From contig NC_015416.1 of assembly GCF_000204415.1 (NCBI RefSeq), positions 1,550,001 through 1,614,000 on the forward strand: a stretch of 64,000 nucleotides of DNA, given 5' to 3'. The notes under the pieces are model-generated. The model saw only the letters and a program-made list of their open reading frames with translations, did not search any database and was not told the DNA's origin. The DNA comes from Methanothrix soehngenii GP6 (GTDB taxonomy: Archaea > Halobacteriota > Methanosarcinia > Methanotrichales > Methanotrichaceae). Below, piece by piece: positions 1 to 64,000 of the stretch; the stretch's first letter is position 1; every line of letters starts with the position of its first letter. The position numbers were made by a program, and so were the translations under genes.

Positions 1-2542
1 CCCGGTCACACAATTTCTTTCTTCTATCATCAGAATAGCTGCGGGATTGCTTATGATAAATGTAAACATCATCGGCAACAGCTAAATGCCATTGCGTTTT
101 TCTTGCCTGAATACAGTAATCATTCTCCTCACCATAGCCTGCCCCGAAACTATCCTCATCAAAATATCCTATTTGATTTATTAATTCTCTTTTAATTAAA
201 AGACAAAATCCATTGAGGAATGGTATTTTGGGATAGCAACGACATGAATACTTCCCAATAAGATCAGCCATCATATGGATAGATATATTTTCAGGCAAAT
301 CATTGGATGCCCAATCGCCGCACGATTCTATTTTCGGGACTGACTGCCATGAAGCGGTATTCGACAATGGGCCGACGATTCCAATTCGTTCATCTGATTC
401 GGCGCATTCTAGCATTCTATCCAGCCAATCGGCAGAAACGATAGTATCGCTATTTAGCAGGATCACATATTTGCCAGTTGAGTTTCTCAAACCTTGATTT
501 GCCGCAAAAGTATATCCTCTAGCAACATCATTTCTTAACAAGAAAGCATCGTGATGCAATGCGAAATCCTGCAAGAACGATTTAGTGGTTTCATCGCTTC
601 CATCATCAACCAAAATCAGTGTATAAATATGTGGAGAATATTTTATTACTGACATCAAGCATGATTTTACATCATCTAATGCATTATGTATGCAGATGAC
701 GATATCCACATTCTTCTCATAATGTCTCTTCACTTCAAGAGCTATCCCCCAGTTTCTGTGAAAGGAGTGCAATTGAATTAAGAAATCATCCATAACAGTC
801 TCACGAAAGGTATTTTCTGGGTTTTCAGACTCTTTATGAGCTATGGAACAATAGTATGCATTTCTTGATCGATACTCCTGCAGTAGAGTGCTGAATCCAT
901 CATTTGCAAGAATCCTCATCGCCTTTAACCCAAGATCATACCATCTCCGGCGCTTGCTTTCATGAGGCAAGGCTCGTTCTATGACACTGTTATTAAATCT
1001 ATTGGTAATTATCCATGAAATGCTCCTCTTAATTTCCGCGATCTCAATATCCAATACATGAGCACGATATCTTGCCAAATGGAGTTGACTGATCAGCTCA
1101 GATTTTTCTTTATTTAGCGACTGGAGTTGACTGATCAGCTCAGATTTTTCTTTATTTTGCGATATTTCGTGCTCATGTAATATCTGGTCAATTCTAAACT
1201 GATGGTAGTAAGAAAATGACAACATAGCATCAGAAATGCTCTCATTGAGTTCCATTTCATCTGCATGCAATTCACAAGTCTTCTTGATAATTATCTCTAG
1301 AGACTTTTTAAATTTATCAGGATCTTTGGTCCGCAAAGAGGAGATCCTATTTTCAATGACATCTCCCGTATAATATTGTATACGCTCGCTCGTTACACTC
1401 CAGATATGACAAGGCTGGCTGGCAAAGGTGAGTCTTCTTATCATATCCCAATCTATGAGTATATCTAGATCCTCATCGTATAAGCCGACCTTATTAAGAA
1501 GGCATCTCCTATGAAGAATACATTTATGATTTATATAATTTTTTAATATGAGCATTGATGGCGACACATCATTTCTAAATTCAAAATATCTATTTATTTC
1601 TCTGCCAAATTCATCTATACATACCTCGTACCAGTCATTATAAATAAAGTCGCACCCCTGATCTATGGCTGCATTTATAAGAACCTCCAGATGCATAGGA
1701 TAAAGAATATCATCATCATCCAGATAGCCGATGAAATCTCCCGAAGAGCGATTAATACCTACATTTAAAGAGTGCGATTTCCCTTTATGATCACTGCATA
1801 TATATTTAATTCTGCTATCGCTAAATTCATCGATTATATCCTTGATATCTTCGCCACCATCGTTAACCACAATCAGATTCCAATTTTGGTATGTTTGATA
1901 TATCACGCTCTCTATTGCCCTTCGAATCGATCCTCTGCCATTGAACGTGGGCATGATAATATCTATTTTATTTTTTTTCTTTCTTTTTTTATCATGCTTG
2001 TGGACAAAGATACTGCAAACATGCCATTTTTCAGATGGCAAATCATGCCATGTTACCTTCCTGGTATACTGCATGAGCTCAGCATTAATTACTTCTTTAG
2101 AGATGGATTTAGCATTTTCTCCGCTTGAGATACGATCCCAATTTTCAGCTAAAACAATTATTCTACCGCCATTTTTAATGACTCTAACAGCTTCCTCGAG
2201 AATTTTCTTTAGGTCAATTGCAGTATGCAACGCCTCTGCAATGATGGCGCTATCAAATGAGCTGTCGCGAAATGATAAATTTGTGCCCCCTGCAATCAGA
2301 AATTGAATTTTATTAGATATATTTGATCCGATTGTAGATCCATCATAAAAGGGTACACCTGCACCATTTGCATAGGTTCCAACGACATCAAATCCTATTT
2401 TTGCGCTTTCTAAACACAAACTACAATTTTCTTTGCATCCCAGGATCAGAACTCTCTGGCCTTCGATTAGGTGCGATAGTAGATGGATATAGGCGGATTC
2501 AGATTCGTCCATCTTCTGAGCAGATCTATTAATCTCTTGCAT
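1..2542 (-). CDS. Multidomain glycosyltransferase (methyltransferase-like + two GT2 domains), 3' end outside window
   Basis: I read one open frame on the minus strand from ATG at 2542 through the window edge, about 847 codons without a stop. Residues ~1-185 look like a degenerate SAM-methyltransferase fold. A GT2 domain begins near residue 196 (IDIIMPTFNGRGSIRRAIES) with an acidic LDDDDIL motif near 275. A charged, coiled-coil-like segment near 461-487 contains a tandem 14-residue repeat. A linker with WIITNRF and ERALPHES follows. A second, rhamnosyltransferase-like GT2 domain starts near 612 (VDIVICIHNALDD) with LLNSDT near 694. Role inferred: addition of two sugars to a surface glycan at the inner membrane face. 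The DNA is AT-rich. Acceptor and sugar cannot be named. Confidence 0.85.
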   Translation of the reverse strand, partial: MQEINRSAQKMDESESAYIHLLSHLIEGQRVLILGCKENCSLCLESAKIGFDVVGTYANGAGVPFYDGSTIGSNISNKIQFLIAGGTNLSFRDSSFDSAIIAEALHTAIDLKKILEEAVRVIKNGGRIIVLAENWDRISSGENAKSISKEVINAELMQYTRKVTWHDLPSEKWHVCSIFVHKHDKKRKKKNKIDIIMPTFNGRGSIRRAIESVIYQTYQNWNLIVVNDGGEDIKDIIDEFSDSRIKYICSDHKGKSHSLNVGINRSSGDFIGYLDDDDILYPMHLEVLINAAIDQGCDFIYNDWYEVCIDEFGREINRYFEFRNDVSPSMLILKNYINHKCILHRRCLLNKVGLYDEDLDILIDWDMIRRLTFASQPCHIWSVTSERIQYYTGDVIENRISSLRTKDPDKFKKSLEIIIKKTCELHADEMELNESISDAMLSFSYYHQFRIDQILHEHEISQNKEKSELISQLQSLNKEKSELISQLHLARYRAHVLDIEIAEIKRSISWIITNRFNNSVIERALPHESKRRRWYDLGLKAMRILANDGFSTLLQEYRSRNAYYCSIAHKESENPENTFRETVMDDFLIQLHSFHRNWGIALEVKRHYEKNVDIVICIHNALDDVKSCLMSVIKYSPHIYTLILVDDGSDETTKSFLQDFALHHDAFLLRNDVARGYTFAANQGLRNSTGKYVILLNSDTIVSADWLDRMLECAESDERIGIVGPLSNTASWQSVPKIESCGDWASNDLPENISIHMMADLIGKYSCRCYPKIPFLNGFCLLIKRELINQIGYFDEDSFGAGYGEENDYCIQARKTQWHLAVADDVYIYHKQSRSYSDDRRKKLCDR
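1081..1157 (-). repeat. Tandem 42-bp repeat inside the glycosyltransferase gene
   Basis: A 35-base identical block occurs at 1081-1115 and again at 1123-1157, a period of 42 bases or 14 codons. It encodes two copies of a NKEKSELISQLQSL-like helical segment between the two GT2 domains. The unit keeps frame, so copy number could vary without breaking the gene. Confidence 0.85.
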
Positions 2543-2555
2543 CTATATCAGCCTT

Positions 2556-2797
2556 TTATAGCTTTAAATGCCAGATATGCCTATGAAACGATGTATTTAT
2601 ATTTTGAAATAGAGAAATGGCTTTCCATACAGACATGCTAACCAAATCACCCCTAGATTTAACCAAAAATTCATCATAACCAGAATTACCATTATTATTT
2701 CTTGGCCAGCTTGAGGAACAACTAATAAGCCATGCTTTGCATCTTTTCCCTCTGAGAGATTATAGAATTCTACAATCATGCGATTTCCTATTTTCAT
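2556..2797 (-). pseudogene. Short frameshifted gene relic, family not recognised
   Basis: Protein-like sequence is split over two minus frames. One frame begins at ATG 2797 and reads IVEFYNLSEGKDAKHGLL. About 100 bases later, coherent coding continues in another frame (KSRGDLVSMSVWKAISLF) to a TAA at 2556-2558. The first frame drifts into low-complexity hydrophobic sequence after the presumed shift. This is more consistent with a decayed gene end than with a real 66-residue protein. It lies next to the start of the large glycosyltransferase gene, so it may be the remains of another glycan gene. I do not recognise the family. Confidence 0.35.
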
Positions 2798-3059
2798 TCG
2801 CTTAACCTTATCGAAGACTCTGCATAGATGCTAATATATCTTTCCCATGTGCATTCGCTCTAAAGACAATTCTTCGAATTATTCCTTCTAAGGGTAAAAT
2901 GGCAACAATGATCGGTAGACAAAATTAAATTTTATTCGCTAAATCAAATGTGCCTGGAAGGCACAGTCCATCAAATCAAACAATAACTTTAAAACCCAGG
3001 AATTGAATAAAAAATGTGTGCATCCAGGGCTCTCGCCAAGGATACTTGGAGAAGATTAG
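2798..3059. other. AT-rich intergenic stretch upstream of the membrane transferase
   Basis: No open frame or RNA gene is convincing here. The minus strand holds another broken piece (RRIVFRANAHGKDILASMQS) that may be the far end of the relic at 2556-2797. A TTTAAAAC sequence near 2990 is a plausible TATA element for the gene starting at 3060. The start itself is preceded by GGAGAAG about 8 bases upstream. Confidence 0.4.
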
Positions 3060-4577
3060 ATGGATAAAGTCTGGCTTGCTGTGTGTGCGATATTTCTCCT
3101 CTGCCTATCATTTAGGACAATGGATCTTGGAACTGGCCTCACTACAGATGAGATATTGTGGATCGATAGGGCGCCGAGTTTCATTGAAGCAATATTATCG
3201 CATCAGTGGGATCAGACCTACAAAGTCCCACATCCTGGAGTGGTTACGATGTGGCTTTCTGGCATCTCTATTAAAATCTTTGATGGCTCTGGCTTTCCTG
3301 AAAAGCTATCATTTGCCAGGGCACCCACAGTTATGGTAACATCTTTATCAATCATATTGATATTTTATTTTATTCGAGTATTATTTAATACAAAGATCGC
3401 GCTCCTATCTGCCACATTGATCTCTTTAGACCCATTTTTATTAGCCCATTCAAGGCTGATCCATTTAGATGCTATGCTCACCACATTTATGCTTCTGTGT
3501 CTATTGTCTCTGATGTCATTTCTTAAAAAGCCAAGAAAAGAATTTTTGATAATGACTGGAATCTTTTTAGGCCTTGCGATTCTGACGAAGATGCCGGCAA
3601 TCTTCCTTCTGGCGTTTATGCCATTTGTTGTCTTCTTTTTATCAAATGACACTATGGCAAAGTCATTTAATTATGTAATATTCATTATCATACTTGCAGC
3701 AATGACTTTCTTTCTGTTTTGGCCAGCCATGTGGGTCAGTCCAATCGATACACTAATGAAAATGGCATTCGATCAGCAAAGTGGATTGGATATCGTAGTC
3801 AAGAACCCTCATGGCAGCGGTTTTTTTTTGGGAAGAATTGATGACGGCAGTCATGGACCTCTATTCTATCCGGTTTCATTCTTAATGATGGAAACTCCAA
3901 TCACTCTTCTGTTCCTGCCAATATTTCTGGTTATGTTCATAAAAAAATTATTTAAAAATGGCTTAGATTATGTTAATAAAAATTTGATTGTACTCTGCCT
4001 ATACATTATACTTTTCGCTGCGCAAATGATCTTAAGCTTAAAGGCCTTTCCAAGATATATATTGCCTGTTTTTCCGGTTGTCGATATTATAGTGGCTATC
4101 GGAATGTATTGTTTTTTTAGAGTACATATAAATAAGAAATCTGTATTCTATTTGCTGATGAGCGGCATAATTCTTGTTCATTTGGTACTAATCATACCAA
4201 TATCTCCATATTTCTTGTCTTACACCAATCCAGTTATATTTGGGGGGCCGAGCAATGCGCCAAATATGATTTTGATGGGATGGGGAGAAGGTAATGACTT
4301 GGCAGCGAATTATCTAAATCAAAAGCCAGACGCACAGAACCTTACCGTTGCGGTCGATTATTATGGTTTTGATCAATACTTCATCGGTAAGACTACCTCA
4401 TTAAATGAGAGTGTCGATTTCATTGGCGGCGTAGACTACATAGTATTCTATATTTCTGCGTTACAAAGAAACTGGAGTATGGCTGCTTGGGACTATTATA
4501 AGACGAAGGAACCAGAAATGGCTATCGAACTGAATGGAATTGATTATTGCTACATATATAAAACCAGCAAGCAATAG
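3060..4577 (+). CDS. GT-C membrane glycosyltransferase (PMT/ArnT-like)
   Basis: 505 residues with roughly ten to twelve hydrophobic segments. The first extramembrane loop has the acidic pair expected for GT-C enzymes (TTDEILWIDR, near residue 27) followed by HPGVVTMW. These features match the dolichyl-phosphate-mannose mannosyltransferase/ArnT superfamily, which transfers a sugar from a polyprenyl-phosphate carrier to an acceptor outside the membrane. The C-terminal ~90 residues are soluble. A GGAGAAG ribosome site precedes the ATG. It stands alone, convergent with the epimerase/GT2 pair downstream. Family assignment is firm; donor and acceptor are unknown. Confidence 0.8.
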   Translation: MDKVWLAVCAIFLLCLSFRTMDLGTGLTTDEILWIDRAPSFIEAILSHQWDQTYKVPHPGVVTMWLSGISIKIFDGSGFPEKLSFARAPTVMVTSLSIILIFYFIRVLFNTKIALLSATLISLDPFLLAHSRLIHLDAMLTTFMLLCLLSLMSFLKKPRKEFLIMTGIFLGLAILTKMPAIFLLAFMPFVVFFLSNDTMAKSFNYVIFIIILAAMTFFLFWPAMWVSPIDTLMKMAFDQQSGLDIVVKNPHGSGFFLGRIDDGSHGPLFYPVSFLMMETPITLLFLPIFLVMFIKKLFKNGLDYVNKNLIVLCLYIILFAAQMILSLKAFPRYILPVFPVVDIIVAIGMYCFFRVHINKKSVFYLLMSGIILVHLVLIIPISPYFLSYTNPVIFGGPSNAPNMILMGWGEGNDLAANYLNQKPDAQNLTVAVDYYGFDQYFIGKTTSLNESVDFIGGVDYIVFYISALQRNWSMAAWDYYKTKEPEMAIELNGIDYCYIYKTSKQ

Positions 4578-4666
4578 GGACTTTATCTAATTAAGCTCTT
4601 CCCAATCTAAATCCATTCCCAGCATTTGCCCGATATCATTCTCAAAAGGCCACAACACAGTTTCGC

Positions 4667-5599
4667 CTAAACTACTCTCTCCACCAGATAGTTTTTCCTC
4701 CCATTCTGGCCATAGTATATCTTGACCATTATGTCCGCCAGGATTCCTGTGGTTATGAACTGCACCCCCATTATGGCCATCAGTATGGAGGAGATGAATA
4801 GCGGCCTGTCTGCCAGCTGTGCCCCAAAGATCATCTTCTCGGCGACAAGATAAGTGACAACAATGCCACCAACCGCTGCCAGGATCCCCCCCAAAATTCC
4901 GAATATATGCACCGGCCTGAATGAATATCTCTGCCAGAATGCCACCACTACCAGATCAAAAAATCCTCTGGTCAGCCGCCTCCAATTGTACTTGGTCTGG
5001 CCGCGATACCTCTCATGATGAACCACCTTATGCTCATCCACCTTGAATCCCCGCCAGGTGAGAAGAGCGGGAATGTAGCGATGCATCTCTCCATAAAGGT
5101 CCAGATCCCTGACGCTCTCCTTCCGGTATACGCGCAATGTGCAACCCGAGTCGTGAATGGACTCGCCGGTCAGATTTCTTCTCAGGCCATTGGCAAATCG
5201 CGACAGGATCTTCTTGTGAAACTTATCCTGCCTCTGATAACGCCAGCCACAAACCACATCCAGATCTAAATCGTTCAGCTTCTTTACCATATCTGGGATG
5301 TCCTGAGGATCATTCTGCAGATCAGCATCAAGAGTCGCTATAATCTCACCCTGCGCATAATCAAAGCCAGCATGAATCGCCGCCGTCTGCCCGAAGTTCC
5401 GCCGGAATTTCACTATTTTGATGCTTTCATTATTTTTTTTAATTTCCAGGAGCCTGGCATAAGATCCATCCGTAGATCCATCATCGATGAAAAGCACTTC
5501 ATAGCTCTCTCTCATGGAATCCAGGACATCGATAAGCCTCCTGTAAAGCTCCTGGATATTCTCTTCTTCATTATATAATGGAATAACAATTGAAATCAT
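4667..5599 (-). CDS. Membrane-bound GT2 glycosyltransferase (DPM1/ArnC/GtrB-like)
   Basis: I prefer the ATG at 5599, because MISIVIPLYNEEENIQEL is the usual N-terminus of this family and a longer start would run into the epimerase gene. The GT-A core spans residues ~1-220 with DDGSTDGS, LDADLQNDP and YNWRRL motifs. Two C-terminal membrane helices follow, as in polyprenyl-phosphate sugar synthases. Inferred role: loading a sugar onto a lipid phosphate on the cytoplasmic face, possibly for the GT-C enzyme encoded next door on the other strand. The start lies 11 bases after the epimerase stop, so the two form an operon. Confidence 0.85.
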   Translation of the reverse strand: MISIVIPLYNEEENIQELYRRLIDVLDSMRESYEVLFIDDGSTDGSYARLLEIKKNNESIKIVKFRRNFGQTAAIHAGFDYAQGEIIATLDADLQNDPQDIPDMVKKLNDLDLDVVCGWRYQRQDKFHKKILSRFANGLRRNLTGESIHDSGCTLRVYRKESVRDLDLYGEMHRYIPALLTWRGFKVDEHKVVHHERYRGQTKYNWRRLTRGFFDLVVVAFWQRYSFRPVHIFGILGGILAAVGGIVVTYLVAEKMIFGAQLADRPLFISSILMAIMGVQFITTGILADIMVKIYYGQNGRKNYLVERVV

Positions 5600-5610
5600 G
5601 GGCACGCCTT

Positions 5611-6567
5611 TCAACCTTTTGCTCCCGGAGAATTCCTCGTTGTGAGCCATTTTATATATCTCTTGAGGCCTTCCTCGATGCCCACCTTGGAGGACCATCC
5701 CAATTTCACCTTAGCCCTATCAGTATTGGCCCAGGTATGCTGGGCATCACCCCTGGCATCCTCGCGGAAGACAATCTTCGAGCGGCTCCCTGTAAGCTGG
5801 ATTATGAGCTCTGCCAGCTCTTTGACGCTAATTCTGTGCCCGCTGCCGATATTGAAGACGCCCCTATTGCATTTCATTGCCAGAGCATTGGCACAGACTA
5901 CATCATCGATATAGGTAAAATCCCTAGTCTTCTCCCCTGGCCCGAAGATCTCCAGGGGCAGGTCCTGCAGCGCCCTGTTGGCGAAGATGCTTATTGCCAG
6001 ATCAGGCCTCATCCTCGGCCCATAGACGGTGAAGTATCTCAAGGATACCGTCTCCAGGCCGTAAATCTCACTGAATATCCGGCAGTATTCCTCGGCCATC
6101 AGCTTCGAGAGGCCATATGGGGAGACCGGCACCCTGGGATGAGACTCATCAAAGGGGAGGTACTTAACCTTTCCATAAATGGAGGAGGATGAAGCATATA
6201 CAAGCCTCTTAACGCCGCAATCAAGAGCTGCCTGGAGGATATTCAATGTTCCCATAGTGTTGATCTCATGCACTTTGATCGGATCTTTCACCGATGCCCT
6301 AACTCCAGCTTGAGCCGCCAGATGGAAGACGCAATCCGCACCATTGAGCGCCTTATGCACCATATCACGATCCAGGATATCTCCTTTCAGGAGGGTGAAA
6401 TTCTCCTTGTTCTTAAATCGAGTCACATTGTCTCGCTTTATCGCAGGATCATAATAATTATCGAAATTGTCCAGGCACAGGACATCATGCCCATCATTAA
6501 TGAATCGTTCTACTAGGTATGAGCCGATAAAGCCCGCCCCGCCTGTTACTACAATAGAGTTGCCCAT
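5611..6567 (-). CDS. NAD-dependent nucleotide-sugar epimerase (extended SDR)
   Basis: 318 residues. The Rossmann motif TGGAGFIGSYL is at residues 8-18. The active site has SSSSIYG and YGLSK, so the YxxxK pair is intact. RYFTVYGPRMRPD is the substrate-loop signature of UDP-glucose or UDP-glucuronate 4-epimerases, which supply an epimerised sugar nucleotide for glycan synthesis. A GGAGA ribosome site lies 3 bases before ATG and a TATA-like element is at ~6596-6608. First gene of a two-gene operon with the membrane GT2. Exact sugar not determinable. Confidence 0.85.
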   Translation of the reverse strand: MGNSIVVTGGAGFIGSYLVERFINDGHDVLCLDNFDNYYDPAIKRDNVTRFKNKENFTLLKGDILDRDMVHKALNGADCVFHLAAQAGVRASVKDPIKVHEINTMGTLNILQAALDCGVKRLVYASSSSIYGKVKYLPFDESHPRVPVSPYGLSKLMAEEYCRIFSEIYGLETVSLRYFTVYGPRMRPDLAISIFANRALQDLPLEIFGPGEKTRDFTYIDDVVCANALAMKCNRGVFNIGSGHRISVKELAELIIQLTGSRSKIVFREDARGDAQHTWANTDRAKVKLGWSSKVGIEEGLKRYIKWLTTRNSPGAKG

Positions 6568-6593
6568 TCTCCTACCAAGATCAGAAAGCGTCT

Positions 6594-6608
6594 CTACGTA
6601 TTTAAGGA
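6594..6608 (-). promoter_or_regulatory. Archaeal TATA element for the epimerase operon
   Basis: On the minus strand CCTTAAATACG lies ~30 bases upstream of the ATG at 6567, in the right position for a BRE/TATA box giving a very short leader that still contains the ribosome site. Confidence 0.45.
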
Positions 6609-6836
6609 TAGTCGGAAAAGGATATCTAACACGCCCATCCTGAAAGTAATTATATGTAATTTAAGGGGTGCCTTGGATTAATCAAAAAATGTACGAAGAG
6701 GATGGTCGTTCATCTAAAAGAGATACACCGATTCCTAGTGAATAGGCCCTCCGAATCACGATTTTTTGTTTTTCATCGGGAACAGCGAAGAGCCTCTATC
6801 TTGTCTTTGGTCTGAGGACGTTAATGCCTCCATATT

Positions 6837-7478
6837 CTACGAAGGACTATAACCACAGCTACAGCTAGGGTCTAAGCAGAGGAGGGGATTCATCTTCAAC
6901 AGGTAAGGAATACCCTCAAAGATACTTTTATGTGGAAAACTATCTAATTCTGGATGGATAACTCTTTTAAAGTACCTGCTTAAGAACCTATATAGGCTGT
7001 CCGCATTGTACTCTATTTTATGCGCAGACCAATCAGGAGAGAAATTGATCTTGGGAGCGCCGCACGGAGTAGAAAATAGCATGAAACCGCAATGGTTCAC
7101 AATGTTCTCCAAAGTGATTTCTCTATGAGGTATGTGTTCCAGTGTGTCAAAAGAGATGATGCAATCATAGTCTCCCAGATCCCATTTCATGAGGTCTCCC
7201 AGGATGAAGCGCAAATTCGGGGCCTGATAAGCACTCCTGGCATAGTTAATCGCGTTGAGATCATAATCAGCACCTATGATTTGAGAGTCGGGCAACGCCT
7301 GGGCAATCATTTTGCTGCCATAGCCTGCGCCACAGGCGATGTCTATTAAAGTCTTTGGCTGCATGTCTTTTAGGACGGCTACAGCCCATTTATAGCGGAT
7401 TAAGTGATGGACACCGAGCAGGCTATTTTCTGCCAAGTATTCTCTTATGCTTTTTTGTGGAACAAAATAATCGCTCAT
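6837..7478 (-). CDS. Class I SAM-dependent methyltransferase
   Basis: 213 residues. Motif I is DIACGAGYGSKMI (residues ~45-57), motif II GADYD, and a post-motif FDTLEHIPHRE is typical of small-molecule or sugar methyltransferases. The C-terminus is Cys-rich (CLDPSCSCGYS). It stands alone between the epimerase operon and a decayed recombinase. A methyltransferase acting on a sugar or lipid-linked glycan is likely from the neighbourhood, but the substrate is unknown. Confidence 0.75.
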   Translation of the reverse strand: MSDYFVPQKSIREYLAENSLLGVHHLIRYKWAVAVLKDMQPKTLIDIACGAGYGSKMIAQALPDSQIIGADYDLNAINYARSAYQAPNLRFILGDLMKWDLGDYDCIISFDTLEHIPHREITLENIVNHCGFMLFSTPCGAPKINFSPDWSAHKIEYNADSLYRFLSRYFKRVIHPELDSFPHKSIFEGIPYLLKMNPLLCLDPSCSCGYSPS

Positions 7479-7492
7479 TTAGACCACCAACC

Positions 7493-7680
7493 GCGGCTAC
7501 ATGTGCCATGTGACCTCTACCCAGCAACTTCTCTATCGATCCTCATATAAACGCCGATCGCTGCCCCGCCACTATCGCCCGACGCTCCAGGATAAAATCG
7601 CAAGGCATTCCGGCTCGCCTGAAGTGAGTCATAAACCAACGGCGGCAACAGTGCAGGCCGAACTTATCTGCCAGCTTCAT
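7493..7680 (-). pseudogene. Tyrosine recombinase/integrase C-terminal relic
   Basis: On the minus strand, from the ATG at 7680, the frame reads LHCCRRWFMTHFRRAGMP, matching the HxxR region (HCCRHWFTTHLRRAGMP type) of archaeal XerC/D-like recombinases. After ILERR the frame shifts: the next frame continues GDSGGAAIGVYMRIDRE, equivalent to the region holding the catalytic Tyr, then hits TAG. The N-terminal ~250 residues are missing. It abuts an IS3 relic at 7705. Confidence 0.55.
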
Positions 7681-7704
7681 GTGTCACCAGTTAAGCCCAC
7701 CATT

Positions 7705-7882
7705 GGAGTGAACCCCTGATAGTAGACAGGAAGTTAAGCAACGGTATTTAAAACAACCTCCAATTCGAACTGATCCGGAGACATGTAATCCAGTGCCGAA
7801 TGCAGTCTCTTCTTGCTGTAAACCTTCTCAATGAAATGCCAAATGTATTCATAGGCATCTTCAAATGTTCCGTATTCATTAA
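7705..7882 (-). mobile_element. IS3-family relic (one terminal repeat plus 3' end of transposase)
   Basis: The sequence starts with a 36-base match to the terminal repeat of the IS3 element at 9949 (GGAGTGAACCCCTGAT...GTTAAGCAA) and continues through the last ~50 codons of an orfB-like gene on the minus strand (RLHSALDYMS region). Homology stops near 7882. The body is more similar to the relic at 42701 than to the intact copy at 9949. Confidence 0.8.
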
Positions 7883-8062
7883 GAGGCACAGGACATCATC
7901 CCCTCATTGGAGTTTCAGAACTCCTCCACGTATATAAAAGTAGTCAAAATGGGGATAGCAAAATAGACAAGCCATAGCAATGAGTGCCTACACTTGACCT
8001 GATCAGGGTCTCAACCAGAGATCCAACAGGATTTATTATCCAGAAGGCGAAAGGCAGTAAAT
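7883..8062. other. Intergenic stretch with no recognised gene
   Basis: No coding or RNA signal is evident. ACGTATATAAAAGTAG near 7930-7945 is a good TATA candidate for the methyltransferase at 8063, with a leader of about 90 bases. Confidence 0.35.
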
Positions 8063-8869
8063 ATGGCGGGTGCCCAAAGCATGCCTCACTTAGCAGATGG
8101 ATCTCTGGTAGATCATCTCATTATGGTCGACGAATTTGAAGCAAGAGATTTCCGCTGGAAGAATCTGCGTCTTTTAGTGAAAGAGCATCTCGACCGCTCC
8201 CTGAAAGGAGAGAAGTCTAGCATAAAGATCCTTGATCTAGGATGTGGTACCGGGCATTTAGCTCTGGATCTCATCCGAGAGGGATATCATGTCTCTGCTG
8301 CAGATGTCTCAAAGGAGCTGGTGAACTTTGCCAATCGCAAAGCTCAGGAGGCAGGATTCGAGCTGAATGCCGTCCAGAGGGATATTCAGGAGCTGCTGTA
8401 TAGAGATGCTTTTGATGCTGTCGTCTGCCTGGATGTGCTGGAACATGTTGGAGATGACCGCCTTGCCCTGGCAAATATCTATCAGGCTCTCAGATCCGGC
8501 GGGATCATGATATGCGCCGTGCCGGCATTGAGCGCCCTATATGGAAAGAGGGATGAGCGCATAGGCCACTACCGGAGATACGACAGAGAGGTTCTCTTGC
8601 AGTTGATCAAATCAATGGGTTTTTCTATATGCGCAATCAGGTACTGGAACAGCCTTGGCCTGTTAATGGTGGCCATATTCGAGAAGATCCTTCGTAGGGA
8701 GGTCTATGAGAAGAACAGATATTCCCAATCATACCTGAATAGGTCCCTGAATGCTCTTTTAGATCGCTGGTTCGGCCTGGTTGAGAACCGGATTCATCCC
8801 CCGCTGGGCCTCACGCTAATAGCAGTGGTGAGAAAACCTAGCCATTCACCTGATCAGAGAAATGGCTAA
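8063..8869 (+). CDS. Class I SAM-dependent methyltransferase (UbiG/UbiE-like)
   Basis: 268 residues. Motif I is LDLGCGTGHLALDL near residue 58, with AADVS as motif II and VVCLDVLEHVGDD as the post-I motif. A helical C-terminal part (NSLGLLMVAIFEKILRREVY) is common in methyltransferases located in polysaccharide loci. The gene is convergent with the flippase-like gene at 8919. Substrate unknown; glycan or prenoid-linked sugar methylation is an inference from context. Confidence 0.75.
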   Translation: MAGAQSMPHLADGSLVDHLIMVDEFEARDFRWKNLRLLVKEHLDRSLKGEKSSIKILDLGCGTGHLALDLIREGYHVSAADVSKELVNFANRKAQEAGFELNAVQRDIQELLYRDAFDAVVCLDVLEHVGDDRLALANIYQALRSGGIMICAVPALSALYGKRDERIGHYRRYDREVLLQLIKSMGFSICAIRYWNSLGLLMVAIFEKILRREVYEKNRYSQSYLNRSLNALLDRWFGLVENRIHPPLGLTLIAVVRKPSHSPDQRNG

Positions 8870-8918
8870 TATCAGGCTCGGCACCTATACGACTCAATGA
8901 CATCAGCTGGTAGATAGC

Positions 8919-9893
8919 TCAACCTTCCTGGTCAGTCAGCTTTATCATCGCCAATCCATAAAATCCCAGCACCAGGTAATACGCCATTTGTACGATATAG
9001 TAGCCAAAAGCCGATATGATCGCCTGGTCGAGGGGAATTCCCAGGGGCAAGAAGACCAGGGTCCATAAGCCCTGGCTCGTTCCTAGTCCTGCGATTCCGT
9101 ATATTGGCAGGAGGGTAGAGAGCACAGTGAAGGTCGAGCCCATAACAATTATCGGCATTGGAATGTCAAAGTGCATCCCCCTTATTACCAGAAAAACAAC
9201 AAAAAAATTGGCTGCCCAGATGATAAACGAGGAAGCCAATATAAGAAGTGCAATTTTTGCATTTCTTAATTTCTGCATGGATTGAACCATCTCTTTCAGA
9301 TTAGATATCAGATATATAGCAGTGGCATTTCTGGCCAATCCCATCCTATCCAGGGCGCAGGAGAATGAAATTGAGAGCCATTCTCCTCCATAAAAGAGCA
9401 TCAATAACAGAATCAAGCAAAAGATCATAAAGAGGGATATGGGGATTAGGATGCTTTTCATCCCCCCCAGCCGATCGCCTATCATCCATGCCGAGGCCAG
9501 GAAGAGGGTGCCGATGGCAATGAAGTCGAAGATGCGGGATAAGATGAGGGTGGAGGCTCCGGTGATGGCATTCTTATTATGCAGCTTCTTGAGCATATAG
9601 ATGTAAGACAGCTCTCCTGTTCTCATCGGCGCTAGATTGTTCATCATATTGTAGATACACACCAAGTTAAAGAGAGGGAAGAGCTTAATCTCCTGGTCCA
9701 ATAAGATATGAAACCTCAGCGCTCTGAATATATTGCATAGCAAGTATAGAATAAAGCCGCCTGCCAGATATGAAGCATCGATGCCTTTGAGTGTGCTGAT
9801 TATATCGTGCGGATCTATCTGAGACAGGAGCAGATAGAGCAATACTGCCGTGACTGTAGCTGCGGCAATCAGGGCTTGATTTTTCTTATCCAT
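8919..9893 (-). CDS. Multi-pass membrane protein, lysylphosphatidylglycerol-synthase/AglD-like TM domain
   Basis: I choose ATG 9893 (MDKKNQALIAA). The longer frame starting at 9941 would borrow codons from the duplicated IS3 end. About 324 residues with seven or eight hydrophobic segments and FRALRFHILL, MRTGELSYIYMLKK and GIAGLGTSQG motifs, typical of the COG0392 transmembrane family. Archaeal members such as AglD sit in glycosylation loci. Transport or flipping of lipid-linked material is likely but not proven. The IS3 duplication starts only 12 bases upstream of the ATG and has probably replaced the native promoter. Confidence 0.75.
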   Translation of the reverse strand: MDKKNQALIAAATVTAVLLYLLLSQIDPHDIISTLKGIDASYLAGGFILYLLCNIFRALRFHILLDQEIKLFPLFNLVCIYNMMNNLAPMRTGELSYIYMLKKLHNKNAITGASTLILSRIFDFIAIGTLFLASAWMIGDRLGGMKSILIPISLFMIFCLILLLMLFYGGEWLSISFSCALDRMGLARNATAIYLISNLKEMVQSMQKLRNAKIALLILASSFIIWAANFFVVFLVIRGMHFDIPMPIIVMGSTFTVLSTLLPIYGIAGLGTSQGLWTLVFLPLGIPLDQAIISAFGYYIVQMAYYLVLGFYGLAMIKLTDQEG

Positions 9894-9904
9894 GTGCAAA
9901 CAAT

Positions 9905-9992
9905 GGACTGCACCCCTGATAATGGACAAATAGTTAAGCAATGGTATTGGACTGCACCCCTGATAATGGACAAATAGTTAAGCAATGGTATT
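9905..9992. repeat. Tandem duplication of the IS3 terminal repeat
   Basis: A 44-base unit beginning GGACTGCACCCCTGATAATG occurs twice head to tail (9905-9948 and 9949-9992). The second copy is the working end of the IS; the first is an extra outward copy. It may record a tandem or nested insertion followed by deletion. Confidence 0.85.
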
Positions 9993-10856
9993 TAAGGCAA
10001 CCTCCACTTCGAACTGAACCGGAGATCTGTAATTGAGAGCTGAATGCAGCCTCTTATGGTTGTACACATTTTCAATAAAGTTGCATATGTTCCTGAATGC
10101 ATCTTCAAATGTCTCATATTCATTGAGATATACCTCCTCGACCTTCAGTGTTTTTATAAAACTCTCAGCAAAAGCATTGTCATAAGGATTTCCTTTTCTC
10201 GACATGCTGATCTGGATGTCATGCGCCTTAAGACAGTCTACATAATCCTTGGACGCATACTGAACGCCTTGATCAGAATGATGAATAAGACCCTCAAGGG
10301 ATTCCTTGGAACGGTTCTTCAATGCCTTTGCCAGAGCACTCATGGCCAGATCGCTTCTTATGCTCCTGCTCAGCTCCCACCCGATGCACTTTCTGCTGTA
10401 GAGATCCAGGATAACCGCGAGAAAGATATGCTCGTGCTGCAGCTGGACATAAGTGATATCAGAAGCCCATGCCTGGTTCAGTCCCGTGATTTCCCTGCCT
10501 TTTAGAAGGTTAGGATAGACCGGCAGACCATGAGTGGAATCGGTTGTTACCGGCTTGAACTTCTTCTTATAGCAAAGCAACTTCTCCTGGCGCATGAGCC
10601 TCAGCACGCGCTTATGGTTGACCGCATAGCCGCGATTTTGAAGTTCTGCTGTAATTCTCCTGTACCCGTAATAAGGAAACTCCAAAGCTATCTCTTGAAT
10701 CTGGTTAACCAGATCCGAAGATTCGCTATTCTCCGCAGTGAACTTTTCGGACCGCTTCAACCACTCGTAGTAACCGCTGCGACTCACATCCAGCGCCAAG
10801 CAGGAGTGAGATATTGGCAACAGAAGGCCATCTGATTGAGCTTCCTGAATGATCAT
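9978..10856 (-). CDS. IS3-family transposase OrfB (DDE integrase core)
   Basis: 292 residues. An HTH_21-like N-terminus (SRSGYYEWL) precedes an rve core with the catalytic residues in WASDITYVQL (D), HHSDQGVQYAS (D) and NPYDNAFAESFIKTLK (E). Its ATG overlaps the orfA stop (ATGA), allowing coupled initiation. The same frame is open back to the slippery site, so an OrfAB fusion can also be made. Catalyses copy-out/paste-in transposition. Confidence 0.92.
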   Translation of the reverse strand: MIIQEAQSDGLLLPISHSCLALDVSRSGYYEWLKRSEKFTAENSESSDLVNQIQEIALEFPYYGYRRITAELQNRGYAVNHKRVLRLMRQEKLLCYKKKFKPVTTDSTHGLPVYPNLLKGREITGLNQAWASDITYVQLQHEHIFLAVILDLYSRKCIGWELSRSIRSDLAMSALAKALKNRSKESLEGLIHHSDQGVQYASKDYVDCLKAHDIQISMSRKGNPYDNAFAESFIKTLKVEEVYLNEYETFEDAFRNICNFIENVYNHKRLHSALNYRSPVQFEVEVALNTIA

Positions 10857-11182
10857 ATGTCGTCCCTCAACATCGGCTTTCGTCTCTCCTCGCGGACCTT
10901 CTTCTGGGTCATGGCGAAGGCTTTTTTTAAAAGGTCAATTTCAGCATGAGCCTGGCCCAGAAGTCTCTCCAATTCTGCAATCTTCGCCTGATCTTTGTAC
11001 TTGTTTCCGTTACCCATGAATGCTTTTTCGGGATTTTCAGCCAGCTCTGCCTTCCATCGGCAAGGAAGACTCGGATGGATGCCATATTCGCGGGCGATCT
11101 GAGCAAGTGGCTTGCCTGCCTCAAGTTCGGCTAATACTGATATCTTGAAGTCCCGGTCGTAACGCCGCCTGGTCTTCTTCAT
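10853..11182 (-). CDS. IS3-family OrfA (HTH DNA-binding)
   Basis: About 109 residues from ATG 11182, chosen because GGAGGGA lies 6 bases upstream and MKKTRRRYDRDFKISVL is the family's usual start; the frame is open to an ATG at 11206 inside the inverted repeat. HTH: PLAQIAREYGIHPSLPCRW. A leucine-rich C-terminal helix (IAELERLLGQAHAEIDLLKK) mediates oligomerisation in the family. Binds IS ends and, after -1 frameshifting, forms the OrfAB transposase. Confidence 0.9.
   Translation of the reverse strand: MKKTRRRYDRDFKISVLAELEAGKPLAQIAREYGIHPSLPCRWKAELAENPEKAFMGNGNKYKDQAKIAELERLLGQAHAEIDLLKKAFAMTQKKVREERRKPMLRDDI
10922..10928 (-). promoter_or_regulatory. Programmed -1 frameshift slippery heptamer (A AAA AAA)
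   Basis: In the orfA frame the codons read TTA AAA AAA GCC, giving an A_AAA_AAA heptamer. A -1 slip continues AGC CTT CGC CAT and stays open through to the orfB ATG at 10856 without a stop, as I checked codon by codon. OrfB is in the -1 frame relative to OrfA. This is the standard IS3-family control of OrfAB transposase level. Confidence 0.75.
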
Positions 11183-11503
11183 GCACTTCCCTCCATGAGT
11201 CGGCATTGCTTAACTTTTTGTCCACTCGGAGGGGTTCACTCCACAACGCTGTTCTTAGAATTCACCTTTAACTATTAAGAACCATTGACTCCATAGCGCT
11301 CTTATCAATTGGGGGTTTTCTTATCAATTTTATAGGACATCTTCAATCGAAAGAGCATAATTAAAATCAAACTGCGCGCGGCCACCTCATCTTAAAGGTA
11401 GGGGGAATTCATGACCCTCCGCGCACCCGATGTATCAAACACACATTTATCAAAAATATGGGGATCAAGTTCTGCCCGGAACTGACCCCCCATATGCCCC
11501 AAT

Positions 11504-14500
11504 TCATGCCAAGCTCGCTGCCGTATAGCTCATGCACATCAGGTTGTTGTTCCTGGTGATCTGGCAGGTTCCTACAATGGGCTGATCCGACGTTATCGTA
11601 ACCGAGCCCGAGCAATCAGATCCCACAAGGCCCCTCGGCCGGATAGCATTGACCCCGTGGGCAGGGATTATCTGATCTCCCCTGTACAAGAGATCGCCTT
11701 CCCTAGATCTTATTTCCAGTTCTATATTGGCATCAGCGGCAGTAGGATTCTGCAAGACCAGCCAGGACCGCCAGCCGTCTGGGTTGGCGGTGTCGGTGAA
11801 GTCCGGATAAGACAGCGTTGTTGAGACCTGGTCCATGGCATTGTAGCTCATGCACATCTCATTGCTGTTCCTGGTAATCTGGCAGGTGCCAATTATGGGC
11901 TGGTCAGATGTCACCACCACGGATCCCGCGCAGTCCGCGCCTGTTACACTCCTCGGTCTTATTGCCCCAACACCATGAGCAGGAATGATCTGGTTGCCAG
12001 AATAGAGTAAATTGCCCTCCCGTGACCAGATCTCCAGATTCAGATTGGCAGGAGAAGCAGATGGGTTTTGAATGACCAGCCAGGATCGCCAGCTGCTTGG
12101 ATTGGCAGTATCTGTGAAGTCTGGATAGTAAAGCTCATTTGATCCTCTATCCGAGGCGGTGTAGCTCATGCACATTTTATTGCTGTTCCTGGTTATCTGG
12201 CAGGTGCCAGCGATCGGCTGGTCTGAGGTTATCGTGGCCGAGCCGGCACAGTCCGATCCCACTATGTTCCTGGGCCTGATGGCAGCAACACCGTGAGCCG
12301 GGATGGCCTGAGACCCTGAGAAGAGAACACTTCCCTCCCTTGACCTTATCTCCAGTTGCATGTTTGCCGCCAGGGACGTTGGATTCTGAACGACCAGCCA
12401 TGAGCGCCAGCCTTCTGCATTGGTCGTGTCGGTGAAGTCCGGGTAATATAGGGTTGTAGCGCCGCTATCCAGGGCGTTGTACTCCATGGACATCTCATTG
12501 TTGTTCCTGTTGATCTGACACGTCCCCTGGATGAGCTGGTCTGATGCAGCTCTCACCGAGCCGCTGCAATCAGCACCCACAAGGTTTCTGGGACTGATCG
12601 CAATGGAGCCGGAAGGGGGAATGGTCTGCTTTCCGGAGTACAATATCGTACCACCCCTCGACCTTATCTCCAGGTGGACCTTGGCATCAGATCCACTGGG
12701 ATTCTGCAGAACTAAAAAGGATCGCCAGCTATCCGATCTGGTGGTGTCGGTGAAGTCCGGGTAGTATAGGACCGGCGAAGTGCTCAGGAAGTAGGGATCA
12801 GATATCTTTTGTCTGTAGACATTGGGGTCATCGGGTATCCTGTAGTCGGCCAGCACATTTAAAAACGCAGATCCTCCCTGGTGGATCTGGGTCTCTACCT
12901 TGGGCTCAGTCTTCAGCACATTGAAGTACATAATGCCCTTTAACCTGGGGAGCTCGGCCTCCAGCTCGGCAGCGTCATATACATATGAGATCCACTCATT
13001 TTTATAGCTGTCCTGCTCAGCATCGCTCAGGGCATCTCTTGCCCCCGGTGCGGTGGGATCCATGTTGGGATCAAAGGCACCTGTCTCGCCTATGAGCATG
13101 GGCTTATTTTTGCCTATTGAAAATGCCTGATAGAAGTCCACGCCATCCTGGCCATTTCTGATATTGGACAGGAAGAATCCAGGTGAGACATGACCGGTCT
13201 CGTCATAATCCTTGTCGTAAAAGACGAGGCCCACCCAGTCCACATATTCCCCATAGGTTCCGGATCCGGATGGATAGTATTCAGTATAGCCATCTCCATG
13301 ATCCGTACCCCCCCAGGGATAGCCCCAGTTCTGGTTTGGAATCCAGCACATCTCTGCCCTGGGAGCGATTCTATGAAATATCTCTGCCACCGTTTTGAAC
13401 TTGGCTATGTACTCGGCAGGTTTTTGGCCCCATGCATACCAATTCCCGTTCATCTCATGGCCGAAGATAATGAACACCTCTGTATCCAGCTCTTTGCACT
13501 TGGTGGCAAAATACTCCATCTTTGCTGTATCTATAGAGCCCAAACCGCCGTAGGGATCGTACATGAAGACGGGGATTGCTCCATTCGCTTTGACGTCCTG
13601 GGCCCAGTCCCAAATGCCAGTGTTTCGGGAATCTGCAATATCCACGTACTTCAAGAACATGGCATGGTCCTTGCCAGTCGCCAGGTTGAAGCTTTCCATG
13701 CTCTGGCAGCTGGAGTCCTCAGATCCGCAGCCCAGATACGCGCCAGTATAGCAGCCATGAAGCCTGGATACAATGGTATAGCTCCAGGAGGACATAACTG
13801 TATCAGAAGCAGCCCAGAACCCTATGGTATCATTATTGGGATTCTGGTCTAGCTCGTTCCATCCAGCTATCTTCATTGGACCTTTCAGTATTATGTCCAC
13901 AGTGGACGCATTTGCCTTCCAGGCGCTGGAGCCTCTCAGAAGTCCAAAGCTGCTCGCCTGTATTGGTGAATCATTAATCCATCCATTACGTGGAATGGAG
14001 AAGGACTTCGATCCAGCATAAGCCCGCTGGTCATCCCATCCATTCTCTGAGATGTGCATAGAGGCGAGCATCATGGGCTTGAAGGTTTCACCTTCACGAT
14101 GCACTAGATTCGCAACATCCCCACTGGTCGATACGTTGACATCTGCAATGATCTGATCCCTGGTGGGAGGATGAATTCGGACCGTACCCTCGAATCCCAG
14201 ACCATAGTTCTCGCCTTCGAAATGGATCAAGAGGTCTTCCCCATCTTGTATTTGGTTATAGGAAATGCCTGCACCTTGCTTATATCCATCGGACGTCCAA
14301 AAAGAGGGCGACAGAATTACTGCAGTTCCACAACCGGAGTCAGGGGCCCAGTTCATCCGGAAGTAGCTGCTGTCCAGGTGCAATGTCGCATATTGATTAA
14401 AGTTTGTACCGCTGCCATAAGCGATCTCCAGTATATTCCCATTCTGGTTTGCGCTCCATGTGCTTGCTGCCATGCCTGTGCCTGATGTTATGGCCAGGCA

Positions 14501-14548
14501 AAATAAAATCAAATGAATTTTAGTTGAATATATCCATTTCATACCCAT
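11504..14548 (-). CDS. Secreted GH26-like glycoside hydrolase with four C-terminal YPDFTDT repeats
   Basis: 1014 residues. A signal peptide (IHLILFCLAITSGTGMAAS) is followed by a beta-rich N-terminal region to ~260. A GH26-type (beta-mannanase fold) catalytic domain spans ~290-570, with IIFGHEMNGNWYAWG as candidate acid/base site and MLIGETGAFDP as candidate nucleophile site. Four tandem ~106-residue repeats fill ~590-1014, each beginning Y-YPDFTDT and containing WRSWLVLQNP, LEIRSREG, IPAHG and CQITRN. The same repeats end the neighbouring 1245-residue protein. Likely an exported glycan-processing enzyme held at the envelope by the repeats. Substrate unknown. Confidence 0.8.
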   Translation of the reverse strand: MGMKWIYSTKIHLILFCLAITSGTGMAASTWSANQNGNILEIAYGSGTNFNQYATLHLDSSYFRMNWAPDSGCGTAVILSPSFWTSDGYKQGAGISYNQIQDGEDLLIHFEGENYGLGFEGTVRIHPPTRDQIIADVNVSTSGDVANLVHREGETFKPMMLASMHISENGWDDQRAYAGSKSFSIPRNGWINDSPIQASSFGLLRGSSAWKANASTVDIILKGPMKIAGWNELDQNPNNDTIGFWAASDTVMSSWSYTIVSRLHGCYTGAYLGCGSEDSSCQSMESFNLATGKDHAMFLKYVDIADSRNTGIWDWAQDVKANGAIPVFMYDPYGGLGSIDTAKMEYFATKCKELDTEVFIIFGHEMNGNWYAWGQKPAEYIAKFKTVAEIFHRIAPRAEMCWIPNQNWGYPWGGTDHGDGYTEYYPSGSGTYGEYVDWVGLVFYDKDYDETGHVSPGFFLSNIRNGQDGVDFYQAFSIGKNKPMLIGETGAFDPNMDPTAPGARDALSDAEQDSYKNEWISYVYDAAELEAELPRLKGIMYFNVLKTEPKVETQIHQGGSAFLNVLADYRIPDDPNVYRQKISDPYFLSTSPVLYYPDFTDTTRSDSWRSFLVLQNPSGSDAKVHLEIRSRGGTILYSGKQTIPPSGSIAISPRNLVGADCSGSVRAASDQLIQGTCQINRNNNEMSMEYNALDSGATTLYYPDFTDTTNAEGWRSWLVVQNPTSLAANMQLEIRSREGSVLFSGSQAIPAHGVAAIRPRNIVGSDCAGSATITSDQPIAGTCQITRNSNKMCMSYTASDRGSNELYYPDFTDTANPSSWRSWLVIQNPSASPANLNLEIWSREGNLLYSGNQIIPAHGVGAIRPRSVTGADCAGSVVVTSDQPIIGTCQITRNSNEMCMSYNAMDQVSTTLSYPDFTDTANPDGWRSWLVLQNPTAADANIELEIRSREGDLLYRGDQIIPAHGVNAIRPRGLVGSDCSGSVTITSDQPIVGTCQITRNNNLMCMSYTAASLA

Positions 14549-14971
14549 CCCTCCCCATTAGACTCTCTATTGCCCGCGATTTTGCGAGCGTTCCCTGCAT
14601 ATTATGCTGCTAATCCAGGTTTTTGTCTGATGCACAGATGGTATGATCCGATGCATCCGATGTCCTCTGCCGATCGATCAGACAATGCAAAGAAGGATGC
14701 TGTCAGCTCCATCTGACAGGAGAGCTCCGACTCTATAGAGAATCCATTTCCCGGAGCCGATCTTTAATCCCATATTGGTGCAGGCGATCGGGTGGTTCGG
14801 CAAAATCAGCCAGGATTTCTGGATAATGCAGACTCCTCGTCTAACCAATAACATTAGAATTATCTTTATATAAATAACTTTCGAGAAGGGACTCTTCAAG
14901 AAGGGACAAGAAAGGAAAGACAGGAGGAATGATCGTAAACTGAGATCAGTCCCCCTGCAATCGAATGCGCC
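14549..14971. other. Intergenic region with a degenerate YPDFTDT-repeat relic
   Basis: Minus-strand positions ~14690-14845 encode broken pieces of the same repeat. LHYPEIL is in one frame; KSWLILPNHP, NMGLKIGSGKWILY and GALLSDGA are in another. They align with YYPDF, SWLVLQNP, NMQLEIRSREG and SQAIPAHG of the flanking genes. A TATA-like TTTATATAAAG (minus strand, ~14866-14876) precedes it and resembles the promoter of the 18709 gene. The relic separates the two large secreted-protein genes. Confidence 0.5.
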
Positions 14972-17900
14972 TCAGTCAGCTGCCGAGTAGCTCATGCACA
15001 TTAGGTTATTGTTGCGGTTGATCTGGCAGACGCCAGCAAGCGGCTGGTCTGATGCCACGACCACCGACCCGGAGCAATCTGCGCCCACCAGGCTTCGTGG
15101 CCGGATGGCGCTCACTCCGTGAGCTGGAATGACCTGTATTCCGGAGTACAGCAGCCCCCCTTCTCGGGACTTGATCTCTAAAGCTGCATTGGCAGCATAG
15201 TCCGCCGGATTCTGCAAGAGAAGCCAGGAGCGCCAGCTATCGGGATTGGCAGTATCTGTGAAGTCAGGATAGAAGAGTGTCGTCGAGCCCTGGAGGAGAG
15301 CGTTGAAGCTCATGCACATCAGGTTATTGTTTCGGTTGATCTGGCAGGTGCCGACTATCGGCTGATTCGAGGTCACTACTGCTGACCCGGCCAGGTCCGA
15401 GCCCACCAGGTTCCTGGGGCGAATGGCACTCACACTCTGGGCCGGTATGCTCTGGGCTCCGGAGTAGAGCAGATCGCCCGCTCTTGATCTGATCTCAAGG
15501 TTTATACTGGCCTGTGATGCGCCGGGATTCTGCAGAACCAGCCAGGACCGCCAGCCTTCGGGATTGGTGGTATCAGTGAAATCGGGGTAGTAGAGGGCAG
15601 TTGAACCTTGGTCTGCTGCCGTATAGCTCATGCACATCAGATTGTTGTTCCTGGTTATCTGGCAGGTGCCTGCGATTGGCTGGTCTGAGGAAACGACCGC
15701 CGATCCCGCGCAATTGAAACCGGCAAGATTCCGGGGCCTTATGGCACTTACCCCATGAGCAGGGATGATGGCACCGCCCGAGTACAACAGCTCTCCTGAT
15801 CTCGATCTGATCTCCAGGTTCAGGTTGGCCTGGCTCGGGCCGGGGTTCTGCAGCACCAACCAGGACCGCCAGCTTTCAAGATCATCAGTATCTGTGAAGT
15901 CCGGATAGTGCAATGTGGTACTTGCACGGTCCAAGGGATTATAGCTCATGCACATCTCGTTGCTGTTCCTGTTGATCTGGCAACTTCCGGCGATGGGCCG
16001 ATCCGATGTCACCACCGCGGACCCTGCAAAGTCCAAGCCTGCTAGGTCTCGTGGCCGGATGGCAGCCACGCTGTTAGCAGGAATGGTCTGACTGCCCGCA
16101 TATCGCAATTCTCCTGTCCTGTCGCGCAGCTCTAGATGCATGGTTACTGCCTCGTCAGCAGGATTCTGAAGCATCAGCCAGGATCTCCAGCTATTGGGAT
16201 AGACAGTATCTGTGAAGTCGGGATAGTACAGGGTCCATTCTTCTCGTTCAATAATTTTAATGGTTGCAGCTTCAGACCATCCCGAGGTGGCGCCTTTACT
16301 GTCCGTGGCCATGGCCTTTATCTGATAGACTCCAGCATTGATCCAGCTATGAGACATGCTTGCAGTTGCCCCTGAATCAACAAGATCGGTGGTTGTGGTG
16401 CTTCCGTCCCCCCAATCGAAGGTGTATTTCACTTGATCTCCATCCGGATCAGATGCAAAGGTGAAATAAATGTAACCAACCTCGACAAAGCCGCTATTCT
16501 CGCCGAGAGGAACAGAAGGAGTATTTGGAGGATTGTTGGGGAGGTCAGAGCAGTCTATAACTGCCACAAAAGCGTCTTTGTATCCGCCATTGGCTGGCTG
16601 CAATGGATTTCGGGTTGGAAAATTGTTTGATTCTGTATACCCTGTGAGATAGGTTTTTCCAAAATTATCTATAGCGATTCCTTTGGCATAATCATAGTTG
16701 ACTCCTCCCAGGTAAGTGGAAAAAGACAAAGCCGATCCGGCAGCATTTATCATGGCGACGAAAATATCATATGAGCCACTATTCGATGCCTGTAATGGGC
16801 TCTTTGTTGGGAAGTCGGCGGAAGAGGTATCACCGGTGACAAAAGCGTTGCCCCTGCTGTCCACAGCGATGCCATGAGCAAAACAATCGCCGCTGCCTCC
16901 AAGAAATGTGGAATAGTCCAATGCCGATCCTGCGGAGTTGATCTTGGCGACAAAGGCGTCAAAAGAACCCTTCTTCAATGCCTGTATCGGATTTTGGGTT
17001 GGGAAGTCATCTGAGATGGTATACCCCGTTATATAGGCGTTGCCTCTCCTATCCACAGCGATGCCTTCAGCAAAGTCATTGAAGCTTCCACCAAGGTAGG
17101 TGGAATAAGTCAATGCCGATCCTGCGGAATTGATCTTGGATACAAATGCGTCCATCTCGCCGCCATTCGATGCCTGCAATGGATTTCTTGTCGGGAAATT
17201 GGTTGAATATGTAGGCCCGGTGATATAGGCATTGCTGCTTCCGTCTAAGGCGATGCCAAGGCCATATTCAGAGCTGCTTCCTCCGAGGTATGTAGAGTAG
17301 ACCAGCGCCGATCCAGCCGAATTGATCTTGGTGACAAAAGCGTCCCACGATCCGGCCTTCGATGCCTGGATGGGATTTTTTGTCGGGAAGCTGGCGGAGC
17401 CTGTATACCCGGTGACATAAGCGTTGCCGCTCCCGTCTATAGCTATGCTTTCTCCATTGTCCTCGCCGCTCCCTCCCAGGTAGGTGGAATAAGATAGTGC
17501 CGACCCGGCGGAATTGATCTTGGCAATAAAAGCATCATTCGAACCAGCATTGGATGCCTGCAATGGATTTTTTGTCGGGAAGTTGGTGGAGGCAGTATAC
17601 CCTGTTACATAGGCGTTGCCGCCGCTATCAACAGCGATGCCTTTGGCATAATCATAACCTCCTCCTCCCAGGTAGGTGGAATAAGACAGTGCGGACCCGG
17701 CGGAATTGATCTTGGCAATAAAAACATCGCTAGATGCAGCATTGGATGCCTGCAATGGATTTTTTGTCGGGAAGTTGGTGGAAGCAGTATACCCTGTGAC
17801 ATATGCATTGCCACTGCTATCAAGTGCCAGGCTCAAGCCAGAATCATCGCCGCTTCCCCCTAGATATGTGGAGTAGGCCAATGTCGGATCGATCACCAAA

Positions 17901-18709
17901 GGATATTTTCGATCGTAGTCTACGATCTCAAATCCAACTCCATTGTCTCCAACCAGGCGGTACCGTCCTTCAACCATCTCCCTGCTACCATTGATCTCCT
18001 GGTAGCATATAGGCACAGAATCGGTCAGGTTGCCCGCAGAGGTTCTTATCAGCAGAGATCCATCCTCTGCCAGGCTGAGGTTATCCTGGCCGCTATAGGT
18101 CAGAATTATCCCAGACAAATCTGCACCGGGATCCAAGTCCAATTCATGCTTCAGGTATCCTTCCCTACCCTTGAAGATCAGATCCACTCCTGGATAGACC
18201 TCTTTATACCTTATTGCCCCATAGGTGGGGATATCGGAAATCCATTGGGTTGAGTCATTACCTATGAAGAAGTTGGCCCGGCCAGGGAGCTGCTCCTCCC
18301 CTATTATCTGTCCCGGATTGGAGTTCTCAAAGGCCATATGGACTGCAGAGGAGTTGTTGCCCTGGGACAAACTGAATACGACCTCTGAAGGAGTGAAGAA
18401 CACCGTTGGGCCCTCTATCCTGACCATGAACCTCACATCTTCGGGGGACTGACCACGATTTTCTATAAAGCTCAAGGGCAGCTTGAGCATGGCCGAGTCG
18501 ATCGATTGGTTACTGCTATGAGGGCTGCTATCTAGTTCGGTGCTAGTGGATATGCTGAAATTCCCACCAGAGAGCGAATCTGAATGATCTGGCGAGGAGT
18601 TGATGATGGGAACTTCTGCCGACCCAGACATCATCGATACTATAAGAATTGCGCCAAAAAGGATTGCGAACACATAATTGGACCAGCATGTATGCATGAC
18701 TTCTTGCAC
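14972..18709 (-). CDS. Giant secreted SBBP beta-propeller / PKD / YPDFTDT-repeat protein
   Basis: 1245 residues. After a signal sequence (NYVFAILFGAILIVSMMSGS), an N-terminal domain opens with LPLSFIENRGQSPEDVRFM, as in many SBBP proteins. Seven SBBP repeats of ~64 residues follow (YSTYLGGSG...NAYVTGYT...FPTKNPLQ). A PKD-like domain comes next (FDWGDGSTTTTD...SHSWINAGVYQIKAMATDSKG), then four ~106-residue YPDFTDT repeats. A cell-surface adhesion or matrix role is inferred. The TATA box is CTATATAAAG at ~18738-18747, with GAGGTG near the ATG. It shares its C-terminal repeats with the GH26-like gene. Confidence 0.85.
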   Translation of the reverse strand: MQEVMHTCWSNYVFAILFGAILIVSMMSGSAEVPIINSSPDHSDSLSGGNFSISTSTELDSSPHSSNQSIDSAMLKLPLSFIENRGQSPEDVRFMVRIEGPTVFFTPSEVVFSLSQGNNSSAVHMAFENSNPGQIIGEEQLPGRANFFIGNDSTQWISDIPTYGAIRYKEVYPGVDLIFKGREGYLKHELDLDPGADLSGIILTYSGQDNLSLAEDGSLLIRTSAGNLTDSVPICYQEINGSREMVEGRYRLVGDNGVGFEIVDYDRKYPLVIDPTLAYSTYLGGSGDDSGLSLALDSSGNAYVTGYTASTNFPTKNPLQASNAASSDVFIAKINSAGSALSYSTYLGGGGYDYAKGIAVDSGGNAYVTGYTASTNFPTKNPLQASNAGSNDAFIAKINSAGSALSYSTYLGGSGEDNGESIAIDGSGNAYVTGYTGSASFPTKNPIQASKAGSWDAFVTKINSAGSALVYSTYLGGSSSEYGLGIALDGSSNAYITGPTYSTNFPTRNPLQASNGGEMDAFVSKINSAGSALTYSTYLGGSFNDFAEGIAVDRRGNAYITGYTISDDFPTQNPIQALKKGSFDAFVAKINSAGSALDYSTFLGGSGDCFAHGIAVDSRGNAFVTGDTSSADFPTKSPLQASNSGSYDIFVAMINAAGSALSFSTYLGGVNYDYAKGIAIDNFGKTYLTGYTESNNFPTRNPLQPANGGYKDAFVAVIDCSDLPNNPPNTPSVPLGENSGFVEVGYIYFTFASDPDGDQVKYTFDWGDGSTTTTDLVDSGATASMSHSWINAGVYQIKAMATDSKGATSGWSEAATIKIIEREEWTLYYPDFTDTVYPNSWRSWLMLQNPADEAVTMHLELRDRTGELRYAGSQTIPANSVAAIRPRDLAGLDFAGSAVVTSDRPIAGSCQINRNSNEMCMSYNPLDRASTTLHYPDFTDTDDLESWRSWLVLQNPGPSQANLNLEIRSRSGELLYSGGAIIPAHGVSAIRPRNLAGFNCAGSAVVSSDQPIAGTCQITRNNNLMCMSYTAADQGSTALYYPDFTDTTNPEGWRSWLVLQNPGASQASINLEIRSRAGDLLYSGAQSIPAQSVSAIRPRNLVGSDLAGSAVVTSNQPIVGTCQINRNNNLMCMSFNALLQGSTTLFYPDFTDTANPDSWRSWLLLQNPADYAANAALEIKSREGGLLYSGIQVIPAHGVSAIRPRSLVGADCSGSVVVASDQPLAGVCQINRNNNLMCMSYSAAD

Positions 18710-18735
18710 CTCACATTATTAAACAGTTTTAAAGT

Positions 18736-18750
18736 ATCTTTATATAGATA
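18736..18750 (-). promoter_or_regulatory. TATA element of the 1245-residue secreted protein gene
   Basis: The minus strand reads CTATATAAAGATAC about 30 bases before ATG 18709, with a GAGGTG ribosome site between. Spacing fits an archaeal promoter with a short leader. Confidence 0.6.
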
Positions 18751-19155
18751 AGCCTTTCCACTAAAGTCAAACACACTGATGAACGGCAATACCTAGAATT
18801 TTTTAAAACAAATTTTTTAAGAATCATCTGCAAGCGTCCCGCCGTTCAGCCAGCATCTGCGGAGCAGGCCTGTTGGGAAACAAGGGTTACCTATTGCGGA
18901 TCATCATGCAGACACTTAGGACGGATACTTATATCGATTGAGCGGGGAGAAAGTATGTCAATGCGGCAAAGGACCTTTTTTTTTACTCATGTGGCTGCTG
19001 CCCTGCAAGTTAGATCTATCCTATGCCTAAAAAAAGAGATGACGCCACGATTAGGGATGCATTTCATATACAGAGAGCCGAAGCTTCATGCACAAGCAAC
19101 CCATCCGCCACAATCCAAGAAGATTAAAATACTGCAAAAATGATCTCTCTCCACA
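18751..19155. other. Divergent intergenic region upstream of the UDP-sugar dehydrogenase
   Basis: An AT-rich stretch near 18798-18825 is followed by a TATA candidate (ATACTTATATCG, ~18925-18936). That promoter would give a ~200-base leader for the gene at 19156. A 62-codon frame at 18955-19143 begins just after GGGGAG, but its translation resembles no family I know and it may only be leader sequence. Nothing else is supported. Confidence 0.35.
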
Positions 19156-20427
19156 ATGAAGATCTCTGTGATCGGCGGCGGCTATGTGGGCCTCGTCTCT
19201 GCGGTCTGCTTTGCCCAGCTGGGCCACACAGTCGGCCTGATAGAGATAGATATTGATCGGGCCAGTTCAATCAGCCGGGGCAGTCCGCAGATATACGAAA
19301 AGGGCCTGGAAGCGCTCCTGTCAAAGCACCTGGAAAAAAGCCTTCATGTGTCCACAGCTTATGATGCCATTCCGGACACCGAGATCTTCTTCATCTGCGT
19401 GGGCACGCCTGAGGGGGACAATGGCCATCCGGACCTCTCTATGATCCAGTCCGCCTGCCAGTCTTTGGGCCGGTCCCTGATAGATATGGACTCATATCAT
19501 GTGGTGGTCGTGAAGAGCACCGTCCCCCCCGGGACCACCGAGGGCCTTGTGGTCCCCACCGTCCTGGAACACTCCCAAAGGGCAGGGGATGAAATCGGCT
19601 TTTGCATGAACCCGGAGTTTCTCAGAGAGGGGCGGGCGGTAGAGGATTTCATGCATCCGGACCGGATCGTCATAGGCAGCAATGACAGTAGAGCGGGAGA
19701 CTGGGCGGAATCCGCATATCGAGGAATTGAGGCGCCAATCGTCCGCACAGGAATCAAATCTGCGGAGATGATAAAGTACGCGTCCAATGCCTTTCTGGCC
19801 ACCAAAATATCCTTTGCCAATGAGATAGGGAATCTCTGCAAGAGGCTGGGCATCGACGTTTATGAGGTGATGGAGGGCGTCGGCATGGATCACAGAATAT
19901 CCCCCCACTTCCTCGACGCCGGCGCTGGCTTTGGGGGAAGCTGCTTTCCCAAGGACCTCTCCGCCCTCATACACCTGGCCGAAGGCATGAACGAAGAGCC
20001 GTTGATTCTCAGATCCGTCCAAAATGTCAATGAAAGGCAGCCTGCGCGGATGCTGGAACTGCTGCAAAAGAAGATCGGCAGCCTTGAGGGCAAGAGGATC
20101 GCAGTCCTCGGCCTGGCCTTCAAGAATGATACTGATGATGTTCGCCAATCCAGATCGATCCCCGTAATATTGAGTCTTAGGGAAATGGGAGCAAGGATCG
20201 CTGCCTACGACCCCCGGGCAAATGATAACATGAAAAAAATGATCCATGATATCGAGTACTGCTCAAGGGCAACAGATGCCCTGAGAGATGCAGATGCATG
20301 CCTGTTGATGACCGAGTGGCCGGAGTTCGGCCTTCTGGATGAGGAGTTTGATCTGATGAAAAACAGGGTGATCATCGAGGGAAGAAGGATTCTGTCCTGC
20401 CAGGATAAAGAGGGAATATGCTGGTAA
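19156..20427 (+). CDS. UDP-glucose/GDP-mannose 6-dehydrogenase family
   Basis: 423 residues. The N-terminal NAD-binding motif is VIGGGYVGLVSAVCFAQLGH. FICVGTPEGDNGHPD and KSTVPPGTTEG follow, with the central helix EMIKYASNAFLATKISFANEI. The catalytic Cys is in GFGGSCFPKDL and the C-terminal domain has GLAFKNDTDDVRQS. Oxidises a nucleotide sugar twice at C6 to a uronic acid. It overlaps the nucleotidyltransferase by 10 bases, suggesting the pair makes and oxidises one NDP-sugar. UDP-glucose is the usual substrate, but GDP-mannose or UDP-HexNAc cannot be excluded. Confidence 0.9.
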   Translation: MKISVIGGGYVGLVSAVCFAQLGHTVGLIEIDIDRASSISRGSPQIYEKGLEALLSKHLEKSLHVSTAYDAIPDTEIFFICVGTPEGDNGHPDLSMIQSACQSLGRSLIDMDSYHVVVVKSTVPPGTTEGLVVPTVLEHSQRAGDEIGFCMNPEFLREGRAVEDFMHPDRIVIGSNDSRAGDWAESAYRGIEAPIVRTGIKSAEMIKYASNAFLATKISFANEIGNLCKRLGIDVYEVMEGVGMDHRISPHFLDAGAGFGGSCFPKDLSALIHLAEGMNEEPLILRSVQNVNERQPARMLELLQKKIGSLEGKRIAVLGLAFKNDTDDVRQSRSIPVILSLREMGARIAAYDPRANDNMKKMIHDIEYCSRATDALRDADACLLMTEWPEFGLLDEEFDLMKNRVIIEGRRILSCQDKEGICW

Positions 20428-21158
20428 CACAAGGGCTGATACCGGCCGCTGGAATGGGGACCAGGCTCGGCCCCTTCACCCATGCTATACCGAAAGAGCT
20501 CTTGCCCGTGGGGGAAAAGGCAGTGATAGAGCATGTGGTCGAGGCCATGAAGCTGGCGGGGATAGAGGAGATCGTGGTTGTTGTCAGCCCCCATAAGCAC
20601 GGCATCTCAGATTACCTGGGCTCAGGAAGGCGGTTCGGAGTGAATCTCACCTATGTCGTCCAGGATGAGCCACTTGGTCTGGCCAATGCGGTGCTATCCG
20701 GGGAGCACGTCATAGACGGCAGTTTTGCAGTGGTTCTCGGTGACAACTTCTTTCATCCCAAGTCGTTCCTGGGAGACTTGATCTCATACCATATTGCCAA
20801 GAGGGCAGATGCTACTCTTGGGGTGGCTGATGTAGAGGATGTGACCAGGCATGGGATCATAACCGTCCAGGGTGACAGGATAAAGGATATAATCGAGAAG
20901 CCAATGCCAGAAAAGGCCCCCAGCTCACTTGGATCCATTGGCATCTATGTCTTTGAGCCTGACCTCTTTGATGCCATCAGGAGGACAAAACCAGGTTATA
21001 ACGGGGAATACCAGCTCACTGACTCGATCAAGGTGCTCATAGAGTTGGGGAAGAATGTTATTTATAAAAAAATAGACGGAGTGCATATCGATGTGGGCAC
21101 TCCCAAGGACCTGGTATGGGCCAATAACTGGCACTTCCGATACTGCGGCTGCGAATAG
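20418..21158 (+). CDS. Sugar-1-phosphate nucleotidyltransferase (GalU/RmlA-like)
   Basis: 246 residues. The pyrophosphorylase signature GLIPAAGMGTRLGPFTHAIP is at the N-terminus, followed by KELLPVGEKAVIEHV, VLGDN as the metal-binding Asp region, and an IDVGTPKDLVWAN C-terminus. Makes an NDP-sugar from sugar-1-phosphate and NTP, probably the substrate of the overlapping dehydrogenase. The coding end directly abuts a decayed transposase on the opposite strand (stop 11 bases away), so the original 3' end may have been altered. Confidence 0.88.
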   Translation: MLVTQGLIPAAGMGTRLGPFTHAIPKELLPVGEKAVIEHVVEAMKLAGIEEIVVVVSPHKHGISDYLGSGRRFGVNLTYVVQDEPLGLANAVLSGEHVIDGSFAVVLGDNFFHPKSFLGDLISYHIAKRADATLGVADVEDVTRHGIITVQGDRIKDIIEKPMPEKAPSSLGSIGIYVFEPDLFDAIRRTKPGYNGEYQLTDSIKVLIELGKNVIYKKIDGVHIDVGTPKDLVWANNWHFRYCGCE

Positions 21159-21168
21159 ATTCCTTTGG

Positions 21169-21369
21169 TCAAAGACTCTCTGACTGAAGCTTGTAACCGA
21201 AATGAGTTTCATCACCTTTCTTTGCCCATCTTCCATCTCTGCTGCGACGTGTCTTAGCCTCATCACCACGTGGTTCTTTTGAAGATCCCTGATCTGCCTC
21301 GATAAACGTGGTATCTTGGATCGTTCTGCGCTTGACCTGCAAACCCAAGCATTCAGCTGCCTTTGAAGT
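21169..21369 (-). pseudogene. IS5-like transposase fragment
   Basis: On the minus strand one open frame reads RRTIQDTTFIEADQGSSKEP and then GDEAKTRRSRDGRWAKKGDE, THFGYKLQ, before a TGA at 21169-21171. This matches the central region of IS5/IS1182-like DDE transposases (first catalytic Asp, then ...TRRDKDGTWTKKGGKSYFGYK). Both ends are missing. It sits exactly between the nucleotidyltransferase and a glycosyltransferase that has lost its 5' half, and is the likely cause of that truncation. Confidence 0.7.
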
Positions 21370-21371
21370 TC

Positions 21372-21834
21372 TGCCCGGAGACTGGTCGTAGTTGGAGGGT
21401 ACTCACCCGGAGACCATGCTGCCCGGCACTATCATGAACTTGTAAAGGATATGCCTGAAAATGTAAAGATGCTTGAGACGGTCTCGGAAGAGAAGCTGGT
21501 AGACCTGTATAGCAGGTGCAAAGGATTAATATGTACCGCCGTGTATGAGGACTTCGGCATGACGCCCCTTGAGGCTATGGCCCGCGGCAAACCGGTTATG
21601 GCTGTGGATGAGGGCGGATTTACCGAAACGGTTGTGAATGGAGAGACGGGATTGCTGGTGGAGGCGAACCGCGATGAGCTGGCCGGGACAGTGGAGGCGG
21701 TCTGTGCGAGCCTAAGAGCGAACCCGGATAGGTATAAAGCCAAATGCATGAAGCGAGCAAATGAATTCGATGTCTCAATATTCCTCAAGAGAATTCACAG
21801 ATTCATCCCCGAATATGATAATAAGCAAGGATAA
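21372..21834 (+). pseudogene. GT4 glycosyltransferase, C-terminal fragment
   Basis: From ~21372 the plus strand encodes ARRLVVVGGYSPGDHAARYH, PENVKMLETVSEEKLVDLY, then EDFGMTPLEAMARGKPVMA and GETGLLVEANRDEL. This is the donor-nucleotide-binding half of a GT4 (GT-B) enzyme with the conserved E-x7-E (EDFGMTPLEAM). The N-terminal acceptor half (~200 residues) is absent, replaced by the IS5-like fragment. An internal ATG at 21451 could start a 127-residue product, but it could not form a full GT-B fold. Confidence 0.8.
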
Positions 21835-21871
21835 TAGTTCGATAAAATGAAGTAAGCATAGGAGTAGTATA

Positions 21872-22654
21872 TTGCCGACACCAAGTCATCTTCAATTGCT
21901 GTGGAGCTATAGAGAGCTCATCCTCAGGCTGGCCTGGAGCGACCTCAAGCTGCGTTACAAAGGCTCAGCCCTGGGATTCTTCTGGTCGCTCCTGGAGCCG
22001 CTACTTATGTTGTTTGTGCTTTTCGAGGTCTTCACAAACCTCATGCGCATACAGGTGGAGAACTATCAGCTCTTTCTGCTCCTTGGCATAGTCCTCTGGA
22101 ACTTCCTGGATCGAGGTACATCTTTGAGCATTTGGAGCATTGTAGGAAAGCCGAGCATGGTGCAGAAGGTCTACTTTCCCAGGGATATCTTGGTCATATC
22201 CACATGCATCATGGCCCTGATGATGACGATGCTCGAGTTCATAGTATTCGTAATATTCATGTTCGCCTTCCGAGCTATGCCAGGATGGACCATAGGATAC
22301 TTCCCCATATTATCCATGCTCGAATTTTTTGTAGTACTAGGATTATCCATGTCCCTGTCCGCGCTCAATGTCTACTTCAGAGACGTGCAATTCATCTGGA
22401 AGGTCATCATGCAGATCGGGTTCTTCGCCACGCCGATATTATACCCCATAACCATATTCCCGGAAAATGTGCGTTGGATAGTGATGCTCAACCCCATGGC
22501 CTTGATCATCATTATGATGCGTGATAGCATCCTTTACAGGACACCCCCAGAGCCGTTGAGCCTCCTATACCTGGCCATATCTGCTGTGGCCATTCTCCTG
22601 CTGGGCTACTTTATCTTCGACCGACTGGAGCCAAGGTTTGCTGAGGTGATCTGA
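21872..22654 (+). CDS. ABC-2 type polysaccharide export permease (Wzm/TagG-like)
   Basis: 260 residues with six hydrophobic segments. The N-terminal amphipathic region (LLWSYRELILRLAWSDLKLRYKGS) and LGFFWSLLEPLLMLFVLFEVF are diagnostic of the Wzm/TagG/KpsM permeases that export lipid-linked glycans. The start is TTG, with TAGGAG 8 bases upstream. The stop TGA is immediately followed by the ATG of the ATPase gene, so the two are co-translated. Together they form a Wzm-Wzt exporter. Confidence 0.9.
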   Translation: MPTPSHLQLLWSYRELILRLAWSDLKLRYKGSALGFFWSLLEPLLMLFVLFEVFTNLMRIQVENYQLFLLLGIVLWNFLDRGTSLSIWSIVGKPSMVQKVYFPRDILVISTCIMALMMTMLEFIVFVIFMFAFRAMPGWTIGYFPILSMLEFFVVLGLSMSLSALNVYFRDVQFIWKVIMQIGFFATPILYPITIFPENVRWIVMLNPMALIIIMMRDSILYRTPPEPLSLLYLAISAVAILLLGYFIFDRLEPRFAEVI

Positions 22655-23380
22655 ATGAGCGTAAGAGTGGAGCACCTCTGGAAGACCTTCCGAATCCCTC
22701 ATGAGAAAAGGACGACGATCTTTGAGAATCTTGCGGAATTGGTGAGACCCAATCGTTACGAGACATTCTTCGCGCTGAAGGATATCAACTTCGAGGTGAA
22801 TGACGGCGAGTTCATCGGCATAATTGGCGACAACGGCTCGGGAAAGAGCACCATGCTCAAGATAATCGCCAATATCATCAGGCCAACGAAAGGAAGGGTA
22901 AAGGTAGATGGCAAGATGACGCCCTTCCTGGAGCTGGGTGTCGGTTTTCATCCAGACCTGACCGCCAGAGAGAATATCATCGTTTACGGCACAATTATGG
23001 GCATATCCCGCAAGGAGATCAGAGAGAGGATCGATGATGTGATCGAGTTCGCAGGCCTTGAGAAGTTTCAGGACACAAAGCTCAAGAATCTCTCTTCGGG
23101 AATGCAGGTCCGCCTGGCATTCTCCACAGCAATACAGACCGATCCGGATGTATTGCTGGTGGATGAGGTTTTAGCCGTAGGCGATATGGAGTTCCAGCAG
23201 AAGTGCTTCGATGTATTCAAGCGCTACAGGAATGAAGGAGTCACGGTCCTTTTCGTCTCCCATGGCATGGATGCAGTGAGACGTTTCTGCGACAGGACAT
23301 TGCTTCTCTCCAGGGGCGAGCAGGTTGGATTCGATGATACCGGAGCAATTCTTGAGACATATATAAATCGTCAATGCTAA
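22655..23380 (+). CDS. ABC polysaccharide exporter ATPase (Wzt/TagH-like)
   Basis: 241 residues: Walker A GDNGSGKST, signature LSSGMQVRL, Walker B VLLVDEVLAVGD and H-loop FVSHGMD. The protein ends soon after the nucleotide-binding domain, so it lacks the C-terminal carbohydrate-binding domain that some Wzt proteins use to read the glycan end. That suggests a TagH/KpsT-like exporter without terminal-modification sensing. It pairs with the permease immediately upstream. Confidence 0.9.
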   Translation: MSVRVEHLWKTFRIPHEKRTTIFENLAELVRPNRYETFFALKDINFEVNDGEFIGIIGDNGSGKSTMLKIIANIIRPTKGRVKVDGKMTPFLELGVGFHPDLTARENIIVYGTIMGISRKEIRERIDDVIEFAGLEKFQDTKLKNLSSGMQVRLAFSTAIQTDPDVLLVDEVLAVGDMEFQQKCFDVFKRYRNEGVTVLFVSHGMDAVRRFCDRTLLLSRGEQVGFDDTGAILETYINRQC

Positions 23381-23458
23381 GAAGATCACGAAGCGGCAGA
23401 TAGAGCATAGGATTGGAAGCGATTCATGCTCAAATGATTGAGAATAGGGCGGTGAAAT

Positions 23459-25258
23459 ATGGCTAAAGTGTTGCTCATAAATCCGAATACAAGATACCTG
23501 GGCTCCATGATGACAATCCTGCCACCATTGGGGCTGCTTTATATCGCCTCAACGCTGAAGAGAGAGGGTCATGAGGTTAAGGTTGTAGATGCGGATGTCG
23601 AGAATTTAAGCCTGGCCACTGTCTCCAAAACGGCCAGGGATTATGCACCCGATCTCATAGGCCTGACGATGAATACGCTGCAGTCAAGGGCTGCCTATGA
23701 GACAGTCGAGCAATTGAAGAGGGCTTATGATGCGCCGGTGATCGCGGGCGGACCGCATCCATCAGCTCTAAGGGGCGAGGTGCTTGAGAGGTGTCCCTCC
23801 CTGGATGCGGTTGTATATGGGGAGGGTGAGGCAACCACTCTTGAGATTCTAAAGGCCTTCGAAGATGGGCGCGACCTTGCGGATGTTGAGGGCATCTGCT
23901 ACCGCCAGGGAGAGGAGATCTTGACCACTGAGCCCAGGTGTCTGGTGGACATCGATTCTCTTCCCCATCCCGCCCTGGAATTGGTGGCACCCATCGGCAG
24001 GTATCACGGCGCCTATCCAGTGGGCGCCCGGCCCAGCCTGCATATCATGGCTTCCAGAGGGTGCCCGTTCCAGTGCACCTTTTGCAGTAAGGGAATATGG
24101 GAGAGGTCCCTGCGACTTCGAAAGGTGGACTCGGTCCTGGCCGAGGTAGAGTGGCTGAGAGATACCTTCAGGGTCAAGGAGATATTCTTCCAGGACGATA
24201 CATTGAACGTCAATCGAGGGTGGTTTGAGTCTTTATGTTCCGGCCTTGTAGAGCTTGGCCTGAATAAGAAGGTGAAGTTCAAGGGCCCCTTCAGGGCAAA
24301 TGAGAAGATGGTTGATCCCGACATACTGAAGATGGCAAAGGACGCCGGCTTCTGGATGATCTTTTACGGCGTTGAGAGCGGCAATCAGAGGGTTTTGGAC
24401 TCCATTAAGAAGGGGATCACGCTAAGGGAGCTGGAAAGGGCCTTCCAGATCACAAAGAAGGCAGGCATCAAGACCTATGCCTCCTTCATGATCGGCAATC
24501 TTGGTGAGAGCAGGGAGACGATCAAAGATACCATAAGATTTGCCAGGAAGCTTGACCCGGACTATTATGGATTTGCTGTGGCAACGCCATATCCCGGCTG
24601 CGAATTTTACGAGGCGGCAAAAAGGGGAGGCTATCTGCTGGCGGACTTTGAGGAGTACGATCTGAACAGGTATGTCCTGAAGACTGAGAGCCTTGGGCCG
24701 GAAGATGTGCAGGAGCTTATGGATACGGCTCGCAAATCCATGGATGGAAATAGGCATTCTCTGCTCGGCAGGCTGCTGGACAGAGACAGGGGAATTCAGA
24801 CTCATTGCGTCCCGGTTTATGACTATTTCCCGGCGACTTCTGCTCCCTCTGAGGATCTGCTCGGCCATGAGATCGTTATGGGCGAAAGCGACTGGGATGT
24901 CCTGGGACCCGGATGGTATGGCTTGGAGCGCTGGCCGCCGGTCATAAGATGGACAGGCAAGAAAGCTATTGCCTATCTGAAAGGACAGCCCGGCCAGGTC
25001 TGCCTCTGCATAAAGGCCACAGGCTCTCGTGTTGGACCCAGTCTAACTATTTCTGTGAATGGAAATCCGCCCAAGGCCTATAAGCTTAAGCCTGATTGGG
25101 CCGGAATCCTGAAAGTTCCCATGGAGAATGGCGAGGGCACCATAAGGTTGGACCTGGAGGTCGACGAGACCTTAGTGCCCCGGGATTTCGGGGAGGGGGA
25201 TGAGAGAGAGCTGGGAGTGGCGGTTGAGCGAATATGGCTAAAAAATTTTGATCATTAG
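23459..25258 (+). CDS. B12-binding radical SAM protein with C-terminal beta-rich domain
   Basis: 599 residues. A cobalamin-binding N-terminal domain spans ~1-150 (LLINPNTRYLGSMMTILPPLGLLYIA is only partly quoted: PPLGLLYIA, IAGGPHPSAL, GEGEAT). The radical SAM core has CPFQCTFC (Cx3Cx2C) near residue 202 and FGVESG-type YGVESGNQRVLDSIKKG. The final ~115 residues form a separate domain beginning GPGWYGLERWPPVIRWTGKK and ending RELGVAVERIWL. The same type of domain ends two proteins at 28.8-32.3 kb. Likely methylates or otherwise modifies a glycan or lipid intermediate. Substrate unknown. Confidence 0.8.
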   Translation: MAKVLLINPNTRYLGSMMTILPPLGLLYIASTLKREGHEVKVVDADVENLSLATVSKTARDYAPDLIGLTMNTLQSRAAYETVEQLKRAYDAPVIAGGPHPSALRGEVLERCPSLDAVVYGEGEATTLEILKAFEDGRDLADVEGICYRQGEEILTTEPRCLVDIDSLPHPALELVAPIGRYHGAYPVGARPSLHIMASRGCPFQCTFCSKGIWERSLRLRKVDSVLAEVEWLRDTFRVKEIFFQDDTLNVNRGWFESLCSGLVELGLNKKVKFKGPFRANEKMVDPDILKMAKDAGFWMIFYGVESGNQRVLDSIKKGITLRELERAFQITKKAGIKTYASFMIGNLGESRETIKDTIRFARKLDPDYYGFAVATPYPGCEFYEAAKRGGYLLADFEEYDLNRYVLKTESLGPEDVQELMDTARKSMDGNRHSLLGRLLDRDRGIQTHCVPVYDYFPATSAPSEDLLGHEIVMGESDWDVLGPGWYGLERWPPVIRWTGKKAIAYLKGQPGQVCLCIKATGSRVGPSLTISVNGNPPKAYKLKPDWAGILKVPMENGEGTIRLDLEVDETLVPRDFGEGDERELGVAVERIWLKNFDH

Positions 25259-25424
25259 AGCGGCATTCATGTTTACTACACATGACTTGAGCACTTTAAC
25301 TTTAACGATAATTTGTTCATGGAGGGGAAGGTTACTCAAAATCATTGTCCAAATCTGGTGGAAGGGTCCATTTCCTTGGTGAATATCCATTGGATCCTTG
25401 TTGGCGCTTTTCAGGAACTCACAT

Positions 25425-26324
25425 ATGCCACCGATGAGTTTTTATTATATAAGCGCAAAGGCGCCTCCCACCGGTGATGCCTTGCTAAAGGAACTAATGC
25501 AGTCGATGCGGCCATTTCAGTGGTACAAAAACATGGTTATCTTTATAGGCATAACCTTTTCATATAATCTATTTAACTGGGAAATGTGGCCACGCGTTAT
25601 CTTTGCTTTCATAATGTTCTGTTTAATTTCCGGTTCGATATATATTATAAATGACATAAAAGATGTTGATAGAGATCGTCTCCATCCCAAGAAGCGGTTC
25701 AGGCCGATCGCATTTGGAACTCTCTCATCTCGAACGGCCCTATTAGTATCCATCTTGCTATTATCTATATCCTTATTAATCTCATTCTTTGTAAACAGGC
25801 CGTTATGTTATATTGAGCTATTATATGTATTTATAAATTTATTATATACTTTTTACCTCAAATATTTTGCTCTAATCGATGTGATAGTAGTTGCAGTCGG
25901 TTTTGTCCTGAGAGCTGTCGCCGGAAGCCTGGTTATCAATGTGTATATTTCCCCCTGGCTTATTCTTTGCGTATTTCTTATGTCGTTTGTTTTGGCCTTT
26001 GGAAAGAGGCAAAACGAGCTATTGACCGCCAGCAGCTCCAGAGATTGCTTATCCCAGTACACGGAGAAAATGGTAGAAGGTCTTCTGAATATATCCGTGT
26101 CAATGCTTCTCATGGCCTATGCTCTTTATTCATTTTATGTAGATACAAATATGATGATCACACTCCCGTTTGCCTTTTATGGTGTATTCAGGTTTGTGCA
26201 GCTCGTCTATCTGAAGAACTTCGGCGGTGAGGCAGAGCTCATCTTAAAGGACTCGGCCTCTCTGGCAAATCTTGTTCTCTGGACTGTTTCTGCAATCGTT
26301 GTCCTTTACGAGGTGAGAGCATGA
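25425..26324 (+). CDS. UbiA-family prenyl-phosphate phosphoribosyltransferase (DPPR synthase-like)
   Basis: About 300 residues; TTG 25398 is an alternative start, ATG 25425 is preferred. Multi-pass membrane protein. MRPFQWYKN is followed by the metal/diphosphate motif NDIKDVDRDRLHPKKRFRPI, with VLRAVAGSL, LAFGKRQNEL and GGEAELILKD later. This pattern is specific to the UbiA branch of mycobacterial Rv3806c, which transfers 5-phosphoribose from PRPP to decaprenyl phosphate. Its stop overlaps the ATG of the PHP gene (ATGA). It probably makes a polyprenyl-phosphoryl-phosphopentose donor. Assignment to the branch is from sequence; the exact reaction is inferred. Confidence 0.82.
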   Translation: MPPMSFYYISAKAPPTGDALLKELMQSMRPFQWYKNMVIFIGITFSYNLFNWEMWPRVIFAFIMFCLISGSIYIINDIKDVDRDRLHPKKRFRPIAFGTLSSRTALLVSILLLSISLLISFFVNRPLCYIELLYVFINLLYTFYLKYFALIDVIVVAVGFVLRAVAGSLVINVYISPWLILCVFLMSFVLAFGKRQNELLTASSSRDCLSQYTEKMVEGLLNISVSMLLMAYALYSFYVDTNMMITLPFAFYGVFRFVQLVYLKNFGGEAELILKDSASLANLVLWTVSAIVVLYEVRA

Positions 26325-26376
26325 AGTTCGATATGCACGTTCACACGTTTGATATGAAAATGGGCCTTACGCATAC

Positions 26377-27624
26377 CTATGCAGCCGCTATTTCTGAGGT
26401 GCATGTCCTTACGACCTCGTATCCTGCCTTTTCAAGTAATCTGATCATCGACCGTTCTTTTCTCTTCGTCGCTCGTTCATTAGCTTCCTCGGCGCCTGTA
26501 TCTTGATAAGGTGCTCCAGTTTTGAGAACACGGTAGATGTCCATGAGCATGCGATGCGCTAGAGCCACAAGAGCTCTTTTCTTGCCTCTCCGTCTGACAA
26601 TATTTTGATAGAAAGCGTTATAGGTGGAGCGTTTGACCTTTGAGGCAGCCCATGCGGCCTCAGCCAACGTTCCTTTCAAAAAAGAATTTCCTTTTTGGGT
26701 TTTTCCGCTCTTTTTCTTGCCAGCACTTTCATTATTGCCTGGACAAACTCCCGCCCAAGAAGAAAGATGTGCTTCGTCAGGGAACTGAGACATGTCTGTC
26801 CCGATTTCTGCCAGGATGGCAGATGCGCTGACCTTACTGATTCCTGGAATCGATTGGATCAGGTTAGACTCCTTTTGAAAAGGGATCATTTTTCTCTCGA
26901 TCTGTTCATCGATTTTTGCGATTTGCCTGGCAAGATGATCGAGATTCTCCATATGCATTTTTAGGAGGAACCTGTGATGATCAGTTAATTTTCCATCAAG
27001 GGCTTTCTCCAGCAGATCAACTTTCTTCTTGAGTGAGCCTTTAGCCAACTGAGAGATTTCCTCTTTGGAAAGCCTATCCTTTTCCAGAAGAGATCGAATC
27101 ATAGCCATTGATGAAACGCCAGAGATCTTGGATACAACCGAGCTGAGCTTGATATTCGATGATTCTAACACTTTTGTCAGTCGATTCTTCTCTGAGGTCA
27201 TCATTCCAACCAGCTTTCTTCGAGTGCGATTGAGATCACGCAACTCTCTGATTTCTCTTGGCGGAATGAAGCTGTTGGGAAGCAGTCCATATCTCAGCAA
27301 TTTGGCGATTCTCTTGCAATCCATGATGTCGGTTTTCTTTCGAGGAATGGCCTTGAGGCGCTGAGCATTGGCAAGAACTATTGTGAACTCTCCTTCCATT
27401 ATATTGAAGATCGGTTTCCAATAGACGCCGGTGCTTTCCATGCCGATTGTTGTGACATTATATTTCTTCAGCCAGGATTTCAGGTCTTCGAGATCTGAGG
27501 TCATGGTTGAGAAGGTCCTGATCTCGAACTTCGGAGATTTCTCAAGAGGGCCATGAGCAATGCATACGTCTACTTTCTTCTCGTGAACATCCATTCCAGC
27601 GCAACTATCCAGAACCGGCTCCAT
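26377..27624 (-). CDS. IS110-family DEDD transposase/recombinase
   Basis: 415 residues. The RuvC-like N-terminal domain has CAGMDVHEKKVDVCIA (first Asp), IGMESTGVYWKP (Glu) and KTDIMDCKRIA (Asp pair). The C-terminal transposase domain has IPGISKVSASAILAEIGTD and SSWAGVCPGNNESAGKKKSG, which contains the conserved Ser region. It is RNA-guided in the characterised members. All key residues are visible, so the enzyme looks intact. Confidence 0.92.
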   Translation of the reverse strand: MEPVLDSCAGMDVHEKKVDVCIAHGPLEKSPKFEIRTFSTMTSDLEDLKSWLKKYNVTTIGMESTGVYWKPIFNIMEGEFTIVLANAQRLKAIPRKKTDIMDCKRIAKLLRYGLLPNSFIPPREIRELRDLNRTRRKLVGMMTSEKNRLTKVLESSNIKLSSVVSKISGVSSMAMIRSLLEKDRLSKEEISQLAKGSLKKKVDLLEKALDGKLTDHHRFLLKMHMENLDHLARQIAKIDEQIERKMIPFQKESNLIQSIPGISKVSASAILAEIGTDMSQFPDEAHLSSWAGVCPGNNESAGKKKSGKTQKGNSFLKGTLAEAAWAASKVKRSTYNAFYQNIVRRRGKKRALVALAHRMLMDIYRVLKTGAPYQDTGAEEANERATKRKERSMIRLLEKAGYEVVRTCTSEIAAA

Positions 27625-27868
27625 GCTAAATCTCCTTGAGATGGGCAGAGCAACATGTTATTTCTTTAAATTTGATACGCGTGCCTGTATGGCGACATTC
27701 ATGGGTACTAACTGTTGCTCAAGGCAGTTTCACTCACGGGGACTTATGAATCCTCCAGAAACGCTTCGCCTTTGATTACCTGTCTCATAATTTAGGCTGA
27801 TGATCATTCCTGGATATAAACCTAAACCCACATTTTCATGCCTCATGGGTGCCTGGCCAGGCATGACG
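27625..27868 (-). ncRNA. Candidate IS110 bridge RNA region
   Basis: Non-coding DNA between the element end and the transposase ATG. It contains GTTTCACTC (27727-27735), identical to the target flank at 27869-27877, and TTTGATA (27671-27677), identical to the opposite junction at 26348-26354. In the transcript direction (minus strand) the target match comes before the donor-end match, the loop order known for the IS621 bridge RNA. The RNA ends and fold are not determined. Confidence 0.6.
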
Positions 27869-28497
27869 GTTTCACTCCAAGAGATGTGGTTGGATGAAAC
27901 CGGAGCGGCTCGTAGAGCATGCCAAAAAGAAGGAGCTGGATGGCCTGGCGGTTACTGATCATAATACCATTGATGGCGCTCTTGAGGTCTTCGACATAGT
28001 CAGAGACGAACATATGGATTTTTCCGTCATAATTGGTGAGGAGATCTCCACGGACAGGGGCGAAGTTCTGGCCTACTTCATAAATAGGGAGATTGAGCCG
28101 GGATCTTTTGTGCAGGTTCTAACTGAAATAAGACGGGCTGGCGGCATTTCGGCCATACCTCATCCTTTTGACAAATTAAGGCATCATGCAGTCCGTTTAA
28201 CGAGTAATGATGTAGAGCTCGTCGATTGCATTGAAGGCTTCAATGCTCGATGTCTCTTTAAAACATACAACGATTTAGCATATAATTTCGGAAAAGAATA
28301 TGATCTTGCGATTACGGCTGGTTCGGATGCGCACTTTTTAAACGAGGTTGGGAACGGCGGAATTATTACCGGACAAGAGAATATCCGAGAAGCGATAATG
28401 AAAAAAAATGTGACCATTTATGGGCATAGGTCAATGGTTATCAATCACGCGGGAACGAAAATCTTAAAATTGGGACGAAGCATTCGGGGTTATCTTG

Positions 28498-28857
28498 ATG
28501 AGTAGATATGTCATATATGCCCTTGTTACAGTTATCTTGATCTCAATTGGCCAGCTCTTGTTCAAACTTAGTTCAAAGGATTTAAGAATCGAGAACGTCC
28601 ATGACATGATAGGATTTATTTTTAACAGATATTTGATAATAGCCTTAATAATTTATATAATTTCGACAGCATTGTGGATATTTACTTTATCAAAAATGGA
28701 ATTGGGATTCTCATATTTGTTACTAAGCTTGAGTTATCCTTTAATTTTCTTATTATCCCATATATTCTTACATGAGGAATTATCAAGCTATAAATTGTTT
28801 AGTATTTTATTGATTATTTTGGCTAATGCTTTGTTGCTCTATGGAGATAAGGCATGA
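28498..28857 (+). CDS. Small four-helix membrane protein (SMR/EamA, ArnE/ArnF-like)
   Basis: About 119 residues with four hydrophobic helices. ISIGQLLFKLSSKDL and MELGFSYLLLSLSYPLIFLL fit the small-multidrug-resistance fold used by ArnE/ArnF, which flip undecaprenyl-phosphoryl-aminoarabinose. ATG 28498 is preferred over TTG 28495. It overlaps the end of the PHP gene and its own stop overlaps the next ATG. Probable role: moving a polyprenyl-phosphoryl sugar across the membrane for the GT-C enzyme encoded next. Confidence 0.75.
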   Translation: MSRYVIYALVTVILISIGQLLFKLSSKDLRIENVHDMIGFIFNRYLIIALIIYIISTALWIFTLSKMELGFSYLLLSLSYPLIFLLSHIFLHEELSSYKLFSILLIILANALLLYGDKA

Positions 28858-30794
28858 ATTGGACATCTAGCCCTAAAATTAATATTGACAAAACACTTGT
28901 AATTATATTTGCTGTGTACTCAATGTCACTATTATTTACTTCAATATTTTTTGTTAGTCCTATTATAACGGGTGATGGGCATGAATATTTAGGAATGACC
29001 GCTTCCTTTTTTCATCACTTAACCCCTGACCTACGCGAGGAGGATATTGCACTAAGAGAGCAAATTGAGAATCAAAATGGGATCAATTTCGGTAAAGATT
29101 TAACCTATTTTGGTTACTATAAATCGTTAGGAGGAGCCTGGTACTCTTACCACTTCGGAGCATATTCCCTGTTAAATCTACCAGTTTTTGCATTTCTACA
29201 TTATTTTAATTTTAATGAACTCAAGTCATTTCAGATAACCAATTCGTTATTGCTCATATTTAGCCTTTTTATTCTCTTGCTCATAACTAATTTGACCAGC
29301 TCTCAGAAAATGTGGTTATTTCTATTTTCGGCATTCAATCCTATTGTATTTTATATATGGTGGCCTCACACCGAGGTCTTCTCTTATTCATTTATTGTCG
29401 TAGCTGTCGCCTTCTATTTAAAAGGGGATTATCGACTAGCAGTTTTAGCTTCTTCGTTATCATCGTTACAAAATCCAGCTATATCAGTCTTTACAATATT
29501 TATAATAATATTCGGATGGAGAGCAGCTGACTTGCATCTTCGAGAGCTCTTTAATCTTTTGATATGCGCTTTAATCTCTGTCATTCCTTTTTTATTCTAC
29601 TACCTAAATTACCACACTATATCTCTAATCGTCTCCCATGGAATTGCAGATATCAGCTACATTTCTTTGGATAAGATCTTTAGTCTATTCTTCGACCTGA
29701 ATTTTGGAATGATAGCATATATTCCACCCCTTATGTTCCTGGCGATATATGTGCTTATGGCTTCTATCGCTGGAAAAAAACTGGTTATCCCCTCATTATG
29801 GTCAGTATTGATATTGATGGCAACAATATGTAGTACTCAAGTAAATTGGAATTGCGGAATGATGTATATTCATCGATACTCTGTTTTGATGTTGCCAATA
29901 ATTGTTTTAATATGTATCTATGAAATACCAAAGTTTTCTGCAAAAAAAATAAATATATACTTATTTATATCGTTATTGATTACGCTACTTATCATAGGAC
30001 CTTTATTGTATAATTATGACAATGGAAATAGTGTTAAATTCAACTTCTTATCAAAAGAGGTTCTAATCAATACACCATGTCTTTATAATCCGCCGTATGA
30101 TGTATTTGCTGAACGTGCTCTTGGAATGGAGATTGATTTTATAGATGATTTGCCTATAATTTTAAGCTATAATGGTGTCCCGAGAAAGGCTTTAACAGAT
30201 TATGATGGTCTAAGCTTGATAGAACGGCTCACAGGTAATCCTATCAAAAAGGCAGATTCTGAGCAGATTAGAAAGTCAAAAATAGGTTATATTAATTTTG
30301 AAAATAGGATATTTAAATTCCCATCAGGTGAATCGGAATTGATGATTTATGATAAAATAGTAATAGAAAACGTTCTATCTGGATCATCTGTAAAGCTCTC
30401 TTTTCCAGATAATGGCTGGTATAGCATAGAGGATTGGTCTGGCACCCCGACTCGCTGGATGCAGTCAGATTCTATCATCTCTTTGTCCTCTCCCGACAAC
30501 ATAACTGTCAAACTGAACATGCTTGCTGCGGGCTTCTATCGCTCTAGAACTCTGGAAGTCTACTCAGGCGGCGTGCCTACAACGCAGATTGCAGTGCCCA
30601 CGAGTTTTATTAACTTGAGCGTGCCCATACATCTCACGAAAGGGGTGAATATCGTACGCCTGCACGTGCCCGAGGGCTGCGAGAGGCCGATCGATAAGCC
30701 GGAGCTGAGCAATCCTGATTCAAGATGCCTGAGCTTGGCAGTTCAGAATCTTACTATAAAAGATGTGGATTATAATATTAGTCGGGCGCTATAG
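28854..30794 (+). CDS. GT-C-type membrane transferase with C-terminal beta-rich domain
   Basis: 646 residues. About ten to twelve hydrophobic segments cover residues ~15-400, with an acidic first loop (ITGDGHEYLGM) as in GT-C enzymes. The C-terminal soluble part ends in a ~115-residue domain (NGWYSIEDWSGTPTRWM, VPTSFINLS, LHVPEGCERPIDKPEL, DSRCLSLA) that is strongly similar to the end of the next protein. It starts within the SMR gene stop (ATGA). Inferred role: transfer of a lipid-linked sugar on the outer face. AT-rich. Not assignable to a named family by eye beyond GT-C-like. Confidence 0.75.
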   Translation: MNWTSSPKINIDKTLVIIFAVYSMSLLFTSIFFVSPIITGDGHEYLGMTASFFHHLTPDLREEDIALREQIENQNGINFGKDLTYFGYYKSLGGAWYSYHFGAYSLLNLPVFAFLHYFNFNELKSFQITNSLLLIFSLFILLLITNLTSSQKMWLFLFSAFNPIVFYIWWPHTEVFSYSFIVVAVAFYLKGDYRLAVLASSLSSLQNPAISVFTIFIIIFGWRAADLHLRELFNLLICALISVIPFLFYYLNYHTISLIVSHGIADISYISLDKIFSLFFDLNFGMIAYIPPLMFLAIYVLMASIAGKKLVIPSLWSVLILMATICSTQVNWNCGMMYIHRYSVLMLPIIVLICIYEIPKFSAKKINIYLFISLLITLLIIGPLLYNYDNGNSVKFNFLSKEVLINTPCLYNPPYDVFAERALGMEIDFIDDLPIILSYNGVPRKALTDYDGLSLIERLTGNPIKKADSEQIRKSKIGYINFENRIFKFPSGESELMIYDKIVIENVLSGSSVKLSFPDNGWYSIEDWSGTPTRWMQSDSIISLSSPDNITVKLNMLAAGFYRSRTLEVYSGGVPTTQIAVPTSFINLSVPIHLTKGVNIVRLHVPEGCERPIDKPELSNPDSRCLSLAVQNLTIKDVDYNISRAL

Positions 30795-30796
30795 AG

Positions 30797-32269
30797 ATGA
30801 TTAGGAAAGAATTACAGGTTATGAGCCTCGCAAATTATATCTATAGGATTAAGGCTAGCATTAATTTAAAAGGGCAGCAATTTTGCTCGGAGGACGTATC
30901 CATGATTGCGAGATCATCCAAGGCCAACAATTTTCAACAAGAAGAGGCATGTTTAGCGCATATTGATGAGTTCCCCAATGGTCAGTGCTTGCCGTTGCCG
31001 GATGGTATATCGGAAAGTGCACTTTTTTCGTTCTTGAGATCGGTATGTGCAGTAGGTGAGCCTTCTCCCGAAGTCGTTCAGAGATATTGCGAAGACCATT
31101 TTAATAGAATTGTATTTACTTATGGGCTGATAAAGGGCTTGAAAGGCAAATGTCTTGAGTTGGGATCTGCTCCCTATTTTATAACAATGCTACTAAAGCA
31201 ATTTACTGACCTTGAACTTGTATTGGCAAATTATTTCGGCCAGCGATATGCAGGTATTTACCGGGAAAATGCCGAAAGAGTATGCCCCTTAGAGATATCC
31301 TTTGAAAATCCAAGAAATCATATGAAAGAGTATATAAAAACGGAATTTTATCAATTTAATGTAGAAAGCGATATGTATCCTTTTAGTGATTCTGAATTTG
31401 ACGTTGTTCTGTTCTGCGAATTGATAGAGCATATGCAAATGGACCCGATATATGCTTTGATGGAGATGAAAAGAGTACTTAAGCCAAATGGAGTTCTTAT
31501 ATTAACAACTCCAAACGCGAATAGAATAGAAAATATTATACGCATGATTTCTGGTTCGAATATATATGATCATTATTCTGGATATGGCCCTTATGGACGA
31601 CATAATAGAGAATATAATGTTCATGAATTAATGACTTTGCTAGAATACTGCGGATTCTCAATAGACAGCATCTCTGCAATTGATACGACTAATGTCTCTG
31701 CCTGGGAAGATCCAATTATTAAACAATTAGAACCCTTATTAGGGGAAAAGGAACATTCTCTTGGCAAGCAAATTTTTATTCGTGCGAAAAATACAAAAGA
31801 AGCTAGACGAAAAAGACCCGCTTTCCTATATGCTAATTACCTACCAGAAGAGCTCGAAAACTTTAAATTGCCTGAAAAAGAAGATGTTATTAATGAGCCA
31901 TCTATTGCATTTATTGGCGATTGGCATGATCTCGAACTCTGGAATAGCACACCGACTCGATGGATAGGTCCTGACGCATCATTGCATATATATTCTGAAC
32001 AAAATCGCAGCACAAAATTTTGTTTTAAAGTATTAAGCTTCTATAGTCAAAGGAATCTGGAGGTCCGCTTTGGAGAGGCGCTAATTGCGAAGTATGAAGT
32101 ACCTACTAGTTTCATCAACGTCTGTGAGGCTATAAATTTATCAGCAGGCGCCAATGAATTGCGCCTGCATGTGCGCGAAGGTTGTGAGAGGCCTTGCGAT
32201 AAACCAGAGCTAAAAAACACGGATAGTCGATGTTTGAGCTTAGCGATTCAAGAGGTAACATTCTCATAA
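30797..32269 (+). CDS. SAM methyltransferase with the same C-terminal beta-rich domain
   Basis: 490 residues, beginning 3 bases after the GT-C stop; ATG 30821 is an alternative start. The methyltransferase core spans ~110-330 (KGKCLELGSAPYFITMLL, FDVVLFCELIEHM, RVLKPNGVLILTTPNANR). After a short link the final ~115 residues (IGDWHDLELWNSTPTRWIGP, VPTSFINVC, LHVREGCERPCDKPEL, DSRCLSLAIQ) mirror the end of the upstream GT-C protein. The shared domain suggests the two proteins bind the same glycan or partner. Methylation substrate unknown. Confidence 0.8.
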   Translation: MIRKELQVMSLANYIYRIKASINLKGQQFCSEDVSMIARSSKANNFQQEEACLAHIDEFPNGQCLPLPDGISESALFSFLRSVCAVGEPSPEVVQRYCEDHFNRIVFTYGLIKGLKGKCLELGSAPYFITMLLKQFTDLELVLANYFGQRYAGIYRENAERVCPLEISFENPRNHMKEYIKTEFYQFNVESDMYPFSDSEFDVVLFCELIEHMQMDPIYALMEMKRVLKPNGVLILTTPNANRIENIIRMISGSNIYDHYSGYGPYGRHNREYNVHELMTLLEYCGFSIDSISAIDTTNVSAWEDPIIKQLEPLLGEKEHSLGKQIFIRAKNTKEARRKRPAFLYANYLPEELENFKLPEKEDVINEPSIAFIGDWHDLELWNSTPTRWIGPDASLHIYSEQNRSTKFCFKVLSFYSQRNLEVRFGEALIAKYEVPTSFINVCEAINLSAGANELRLHVREGCERPCDKPELKNTDSRCLSLAIQEVTFS

Positions 32270-32542
32270 TTATTCCACATTCCTATGAGAGAACTGATCT
32301 TCATATTTACTACTATTTTACATCAAGATGGAGACACTACCCACTACCATCTGATCTCAAGGATGAAGCTCATGAAGATGATGATCGATGCAGGGCCTAA
32401 AAATGGGGAGGTCAGGGTCAGTGCGCTGGCCTCCCTAGTTGACCGCGGTTCTCTGTTATCTGCTATGCCCTCAAGCTGGTTGAACTAAATCGCCTTTCGC
32501 TACCTATATATAAATGAGCTTCAATCTCTATTGGGTGATAAA
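32270..32542 (+). other. Short intergenic stretch before a secreted-protein gene
   Basis: A 67-codon frame (32285-32488) resembles no known family and is probably not a gene. CTATATATAAATG near 32501-32513 is a strong TATA candidate, giving a very short leader for the secreted protein starting at 32543. Confidence 0.4.
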
Positions 32543-33223
32543 TTGAGGAAAATAATCTTATTGATAGTGCTACTATGTTGTGCAACTCTCAATTTCAGCG
32601 GCTTTGCTGCAAATTCGCAATCTGGGACCTCATTGGGGCTAAATCAGCTTAAACAATCCGAATCCATTCTCAATACTCCAGCCACAAACCAACAAGCGAA
32701 CTCTACCGCTACGCAGGTCCAAGTATTGAAGCAAGACAGTGGGACAAATATCTCTAATATGAATATCACCTTATCTGTTTCACCTACCTATGGGTCAGCG
32801 CAGACAGTAAAGTTCACCGCACCAAAATCAGCCTGGAAGCTTGAGGGCATATTGATAATGGCCACCGATGGTTGGAACGAGAGTAACAAACAGTTGCCGA
32901 ATCCCTTACCTTTCGCTATTGAGATCCGGGATGCCAATTTGAGGCTGCTATATCATTTTGCAGATACTCAGCTGCCTTACTTCACCTATGACCAAGGGGT
33001 CAGAATGGCAGTTATAGAAGTGCCCGACATACTCGTGAGTGGAGATTTCTTTGTTTGCTTCTACGGCTATCAATCCCTCGGTCTTGCTGCAGAGCTTCAG
33101 AACGCGACAGGCAACTCCTATATCTTCGATAAGCAAACAGGCCAGCTTTATTCATCTGATTTGACATTAGGAAATAACCAGACGCTTCCAATAAACTGGC
33201 TCATAAGAGTCGAGGGGGAGTAA
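32543..33223 (+). CDS. Secreted protein of unknown function
   Basis: About 226 residues. I prefer TTG 32543, because GGTGAT lies just upstream and the protein then opens with a compact signal peptide (KIILLIVLLCCATLNFSGFA). A Gln/Asn/Ser/Thr-rich spacer follows (~25-75), then a beta-rich domain (VSPTYGSAQTVKFTAPKSAW, WLIRVEGE at the end). No catalytic motif is seen. It lies just after the glycan operon but has its own promoter. Function unknown. Confidence 0.65.
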   Translation: MRKIILLIVLLCCATLNFSGFAANSQSGTSLGLNQLKQSESILNTPATNQQANSTATQVQVLKQDSGTNISNMNITLSVSPTYGSAQTVKFTAPKSAWKLEGILIMATDGWNESNKQLPNPLPFAIEIRDANLRLLYHFADTQLPYFTYDQGVRMAVIEVPDILVSGDFFVCFYGYQSLGLAAELQNATGNSYIFDKQTGQLYSSDLTLGNNQTLPINWLIRVEGE

Positions 33224-33279
33224 ACATCTCTGAGCATATAAGAATGTGGCCGTAGCCAAGACCGATGATCTGAGGTATG

Positions 33280-33303
33280 GTGGATAGGATTAATCCTATC
33301 CAC
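33280..33303. repeat. Perfect 24-base palindrome
   Basis: GTGGATAGGATT is followed immediately by its exact reverse complement. It lies 57 bases after the secreted-protein stop and directly before a transposase relic. It could be a transposon end or a strong hairpin. No uridine tract follows, so a terminator is less likely. Confidence 0.85.
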
Positions 33304-33520
33304 ATTTTCCGGGATTGCTGTTCATCTTCTTCATATCGCTGATCATCAGGGCGATGTTGCTTCGCAGAGCCATGGAGGCGGAGCTGCTGGACGAGAAATC
33401 CATTGAAGATATCCTCATGGAACTGTTGAAGCTTCGAGCTTTCAAAGTGAGTGGAAGATGGAGGCGGATGGAGGTATCAAAAAAAACAGAGAACGATATT
33501 CATAAAGATGGGGATAGGAG
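33300..33520 (+). pseudogene. IS1634/IS4-like transposase C-terminal fragment
   Basis: The frame reads PGLLFIFFISLIIRAMLLRR, then LLDEKSIEDILMELLKLRAF and SKKTENDI. This matches the C-terminal end of IS1634-type transposases (hydrophobic FISLII helix, then a leucine-rich SxEDxLxELxKLK helix and TKKxxDI). Everything upstream is missing and the normal C-terminus is lost. The fragment is abutted by the 24-base palindrome. Confidence 0.55.
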
Positions 33521-33772
33521 TTCCTGTCGAGGCCAATTCAGTTATTATATAATAAGGTCAGAATTTAGGTTTAGGTACTATCGGATTAGCCACAAATTGT
33601 TTAATTATAAAAATTTTATGAATAATTCAAATTGCATAATTTGAATGGGCGCAAAATAGTTTAAGGCCCCATAGAGCAGATGTATTGGCAAGTTTAAAAT
33701 AGCTGGAAATAGTTTGTGCTTGCTAAATGCTCGATGTACTTTGCATTGGCAGCATGGTTCAGAGGTGTATGA
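33521..33772. other. AT-rich intergenic stretch
   Basis: No gene or RNA recognised. AGTTATTATATAATAAG near 33540-33556 may hold a TATA element. AGAGGTG sits just before the GTG start at 33773. Confidence 0.4.
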
Positions 33773-35245
33773 GTGGGCAAATCCGATGTCGGTGATAAAG
33801 GCACAAACGTTGATGATGTGATGCGCAAAATAAAAGAGAGCATTAAAATACGACAAGCAGTCAATGCCTCAACCAAAACAGAGGATACATCAGACAGCGA
33901 GACAAAAGGGGATGCGCTACATGAAACAGAAAACCGCAAAGAATGGGAATATATCAACTCGAACTGGAATATTCAAAATAATAACTATTTTATAAGCTCG
34001 CATAGACGGATTTTGGGGAAGCCCTTAATCAAAGGAAGAGAGCTGGTTCACGGCGAGGTCCAGCGCTACATTGATCCGTCACTCTGGAAACAGAGAGAAT
34101 TCAACTCATGCATTGTGAGGATCTTAAATGGAATCTCGGAAAGGCTAGGAAGAGTTGATGATAGGATAGCCCAGTCCCAGTCAGCAATCTCAGATCAAGT
34201 CAATGATAGGATAGCCCAGTCCCAGTCAGCAATCTCAGATCAAGTCAATGATAGGATAGCCCAGTTCCAGTCAGCAATCTCAGATCAAGTCAATGATAGG
34301 ATAGCCCAGTCCCAGTCATCGATCTCAGATCAAGTCAATGATAGGATAGCCCAGTTCCAGTCAGCAATCTCAGATCAAGTCAATGATAGGATAGCTCAGT
34401 CCCAGTCCAAGGTCTATTCGGACATCGGCGAGCAGGTCCGAAGTGTTATATTGGCAATGAATAAAGATATCGAAAATAGAGCTTGGCTGGCCGGGATTCT
34501 AGAGGAAAAAATCGCTAAGAGCAAAGAAAAGAGATCGGATGAAATGCTTTCGAGTCAGGTGACGGGATTAAACTACTTCATCTTTGAGGACAGGTTTAGG
34601 GGCAGTAGGAATGATACTAAAGCAAAGCAATTAAAATTTGTCAAATATTTTGAAGGCTGCAAGAATGTGCTTGATATAGGATGCGGTAGAGGCGAATTCC
34701 TTGAGCTGCTTAAGGATAATGGAATAAGCGGGCATGGCATAGATATCGATGAAGATATGGTGAGGTACTGTAGATCGCGGGACCTTAACGTGGAAAAGCT
34801 GGATGCTGTTAGTTACCTGAATCAATTGGAGGATAAAAGCCTTGATGGCATATTCATTGATCAGGTTGTAGAACATCTCGATCCCGACTATCTGATAAAG
34901 ATGATTGATCTATGCTACATAAAAATGTTGTTTGGAGCATACATAATTATGGAAACGGTCAATCCCCTATCTTTATTGTCATTGGCCGACTTTTACATGG
35001 ATATGAGCCATAAGAGGCCTGTTCACCCCGAAACGCTCAAATTTCTGATGAGTGCCGCGGGTTTTAGAGAAACTGTTGCGCAGTTCTACGAACCAGCTGT
35101 AGAGGACGGAAGGCTTCGATATATTGACGCCGATGAATTGGCAGAAAAGGAAAGAAGCTTGGCCGATATAATCAATAGAAATACAGATATGCTGAACAAT
35201 ATGATTTTTGGACCACGAGATTATGCAGCAATTGGAAAAAAATGA
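33773..35245 (+). CDS. SAM methyltransferase with N-terminal six-unit coiled-coil repeat
   Basis: 490 residues from GTG 33773, with AGAGGTG upstream. The N-terminal VDDVMRKIKESIKIRQ motif is seen in several O-antigen-locus enzymes. Residues ~130-212 carry six near-identical 15-residue units (DRIAQSQSAISDQVN), probably a long helical rod. The methyltransferase core follows from ~290 (NVLDIGCGRGEFLELL, GIDIDEDMV, GIFIDQVVEHLDPDYL). The architecture resembles WbdD-like chain-terminating enzymes, in which a coiled coil acts as a ruler for polysaccharide length. That function is an inference; no kinase domain is visible. Confidence 0.8.
   Translation: MGKSDVGDKGTNVDDVMRKIKESIKIRQAVNASTKTEDTSDSETKGDALHETENRKEWEYINSNWNIQNNNYFISSHRRILGKPLIKGRELVHGEVQRYIDPSLWKQREFNSCIVRILNGISERLGRVDDRIAQSQSAISDQVNDRIAQSQSAISDQVNDRIAQFQSAISDQVNDRIAQSQSSISDQVNDRIAQFQSAISDQVNDRIAQSQSKVYSDIGEQVRSVILAMNKDIENRAWLAGILEEKIAKSKEKRSDEMLSSQVTGLNYFIFEDRFRGSRNDTKAKQLKFVKYFEGCKNVLDIGCGRGEFLELLKDNGISGHGIDIDEDMVRYCRSRDLNVEKLDAVSYLNQLEDKSLDGIFIDQVVEHLDPDYLIKMIDLCYIKMLFGAYIIMETVNPLSLLSLADFYMDMSHKRPVHPETLKFLMSAAGFRETVAQFYEPAVEDGRLRYIDADELAEKERSLADIINRNTDMLNNMIFGPRDYAAIGKK
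34160..34411 (+). repeat. In-frame 45-bp tandem repeats (about 5.6 units)
   Basis: Units start at 34160, 34205, 34250, 34295, 34340 and 34385, and differ by only one to three bases. Each encodes 15 residues of the coiled-coil rod. The near identity at DNA level implies recent expansion or gene-internal recombination. Confidence 0.92.
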
Positions 35246-35279
35246 ACCACATTGTAGCAATTAATGAGTGAGGCAAAGG

Positions 35280-36329
35280 ATGAGGTTAGCTTTATGCGCG
35301 GTACAGGTACCGTTTGTGAGGGGCGGTGCTGAGCTTCATTGTGATAGCATTTATCGAGAGCTGATTAAGAGGGAACATGAAGTTGAGTATATAAAAATAC
35401 CATATAAATGGTATCCGCCGCAAGAAATAATAAACCATTGTCTCGCATGGCGACTACTTGACCTGACCGAGAGTAATGGCAAGAAAATTGATGGAGTCAT
35501 AGCAACAAAATTTCCATCATATATTATAAAACATCCAAACAAGGTTATATGGCTACTCCATCAATCGAGAACCGCATATGAACTTGCCAATACTTCATTC
35601 GACGATTTTATGCCATATGGAAAAATAGGTGATATAGTTAAACAAAAAATATATACCATGGACAGGATCTGCTTAAGTGAATCAAAAAAAATATATACAA
35701 ATTCTCAGAATGTATCAAACCGGCTTTGGAAATTTAACAAAATAAAGGGGGAAGCATTATATCATCCCCCACCCCTTATGGGAAGATACTTTTGCGATTC
35801 ATATGAGGACTTTATCTTTTATCCAAGCAGGCTGGAATCTATTAAGCGTCAAGACTTAATTATTTCGAGTATGAAATATTTACAGAGCAATATTAAGCTC
35901 AAAATTGCGGGAAGCGGCTCCCAATTAGAATCTTACAGGAGTTTAGCAAAAAAATACAAGGTTGCAGATAAAGTCGAGTTCTTGGGTTATGTTTCAGACA
36001 ATGAACTTCTGGAAAATTATTCAAAATGCATGTGCGTTGCCTATGTACCTTTCGAGGAAGATATGGGCTATGTTACTCTTGAAAGCTTTCTCTCAAAAAA
36101 ACCCGTAATTACATGCAATGATTCAGCTGGTCCACTTGAATTCGTGGAGGACGGTGTTAATGGATATATAGCCGAGCCTGCACCTGAAGAGATTGCAGCA
36201 AGCATAGACAAGCTATATCAAGACAATACATACAAGCAAATGGGCGAAAAAGGATACCGCAAGATCAAAGATATGAACCTCTCCTGGGATAATGTGATCG
36301 ATAAACTAATTGGGCCGATGAAATCATGA
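35280..36329 (+). CDS. GT4 glycosyltransferase
   Basis: About 349 residues from ATG 35280 (GTG 35268 is possible). It begins MRLALCAVQVPFVRGGAELH, typical of GT-B mannosyl/glucosyl transferases. The donor half has FIFYPSRLESIKRQDLII, KIAGSGSQLESY and EEDMGYVTLESFLSKKPVIT, where the E-x7-E motif is clear. The stop overlaps the next gene's ATG (ATGA), so the two GT4 genes are co-translated. Confidence 0.9.
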   Translation: MRLALCAVQVPFVRGGAELHCDSIYRELIKREHEVEYIKIPYKWYPPQEIINHCLAWRLLDLTESNGKKIDGVIATKFPSYIIKHPNKVIWLLHQSRTAYELANTSFDDFMPYGKIGDIVKQKIYTMDRICLSESKKIYTNSQNVSNRLWKFNKIKGEALYHPPPLMGRYFCDSYEDFIFYPSRLESIKRQDLIISSMKYLQSNIKLKIAGSGSQLESYRSLAKKYKVADKVEFLGYVSDNELLENYSKCMCVAYVPFEEDMGYVTLESFLSKKPVITCNDSAGPLEFVEDGVNGYIAEPAPEEIAASIDKLYQDNTYKQMGEKGYRKIKDMNLSWDNVIDKLIGPMKS

Positions 36330-37624
36330 GAATAGCATATTTTACTCCCGTAAGTCCTCAGAGGACAGGAATAGCCGATTATTCTGAGAGAGAAACGCTT
36401 CCGTATTTATCAAGATACGCGGATATAGATGTTTTTATTGATGAGAGAATTAAGCCAACAAACCAAGATCTCATAAGCAATTTCAATATTCACCCATATA
36501 CTGAATATGATGAGATGAAGGGCAAATATGATATCGCGCTTTATCATATGGGAAATAGCGAATATCATAAGTTTATATACGAGTCTTTGTTAAAATATCC
36601 AGGAATAACAGTTCTTCACGACATCTATTTGCATGGATTTTTGTGGTGCAATTCTCTTTCAAAAGGCGATCGACAGAATTATCTAAAAGAGTTTGAATAT
36701 TGTCACGGCCCAGAAGGTCTAGAGGTTGCGAAGAAAGCTGTGGAGACGGGAGTATATCCTGAATTCGAGTACCCTTTAATAAAAAGAATTGTAAATAATA
36801 GTTTAGGGATAGTTTGTCATAGCAATTTTGGATTAAAAAAAACATTGGAGTGTAATTCTGGAGTATTCACTTCAAAGATCAACCATCCCCTCCGAATAGC
36901 GGAAGAGATAAAAATTATCGATAGAGTTGATACAGAGGATCTTAAGGTAAAACTGGGTATAGATAAGAAGGAACAAGTTATAACAAGCTTTGGCTTCATA
37001 AACGCGCATAAGCGATATCCAATCTTATTGAGTGCGTTCAAGAGATTCTTGAGAGACTATCCCAATTCAATTCTTCTCTTGGTGGGGGAGGATCTAATGG
37101 GTATCGATGGGCTGATAACTGACTTGGGGATAGGAAAATCAGTTAAGATGACTGGGTATGCTCCGTTTAATAGAATTATGGACTATTTAGCAGTATCCGA
37201 TTTCTGCGTTAATCTAAGATACCCTACTGCTGGCGAGACGAGTGGCAGCGTCCTGCGAATCATGGCAGCTGGAAAGCCTGTCATTGTCTCTAATGTCGGG
37301 TGGTTCTCAGAGATACCCGATAGCTGCTGCCTTAAAGTGGATGTCGATTCCTATGAGGAAGAGATACTATTGGAATGCATGAAGCTACTCTCTTACGACA
37401 TCCATCTGCGTGGAGCTTTGGGAGCGAATGCGAAAAGTTACGTTATCAAAGAGCACGATCCTGAGAAGATCGCTAGAGAATACTATATGTTTATCAGAAA
37501 TATCTTGAATGGGAATGAAATTATCATTGAAGATGTATCAGAAAAACTCATTGAATTAGGTATCAGAGATAACGATGAGGATATAATAAGAAAAGTATCA
37601 GAGCAAGTGCATGAATTGTTTTGA
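36326..37624 (+). CDS. GT4 glycosyltransferase
   Basis: 432 residues. The N-terminus MRIAYFTPVSPQRTGIADYS is characteristic of a GT4 subgroup found in O-antigen loci. The donor domain has VITSFGFINAHKRYPILL, LLVGEDL and AGETSGSVLRIMAAGKPVIV. It lies downstream of the coiled-coil methyltransferase and another GT4 and probably extends the same chain. The sugar is unknown. It is followed by transposase debris, so the operon's original end may be lost. Confidence 0.88.
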   Translation: MRIAYFTPVSPQRTGIADYSERETLPYLSRYADIDVFIDERIKPTNQDLISNFNIHPYTEYDEMKGKYDIALYHMGNSEYHKFIYESLLKYPGITVLHDIYLHGFLWCNSLSKGDRQNYLKEFEYCHGPEGLEVAKKAVETGVYPEFEYPLIKRIVNNSLGIVCHSNFGLKKTLECNSGVFTSKINHPLRIAEEIKIIDRVDTEDLKVKLGIDKKEQVITSFGFINAHKRYPILLSAFKRFLRDYPNSILLLVGEDLMGIDGLITDLGIGKSVKMTGYAPFNRIMDYLAVSDFCVNLRYPTAGETSGSVLRIMAAGKPVIVSNVGWFSEIPDSCCLKVDVDSYEEEILLECMKLLSYDIHLRGALGANAKSYVIKEHDPEKIAREYYMFIRNILNGNEIIIEDVSEKLIELGIRDNDEDIIRKVSEQVHELF

Positions 37625-37634
37625 TGAAATTTTA

Positions 37635-38006
37635 TACAAGCAAACAAATTAGAATAATTTTTAAAAAATATGGGAATGAGATGCGCTAAACCGTTTCCTC
37701 ACGACTATCGAAGGTCAAAGAAATTAGTGGATGAAGAAGTGATCATCTGTTTTATAGTTGAATCGTCGCCACAAACAACGGCGAATACTCAACGTCTTTG
37801 GTCTTTTGGCAAACCTACTATCTACCAAAATACAGATAAGATAAAGGCTAATGCGTTTGGCTGTTACATGCTTAATGGGATATCTGTCATTGATTTCAAA
37901 GAACATTTAGAATGGAGAGCGATTTTAATGCAACAAGCTAGATTAAAAAGGATTCGCGGGGTATATAAATGCCAAGCTTTGGGACTCTATACGATAGCAT
38001 CAATGC
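37635..38006 (+). pseudogene. IS630-family transposase relic
   Basis: Translation gives IIFKKYG, then in a second frame GMRCAKPFPHDYRR and, after an internal gap, VESSPQTTANTQRLWSFGKP, KIKANAFGCYMLNG and VIDFKEH. This matches archaeal IS630-type transposases. The usual catalytic Asp in F-I-D-E-SSPQT is Val here (FIVESSPQT). Frame and homology break down after ~37910. Inactive. Confidence 0.75.
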
Positions 38007-39047
38007 TGTGTAGTCCTGAAATTATTTCGCGCCCGACCTAGTTTTATAGTATTTGAATTATTCATATAATTTCACAACCCAAACAGTCTATGGCCAATTG
38101 CGAAATAAGCTTCCAATGGCATTTTTCGCCTGAAAGCCCTTTCTGGAGTCTCCAAGCTTTGGAAATTCAAGCTTCCATGAGGTCTATCGTTATACCAAGT
38201 GATAAACTCGTCGAATGAATGAAACGCAGGCCTGTGCTTGACGTATTCTCCGAAAAACCGTTCTAGCTTCCCGTTTGTCTGAGGATGCTTCACTCTGGCT
38301 AATATAGGCTTGATACCATATTTTTTGAGGTGATCTTTGAATTCGCTGTTCCAGCTTCCGTCGTCGTGGATTCTGTGGGCTCCAAACTCGCTGCCATGAT
38401 CGAGTATCAGCTCCCTCAAGGGACAGAGCCACCAGAATTTGTCTACCAGTTGATCGATTATCAGAATGCTGTTCTCTGTATTGATCTCGGTAAACTCCCC
38501 TCCGGCCAGCACCATCCTGGATGCATCATCCAGAATTACACAAACCTTGACACCAGTCCCATCCCATTCATGCCAGTCAATATGCCCCGCTGACATGCTG
38601 TGCTTTCGTTCATAACGAACCCACTTCCGGCGCTTCTGTTTCTTCAGATCTTCCTGGGCCAGACCTGCTGCCTTCAGGTACATGTGTATGCGATTATGTG
38701 ATATGCAAATCTTAAATTGTTTCCGGATCACAGTCTCCAGCATGCGCGCTCCAAAGCGGTAGCGAGCATGGGCTGCTCTGATGACCTCTGTCTCTTTCTC
38801 AGTGAAGGGTTTGCGGGGGCGACCAACTTTTTCGCCTAATACAGGTTCTTGCCCGGTCTCCTTGTATTCTTTAATGATCTGCTGGACTCTCCTTTGTGAG
38901 ACCTTGACATCCCGCGCAATCTCTTTTGTGGGCACCCTTTTGCGGTTTTGACGAAGAATATAGCGAACCTTCGTCTTGTTCAATTTCATATCTTGGACTA
39001 TGCGTCCAAGCTTAGATGATAGGCGAAATAATTTCGGGACTCTACAC
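38007..39047 (-). mobile_element. IS481-like insertion sequence
   Basis: About 1.04 kb with imperfect terminal inverted repeats. The left end carries TGTGTAGTCCTGAAATTATT followed by TCGC; the right end carries GCGAAATAATTTCGGGACTC followed by TACAC. One integrase-type gene fills it. It is flanked by a 14-base direct repeat. Insertion lies only ~16-25 bases upstream of the TATA box of the strongly expressed secreted-protein gene. Confidence 0.8.
38072..38989 (-). CDS. IS481-like transposase (HTH + DDE integrase core)
   Basis: About 305 residues from ATG 38989; the frame is open to 39058, but that would start inside the terminal repeat. Two HTH segments (PTKEIARDVKVSQRRVQQII and KPFTEKETEVIRAAHARY) precede an rve domain. 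Catalytic residues are in GHIDWHEWDG (D), LILDHGSEFG (D) and HPQTNGKLERFFGEY (E). It appears intact. Confidence 0.88.
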   Translation of the reverse strand: MKLNKTKVRYILRQNRKRVPTKEIARDVKVSQRRVQQIIKEYKETGQEPVLGEKVGRPRKPFTEKETEVIRAAHARYRFGARMLETVIRKQFKICISHNRIHMYLKAAGLAQEDLKKQKRRKWVRYERKHSMSAGHIDWHEWDGTGVKVCVILDDASRMVLAGGEFTEINTENSILIIDQLVDKFWWLCPLRELILDHGSEFGAHRIHDDGSWNSEFKDHLKKYGIKPILARVKHPQTNGKLERFFGEYVKHRPAFHSFDEFITWYNDRPHGSLNFQSLETPERAFRRKMPLEAYFAIGHRLFGL

Positions 39048-39062
39048 GATAGCATCAATGCC

Positions 39063-39076
39063 GAAATGTTTATATC
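39063..39076 (+). promoter_or_regulatory. Strong TATA/BRE promoter of the secreted-protein gene
   Basis: CGAAATGTTTATATCG lies ~60 bases before ATG 39135, and AGGAGGAAG lies 7 bases before the ATG. The combination suggests high expression. The IS481-like element stops just upstream. Confidence 0.6.
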
Positions 39077-39134
39077 GTATCGACTGAAATGGGTACAGCA
39101 TAGTGTTCAAAAGACGTAATAGGAGGAAGCATAT

Positions 39135-39827
39135 ATGAATACTCGATATAAAGTGGCGCTATTGTTATGTGCTATGATGCTGATAGCAACAGCGCCTTCC
39201 GCGTTTGGTACGATAACATATGGTGGTGCCAACGTTGAAGTTCCGACTTCTAATCCAGCGGTCGCCGCAGGCGATACTGGTACCCTAAATAACTGGGCTG
39301 GTGCTCTGATATATAATACACCAAAAATGACTGCTGGTGTTGGCTGGCCCAGATTGATGACTATTGCGAATAACAATATCGTAGTTGATCCAAGTGGTCC
39401 AGCTCCTTACACCAAGTATTGTCGTTCCTGGGTCTTCACGGGTGCCTCTTTACCTGCAGGATTTACAGGTGATGCCGCAGCCGAATGGACAGGCAATTTA
39501 GCACCTGCCTCGGCCAGCGAAGTTCTGAATACAGGAGACACTATCATAATGTCCGCTTCCGCGAATGGACAGTCTCATTCTGAAATACACGCCACAACTG
39601 CAGGCACGATTCCAACGACTGCGCAGACTCTAATCGACGCCTGGGCTGGCAGCCGTAATGCGTTGTTTGCTGTTAACGCTTGGGATAGGGATCTCTATGG
39701 CAACGCTCAGATAACCTCAACAGCACAGACCAATGCAGCAGGCAGTGTTTCAACAGGGGCTACAGCTGCAGGATATACAGGTAATGAAGAGCCTCAACCC
39801 TATGCAGTTGCAGGCTTCAGTGCCTAG
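39135..39827 (+). CDS. Secreted Ala/Thr/Gly-rich protein, N-terminal part up to in-frame amber
   Basis: 230 residues with a clear signal peptide (YKVALLLCAMMLIATAPSAF, cleavage after FG). The mature part is rich in Ala, Thr, Ser, Gly and Asn and poor in charged residues. It ends at TAG 39825-39827. The same frame is open immediately after, through ATG 39837 and on to 41093, with the same composition. So this is probably the front of a ~650-residue protein. Strong promoter and ribosome site. A highly produced envelope or sheath protein is possible; homology is not established here. Confidence 0.75.
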   Translation: MNTRYKVALLLCAMMLIATAPSAFGTITYGGANVEVPTSNPAVAAGDTGTLNNWAGALIYNTPKMTAGVGWPRLMTIANNNIVVDPSGPAPYTKYCRSWVFTGASLPAGFTGDAAAEWTGNLAPASASEVLNTGDTIIMSASANGQSHSEIHATTAGTIPTTAQTLIDAWAGSRNALFAVNAWDRDLYGNAQITSTAQTNAAGSVSTGATAAGYTGNEEPQPYAVAGFSA

Positions 39828-39836
39828 AGGATTACC

Positions 39837-41093
39837 ATGTCATCAGGCTCCACAAGAGTTCCTGGTGCAATCAGCGGAACGGTAACAGGGACAACGAGCG
39901 TTGAGATAGCGAATGCGCTGGGAGGACCGGTCGCTGCACGGGCCCCTGGCTTGGCCGCTGGATATGCTACAGCAAACACTTATGCAATGGCTGCCGCATC
40001 TGACCTTCCAAATACACGCAGCTACTCCCTGAGCGATATTCGATCCAGTGCGAGGGCAACTAGACCAACCACTAATGGTGAAACAGCAGTCCTTGCCAGA
40101 TCCGATGGAACTGCATCCTCAGAGGCTTGGGACTCATCTCGCAATTGGGCTTCACCTACCGCTCCAGGAACAGGCAATTCTATTACCTCGGTAACGGGCA
40201 AGACAGTTGCACAAGCTACTGCAATGAGGGCCGGAGATCGTGTCTTTGGTGACCCCTTAGTACTAGGACCAGTCCTTGCTGCAAGGAGTCCGGATGGTCT
40301 ACAAACATGGTCACAAATGCTTGCAGTGGCCTCTAAGGGCCAATCTGTAAACCAAATCCTTACAAATCCCTATGAGAGAGATGCATTTACTTTCGCAGAT
40401 ACCAGCGCAAGGGTTATAAGGACCACTGGTAGCACCGCGGACGCTAATAGGGCAATTAGCGCTACCTGGCTAGGAAGTGCAGCAACCACTGACGCCAATC
40501 TACCCCTAACCAATGGTGCCTCACTCAATGCCAAGAGTGCAGAAACCCAGAGTGGGTTTAATACTGTGGCAACTCTAAGCAACATAGGCATGAGTTCGGG
40601 TGCTCACGCAAAGAGCGCAACAACTACCTTTACAGGTCCGATCTTCCAGGGATCAACTGCCAAGCTCGCCGCTAAGGCGCACTTTACAGGCGTGGGAACA
40701 CAACCCCAGCAGGTGGCCATAGGTAACGTACTCGCCTATCCTGCTGGATCCTTCTCCCCTACAGGCTTCCTGAATGGCTTCACAACTAATGGACCTGGCT
40801 TCACAGGAGAAGGATGGGACGATGCTGGCTCCTATATAATCGCTGGAAGCCAGGACGCTACCACCACTGGTTCTTCCGGAACCTACAGCCTCACTGCCCA
40901 GCCCACGGATGTTCGTGAATGGGTCACTGGCGCTTCTCTGCTTAACAACAATTGGATACTCCAGAGGCCGGCTCCATTAGACTGGCAGAAGCCTCAGACA
41001 GTTAACGCTGTCCCCAATCTCCAGGAGATTCCAGTTGCTGGCAGGAATCCGGATAGCTACCAATGGTCTGGCGATCTGACCGGCCCATCTTAA
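39837..41093 (+). CDS. Secreted-protein continuation after in-frame amber (same frame)
   Basis: 418 residues without a signal peptide, beginning three codons after the TAG at 39825 in the same frame. Composition matches the upstream part (GAISGTVTGTTSVEIANALG; many Ala/Thr/Ser). No good ribosome site precedes ATG 39837, so independent translation is doubtful. Options: readthrough of UAG, a nonsense mutation, or a base-call error. A hairpin terminator follows at 41104. Function unknown. Confidence 0.65.
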   Translation: MSSGSTRVPGAISGTVTGTTSVEIANALGGPVAARAPGLAAGYATANTYAMAAASDLPNTRSYSLSDIRSSARATRPTTNGETAVLARSDGTASSEAWDSSRNWASPTAPGTGNSITSVTGKTVAQATAMRAGDRVFGDPLVLGPVLAARSPDGLQTWSQMLAVASKGQSVNQILTNPYERDAFTFADTSARVIRTTGSTADANRAISATWLGSAATTDANLPLTNGASLNAKSAETQSGFNTVATLSNIGMSSGAHAKSATTTFTGPIFQGSTAKLAAKAHFTGVGTQPQQVAIGNVLAYPAGSFSPTGFLNGFTTNGPGFTGEGWDDAGSYIIAGSQDATTTGSSGTYSLTAQPTDVREWVTGASLLNNNWILQRPAPLDWQKPQTVNAVPNLQEIPVAGRNPDSYQWSGDLTGPS

Positions 41094-41103
41094 ACAGTGC
41101 AAT

Positions 41104-41139
41104 AAGGTAGGCTTTAAAACCTACCTTTTTGAGTTTTTT
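41104..41139 (+). terminator. Hairpin terminator after the secreted-protein gene
   Basis: An 8-base perfect stem (AAGGTAGG / CCTACCTT, loop CTTTAAAA) is followed directly by TTT GAG TTTTTTT. The strong stem and U-tracts fit a factor-independent terminator, unusual in its strength for this window and in keeping with a highly expressed gene. Confidence 0.75.
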
Positions 41140-41160
41140 TGCATTAAGGGGGTTAAAGAA

Positions 41161-42669
41161 ATGAAGTGTTTGTTTTACGTTTCTATATGTTTGATGATTA
41201 TTTCAGGATTCGCTTCTGGCGCAACAGAGATAACAGGTGGCTGGAATGCGGTGGGTGGTGGCGCAGGCTCAAGCCAGGGTGATAGCTATGTATCCACCTG
41301 TGGCTCTGATCCCTCTATCACCCTAGGCATAACCTCGACTTCCTCAGTATTCGGTCTGGGCAGCTTCTCAGATCAAAGAAATGGCAGTATGAGTGTCTCC
41401 TTGCCATTGGGTGGATATGTCCTCCGCACGGGATTTGATGGCTCCGTCAACTCCAGCATATCCCTGGACAGTGGGGGCGTTGGCTCAGTAACATCCTATT
41501 TGGGAGCTACGGCCACAGGAATGTCTACAGGCCATACCCTTGCCGGAAACGACAGCTACGATCTCTTTGGCTCTGCAGATATAAAGACCGAAGGTTATCT
41601 TGTCGGCAAGGGAACTGCAAACGCCATTGCCAATGGATCCTCAAGCTATGGCGTCACAAAATCAGGCACAACGGCAGAGATCTGGGGTCAGACAAAGGGA
41701 CGAAGCAGCCTTGAATTAGTTGGACTGTCCAGCAGCTCCTATGCCAGCACTGGAGGCATGTCAAACGGCATACATACCGAGTCTAGGTCCACTCAGACCA
41801 TCCTGGATGAGAAAAAATCCAGTAGCATAAGTCGCATATCCTCATATCTGTCTGTTGTTAACAGCGGCCATGCCAAGGCCATTTCTACTGGCGTCGCAGA
41901 AAGCGGTTCCTGGAATTCGGATATTAGTGATTCTAAGATCAAGGGACAGAATGAGAATGCTGCATCCTATGCCGCAGGGGAGATATCAGGATACGTGGAA
42001 GCAAACGGCGAAGGAGACGCTGCCGATATATCCTCAGTGATACAGTCGAGCAGCAGCAGAGACCCGAGACTTTATGTCTCCGGAGGACCGGCCGCTTATG
42101 CAGCAGTCACACAGAATTCCTCATCGTCTCGCACCTATGCAGAAGTATCTGCAAAGAATTCAACATGGAGTTCTTCTGCTCGAGGAGCAGCCAGCCAAAA
42201 GGCCCTGGAGAACGGAACTTTAGACGACTTGACTTCAGTTGCCAGGGTAAACCAGAACGACTCCAATGCTATCACCTTTGGAAAGATCCTGCTTTATGCG
42301 GATTATCAAACATGGAGCACCATTAAGGCTGCCACAGGCAACTTCAGTCTCGATGTCTATGCTGAAGCTAGCAAGAATAAGAGCTACCTTTCCAGCACCA
42401 CTATGGGTATCTTAGGCACAGGAAACATGACCTCAGGCGATCCAAGCTTCTCGGGTGAAGGCGGGTTCATGTTGGCAAAGAACATGACTCATTACGCAAT
42501 ATTGGACTCGTCAAGTACTATTAAAGCTTCGAATAAGGTCGGAAGAGCCTTCATTAATACAAATCCACTAGCTTATGAGACGATAACTCAGTCAGCCAAG
42601 GCGGAATCCGTAGCTGATCCGGTTAGAGCGTGGGGTAGGACTGATGGGGCATATATAATCAGCGTCTAA
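41161..42669 (+). CDS. Secreted Ser/Gly-rich repetitive surface protein
   Basis: 502 residues with signal peptide (CLFYVSICLMIISGFASGAT). The mature part has irregular beta-rich repeats with many Ser/Gly/Thr/Ala (VSLPLGGYVLRTGFDGSVNS and similar). No enzyme motif is visible. The composition suggests a fibrous or beta-solenoid envelope protein. It starts 22 bases after the terminator tract with AAGGGGGTT upstream of ATG, so it may be expressed by partial readthrough or a weak own promoter. Confidence 0.7.
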   Translation: MKCLFYVSICLMIISGFASGATEITGGWNAVGGGAGSSQGDSYVSTCGSDPSITLGITSTSSVFGLGSFSDQRNGSMSVSLPLGGYVLRTGFDGSVNSSISLDSGGVGSVTSYLGATATGMSTGHTLAGNDSYDLFGSADIKTEGYLVGKGTANAIANGSSSYGVTKSGTTAEIWGQTKGRSSLELVGLSSSSYASTGGMSNGIHTESRSTQTILDEKKSSSISRISSYLSVVNSGHAKAISTGVAESGSWNSDISDSKIKGQNENAASYAAGEISGYVEANGEGDAADISSVIQSSSSRDPRLYVSGGPAAYAAVTQNSSSSRTYAEVSAKNSTWSSSARGAASQKALENGTLDDLTSVARVNQNDSNAITFGKILLYADYQTWSTIKAATGNFSLDVYAEASKNKSYLSSTTMGILGTGNMTSGDPSFSGEGGFMLAKNMTHYAILDSSSTIKASNKVGRAFINTNPLAYETITQSAKAESVADPVRAWGRTDGAYIISV

Positions 42670-42700
42670 TTTTTTTATTTTATATTCATTTTTTCATCTT

Positions 42701-42836
42701 CAATCTGAAGACATGTAATCCAGTGCCGAATGCAGTCTCTTCATATTGTAAACCTTCTCAATGAAATGCCAGACGTTTTCATAGGCATCTTCAAATGTTC
42801 CGTATTCATTAGGATATACCTCCTCGACCTTTAGAT
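42701..42836 (-). mobile_element. IS3-family relic (3' end of orfB)
   Basis: Minus-strand translation gives LKVEEVYPNEYGTFEDAYEN, then VWHFIEKVYNMKRLHSALDY, the C-terminal end of an IS3 OrfB. About 100 bases are nearly identical to the relic at 7781-7882 and more distant from the intact IS at 9949. The terminal repeat is lost. It sits in the 5' region of the next secreted-protein gene. Confidence 0.8.
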
Positions 42837-42878
42837 GCGAGCCTCGACTGCCATAAGGTTTAAATCCTAAATCAGCAA

Positions 42879-43799
42879 ATGAAACCCACAATGAAATCTT
42901 TGCTGGTTATCCTCACCGTGCTTTTTATCTTCTCATCTATTGGAATAGGTTATGTGATAACAGGTGGAGATGTCGTCGAAGTACATGGTCAGGGCACTAA
43001 CTCAACAGGAACAGGAAATCCCCCTACCTATGATATTAGCTACTCGTCTCTAACGCCCAGAGATCCCAGCCAGTATAGAAGTCCTGCGTCTAATTTTACA
43101 CCACCTAATCCAGTAAATAACAATAGTACCGGACTGGGACTGAATTGGAGTGCTAATAGAAATTCTTATCCAATTATTTTTGATAGCCGGTCGAGCGTTA
43201 GTGGAACTGGTCGTTTCTCAACCTATCGTGCAATGGAGGAAAAAACAGGGGTGGCAGCAAAGCAAGTATCCAGCGCAAATTATGGAGTTGCAAGCCTTTC
43301 AAGTTGGATAACACTTACAAGCGATGTAATAAATAATACAATAGATTATGCTAACATTAGTAACCATACATATATAACAATAGATGAGGTGAAGCCGACA
43401 TACATTATATCTTTTGATAACACACAATTTTCTGGAGTATTATTCCGAGAGCGTGAGTCGTATTCGAATAATGGAGACCTAATAGAGAGCAAAATAACTT
43501 CTGGGCAAATAGCTAAGGAATCCCGCCTCATAAATGGCCTGGATAATGCCTTTTTCAGAGGGGATATTACCAAAAATCGAACTATTGTTAGAGGTCTATT
43601 TAACAAGACTATGGATTATAGCCTGGCAGCAAATTACGTTGGAGTATTAAGCTTAAGCAGCAGGTCCGGTGGATCAAACCATGCTGAAGTTACTCAGGAA
43701 TATGTTGGCATAATGAATTTGAGTTCTCATCAACGGATTCAAGAGATATTTAAGCGCATAAACGAAACAGATAGCTGGCTTAATTGCTGTCATCCATAA
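42879..43799 (+). CDS. Secreted protein of unknown function
   Basis: 306 residues (ATG 42891 is an alternative start). The signal peptide is KSLLVILTVLFIFSSIGIGY. A Pro/Asn/Ser/Thr-rich stretch with many N-x-S/T sequons runs to ~90, then a beta-rich body with similar-length strands. Third member of the secreted-protein group; no recognisable domain. The upstream region has been partly replaced by the IS3 relic, so its promoter may be compromised. Confidence 0.65.
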   Translation: MKPTMKSLLVILTVLFIFSSIGIGYVITGGDVVEVHGQGTNSTGTGNPPTYDISYSSLTPRDPSQYRSPASNFTPPNPVNNNSTGLGLNWSANRNSYPIIFDSRSSVSGTGRFSTYRAMEEKTGVAAKQVSSANYGVASLSSWITLTSDVINNTIDYANISNHTYITIDEVKPTYIISFDNTQFSGVLFRERESYSNNGDLIESKITSGQIAKESRLINGLDNAFFRGDITKNRTIVRGLFNKTMDYSLAANYVGVLSLSSRSGGSNHAEVTQEYVGIMNLSSHQRIQEIFKRINETDSWLNCCHP

Positions 43800-43904
43800 G
43801 ACTATACGCTCCTTGGGCGCTGCTGCTTATGTTGACCAAATGAGTGAAGTGAAGCGGGGACGGGGCAGCTGCGCAGCAAGATGGGCGGCCTTATATACTT
43901 TCAT

Positions 43905-44240
43905 TGAATTGATCGATTCGCATAGATGGCACGCCTCATCCCGGACCGCTCCGCTGCTACTTCTCCATCGCCCTCTGCATCGTCCTTGCCACATTCGCCC
44001 CGCCATCCTCTCTTGCACCATAGCTGAAAGTGCCGTCGCACGCGCCCGGGAGTACTCATCCACCTGCTAGACCAGCCCCTCGTATCCCACATTCATGAGA
44101 ATGAGGCCCACCGCAGGCGCCGTGGGCGCGCCGTGGTTCCGCTCAGGCCGCAGAAGGTCTGAGAACCAGCTCTTCACCGTATCCACCTTGGCAGAGGAGA
44201 AGTTTCGAAAGTCGTGCTCGCCTAAAAGCAATAGGCATTT
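43905..44240 (-). pseudogene. truA: Decayed tRNA pseudouridine synthase (TruA-like) C-terminus
   Basis: Minus-strand translation gives LLLLGEHDFRNFSSAKVDTV, then GLILMNVGYEGLV, a TAG, and QVDEYSRARATALSAM. These align with the LxGxHDFxxF motif, the GLxLxxVxYxG strand and the C-terminal helix of archaeal TruA. Segments between them are missing and frame is lost later. The gene cannot be functional. GC-rich compared with its AT-rich neighbours. Confidence 0.55.
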
Positions 44241-44418
44241 ATCTTTGAATGAGTGAGCAGAATCAGGATATACAGCAATTATGGCAAGCTATCCATTCCT
44301 CTCCGGCTGGTTTATATAAAAGGTATTTATCAATGGAAGAAATGTAGAACAAGTAATTATATGGTGCAAGGCGAGTATGAAGAAAAATATGGTACACTAA
44401 TTCAGGAAATGAATCGAT
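44241..44418 (+). other. Intergenic stretch before the coiled-coil/GT genes
   Basis: AT-rich. TGGTTTATATAAAAGG near 44307-44322 is a good TATA candidate. A frame encoding QGEYEEKYGTLIQEMNRYDW runs out of register with the next gene and may be its original N-terminus, separated by a frameshift near 44430. Confidence 0.4.
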
Positions 44419-44964
44419 ATGATTGGTGCTGGAACGCGCTATGGCAAGCAATTATCTTCGCTTACGGTTCGTGCAGACACGTTTAGGCGATGCATTAAAG
44501 AAAGAGACAAACGCATCAGTGAGCTAGAGGATCTGCTCAGAAGTTCAAACGAGAGGGCAGATGAACTGGAACGCATGATAGTTGACATGCAACAAAGCCT
44601 TTTATGGCAGCTACTGATTAGATATCAGTCTGGCTTTGTGGAGAGGGTGTTACCACTTGGCACAGGGAGGAGAGAAAAGTACGATTTAGCCCAGAAAGGT
44701 GGAAGGATTCTGTTCAATAAGGGATGGAGAGACTTTTGCAGGAGTCTCATTAATCCTCGCGGTACGCGGAGCTGTTTTGATTCGGAAAATTCAAGGAAAG
44801 AAGCCTCTTCGCTTAATGAGAGAAACTGGCAAGCCAAATATAATTATAAAAATTATGGTGGAAAAAAGTTTATTCTCTTGAAAAATGCTGAAATCAGAGC
44901 TGATAAGGATGCAGTGAAGACCGAATTAGAGAATATACTTAAAAAATTAAATGGCGAGATCTGA
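44419..44964 (+). CDS. Coiled-coil / linker protein of the glycosyltransferase locus
   Basis: 181 residues. A charged helical segment (DKRISELEDLLRSSNERADE) is followed by LLWQLLIRYQSGFVERVLPL and YDLAQKGGRILFNKGW. That linker matches the one between the domains of the large glycosyltransferase at 1-2542 (WIITNRF...VIERALP...WYDLGLKAMRIL). So this is probably a detached or split N-terminal part of the multidomain transferase that follows. Its start may be displaced by a frameshift near 44430. Confidence 0.55.
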   Translation: MIGAGTRYGKQLSSLTVRADTFRRCIKERDKRISELEDLLRSSNERADELERMIVDMQQSLLWQLLIRYQSGFVERVLPLGTGRREKYDLAQKGGRILFNKGWRDFCRSLINPRGTRSCFDSENSRKEASSLNERNWQAKYNYKNYGGKKFILLKNAEIRADKDAVKTELENILKKLNGEI

Positions 44965-44965
44965 T

Positions 44966-47071
44966 ATGGAAAAGCTTGTATCGATAATTGCCGTCAATTA
45001 TAATGGGAAAGATTATATAGAAGATTTTTGTAATTCTATATTAAATACAAACATAGATGATTTTACTTGTGAGATTATTATCGTAGATAATTTATCTAAA
45101 GATGATTCTGTGAATTTTTTGGAAGCAAACTATCCAAAGATAAAAGTTATAAAGAATAATATAAAAAATTATGCGAAGGCAATAAACCTTGGCATCAAGA
45201 ATGCAAAGGGACAGTACATTGCTATCCTGAATAGTGATATCGTCGTTGAAAATAACTGGCTGAAAGGGCTCGTGGATATAATAGACCAAGATGAAAAGAT
45301 TGGGGTTGTACAGAGCAAAATGCTTTTTTCAGATGAAGAGATGATTGAGAGTGCAGGTGTGGAGGATGCAGAGGATTTTTATTTTAGCGATATAGGATTT
45401 GGAGACAGGAATTTTGCCAAATATAATGAAATACGAGAGCTTGACTATTTTGCTGGCGCGTCCTTCTTATTGAAGAGAAAATGCGCGGATGAAGTGGGGA
45501 GGTTTGATGAGGATTTTTTGATGTATATGGAGAACGTAGATTATAGTATTAGATGCAAAGATTTAGGATGGAAAATAATTTATTCTCCGAATAGCGTGGT
45601 TTATAGCAAATGCCATAGCATTGCGTCATCTACCATGGGGAACTATCTCCGATCGAGAAACAGATTGCTCCTTATGGGTAAACATTTTCCACAAAAATTA
45701 GCAGAAAGTATCGAGACGTCTCATTTTTATATTAAAAGAGAGCATGAGAGTCTATATCACTCCTTGATTCAGGCGGTAAAAAAGGTAGCAGAAAATAACG
45801 ACACAAAAACTGTCAATCGAACCCTAAAAGAGTTAGCTGATGTTATACCCGAGATTTTTGGAGCGCGAAAAGCCATAAACTTTTTTTCCCAGCTCGAAGT
45901 TGCATTGGATTTGAGGAAAATTAGGGTGGGAATTTATGACCATGCGTTTCATTTTGCAGGGGGGGGCCAGAGATACGTAGCAGAGCTCGCACAGATACTT
46001 CAAGATAGATATGATATTACATACATCGTCAATAAAGATATCAGCCTGGAAAACTACCGCGAATGGTTCGACATTGACCTATCCAAATGCAAGCTAAAGA
46101 TAATAAAAATACCCTTTTTCGAGGAAAGAGGTATCTACATCATAGATGAATGCATGATAGTTCATCAAAACGAAAATCCTTTCGATGTTATAAAAAATGA
46201 AAGTATTAATTATGATATATTCATAAACGCAAATATGCTTACAAAAGTGAGACCTTTATCCAGCCTATCTGCATTTATATGTCACTTTCCAGATAAAGAT
46301 ATGGGTAGATTTTTCAACGTAGATAGATATGACTATGTGATTACAAATAGCAACTATACCACTCATTGGCTAAAGCAAAAATGGGGACTTGACTGCACAT
46401 TGCGCCTGTATCCACCAGTCAACATGTTCAATGATACAAGTGACCTTGGTGAGAAAGATAAAATGATTCTGTCTGTGGCCAGATTTGAGACAGGCGGAAG
46501 CAAAAAGCAGTTGGAAATGATTGAAACATTCGTAGACCTATGCAAAAAAGATAAACGTATAAAAAAGGAATGGAAACTGATCCTGGCTGGCGGTACGCCC
46601 AAAATAAATCCGTACTATGATAAAGTCAGGAAAAAGGCGAAAAGAATTAGTAATATCGAAATTGCTACAAATTTAAATAATTATGAAATTAAACAATTGT
46701 ATAGCAACGCATCCATCTTCTGGCACGCGTGTGGTCTTGATGAAATTGACCCTCGCCTGATAGAGCACTTTGGCATGACTACAGTGGAAGCGATGCAAAA
46801 TTATTGTGTGCCGGTTGTAATCGATGGCGGAGGGCAGAGGGAAATTGTCGAGCATGGAATCAGCGGGTTTAGGTTTACATCAAAAGAGGAGCTTAAGTCT
46901 TATACATTGAAGCTGATCAACGACGATTATCTCCGCGAGAAGATGGCAAAAAATGCGTATAATAGAAGTAAAAAATTCACCAAGGAGGAATTTGAGAAGA
47001 AAGCTTTAGAGTTCTTCTCAGACATCGAGAATAGATTGAGGGGCGGAGAGCCCATGGAAGTCAATCGTTAA
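44966..47071 (+). CDS. Bifunctional GT2 + GT4 glycosyltransferase
   Basis: About 701 residues (ATG 44951 possible, overlapping the previous gene). The N-terminal GT2 domain of rhamnosyltransferase type (VSIIAVNYNGKDYIEDFCNS, AILNSDIVVENNWL, FDEDFLMYMENVDYSIR) covers ~1-270. A C-terminal GT4 domain (~320-690) begins VGIYDHAFHFAGGGQRYVAE and has the donor motifs LAGGTP and HFGMTTVEAMQNYCVPVVID. Likely adds two successive sugars to one chain. AT-rich. It follows the linker protein directly. Confidence 0.88.
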   Translation: MEKLVSIIAVNYNGKDYIEDFCNSILNTNIDDFTCEIIIVDNLSKDDSVNFLEANYPKIKVIKNNIKNYAKAINLGIKNAKGQYIAILNSDIVVENNWLKGLVDIIDQDEKIGVVQSKMLFSDEEMIESAGVEDAEDFYFSDIGFGDRNFAKYNEIRELDYFAGASFLLKRKCADEVGRFDEDFLMYMENVDYSIRCKDLGWKIIYSPNSVVYSKCHSIASSTMGNYLRSRNRLLLMGKHFPQKLAESIETSHFYIKREHESLYHSLIQAVKKVAENNDTKTVNRTLKELADVIPEIFGARKAINFFSQLEVALDLRKIRVGIYDHAFHFAGGGQRYVAELAQILQDRYDITYIVNKDISLENYREWFDIDLSKCKLKIIKIPFFEERGIYIIDECMIVHQNENPFDVIKNESINYDIFINANMLTKVRPLSSLSAFICHFPDKDMGRFFNVDRYDYVITNSNYTTHWLKQKWGLDCTLRLYPPVNMFNDTSDLGEKDKMILSVARFETGGSKKQLEMIETFVDLCKKDKRIKKEWKLILAGGTPKINPYYDKVRKKAKRISNIEIATNLNNYEIKQLYSNASIFWHACGLDEIDPRLIEHFGMTTVEAMQNYCVPVVIDGGGQREIVEHGISGFRFTSKEELKSYTLKLINDDYLREKMAKNAYNRSKKFTKEEFEKKALEFFSDIENRLRGGEPMEVNR

Positions 47072-47298
47072 GCTTGCCATCTGTCATCAAGATACAAAAG
47101 CTCCTTCGGGCCCCGGTAGCATCCAGCACCAGCCTGCTAAAAACTTAATAATACTGCATAACATTTCTGCGTGGGTATAAACACCAATTTTAAATACCCC
47201 CTGGAGTAATTCACTTGCGCTTCAAAGATAATTGCATAAATATGAAATCATAAAATATTGCTTCAATATAAAGTAATGTTTCCGGGGGCAAATCTACG
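47072..47298 (+). other. Intergenic stretch upstream of the SDR epimerase
   Basis: No gene recognised. TTTTAAATACCCC near 47188-47200 is a TATA candidate, giving a leader of roughly 75 bases. Confidence 0.35.
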
Positions 47299-48198
47299 AT
47301 GAGCATATTAGTCACAGGAGGCGCAGGCTTCATAGGTTCTAATCTGACAGAAGATCTCTTGGCGTCGGGAGAAGAGGTGGTTGTCTTAGACAACATGCAC
47401 ACAGGCAGCAAAACCAATCTGGATGATTTGGATGGTCGCCTGAAGGTAGTTCAAGCAAGCTGCAACCAAATTCCCCGCCTGGACCTGAATCCGGAAGAGA
47501 TCTACCATCTGGGAATACCATCTTCATCCCCCATGTATAAGAAAGATCCCTTCTTGGTTGGTGAAGCGATCAATGGAACTACTGCTATCTTTGAGTTGGC
47601 CCGCAGGACGGGTGCTAGAGTTATCTACGCATCGTCCTCATCCCTCTACAACGGCCTTCTTCCTCCCCACCGTGAGGATATGGTCATTGGGGTGACCGAC
47701 TACTACACTGAGGCCCGGCTGGCAATAGAGAGGATAGCAGAGCTCTACAAGCGACTCTTCGATGTTAACTCTGTGGGCATGAGGTTCTTCTCTGTATATG
47801 GACCAAAGGAGAGGACCAAAAAGCAGTACGCCAACATGGTCACTCAGTTCCTGTGGGAGATGCAGGAGGGCCGGTCCCCAGTGATATTCGGAGATGGGTC
47901 CCAGACCCGAGACTTCACCTACGTCAAAGACATTGTAAGAGCCCTTCAACTGGCCATGGACTCAAATTATCACGGAGTTCTCAACGCAGGAACTGGGAAG
48001 GCATATAGCTTCAACGAAGTAATAAGAATGCTAAACCAGAAGCTTGAGTCTGCCATAAAGCCCAAGTATACGGAAAACCCGATTAAAAATTACGTGCGTC
48101 ATACGCTGGCTGATACGTCCAAGTGCAGAGAGATCCTGAAGTTTGAGGCACAATTTACGTTGGAAGAAGGGATAAGCAAGCTGGTGGATTATTATTGA
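47299..48198 (+). CDS. NAD-dependent nucleotide-sugar epimerase/dehydratase, YxxxR active site
   Basis: 299 residues. The Rossmann motif TGGAGFIGSNL is intact, with SSSSLYNG and RFFSVYGPKER. At the catalytic position the sequence is DYYTEARLAIERI, giving Y-x-x-x-R instead of YxxxK. Other SDR landmarks are normal and the length is only slightly short. Presumably an NDP-sugar 4-epimerase or a relative with an Arg-type active site. Starts 3.6 kb after the AT-rich GT genes but itself has average GC. Confidence 0.82.
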   Translation: MSILVTGGAGFIGSNLTEDLLASGEEVVVLDNMHTGSKTNLDDLDGRLKVVQASCNQIPRLDLNPEEIYHLGIPSSSPMYKKDPFLVGEAINGTTAIFELARRTGARVIYASSSSLYNGLLPPHREDMVIGVTDYYTEARLAIERIAELYKRLFDVNSVGMRFFSVYGPKERTKKQYANMVTQFLWEMQEGRSPVIFGDGSQTRDFTYVKDIVRALQLAMDSNYHGVLNAGTGKAYSFNEVIRMLNQKLESAIKPKYTENPIKNYVRHTLADTSKCREILKFEAQFTLEEGISKLVDYY

Positions 48199-48207
48199 GG
48201 ATTGGAT

Positions 48208-48722
48208 ATGTGTTTAAATAATAAAAATATTTTGATAACTGGTATCAGCGGATTCGTCGGGTCCTATATAGCCAAAACACTCATTGATCAAGGGGCAAAA
48301 GTCTATGGGGTTTTAAGACGAAGGGCAGATGGGCGCTGTGCCGAACAACCTGAAAAGGCTTGGCATAGCCCGCGGGGTTCACCTCCTGGTGGGGGATCTT
48401 GAAAATATATCCCGCCTAGGGAGCGCGTTTTCTGTCAGCCGCCCGGATCGGCATACGCTTCGAGAAGACTAAGGTCGATGACATGATGCTTCGCGGAAAT
48501 CTTGAGTTCACGCTGGAGGACGGTGGTATCGTGGCTTATGCGGATTCAAAGAGAATAAAAGCAGCCTTTGATCCTAATAGATTCAGGCCAGCAGAGGTTC
48601 CGATTCTCCTATCGGACACTACGAAGATCGAGAAGCTAGGATTCAATGCGAAGTGCAGCCAAAAAGAGGTTGTGAACGACCAGCTAAACCATTACCTATC
48701 TGAGAAGGAGCGCAAGGGCTAG
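48208..48722 (+). pseudogene. GDP-mannose 4,6-dehydratase-like gene with internal deletion
   Basis: The N-terminus is clear (NKNILITGISGFVGSYIAKT, VYGVLRR). The frame then shifts near 48330 and continues AVPNNLKRLGIARGVHLLVG, DLENISRLGSAF. At ~48440 it jumps to the C-terminal end of the same family (EFTLEDGGIVAYADSKR, DPNRFRPAEVPILLSDTTKI). About 150-200 central residues, including YxxxK, are gone. Not functional. It begins right after the intact epimerase gene and may once have been its partner. Confidence 0.75.
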
Positions 48723-49545
48723 ACGTTGAAGATCGCTATTATAGCTTGCATCGGGGATAATGGGCATACGTATTCAACATAAGTTTGAATCAACTTAACC
48801 TGTTCTAACTTCATTCGGCAGCGCCTTGGATGCCCCGCAGCTTCCTGCGAGGGTGCGCCGCCGCAGTTCCACTGCTGGATCACGGGTTTCTGCGGACGAA
48901 TCTTGCGAGCTATTTGGTTCTTCGCTGAATTATGTGGGTGAGTTCAGACAGAGAATATGGCCTCTGTTCCTCTGTGTCTCTGCCGTTGGGTCAGAACATA
49001 GCGGTTAACTACAGAGGAACGGAGACACAGAGAAATTCCGATTCAAGTTCACCCATACAAAATGGCGAGGAGCCATTCATTTCCTGCTCTTTCTGATGTC
49101 CGTCGCGCACGCATCCCTGTCCTTCAAATTCGCGCCACGGGCCAGATCGCACCTTGACCGGGCCGAGCTAAGCCCCCAATAGCGAAGCTCTGAGGTTTCA
49201 CAGATTTCTCTCTACCTGGCGGCCTGCCTTGCGTGGAGATCTTGACGCCGTTGTTGCCAAGTCTTTCCACTTGACTCAGACCATTCCCTTGCGGGAATCA
49301 TGCTACGCAAAGCGATTGTCTTTCGTTCACCGTCTTTCTCCTGGTAGATCCAGGAGTGCCCTACCTCATAGAGGCGAAAGACTGTTTCCTAGACAATTGC
49401 TCATAGCCAGACTTCTAGATTTAGATGAAGACGTGAAAAAGTAATCATGCAAGGGGTACGATTCATCTCACCCCCCCGAAGGAGGTGGGTCTTCTCTACC
49501 CCTTGACCCCAACGTTATAAACCCCTGTTGCGCATACCTCCCTTC
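48723..49545. other. Long intergenic region without a recognised gene; two hairpins
   Basis: I find no supported coding gene in 820 bases. A hairpin formed by CTCTGTGTCTC (48970-48980) and GAGACACAGAG (49022-49032) lies in the first half. A nested hairpin lies at 49450-49505, listed separately. The region marks the change from the accessory island to the housekeeping segment and may be the remains of one or more mobile elements. Confidence 0.5.
49450..49505. repeat. Nested hairpin, possible IS200/IS605-type end or terminator
   Basis: The outer arms CAAGGGGTA (49450-49458) and TACCCCTTG (49497-49505) are exact reverse complements. Inside them CACC (49469-49472) and GGTG (49484-49487) extend to an imperfect stem, CACCCCC with GGAGGTG. 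Subterminal hairpins of this form are typical of IS200/IS605 ends, but no tnpA or tnpB remains, so origin is uncertain. Confidence 0.6.
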
Positions 49546-49887
49546 ATGAGCGATACAGAGGCAAAGTCCAGCATCGGCCCGGGCATGGGCCTGATCCATC
49601 TGGAGACCGGGGTGCAGATCATCATCCCCGCCCAGATCGAGCCGGAGAGGATTGTGGCAGCAATAGAAGCTCTACTGGCTGCAGTCAAGGACAATATGAG
49701 CGAGGGCATAGGCTGCTCGGATATCGCCTGGATGACCTCCTCGGATGTCAATGCCATGCTCCTGGTGAGCACTGATATGGAGGAGGGGCCAGCAGGCGCA
49801 GTTTCCGCCCTTCATGCCGCAGCGGAGGCCTTCTCCGAAAGGTCCGGTCGGGTGATATCGCAGATGGAGGCAGATTCCGGGGAATGA
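49546..49887 (+). CDS. Small conserved-looking protein of unknown function
   Basis: 113 residues from ATG 49546 (a TTG start at 49528 is less likely). Soluble, acidic and helix-rich: LETGVQIIIPAQIEPERIVA, SDIAWMTSSDVNAMLLVSTD. No family recognised. Its stop overlaps the NAD synthetase ATG (GAATGA), so it is translationally coupled to it; a link to NAD metabolism is only suggested by this. Confidence 0.7.
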   Translation: MSDTEAKSSIGPGMGLIHLETGVQIIIPAQIEPERIVAAIEALLAAVKDNMSEGIGCSDIAWMTSSDVNAMLLVSTDMEEGPAGAVSALHAAAEAFSERSGRVISQMEADSGE

Positions 49888-51536
49888 AAATCGCCTTACT
49901 GCAGCTAAATCCCACCATAGGAGACCTGGCCGGAAATAAGGGTCTCATCGCCAGGGCCATTCGTCGCGCGCCGGATTTCGATTTAGCCGTCACATCCGAG
50001 CTTGCCCTTCTGGGCTATCCGCCATGCGATCTACTTCTCAATGAGGAATTTGTAGAGCGGAGCTGGCAGGCTCTGGACGAGCTGGCCGAAGAGCTGGCAG
50101 ACCTCCCTCCGGTTCTGGTGGGCCAGGCAGAGCCGAACACCTCCGCCGGGGAGCGCCCTCTTTTCAACTCTGCTGCCCTGATCCGGGATGGGAAGGTGAC
50201 AGAGACCTTTCAGAAGAGCATGCTCTCTGGTTGCGATCTATTCCACGAGGACCGCTACTTCCAGCCGGGCAAGGAGGCTCGGCTTCTGCAGATCGAGGGC
50301 CAATCACTGGGCATACTGATAGGCGAGCTTCTTTTGGGCAGCAGCGATAACGAAAGGCAGGATCGGCCCGATCCCATTGCAGAGCTTCGGGCCAAAGGCG
50401 CTGACGCTATAGTCAACCTATCCGCCTCCCCCTTCACCGCGGGAAAGCAGCTCCTTCGGGAGGCAAGGCTATCAGATCTCGCCAAAAAGCACTGCTTGCC
50501 CATCCTTTCTGTCAATCAGGTGGGCGGGAACGATGATCTGATATTCGACGGTAGAAGCTGCTTTTTTGATGCCGCAGGCCGCCTTATTGCCAGAGGACGG
50601 GGATTTGAGGAGGATATCATAGTAGCAGACCTGGATGAGCCAAAAGAGATCATAGCTGCTGACGACTTCACTTTCGAGGCGGAGATCTGGAGGGCCCTGG
50701 TCCTGGGGACGAGGGATTATGTGCATAAATGCGGCTTTTCCAGCGTCCTCCTGGGGCTTTCTGGAGGGATCGACTCCTCCCTGGTGGCAGCCATAGCCGT
50801 TCAGGCCCTGGGGCCGAATAACGTCCTGGGCGTTCTTCTGCCCTCGCCTTACACCCGCCAGAGCAGCATCGACGATGCCCTGGCCTTAGCCGCCAACCTG
50901 GGCATCAAGACTATCTCCATCCTTCTTACCGATATCATGGGCTCTTTTGAGTTGGAGCTGGCAGAGCATTTCGCTGGAAGGCCGAAGGACATCACTGAAG
51001 AGAACATCCAGGCCAGAATCCGCGCCACACTCCTCATGGCCCTGTCCAATAAGTACGGCTCCATTCTTCTGGCTACCGGGAACCGGTCAGAGCTCTCCGT
51101 GGGCTACTGCACCATCTATGGCGATATGGCCGGGGGCCTGGCAGTCATCTCCGACCTGCCCAAGACAATGGTCTACAGGATTGCGGAATGGCTCAACTCC
51201 ACCGCCAGCAAACCGGTCATTCCCCCAAGCATCATTAAGAAGCCTCCCTCGGCAGAGCTCAGGCCCGGCCAGACCGATCAGGATAGCCTGCCGCCTTATC
51301 CCCTGCTGGATGAAATCCTCAAGCGATATATCGATGAGCACCAATCCCGGGCGGATCTGCTTCGAGCCGGATTGGACGAAGTGACGGTGGACAGGGTCAT
51401 ATCCCTGGTCAAGAACGCTGAATTCAAGAGGGTTCAGGCCGCTCTCGGACTCAAGGTGATCGATAAAAGCTTTGGAGAGGGCTGGAGGATGCCTGTTGCC
51501 TGCCGGATCGGTCAGGAAAAAGCAGGACATGGGTAA
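49884..51536 (+). CDS. nadE: NAD+ synthetase with nitrilase-like domain lacking catalytic Cys
   Basis: 550 residues. The N-terminal nitrilase/glutaminase domain (~1-260) keeps the catalytic Glu (TSELALLGYPPCD) and Lys (TFQKSMLSGCDLFHEDRYF). At the nucleophile position, where ICEDxW is usual, it reads ILIGELLLG, so Cys is replaced by Gly. The C-terminal synthetase domain is intact: LLGLSGGIDSSLVAAIAVQA (P-loop), TGNRSELSVGYCTIYGD and LPKTMVYRIAEW. It should make NAD+ from deamido-NAD, ATP and free ammonia, with the amidase domain dead or structural. Methanogens usually have ammonia available. Confidence 0.88.
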   Translation: MKIALLQLNPTIGDLAGNKGLIARAIRRAPDFDLAVTSELALLGYPPCDLLLNEEFVERSWQALDELAEELADLPPVLVGQAEPNTSAGERPLFNSAALIRDGKVTETFQKSMLSGCDLFHEDRYFQPGKEARLLQIEGQSLGILIGELLLGSSDNERQDRPDPIAELRAKGADAIVNLSASPFTAGKQLLREARLSDLAKKHCLPILSVNQVGGNDDLIFDGRSCFFDAAGRLIARGRGFEEDIIVADLDEPKEIIAADDFTFEAEIWRALVLGTRDYVHKCGFSSVLLGLSGGIDSSLVAAIAVQALGPNNVLGVLLPSPYTRQSSIDDALALAANLGIKTISILLTDIMGSFELELAEHFAGRPKDITEENIQARIRATLLMALSNKYGSILLATGNRSELSVGYCTIYGDMAGGLAVISDLPKTMVYRIAEWLNSTASKPVIPPSIIKKPPSAELRPGQTDQDSLPPYPLLDEILKRYIDEHQSRADLLRAGLDEVTVDRVISLVKNAEFKRVQAALGLKVIDKSFGEGWRMPVACRIGQEKAGHG

Positions 51537-51689
51537 GGCAGGGCTCCACAGGACAGCGAGGATGGGACAAAGACCCTCGGCAGGTGAAGATAGACAATAA
51601 GCGGAACAGAGCGCTGGAGCTTTGCCGGCCAAAAGGGCATTGATATCCAAGTGATTTTAAATAGATCCAGGCTAAAGACGGTATACGCT

Positions 51690-53048
51690 ATGATGAATTG
51701 GATCGACAGGAGACGTACTCGCCGCTGGCAATCCGCTGTCCTGGCCAGCATTTTCCTGCTCGGCATATCCTCATTATTTCTTCTCCTCTCCCTCTCTCTT
51801 GGAATGGAGGAGGCATCCACGCAGGATAGCCTCACACTCAATGTCTATCTGGACCCAGCGGGAAAGGCCCTGGTTACCGGCTATGCGGATAATATCTCCG
51901 GCCTGAATTTTCTCGCCGCTTCAGAGTACCAGTATGAGAACGATACTCATCGGCTTTATGCCCTCACCGACGGCCTGACCGCAAAGACAAGCCAGGTCTG
52001 GACTTTAAACTTGGATGCAAAAGGATTATTCGAGGACTACAGGATCACCTTTTATCTGCCCGGTGATATGCGCCTGGGCCAGATCAATGCTTCTTTAGGC
52101 CTCCAGTATCATCTCTCCGCCTTCAATGATTCCCTTGTGGCGGATGTGCAGGGCTATGAGGTGCAGGATCCCTCGATATCCATTCAGTATCAGCAACCCT
52201 TGGCTGCGGGATCAGCACCCTTCTCTCTTCCGGCCATCCCTCCAGGCCTTCCTCCCGGCTATCCCGGCGCCGGTATCAGTCTCATCTTGCTCCTGGCTGG
52301 GGCATTCATTCTTGCCATAGGATCCGTTCTGGGGGTGATCCTCTGGAGGCGCAGGCTCCAATCGCTCCCTAGCCCCTCTCCTCTGGGAAATGGCACGCAG
52401 GCGAATGCAGACCCAACCATGTCCCCCGCCCTTTCTTCAACATGTGCTGTGAGCGGGGATGAATGCTCAACCAGTCCAGGCCAATCCATTGAAGAAGGCC
52501 CAAATGAGGTCAGTCCATCCGTCGTCTATGCGCCTGTGGACGCTCCCGCCAATGCTGCGGATGAAAGCCCGCCTCCCATCTCTGGCCCGTCCACCTCTCT
52601 TTCCAGTGCTTTCGCGAATGGTAGCAGCACCATATCCAGTCCACCTTCTGGCGATGAGGGCGCTACATATGAGCATGTTGCTGATATTGAGGAGTCTCGC
52701 CGGTCCGGCACGCAGCCTGATGTTGACCTAGACCAGCCCTCCGAAACGGCGGCGAACGAGCCGGGATCGGGATGGGAGGGCAAGCAGAGAATCCAGCTGA
52801 GCCGGGAGATGGAGGCGGTCATTCAGACCCTTACCCATAGAGAGCAGGCGGTCATATCAACCCTGGTCGAGCATGGGGGCAGAATGACCCAGGCTGAGAT
52901 CAGGTATGAGACAAAAACCCCTAAATCGTCTCTAACTGGCATTTTAATCTCTCTAGAGAGGAGAAAGCTGGTAACTAAGAAAGAATGGGGCAGGACAAAC
53001 ATAATAGAACTATCTGAGTGGTTTTTATCCCAAAGGGAACGTTCCTAA
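51690..53048 (+). CDS. Membrane-anchored protein with C-terminal winged HTH
   Basis: About 452 residues from ATG 51690; GTG 51651 is possible. A TM segment (WQSAVLASIFLLGISSLFLL) leads to an extracytoplasmic beta-rich domain (~40-180), a second TM segment (ISLILLLAGAFILAIGSVLG), a long Pro/Ser/Glu-rich linker (~235-370) and a wHTH (HREQAVISTLVEHGGRMTQA, LTGILISLERRKLVTKK). This COG2512-like architecture is a known archaeal layout thought to link an outside signal to transcription. Target genes unknown. Confidence 0.75.
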   Translation: MMNWIDRRRTRRWQSAVLASIFLLGISSLFLLLSLSLGMEEASTQDSLTLNVYLDPAGKALVTGYADNISGLNFLAASEYQYENDTHRLYALTDGLTAKTSQVWTLNLDAKGLFEDYRITFYLPGDMRLGQINASLGLQYHLSAFNDSLVADVQGYEVQDPSISIQYQQPLAAGSAPFSLPAIPPGLPPGYPGAGISLILLLAGAFILAIGSVLGVILWRRRLQSLPSPSPLGNGTQANADPTMSPALSSTCAVSGDECSTSPGQSIEEGPNEVSPSVVYAPVDAPANAADESPPPISGPSTSLSSAFANGSSTISSPPSGDEGATYEHVADIEESRRSGTQPDVDLDQPSETAANEPGSGWEGKQRIQLSREMEAVIQTLTHREQAVISTLVEHGGRMTQAEIRYETKTPKSSLTGILISLERRKLVTKKEWGRTNIIELSEWFLSQRERS

Positions 53049-53279
53049 TTCTTTATCACTTCTGTCTAAGGTCCACAGGCATAATTTTGTCTCCTTTTCC
53101 GATGGTTCGTTCTGCTCTTATTATTTCTATCGTTCGGCATGAGATGATGTTTGGCGGAAGAAGAATATGACTTTCTTCCCAATAACGGAGATCCAGGGAG
53201 AACTGAATCAAACAGCATTCCTGGAGATCGCTGAGAGTGGAAATCCAGTGCAATAAGAATTAAAGAGGTAGTGTGGTAG
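53049..53279. other. Intergenic stretch before a small secreted-protein gene
   Basis: No gene recognised. AGAATTAAAGAGGTAGTG at ~53256-53273 includes a GAGGT ribosome site for the ATG at 53280; a clear TATA box is not obvious. Confidence 0.35.
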
Positions 53280-53876
53280 ATGAAGTTGAACGAACTTAAT
53301 TGGAGGATGGCTCTGATTGCCCTGGCGGCATCCTGTCTGCTCATATCTGGGGCATTGTCCATGCCCATGGATCGAGGAATGGGAATGCATGCACGTGGGA
53401 TGATGATCTCCGCTCCACTCAATGTCACCTCAGAGGAGCTGGGCAACATGACCCTGGGGGAGATAAAGGAGCTGGAAAAGAGCGCTCTTAACAGCTCTTT
53501 AGAAGAGGAAATGCCCTTTTGCGGAAGGATGAATGCCATGGGCGGGGAGTGGATGGACTTCCGGGGTGCTTCGCCTGCCGGATTTTGCGGGTTTGGCATC
53601 TTGGGATGCGGCTTTACCCCTGTATCGCTTATGGATGACATCACTAGTGAGGAGCTGGGCGAGATGAGCCTCAATCAGATCCTGGATCTGTATGATCAGA
53701 AGACCGATGAGCTTGAGAGCATGACCCTCAATGAGATCCGGGATCAGTGGAAGACAAAGGTGGAGGCTCAGAACAATATGACCATAAATGAGCTGGTAGA
53801 TGAGGCCAAAGATATGCAGGCCAAAGAAGGAATCATCAACTGGGTCTCGATCCAGTACCGCCGTCTTGTGGCCTGA
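53280..53876 (+). CDS. Small secreted protein with short LxxMTLxEI repeats
   Basis: 198 residues. The signal peptide is ALIALAASCLLISGALSMPM. A Met-rich stretch follows (PMDRGMGMHARGMM), then four related helical motifs: SEELGNMTLGEIKELE, SEELGEMSLNQILDLY, ELESMTLNEIRDQW and NNMTINELVDEA. Between the first two there is a Gly/Phe/Cys segment (CGFGILGCGF). No enzyme motif. Met-rich exported segments can bind soft metals, but that is speculation here. Confidence 0.7.
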   Translation: MKLNELNWRMALIALAASCLLISGALSMPMDRGMGMHARGMMISAPLNVTSEELGNMTLGEIKELEKSALNSSLEEEMPFCGRMNAMGGEWMDFRGASPAGFCGFGILGCGFTPVSLMDDITSEELGEMSLNQILDLYDQKTDELESMTLNEIRDQWKTKVEAQNNMTINELVDEAKDMQAKEGIINWVSIQYRRLVA

Positions 53877-54003
53877 GCGTACATAACATTCGCCCCGAAA
53901 TGGTGCACGGCAGAGTCGCAATCTGCCGTTCACCCTTTTTTCTCCCCCTTGGAGATGTTTTAAATTGATTGAGTTGCAGTAGCTATTTGGCAGGCGAATC
54001 TCG

Positions 54004-54708
54004 ATGAATGAAGTTGGCAGAGGAATTCTCTATCTGGGACTGGCGGTGCTGCTGGCAGGCCTGATATCTGTTGGCCTTGCGAATGCGGTTCAGGCCGATC
54101 AGATGGAAGGATTTGACGGCGGCAATGATCAGATGAGCCCGGAGAGAAGAGGCGGCGAGGAGCTTTATCGGAATCCGGATATCCCTATGGGTCTCCCGGT
54201 TGATCTGCTATTCAGCGGCCACGGGTTTGCCATTCGGGGAAATGAGTCCCATCCCCTCCGATTGAAGGTGGAGGTTCTGCTGCCCGTGCAGCCTGAGCAG
54301 ATCCGCAAGCTTGTGGCCTCCAACAAGAGCCTGAAGGAGATCAAAGACGACATCCGGGAGAATGTGGGAGACGAGGTCCACCGGGGGAGCCTGATCTTCG
54401 ACCGGAGACTTTATGCGGCCATCAATTTCAGTTCCCTTCCCGGCTCGAACAACTCCACCCTCCTTGAGGCCGACCTGGCTGACATGAACTCCCTCTCTGC
54501 AGGCAATGATTCCGCCATTCTGGGCAGGATCAATCTCACCATATCGTCCTGCATCGAGGGCACAACTGGCCGGGGTGATCTGGAGATCGACCGCCCTCCG
54601 CATGAGGGCAGATACTTCGTCCTGCTTGACATGGAGCCTCCAAAAGAAGAGAACTGGCGCTCAAGATCGCAGGCAGAGGGGCCGGAACCGGGGAAAGAGG
54701 ACCGATGA
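54004..54708 (+). CDS. Secreted protein of unknown function
   Basis: 234 residues with an N-terminal hydrophobic signal (GILYLGLAVLLAGLISVGLA). The mature part has VKVEVLLPVQPEQIRKLVAS-like charged helices (quoted loosely) and beta segments ending PPHEGRYFVLLDMEP. No recognised domain. It converges on kae1 with the stop codons adjacent. Possibly related in role to the preceding secreted protein, but no sequence similarity is obvious. Confidence 0.7.
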   Translation: MNEVGRGILYLGLAVLLAGLISVGLANAVQADQMEGFDGGNDQMSPERRGGEELYRNPDIPMGLPVDLLFSGHGFAIRGNESHPLRLKVEVLLPVQPEQIRKLVASNKSLKEIKDDIRENVGDEVHRGSLIFDRRLYAAINFSSLPGSNNSTLLEADLADMNSLSAGNDSAILGRINLTISSCIEGTTGRGDLEIDRPPHEGRYFVLLDMEPPKEENWRSRSQAEGPEPGKEDR

Positions 54709-55683
54709 TCAGGCCCAGGAGACAAGAACCTCGTCCGTCCTGTACCCGGGCCGAACATGGGATTGGTCCAGAGGGGTAGAGATGCCGCTCTTGAGCATCA
54801 AGAGGCCGGTGTAGGCGATCATGCTGCCGTTGTCCCCCATGAACGAGCGGGGCGGTAAGAAGAACTCCGCTCCCCTCTCGTGGCACATGATTCTCATCAT
54901 CTCCCCCAGGCGGGCGTTCGCTCCCACTCCTCCCACCAGCATGGCCTCCCTCTTCTCGGCATGGGCCATGGCCCTCTCCGTCACCTCCACCAGCATGGCG
55001 AAGGCAGTCTCCTGCAGGCTATAGCAGACGTCTTCCAGATCATGCTTTCCTGCTGCCTCGGTTGCGGCGGTGGACAGGCCGGAGAAGGAGAGGTCCATGC
55101 CCTTCACAGTATAGGGGAGGGGAATGTAATTTTTCGCTTTCCGAGCCAGCTCCTCCACCTTCGGGCCGCCGGGATGGGCAAGGCCCACAGAGCGGGCGAA
55201 CTTGTCGATGGCATTTCCCACGCTGATATCCAGGGTTTCGCCGAATATCCTGTATCTTCCCTGGCGCAGGGCCAGGACCTGGGAGTTGGCGCCGCTCACG
55301 TAGATCACCGCGGGATCGCGGGCACCCGACTGCCATTTGCCTACCTCGATATGGGCGACGCAGTGGTTAACCCCCACCAGAGGAATATCAAAACGCAATG
55401 AGAGGGCCCGGGCGGCAGTGGCTACTGTGCGCAGGCAAGGCCCCAGGCCCGGTCCCTGGGAGAAGGCCACCCCCTCCAGCTTCAGTCCCCTCTGCCGAGC
55501 CTGGGCGAGGACATCTCCCACCACTGCCCTCATGTGCTCGGCATGGTGCTGTGAGGCCTCTCGAGGATGGATTCCTCCCCTGGCCGGGGTGTAAGTAGCG
55601 CTCTTCTCATAAATCGCCCCCGACTCATCCACCAGTGCGGCGCTGAGGTTCCAGGCAGTTCCTTCCAGGCCAAATATGATCAT
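54709..55683 (-). CDS. kae1: tRNA N6-adenosine threonylcarbamoyltransferase Kae1 (KEOPS)
   Basis: About 324 residues from ATG 55683 (MIIFGLEGTAWNLSAALVDE); the frame is open to ATG 55707. Family motifs: GGIHPREASQHHAEHM (metal-binding His pair), AFSQGPGLGPCLR, GVNHCVAHIEVG, YVSGANSQVL and VGGVGANARL. Transfers the threonylcarbamoyl group to A37 of ANN-decoding tRNAs with KEOPS partners. There is no fused Bud32 kinase, unlike in several euryarchaea. It follows purD by a few bases. Confidence 0.93.
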   Translation of the reverse strand: MIIFGLEGTAWNLSAALVDESGAIYEKSATYTPARGGIHPREASQHHAEHMRAVVGDVLAQARQRGLKLEGVAFSQGPGLGPCLRTVATAARALSLRFDIPLVGVNHCVAHIEVGKWQSGARDPAVIYVSGANSQVLALRQGRYRIFGETLDISVGNAIDKFARSVGLAHPGGPKVEELARKAKNYIPLPYTVKGMDLSFSGLSTAATEAAGKHDLEDVCYSLQETAFAMLVEVTERAMAHAEKREAMLVGGVGANARLGEMMRIMCHERGAEFFLPPRSFMGDNGSMIAYTGLLMLKSGISTPLDQSHVRPGYRTDEVLVSWA

Positions 55684-55707
55684 TCTCGATCTTGCTCCTC
55701 GATCCAT

Positions 55708-57135
55708 TCAGATATATCTCAGGCCGATGTCCTTTCGGTAGCGCATTCCGTTGAACCGGACCCGTTTGATGTTCTCATATGCTTTTGCCCTGGCCTCGGC
55801 CAGGCTCTTGCCCCGGGCTACCAGGGTGAAGACCCGGCCGCCGGTGGTGTACAGCCTCCTGTTGCCCGCCGAGTCGGTGCCCCAGGCGGTTCCATTGTGA
55901 TAGACTATGACCTCCGGGTCCACCCTCTCCAGGCCATTGATGGGCATATTGGTGTAGTGCTCGCCCGGATAACCGGGCCTCTCCGGGCCGGTTGATGAGA
56001 GGGGCTTGATCGCCCGGCCGGATATGGCGCATATGCCCAGGCAGAAGTCGTCTGACCATTGCAAAGGAAGCTCATCCAGCCTTCCATCCATCACTGCCAT
56101 GGAAAGCTGGTAGAAGTCCGTCTGGAGCCTGGGAAGTATCACCTCTGCCTCTGGGTCTCCCAGCCTGACATTGATCTCGAGGACTGCTGGCTCCCGATCC
56201 TCAGAGATCATCAGGCCGAAGTAGATCACTCCCCTGTACTCCTGGCCGGAGCTCTCTTTGAAGCCGCGCACCGTGGGGAGAGCGATCTTTTTCATTATCC
56301 TCTCCGTCAGCTCCTCGTCCAGCCAGGGGTGAGGGGAGAAGCCTCCCATGCCACCGGTGTTTGGGTTGTTGTCCTGGTTGGGATTACCTGCCAGCTTGTT
56401 GAAGAGGCGGATGGCCACACTCTCATCCGGAGAGAAGGCCTGCTTGTAGTCCAGTGCTGATTGCATCGCCTGGACGGTGTGGCCGTCGCTCAGGGCGAAG
56501 AACATCAGCTCTCTGCCCTCCAGCCGATCTTCGATCTCTATCCGATCTCCTGCCTCGCCAAAGAGCCTGGGGCTTACCATGATGCGCTCGATAGCGGATG
56601 CGGCTTCCTCCGGGGTAGCGCAGACGATGGATCCCTTTCCCGCCGCCAGGCCGTCCGCCTTGACCACCAATCCTCTTCCCGGCTCCTCGGAGCAGCGCTG
56701 CTGAACGTACTCTTTTGCCTCCTGGGGATCGCTGAAGTTCTGGCAGGGTGGGACCGGAACACGGAGCTTTTTGAGGAGATCCTTGGTCTGGCATTTGCTG
56801 TTCTCGAGCACTGCTGCCTCTCTCTTCGGCCCCAGGATCCTCTGGCCGTCCTCCTGAAATATATCGACGATTCCCTCGGATAGATAGCCTTCTGGACCCA
56901 CGAAGGTGAGATCGATTCTCTCTTTTTTCACAAAAGCGAGCAGCTCGCTGATGCTCCTGGGCACTTTACCCTCGATCGCCGCCAGGCGACACTTATCCAT
57001 CATCTCGCTGCCCGCATTGCCTGGGGCCACATAGACCCTCTCCACCGACCCACTCCGGGCAAAGGCATGGGCTATGGCATTTCCTCTGCCTCCCGCATCC
57101 ACTACCAGAACTCTATTGCCGGACATCAGATTCAT
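55708..57135 (-). CDS. purD: Phosphoribosylamine-glycine ligase (GAR synthetase)
   Basis: 475 residues, somewhat longer than bacterial PurD. N-terminal VLVVDAGGRGNAIAHAFARS, ATP-grasp motifs VVKADGLAAGKGSIV and FFALSDGHTVQAM, the nucleotide signature NTGGMGGFSPHPWL and metal-binding EINVRLGDPEAEVILPRL. Second step of purine biosynthesis. ATG 57126 (MSGNRVLVV) is an alternative start. It shares an operon with kae1 and is divergent from glnA. Confidence 0.93.
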   Translation of the reverse strand: MNLMSGNRVLVVDAGGRGNAIAHAFARSGSVERVYVAPGNAGSEMMDKCRLAAIEGKVPRSISELLAFVKKERIDLTFVGPEGYLSEGIVDIFQEDGQRILGPKREAAVLENSKCQTKDLLKKLRVPVPPCQNFSDPQEAKEYVQQRCSEEPGRGLVVKADGLAAGKGSIVCATPEEAASAIERIMVSPRLFGEAGDRIEIEDRLEGRELMFFALSDGHTVQAMQSALDYKQAFSPDESVAIRLFNKLAGNPNQDNNPNTGGMGGFSPHPWLDEELTERIMKKIALPTVRGFKESSGQEYRGVIYFGLMISEDREPAVLEINVRLGDPEAEVILPRLQTDFYQLSMAVMDGRLDELPLQWSDDFCLGICAISGRAIKPLSSTGPERPGYPGEHYTNMPINGLERVDPEVIVYHNGTAWGTDSAGNRRLYTTGGRVFTLVARGKSLAEARAKAYENIKRVRFNGMRYRKDIGLRYI

Positions 57136-57181
57136 TTGAGGATTTTAACCCTAAATAAGCATATTTGCCTCTATAGTTAGC

Positions 57182-57293
57182 TATTTAAAACACCAGGTTG
57201 AGGCAGAGGCAATAGTCCCGTATCTTCATTGATGCCCAGGTACGGCTCTGGCCCTACCTCCGCAAGTTCCTGCAGGTTGCAGGATGACTTGCG
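57182..57293 (+). promoter_or_regulatory. glnA promoter and leader hairpin
   Basis: TATTTAAAAC (57182-57191) is a TATA candidate, implying a ~105-base leader. In the leader CGCAAGT (57261-57267) pairs with ACTTGCG (57287-57293), and inside it CCTGCA pairs with TGCAGG across a GGT loop. The ribosome site AGGAG lies downstream at ~57302. No clear GGAA-N6-TTCC NrpR operator is seen, so the hairpin is the main regulatory candidate. Confidence 0.5.
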
Positions 57294-57317
57294 CCTCGCG
57301 CAGGAGATGATAACCGA

Positions 57318-58643
57318 ATGTATTCCCAAGAGCAGATGCTTAAGATCATTCAGGAGAAGAACGTTGAGTTCCTCCGGTTGCAGTTCACAGACATATCGGG
57401 AATAGTGAAGAATGTCGCCATTCCCGCCACCCAGATGGGAAAGGCTTTGAAGAGCGGCATCTCCTTTGATGGGTCATCCATCGAGGGCTTCGCCAGAATT
57501 CAGGAGTCGGATATGGTTCTCCGGCCCGATCTCTCCACGTTCAGCCTCTTGCCCTGGAGCACCAAGGACGATGTCAATGAGGCTCGATTGATCTGCGATG
57601 TCCATCTTCCCAATGGACTGCCTTTCGAGGGTGCTCCTCGCCGGGTGCTGTACCGTCAGCTGGAGCGGGCGAAGGAGATGGGATTCAAGATGAACGTCGG
57701 CCCGGAGCTGGAGTTTTTCCTATTTGAAAAGGGAAATGGCGGCTCTGCTACCACTCCACACGACTTTGGGGGCTACTTCGACCTCGGCCCGGTGGACCTG
57801 GCAGAGGATGTGCGCCGGGAGATAACCAGGGCTCTGATCAAGATGGGCTTCACCATCGAGGCCTCTCATCACGAGGTTGCCCGGGGCCAGCATGAGATAG
57901 ACTTCGTCTATGACGATGCGATCAAGAATGCCGATAAGGTGGTCACATTCAAGTACGTCACCAAGACCATTGCCATGCGCCAGGGCTTGAGGGCGACATT
58001 CATGCCCAAGCCGGTTTACGGCGCAGCAGGCAGCGGAATGCATGTCAACATCTCCCTATTCCGGGGCCTGGAGAATGCTTTTTATGATCCCGAGACTCCA
58101 TTGAACATCAGCGATCTGGCCAGGTTCTTCGTGGGCGGCCTGATAGAGCATGCCAGCGCTATTACCGCCATCGCCAATCCCCTGATCAACTCCTATAAGC
58201 GGCTGGTATCCGGGTTCGAGGCTCCCGTCTATATAACCTGGTCCGGGCCGAACCGCTCCTCGCTTATTCGCATCCCCTCAGGCCGGGGCCTATCCACCCG
58301 CCTGGAGTTCCGATCCCCTGATACCAGCTGCAATCCCTATCTGACATTCGCCGTCATCCTGGCAGCAGGCCTTGACGGAATAAAAAGAGGCATTGATCCC
58401 GGCGATCCCGTGGATTTGAATGTGTACCATCTCACAGCAGCAGAACGAAAATCCCTGGGAATCCAGACACTGCCCTCCAACCTGAAGGAGGCTCTTGACC
58501 ACCTGGAGGGAGATAAAGTGATACGCGAGGCCCTGGGCGAGCATGTCTATGAGAACGTCATGCGATTGGGCATGCTGGAATGGGAGGAGTATAATAAATT
58601 CGTCCATCCCTGGGAGATCGACAGATACATCAATACCTATTGA
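57318..58643 (+). CDS. glnA: Glutamine synthetase, type I
   Basis: 441 residues. FTDISGIVKNVAIPA and ISFDGSSIEGFARIQESDM at the N-terminus, MNVGPELEFFLF for metal-binding Glu, HHEVARGQHEIDF, GSGMHVNISLF for substrate, LINSYKRLVSGFEAPVYITW, and NRSSLIRIP for ATP. Assimilates ammonia into glutamine. Length fits the GSI-alpha type. Monocistronic with the structured leader described separately. Confidence 0.95.
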   Translation: MYSQEQMLKIIQEKNVEFLRLQFTDISGIVKNVAIPATQMGKALKSGISFDGSSIEGFARIQESDMVLRPDLSTFSLLPWSTKDDVNEARLICDVHLPNGLPFEGAPRRVLYRQLERAKEMGFKMNVGPELEFFLFEKGNGGSATTPHDFGGYFDLGPVDLAEDVRREITRALIKMGFTIEASHHEVARGQHEIDFVYDDAIKNADKVVTFKYVTKTIAMRQGLRATFMPKPVYGAAGSGMHVNISLFRGLENAFYDPETPLNISDLARFFVGGLIEHASAITAIANPLINSYKRLVSGFEAPVYITWSGPNRSSLIRIPSGRGLSTRLEFRSPDTSCNPYLTFAVILAAGLDGIKRGIDPGDPVDLNVYHLTAAERKSLGIQTLPSNLKEALDHLEGDKVIREALGEHVYENVMRLGMLEWEEYNKFVHPWEIDRYINTY

Positions 58644-58818
58644 GTGAATTTTGGGCATTGATTTTTTGCCCGCTCATTTTTCTGGCGTTTTATATGGCCC
58701 TGCCAGAAGCTTTTAGCAGATTTTTCTTGAAAAAAGCATTATGCAGATCTGGCACAGAGCCCCTCATGTCGCTGCTTCATCCGAAACGTATATATCTAGC
58801 ATCATCATTATGGGGTCC
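58644..58818 (+). promoter_or_regulatory. glnA-tRNA gap with tRNA-Lys promoter
   Basis: T-rich stretches follow the glnA stop (TTGATTTTTTGCCC, CATTTTTCTGG) and may end transcription. CGAAACGTATATATC (58782-58796) is a TATA box ~25 bases before the tRNA 5' end region. A 62-codon frame here is not credible as a gene. Confidence 0.55.
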
Positions 58819-58892
58819 GGGCCGGTAGCTTAGTCAGGCAGAGCGAAAGGCTCTTAACCTTTAGGTCGGGGGTTCAAATCCCTCTCGGCCCG
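58819..58892 (+). tRNA. tRNA-Lys(CTT)
   Basis: 74 bases folding as a cloverleaf: acceptor GGGCCGG with TCGGCCC (one G-U), discriminator G, D arm with AGCTTAGTCAGGCAGAGC, anticodon stem AAAGG/CCTTT with loop CTCTTAA (anticodon CTT), T arm GGGGG-TTCAAAT-CCCTC. No encoded CCA. Intronless. The next tRNA starts 10 bases later, so they may be co-transcribed. Confidence 0.95.
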
Positions 58893-58902
58893 CTTTAAAA
58901 CC

Positions 58903-59105
58903 GGGGCTGTGGCCTAGCCAGGTAGGGCGATGGGCTCCAGCGGTATATTTGATGATGAGCAACGGGTCTGCTGAGATCTCTCGACGGGGAGGTCGTTGAT
59001 GATCCGTTGGAGCACTGAAATGGGTTGTTACGGCGGTGAAATCGCTGTAAGAACTTCAGTATCGGAGATACCCGTCGATCGTGAGTTCGAATCTCACCAG
59101 CCCCA
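58903..59105 (+). tRNA. tRNA-Trp(CCA) with a 129-base intron
   Basis: Exon 1 is 58903-58940 and exon 2 is 59070-59105; the split is after position 37. Acceptor GGGGCTG/CAGCCCC with discriminator A, anticodon stem ATGGG/CCCGT, loop CT-CCA-G-A, T arm GTGAG-TTCGAAT-CTCAC. The intron contains box C/D guide motifs, as known for euryarchaeal pre-tRNA-Trp. Position 39 is C rather than the U of Haloferax. Confidence 0.95.
58941..59069 (+). ncRNA. Intron-encoded box C/D guide RNA of pre-tRNA-Trp
   Basis: Boxes C ATGATGA (58952-58958), D' CTGA (58971-58974), C' TGATGA (58997-59002) and D CTGA (59015-59018). The D guide CCGTTGGAGC pairs with GCTCCAGCGG around the anticodon and puts C34 at the +5 position. 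The D' guide (ACGGGTCTG) pairs with CAGACCCGT of the spliced anticodon arm and puts C39 at +5. A further hairpin (TTACGGCG / CGCTGTAA) occupies the intron 3' part. Confidence 0.85.
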
Positions 59106-59131
59106 CATTTTTCCCTGGTCCTTTCCACAGC

Positions 59132-59142
59132 GTTTAAATATC
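59132..59142 (+). promoter_or_regulatory. TATA element
   Basis: GTTTAAATATC lies ~31-41 bases before ATG 59173, followed by GGGAGGTG close to the start; a compact archaeal promoter and leader. Confidence 0.6.
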
Positions 59143-59172
59143 TATGATATGAACTGACTGGGAGGTGCCGAG

Positions 59173-59481
59173 ATGTACAGTGATATTCTCACCATTTGCT
59201 GGTCCATAAAAGAGGTCAATAGAAACCTCAGCGACAGGCAAGCCACATCGGATTACTCCATAAGGTATCTTAAAAAAGGATGCTCTGACCTGGCACTCAT
59301 GATGCGAGAGTTGGGACGGGCCCTCCCGGATGATAAGATCGAGGTGATCGACAGGAACGGCCAGAAGAAGTCATTCTCCATCAACGAAGTGTCGGATATG
59401 CTTTATGATACGAAGAAGATCCTGGAGTTCAACCTTATTGACAACATCAGCCGTTGGGCCGAGGCGCGCAAGCTCGCATGA
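59173..59481 (+). CDS. Small soluble protein of unknown function
   Basis: 102 residues, mostly helical and charged (TICWSIKEVNRNLSDRQATS, YLKKGCSDLALMMRELGRAL, INEVSDMLYDTKKILEFNLI). No signal peptide or known motif. GGGAGGTG sits 6 bases before the ATG and a TATA box is visible, so it is likely a real gene. Monocistronic. Function unknown. Confidence 0.75.
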   Translation: MYSDILTICWSIKEVNRNLSDRQATSDYSIRYLKKGCSDLALMMRELGRALPDDKIEVIDRNGQKKSFSINEVSDMLYDTKKILEFNLIDNISRWAEARKLA

Positions 59482-59668
59482 ACTGGATCTAGAAAGCGGA
59501 AGTTCCTCGATCAGATAATCGCACGCCTCAGGACTCATAGGGCTCATCACCACTCAGAACAGCTCGATCATCATCGGCGTTGCGTTCCAATTTTTATCTT
59601 TTACCCATTTCTATAATGAATTTTTCCCTTGGGCAAGGTTGATCAGTTGCTCTATCCCTGCTAGGTTT

Positions 59669-60523
59669 ATGCTTCGACTGGGTATGCATGTCTCCATTGC
59701 CGGCGGCCTGGAAAAGGCGTCGGACAGAGCACGGGAGAAGGGCTGCGATGCCTTTCAGATCTTCACCACCAATCCTCGTAGCTGGAGGTCCAAGCCCATT
59801 GCTCAACAATCCATAGATCTCTTCTCCTCCTGGCTCAAAGAGTATGATCTGCACCCCGTCGTATCTCATATGCCCTACCTTCCTAACCTCGCCTCCCCTC
59901 GAGATGAGGTCTACTCGAGGTCGGTGCAGGCTCTGACCGATGAGCTGGTGCGCTGCCGACTTCTGGGCATACCATATCTGGTGACCCACCTGGGAAGCAA
60001 TCTGGGCGCAGAAAAGAAAGATGGAAGGGAGAGGATAGCTGAGGCCTTGAAGAAGGCCATCGCTGATTCCGGGGGCGATGTGATGGTGCTCCTGGAGAAC
60101 GGCGCCGGGACAAAAAATAGCATGGGAAGCACCTTTAAGGATATTGCCTCCATCATCGAGTCCCTTCCCGGCCAGTCCCGCAGCCTTGGGGTGTGCCTGG
60201 ACACTTGCCACCTTTTTGCTGCTGGATACGATCTTCGCACCCCCCGCGCCCTGGAGAGGACTTTAGAGGAGTTCGATTGCTGCATAAGCTCAAATCGGCT
60301 CAAGCTGGTACATCTGAACGACTGCCAGGGCACCCTTGGTTCGCACCTGGACCGACATGAGCACATAGGCCTGGGACAGATCGGCCTGGAAGGCTTCCGG
60401 TCAATCGTCTGCCACCCCTCTCTGCGAGAGCTGCCGATGATAATGGAAACGCCGGTGGACTCGCGACGGGACGATAAAGCAAACCTTCTAGTGGTCAGAG
60501 CTCTTGCGTCACTGATCGAATAG
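59669..60523 (+). CDS. nfo: Endonuclease IV (AP endonuclease)
   Basis: 284 residues from ATG 59669 (MLRLGMHVSIAGGLEKAS). Zinc-site motifs: HVSIAGG, SHMPYLPNLA, THLGS, LLENGAG (Glu), GVCLDTCHLFAAGYD, LVHLNDCQGTLGSHLDRHEH and METPVDSR. Cleaves DNA at abasic sites in base-excision repair. Its 3' end overlaps the convergent receiver gene by 15 bases. Confidence 0.93.
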   Translation: MLRLGMHVSIAGGLEKASDRAREKGCDAFQIFTTNPRSWRSKPIAQQSIDLFSSWLKEYDLHPVVSHMPYLPNLASPRDEVYSRSVQALTDELVRCRLLGIPYLVTHLGSNLGAEKKDGRERIAEALKKAIADSGGDVMVLLENGAGTKNSMGSTFKDIASIIESLPGQSRSLGVCLDTCHLFAAGYDLRTPRALERTLEEFDCCISSNRLKLVHLNDCQGTLGSHLDRHEHIGLGQIGLEGFRSIVCHPSLRELPMIMETPVDSRRDDKANLLVVRALASLIE

Positions 60524-60913
60524 CTTCTCTACAACGAGCATCAGGGCACCATTGGATATGGGCTTGACCAGATAGCTGCTCGCCCCCAGGTCATAGCATT
60601 TCTGTATATCCTGATCCTCGTTCGAGCCGGTGAGAATGACTACAGGTATATCTTTGAGCCTCTGCTCCTTCTTGATAAGGGTGAGAAGGTCGATGCCGCT
60701 GATGTCGGGCAGGTTTATGTCCAGCAGGATGAGCTCGGGCAGATCGCTTCCGTTCATGCTCTGCAGGGCTTCTAGTGCCTCCTTGCCATTGGTGGCGACG
60801 ATAAGGTTTCCATTTAGCTCATTGTGCTTCAAGACCCGCCTGGTAAATGCGATGTCCTCGGCATTATCCTCTACCAGTATGATCTTAATTTCGCGATCCA
60901 TTAACTCACCCAT
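60509..60913 (-). CDS. Stand-alone response-regulator receiver domain
   Basis: 134 residues (ATG 60901, preceded by GGTGAG, gives 130 and is the better start). CheY/Rcp1-like: acidic pair VEDNAED, phospho-acceptor Asp in LILLDINLPDISG, conserved Thr in VVILTGSN and Lys in YLVKPIS. No output domain. The kinase partner is not in this window. Overlaps the nfo 3' end in convergent orientation. Confidence 0.92.
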   Translation of the reverse strand: MGELMDREIKIILVEDNAEDIAFTRRVLKHNELNGNLIVATNGKEALEALQSMNGSDLPELILLDINLPDISGIDLLTLIKKEQRLKDIPVVILTGSNEDQDIQKCYDLGASSYLVKPISNGALMLVVEKLFDQ

Positions 60914-61094
60914 GCCGACCCATGATCATGCACCCTATATTCGATTTAAACCTCGGGTCCATAATTGAAACTACTTGCAAAAATAGTTATCCCACTGAAG
61001 GGAAGAGCCAGAGCTGCCAGGCAGGTTATTGGCAAGTCCACAGTGAAAAATCTGACGAACCACTATCGATCACCAGCGCGGGAAAATCACCTGC

Positions 61095-62021
61095 CTACTT
61101 ATGGTCCCTCATCTCTATGAACCTGGAGATCCTTCCGCGGGAGAGAAGAGCCACTCTGCTCAGGGGCACATCCGCCTCGGGATGGTAGCCCAAGAGCCCG
61201 GCCAAGGAATCCGCCAGGGCCAGGATCTCTGAGTGCTGGGGCATGGCCGTCCTCTCCAGCCGGGTCCGGGAGCGGCCAAGGTGCATATAGGCCTTCAGCT
61301 CGACGAAATCCGGCTCAGCATCTCCGATCAGCCGGGCATAATCATCGAGCCCTTCCATGTTTTGGCCTCGAACCAGGGTCATGCGGATAACGCTGCGGCA
61401 TCGGTGCTCCTTCAAGAGCTCGAGGGACTCCAGGATCCTCGGCCAGAGGTCCTTTGAGGGATTGCATATCTGGCGATACCTCTCTTCATCTGGGGCATTG
61501 AGGCTGAGGTAGAGCTGGGTTGGTCTCAGCTCCGCCAAAACCTCGGGACGGGTGGCATTGCTGACCAGAAATGATGTCATGCCCCGCCTTGAGACCAGAT
61601 CGATGAACTCTTTCAGGTAGGGGTAGAGGGTGGGCTCTCCCATCAAGGATATGGCCATATGCTTAGGCTCGCGAGCCTCCTCCAGGCGCACTGGATCGGT
61701 GGTTGAAGATCCCCCGTAGCCGGATATAAACCTCTGCTGGCCCCGCAGTATCCCTTCCAGAAGCTCAGCCGGCTCCATGGGTTCCTTTCCCGGTATTGGA
61801 TCATCTATCGGCCTCCAGCAGTGCAGGCAGAGGTGATTGCACTCAAGCGTTGGCGTCATCTGCACACAGCGGTGACTGGCTATGCCGTAAAAGTGGTTTT
61901 TATAGCACTGATCGCCACCCCGCATGGAGCGATTCAACCAGAGGCAGGGCTTGACCGCGCCAGAACCCACAAGGTGATAGCCCTGGCGGGCAAGGGCCTT
62001 CTCTGCCATTGTGTCTTGCAT
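61095..62021 (-). CDS. taw1: Wyosine-synthesis radical SAM enzyme (4-demethylwyosine synthase, Taw1/TYW1)
   Basis: About 308 residues from ATG 62021 (MQDTMAEKALARQGYHLVGS), chosen for GGAGGA just upstream. An N-terminal CYKNHFYGI motif and Cys in AVKPCLWLN supply the extra cluster. Radical SAM motif CNHLCLHCWRP (Cx3Cx2C), then ISLMGEPTLYP and LYLSLNAPDEERY. Converts m1G37 of tRNA-Phe to imG-14. Diverges from the pentapeptide-channel gene with only ~50 bases between. Confidence 0.92.
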   Translation of the reverse strand: MQDTMAEKALARQGYHLVGSGAVKPCLWLNRSMRGGDQCYKNHFYGIASHRCVQMTPTLECNHLCLHCWRPIDDPIPGKEPMEPAELLEGILRGQQRFISGYGGSSTTDPVRLEEAREPKHMAISLMGEPTLYPYLKEFIDLVSRRGMTSFLVSNATRPEVLAELRPTQLYLSLNAPDEERYRQICNPSKDLWPRILESLELLKEHRCRSVIRMTLVRGQNMEGLDDYARLIGDAEPDFVELKAYMHLGRSRTRLERTAMPQHSEILALADSLAGLLGYHPEADVPLSRVALLSRGRISRFIEMRDHK

Positions 62022-62073
62022 GATATTCCTCCAATACAAAGTCATAAATCCCTGACGGCTCAACTATTGCGCA

Positions 62074-63546
62074 GTGGTCGAAATATCCCGATGGGCTTTG
62101 GTCCTTTTGATGCTGTTCATTTGCTCTGCAACCGCCGCAGAGCCAGATGAAGATCACCATATAAAGCTAACAAAGGAGGTCGTAGCATCAGGGGATATCA
62201 TCTCTCAATTGATATCTGGAGAGCCTGTGAGGTATGATAATGTCACTATATCCGGCTCACTAGAGCTGGCAGAGCTGCAGGGATCATTGTCGCAGCCCGT
62301 GAGGATTACCAACAGCATCTTCTTGGGGCCGGTAAGGTTTGCTGCGGCGAGCTTTGATGAGCCAATTGACCTGCAGGGGTGCATCTTTCGGGATAACGTG
62401 GACTTCTTTGGTTGCCGATTTGCAGGGGGGGCCGGATTTGCAGGGGTCACCTTCGAGGGTCAGGCAGATCTTCGCAACACCTATTTCGGCGGGCAGGCCT
62501 CATTTCTGAGCGCTCAATTCTCTGAAGACGCCAGCTTTAGGAACAGCCAGTTTGCTGGAGATGGCATCTTCCTCAACAGCAGCTTTGCCCGGGATGTGGA
62601 CTTCGATTTCGCTCAGTTCCAGCGGCTGGCCTCTTTTGCAGATGCCAGGTTTGTCAATGTGAGCTTTCTGGAGACCCAATTCGGCGGCCACACATCATTT
62701 TTGAATGCTGAGTTTCATGGCAATGCGGCCTTCGCCGCCACCAGATTTGTCGGCAGTGTGGTCTTCCGCGAGGCCGGATTCCTCTTGGGGAGCACCTTTG
62801 GCCTCTCCAGCTTCGGGGGGCTGGCAGATTTTACCAATGTCTATTTCAACAAAACAGCCTACTTCGGGGGGGTCAAGTTCACCGACCTGGCTTATTTCGT
62901 CAATGCCCGGTTTGATGATGACCTGAACATGGAGGATTCCAGGCTCTATAACATGCGTCTGGACAACGTGAGCCTTCAGGAAGACTCGAAGATCAACCTC
63001 AACAACTCAGATTTCACCAAGCTGGAGGTTCGCTGGGCGGTGATAAAGGATCGGCTGGTTTACAATGGCGCCGCTTATCTGGCCCTGGTCAAGAACTATA
63101 AGAGCCTGGAGTGGTTTGACGATGCCGACGACTGCTACTATCAGTACCGCAGAATAGGGCAGGACCAGGCACCCTGGGGCTGGGGAAAGATCTCGGATCT
63201 GATCTCCTGGCTCTCCTGCGGCTATGGGGTCCGGGTGAGCTATACCGCCTTTTGGTGCCTCTTTACCATTCTGTTCTTCGGGGTGATCTTCTGGGCAGGA
63301 AAGGGGATGAACAAGTTCGAGATCGAGGGGATGGAGCTTCCTGGAGACCATCGCCTGAGGCCCACAGCGAGGGTATCTTTCACCGATGCCCTTTACTTTT
63401 CCATCGCCATGTTCACCACCTCCCAGGCACCGGTCAACACTTATCCCGTGGGCTTCTACCGCCACCTGGCCATGGCAGAGGGAATCCTTGGATGGTTCTT
63501 CCTCGGTCTGTTCGTAGTAGTATTGAGCGGCGTTCTCATCCGCTAA
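62074..63546 (+). CDS. Exported pentapeptide-repeat protein fused to a two-helix ion-channel-like domain
   Basis: 490 residues from GTG 62074. Signal peptide WALVLLMLFICSATAAEP. Residues ~45-310 are pentapeptide-type beta-helix repeats (F at every fifth position: AGFAGVTFEGQADLRNTYF). The C-terminal part has two TM helices around a pore-loop-like segment (ALYFSIAMFTTSQAPVNTYP), resembling Ion_trans_2. The K+ filter T-x-G-Y-G is not present; the loop reads TTSQAPVN. Likely a membrane channel or sensor with an extracytoplasmic beta-helix. Ligand unknown. Confidence 0.8.
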   Translation: MVEISRWALVLLMLFICSATAAEPDEDHHIKLTKEVVASGDIISQLISGEPVRYDNVTISGSLELAELQGSLSQPVRITNSIFLGPVRFAAASFDEPIDLQGCIFRDNVDFFGCRFAGGAGFAGVTFEGQADLRNTYFGGQASFLSAQFSEDASFRNSQFAGDGIFLNSSFARDVDFDFAQFQRLASFADARFVNVSFLETQFGGHTSFLNAEFHGNAAFAATRFVGSVVFREAGFLLGSTFGLSSFGGLADFTNVYFNKTAYFGGVKFTDLAYFVNARFDDDLNMEDSRLYNMRLDNVSLQEDSKINLNNSDFTKLEVRWAVIKDRLVYNGAAYLALVKNYKSLEWFDDADDCYYQYRRIGQDQAPWGWGKISDLISWLSCGYGVRVSYTAFWCLFTILFFGVIFWAGKGMNKFEIEGMELPGDHRLRPTARVSFTDALYFSIAMFTTSQAPVNTYPVGFYRHLAMAEGILGWFFLGLFVVVLSGVLIR

Positions 63547-63587
63547 AATGGAATTGTTGAGCAAAATCCGAGCCGCCGATCCGGAAA

Positions 63588-63600
63588 GGTTGATATATCT
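63588..63600 (+). promoter_or_regulatory. TATA element of tRNA-Arg
   Basis: GGTTGATATATCT lies 30-42 bases before the tRNA 5' end, the normal archaeal spacing. Confidence 0.55.
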
Positions 63601-63629
63601 GTTGGTTAAACCAGGAGAGTCCAAAAGAA

Positions 63630-63704
63630 GGGCGCGTGGCCTAGTCAGGATAAGGCGGCAGCCTCCTAAGCTGTAGATCGGGGGTTCGAATCCCTCTGCG
63701 CCCG
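63630..63704 (+). tRNA. tRNA-Arg(CCT)
   Basis: 75 bases: acceptor GGGCGCG/TGCGCCC (one G-U), discriminator G, D arm GCCTAGTCAGGATAAGGC, anticodon stem GCAGC/GCTGT with loop CTCCTAA (anticodon CCT), T arm GGGGG-TTCGAAT-CCCTC. Intronless, no encoded CCA. Confidence 0.95.
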
Positions 63705-63730
63705 CTTGCTTTTTATTTATCTGGTTGGAC

Positions 63731-64000
63731 TCAGGGAACGATCTTGGATATGGCCAGCTCCAGAATATCCTCCGCACCCGACTTTTTCAGCAGGGGAATG
63801 AGCAGGTTGACCTGGGATCGGTCCACCACCGTCTCTATGGCATAGTAATCGGTGCTGTACAGCTTGGAGAGGGTGGGCCTTTTCATGCTGGGAAGCATGG
63901 ATATGACGGCATCCAAGGCGGCTTCTGGCACGTTCATCTTCAAGAGGGTCTTTCCTCGCGCCCTCATAACAGCCAGGAGGAGTGTCTGGACTGCGGAGAT
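63731..64000 (-). CDS. hisG: ATP phosphoribosyltransferase, long form, C-terminal part
   Basis: 90 codons of the 3' end are visible; the gene continues beyond the window. LLAVMRARGKTLLKMNVPEA, AVISMLPSMKRPTLSKLYST and VNLLIPLLKKSGAEDILELA are the histidine-binding HisG_C regulatory domain of the long-form enzyme. First step of histidine biosynthesis, feedback-inhibited through this domain. Confidence 0.9.
   Translation of the reverse strand: MSAVQTLLLAVMRARGKTLLKMNVPEAALDAVISMLPSMKRPTLSKLYSTDYYAIETVVDRSQVNLLIPLLKKSGAEDILELAISKIVP

Follow-up and report, generated by a model that had tools for sequence, protein, structure and literature searches.

A Methanothrix IS110-family element with a predicted left-end bridge RNA and an apparently reversed order of target guides

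Among programmable DNA recombination tools, bridge RNAs are the most recent, and the examples characterized experimentally in the literature considered here are bacterial. In IS621, the left target guide (LTG) is placed 5' and the right target guide (RTG) 3' (PMC11208158). Siddiquee et al. found the top-strand complement 5' of the bottom-strand complement in IS1111 elements and the reverse order in the IS110 element ISEc21 (PMC11187229). The 64,000-nucleotide stretch analyzed here (the window), from a Methanothrix genome of 3,026,645 bp in two contigs, contains an intact IS110-family element of 1522 bp at 26351-27872 (Table 1). Like IS621 (PMC11208160, PMC11208158), this element combines a DEDD and Ser recombinase with a predicted RNA gene in the left end (LE) and a target loop 5' of a donor loop.

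Table 1. Positions of the element, its target and the predicted RNA features in the window
Feature	Position	Strand	Basis or remark
IS110-family insertion sequence	26351..27869	(-)	LE tip 27869, right-end (RE) tip 26351; second identical copy, uninterrupted PHP homologue, junctions of relatives
Core AAA, one copy on each side of the element	27870-27872 and 26348-26350
Left target GAGTG with core AAA, within the PHP gene that the element interrupts	27870..27877	(-)	Uninterrupted PHP homologue
Core AAA plus right target CGTGTG	26342..26350	(-)	Uninterrupted PHP homologue
Target of the element, GAGTGAAACGTGTG
DEDD transposase/recombinase, 415 aa	26377..27624	(-)	PF01548 E 8.6e-25, PF02371 E 1.6e-23; alignment to 8wt6
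Predicted bridge RNA body	27638..27786	(-)	Closed by stem P1 (27786-27776 with 27648-27638)
Predicted target-binding loop	27721..27772	(-)	Stem T1 (27772-27768 with 27725-27721), apical hairpin T2 (27756-27750 with 27743-27738)
Predicted RTG, GCGUUU	27759..27764	(-)	5' strand of target loop; register scan, exact permutation, held-out bacterial set
Predicted LTG, GAGUGAAAC	27727..27735	(-)	Identical to flank of both genomic copies; 92/92 core-adjacent matches, 23 sites
Predicted donor-binding loop	27648..27720	(-)	Stem D1 GAGCAAC/GUUGCUC (27720-27714 with 27654-27648), apical hairpin D2 (27693-27691 with 27685-27683)
Predicted left donor guide (LDG), GUAUCAAA	27671..27678	(-)	Matches RE ..ATATCAAA, G.T wobble at first base; changes with right end in relatives
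Subterminal inverted repeat ATGAAAATG, 9 bp, LE copy	27831..27839	(-)	34 nt from LE tip
Subterminal inverted repeat ATGAAAATG, RE copy	26354..26362	(+)	4 nt from RE tip
TATA-box-like TTTATATC	27813..27820	(-)	~34 nt upstream of P1; candidate archaeal promoter within LE

An earlier, sequence-only reading of the window had proposed that deleting 26351-27872 restores a PHP gene. Fusion of 26321-26350 to 27873-28505 indeed yielded a single 220-aa frame in which a PHP domain (PF02811, E 3.4e-10) is accompanied by PHP_C, and the junctions were confirmed because L093, a PHP homologue with 85% identity from a second genome of this genus, reads through the insertion site without a break. The GTTT noted at both junctions by that reading is present at both element ends, but in relatives the right junction has AAA and then A, A, G or T as the next base (L004, L005, L044 and the first G549 copy). 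Because relatives vary at the fourth base, the shared core is limited to about AAA, with the fourth base being element DNA at one junction and target DNA at the opposite one. Insertion is target-specific, in a single orientation and without true target duplication, the shared core being the only repeated part. The element has a long leader, with ∼245 nt of non-coding DNA upstream of the transposase gene (tnp), and a short RE, with 26 nt downstream.

The transposase carries DEDD_Tnp_IS110 and Transposase_20 domains (Pfam) and can be aligned to the IS621 and ISCro4 recombinases of solved structure; residues D12, E63, D99, D102 and S300 align with the IS621 catalytic residues D11, E60, D102, D105 and S241, respectively. 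The serine sits in GVCPGNNESAG, where the family consensus is SG. Named relatives of the transposase were mostly from Methanothrix, and a scan of viral contigs for relatives found none.

One further copy, identical over 1522 bp, is present in the genome (G000:C1:1760111-1761641, L002), and a related TnpB-element copy (L090) represents its empty site. Written in the transposase sense, the targets of the two copies are CTTGGAGTGAAACGTGTG and GCATTGAGTGAAACATACC; the two insertion sites differ, and the only contiguous stretch that they have in common, GAGTGAAAC, is the leader 9-mer (27735-27727). The second copy lies directly upstream of a 395-aa TnpB-like ORF (L002 3042-4229), within an IS605-like element.

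We compared homologues whose transposases are 56-92% identical, drawn from further genomes of the genus, from additional genera within its class and phylum, and from a MAG with the label Methanosuratincola. Their leaders align well save for a few patches, one of which lies directly 5' of AAACTG and equals the element's own flank: AATTGAAAC in L003, CAAGAAAC in L004, CAAAGAAAC in L005, TTAACGAAAC in L006, AGAATAAAC in L042, AAGAAAAAC in L014, ATATGAAAC in L010 and AAAAGAAAC in L044. L043 has one core mismatch between LTG and flank. The same genome supplied further pairs of target and guide, ATTGAAAC with CGATTGAAAC in group A (6 copies), CCACAAAG with GACACAAAG in group B and AGTGAAAC with TTAGTGAAAC in group C, together with the single-copy group D (L033). 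For ten W-type elements and these four other IS110 groups (14 elements, 23 sites), the four core-adjacent guide bases matched the left flank in 92 of 92 comparisons, as against a mean of 38 and a maximum of 79 when guides were permuted among elements (100,000 permutations, p<1e-5). This agreement across elements establishes the LTG: the predicted guide has the same sense as the left target and core, and the alignments show that it changes with the target in every compared relative.

These results bear out what had been read from the leader of the window copy, namely that GTTTCACTC at 27727-27735 copies the target flank at 27869 and is the current target guide matching the element's own site. 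The position was exact, the second copy shares the same 9-mer, and the guide tracks the flank in homologues. The sequence-only reading had let its proposal stand or fall by two comparisons among homologues; in these, the loop equivalent to 27727 tracks each flank, and the fold is shared with compensatory changes.

The archaeal genome thus offers a clean natural experiment, with five IS110 groups, several of them multicopy, each with its own guides and matching targets. Along the G000 chromosome (e.g. L036-L038 and L045-L056), ∼25 IS110-type transposase matches, full and partial, fall into at least five groups, and the many near-identical copies held by several groups form a natural guide/target dataset. 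One group B copy, L053, is without 7 nt in the apical hairpin of the target loop (ACCUGAUCUC versus ACCUGAGACAUGAUCUC), and its bridge RNA is probably inactive.

Comparison of folds supports the prediction that the element carries a bridge RNA in its left end. The 11-bp stem P1 is perfect in L044, L043 and groups A-D, with 8 of the 11 pairs in the window copy. T1 reads AAGGC/GCCUU in the window, AGGUC/GACCU in L006, GGCUG/CAGCC in group A and GGUUG/CAACC in group B; the pairing of T1 and T2 is preserved through two-sided changes, and D1 retains 64 of 65 pairs in the ten W-type elements. The left guide lies 3' of the apical hairpin in both the target loop and the donor loop. The window RNA folded better than shuffled sequences (z = -2.58, for a single sequence), and its minimum-energy fold is without some of the proposed stems. 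T1 is short (3-5 bp) and the stems were aligned by hand; RNAalifold alone missed T1 because MAFFT had shifted one strand by one base. An Rfam scan matched no bridge-RNA family and returned only two sub-threshold matches, to unrelated families.

The predicted LDG reads TATCAAA in the window, L003, L004 and L005 and TACCAAA in L006 and L044, and the LDGs of groups A, B and C are TATGGGAAA, TATGTGAAG and AATGCGAA. By inspection of these five sequence states, the right end of each element bears essentially its own LDG word, showing that the predicted guide corresponds to the right end and varies together with it across relatives. The TTTGATA at 27671-27677, which had been taken as a copy of the junction at 26348, was located exactly. 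For the right donor guide (RDG), a scan of all registers against the limited right-donor variation gave none above chance; the alternatives are that this variation does not suffice here or that the right-donor side is read by the protein.

In the target loop the LTG occupies the 3' strand, so the RTG was expected on the 5' strand. We scanned 146 registers over the whole RNA against 16 right-target sequences flanking 8 elements, leaving out group D, which was kept for the LTG, because its poly-A junction makes the core ambiguous. The best register lay on the 5' strand, six bases before T2 (11 of 40320 exact permutations), and in the window this register reads GCGUUU, whose pairing with the AAACGT of the PHP site includes one G.T wobble. 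The clearest pairings were UCUGUGAC with GTCACAGA in group B and CCGCCG with CGGGGG and CGGCAG in group C. Bonferroni correction for the 146 registers brought the discovery p to ∼0.04, and the RTG claim therefore leans on a held-out set of eight bacterial relatives from plasmids, unused before, which was examined because the register had been found in the discovery data.

Since archaeal and bacterial elements do not share exactly the same fixed hairpin offset, the register was allowed to slide in the held-out test. Pairing of the 5' strand was better with each element's own right flank than after permutation of the flanks (149 of 40320), and it surpassed 500 of 500 shuffles; Radiobacillus had an uninterrupted 8-bp RTG match to its right flank. 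RTG pairing was looser than that of the LTG and often partial at individual sites (W2, L004), and the bacterial L087 hardly paired. These data strongly support placing the putative RTG on the 5' strand, which gives the RNA order RTG, hairpin, LTG and then donor loop. The sequence-only reading had left the second half of each guide pair unclear, with a weak AAACG match at 27759-27763. This match is real and proves to be the RTG; the second half of the donor guide was not found. The target half had looked unclear because the target-guide order is reversed relative to IS621.

An IS621 layout, with the LTG 5' and the RTG 3' in ACAGUUAG (about 27715-27707), has in its favor that this order is known from IS621 and ISEc21 (PMC11208158, PMC11187229) and that a variable dinucleotide is present in the stretch. 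We nevertheless consider it unlikely: the stretch is directly 3' of the donor-loop basal stem (GAGCAAC/GUUGCUC), no register 3' of the LTG rises above chance once the registers are counted, and the IS621-like position in the held-out bacterial set did no better than permuted flanks (11175 of 40320; p=0.28). An RTG 3' of the LTG was the placement tried first, and it was rejected when the variable dinucleotide before UUAG did not follow the right flanks.

Two further explanations concern the leader matches themselves. If the protein recognized the target and the leader copy were there by descent, e.g. as a captured flank, a match in one element would likewise be seen, but the match is confined to one and the same loop position in 14 elements of different sequence and follows each flank, and transposases 82-92% identical have different flanks, each matching its own guide, which makes this account very improbable. 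Each word match alone is only moderately surprising, since a random 9-mer of the window is found in the 244-nt leader with P=0.0037 and a random 7-mer with P=0.022; the second copy at another site and the covariation across the family nonetheless reduce chance to a negligible prospect, refuted by the 92/92 result.

As a whole, the locus is very probably best explained as an IS110-family element in which a left-end bridge RNA directs the recombinase. This RNA would be made from an internal archaeal TATA promoter. By analogy with IS621, the target DNA would pair with the target loop and the RE-core-LE junction of the excised circle with the donor loop, and the DEDD and Ser recombinase would exchange strands at the shared A-rich core. 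A similar TATA-like box is found 31-34 nt upstream of P1 in six independent archaeal elements (W, L003, L004, L005, L006 and L010), which suggests that transcription may start inside the element and not from the circle junction only.

IS1111 elements are commonly defined by a subterminal inverted repeat. The 9-bp ATGAAAATG repeat falls within the 7-17 bp range set for such repeats; its shuffled-end P was 0.0135, both motifs are retained in archaeal and several bacterial relatives, and its position is asymmetric.

The guide gene is itself a potential insertion site because LTG DNA necessarily resembles the target. At L003 1590-1710 / L072 (G549 contig C60), one copy's right end abuts precisely the LTG core in the RNA gene of a second copy and is also tandemly duplicated, an apparent self-insertion into the guide gene in what is a MAG assembly; the second copy also holds another transposase-bearing element, presumed to be of the ISL3 type. 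On the Alicyclobacillus dauci plasmid NZ_CP104065 (L073/L077), identical IS110 copies lie in tandem, and here again the event is self-directed, with the right end joined to a site inside the left end of the element itself (AAGGATGAAAATG). The L003 contig (JACIVP010000022.1), assigned to a Candidatus Methanosuratincola bin, has an element that is 92% identical; either the element moved recently between distantly related archaea, or a Methanothrix contig was misbinned.

The mechanism is already known, and its guide layout looks like a new variant, with priority not certain, as PMC11208160 presents six more elements in Extended Data Fig. 10. The swapped order bears on the relationship of IS110 and IS1111 and on guide location and reprogramming in the subgroup of roughly 400-aa recombinases, where a guide finder built on the IS621 order would search the wrong place; the archaeal recombinases are a possible source of tools for methanogens.

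The predicted RNA resembles that of IS621 in its 9-nt LTG including the core, its LDG of about 8 nt and its short RTG. It differs in its reversed target guides, in an A-rich core where IS621 has CT, in having no RDG detected and in being closed by its own 11-bp stem; a candidate internal TATA box stands in place of the sigma70 promoter formed at the circle junction in IS621. As in the ISEc21 seekRNA (PMC11187229), the non-coding region upstream of tnp holds both target matches, but the top-strand complement is 5' here and 3' of the bottom-strand complement in ISEc21. With the IS1111-group seekRNAs of ISEc11, ISPa11 and ISKpn4 (PMC11187229) the element shares an RTG 5' of the LTG and a subterminal inverted repeat, whereas the non-coding region is upstream of tnp here and downstream in IS1111, and the repeats of IS1111, usually 11-13 bp, are close to both ends while the LE repeat here is 34 nt inside. 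On balance, we favor the view that the IS110 RNA-gene location occurs together with the IS1111 target-guide order and an IS1111-like subterminal repeat in one clade, whose members are found in methanogenic archaea, Bacillota and Actinomycetota. If so, this clade would have a distinct bridge-RNA architecture, perhaps intermediate between the IS110 and IS1111 groups, and would contradict the published generalization that elements with an upstream RNA have the reversed guide order.
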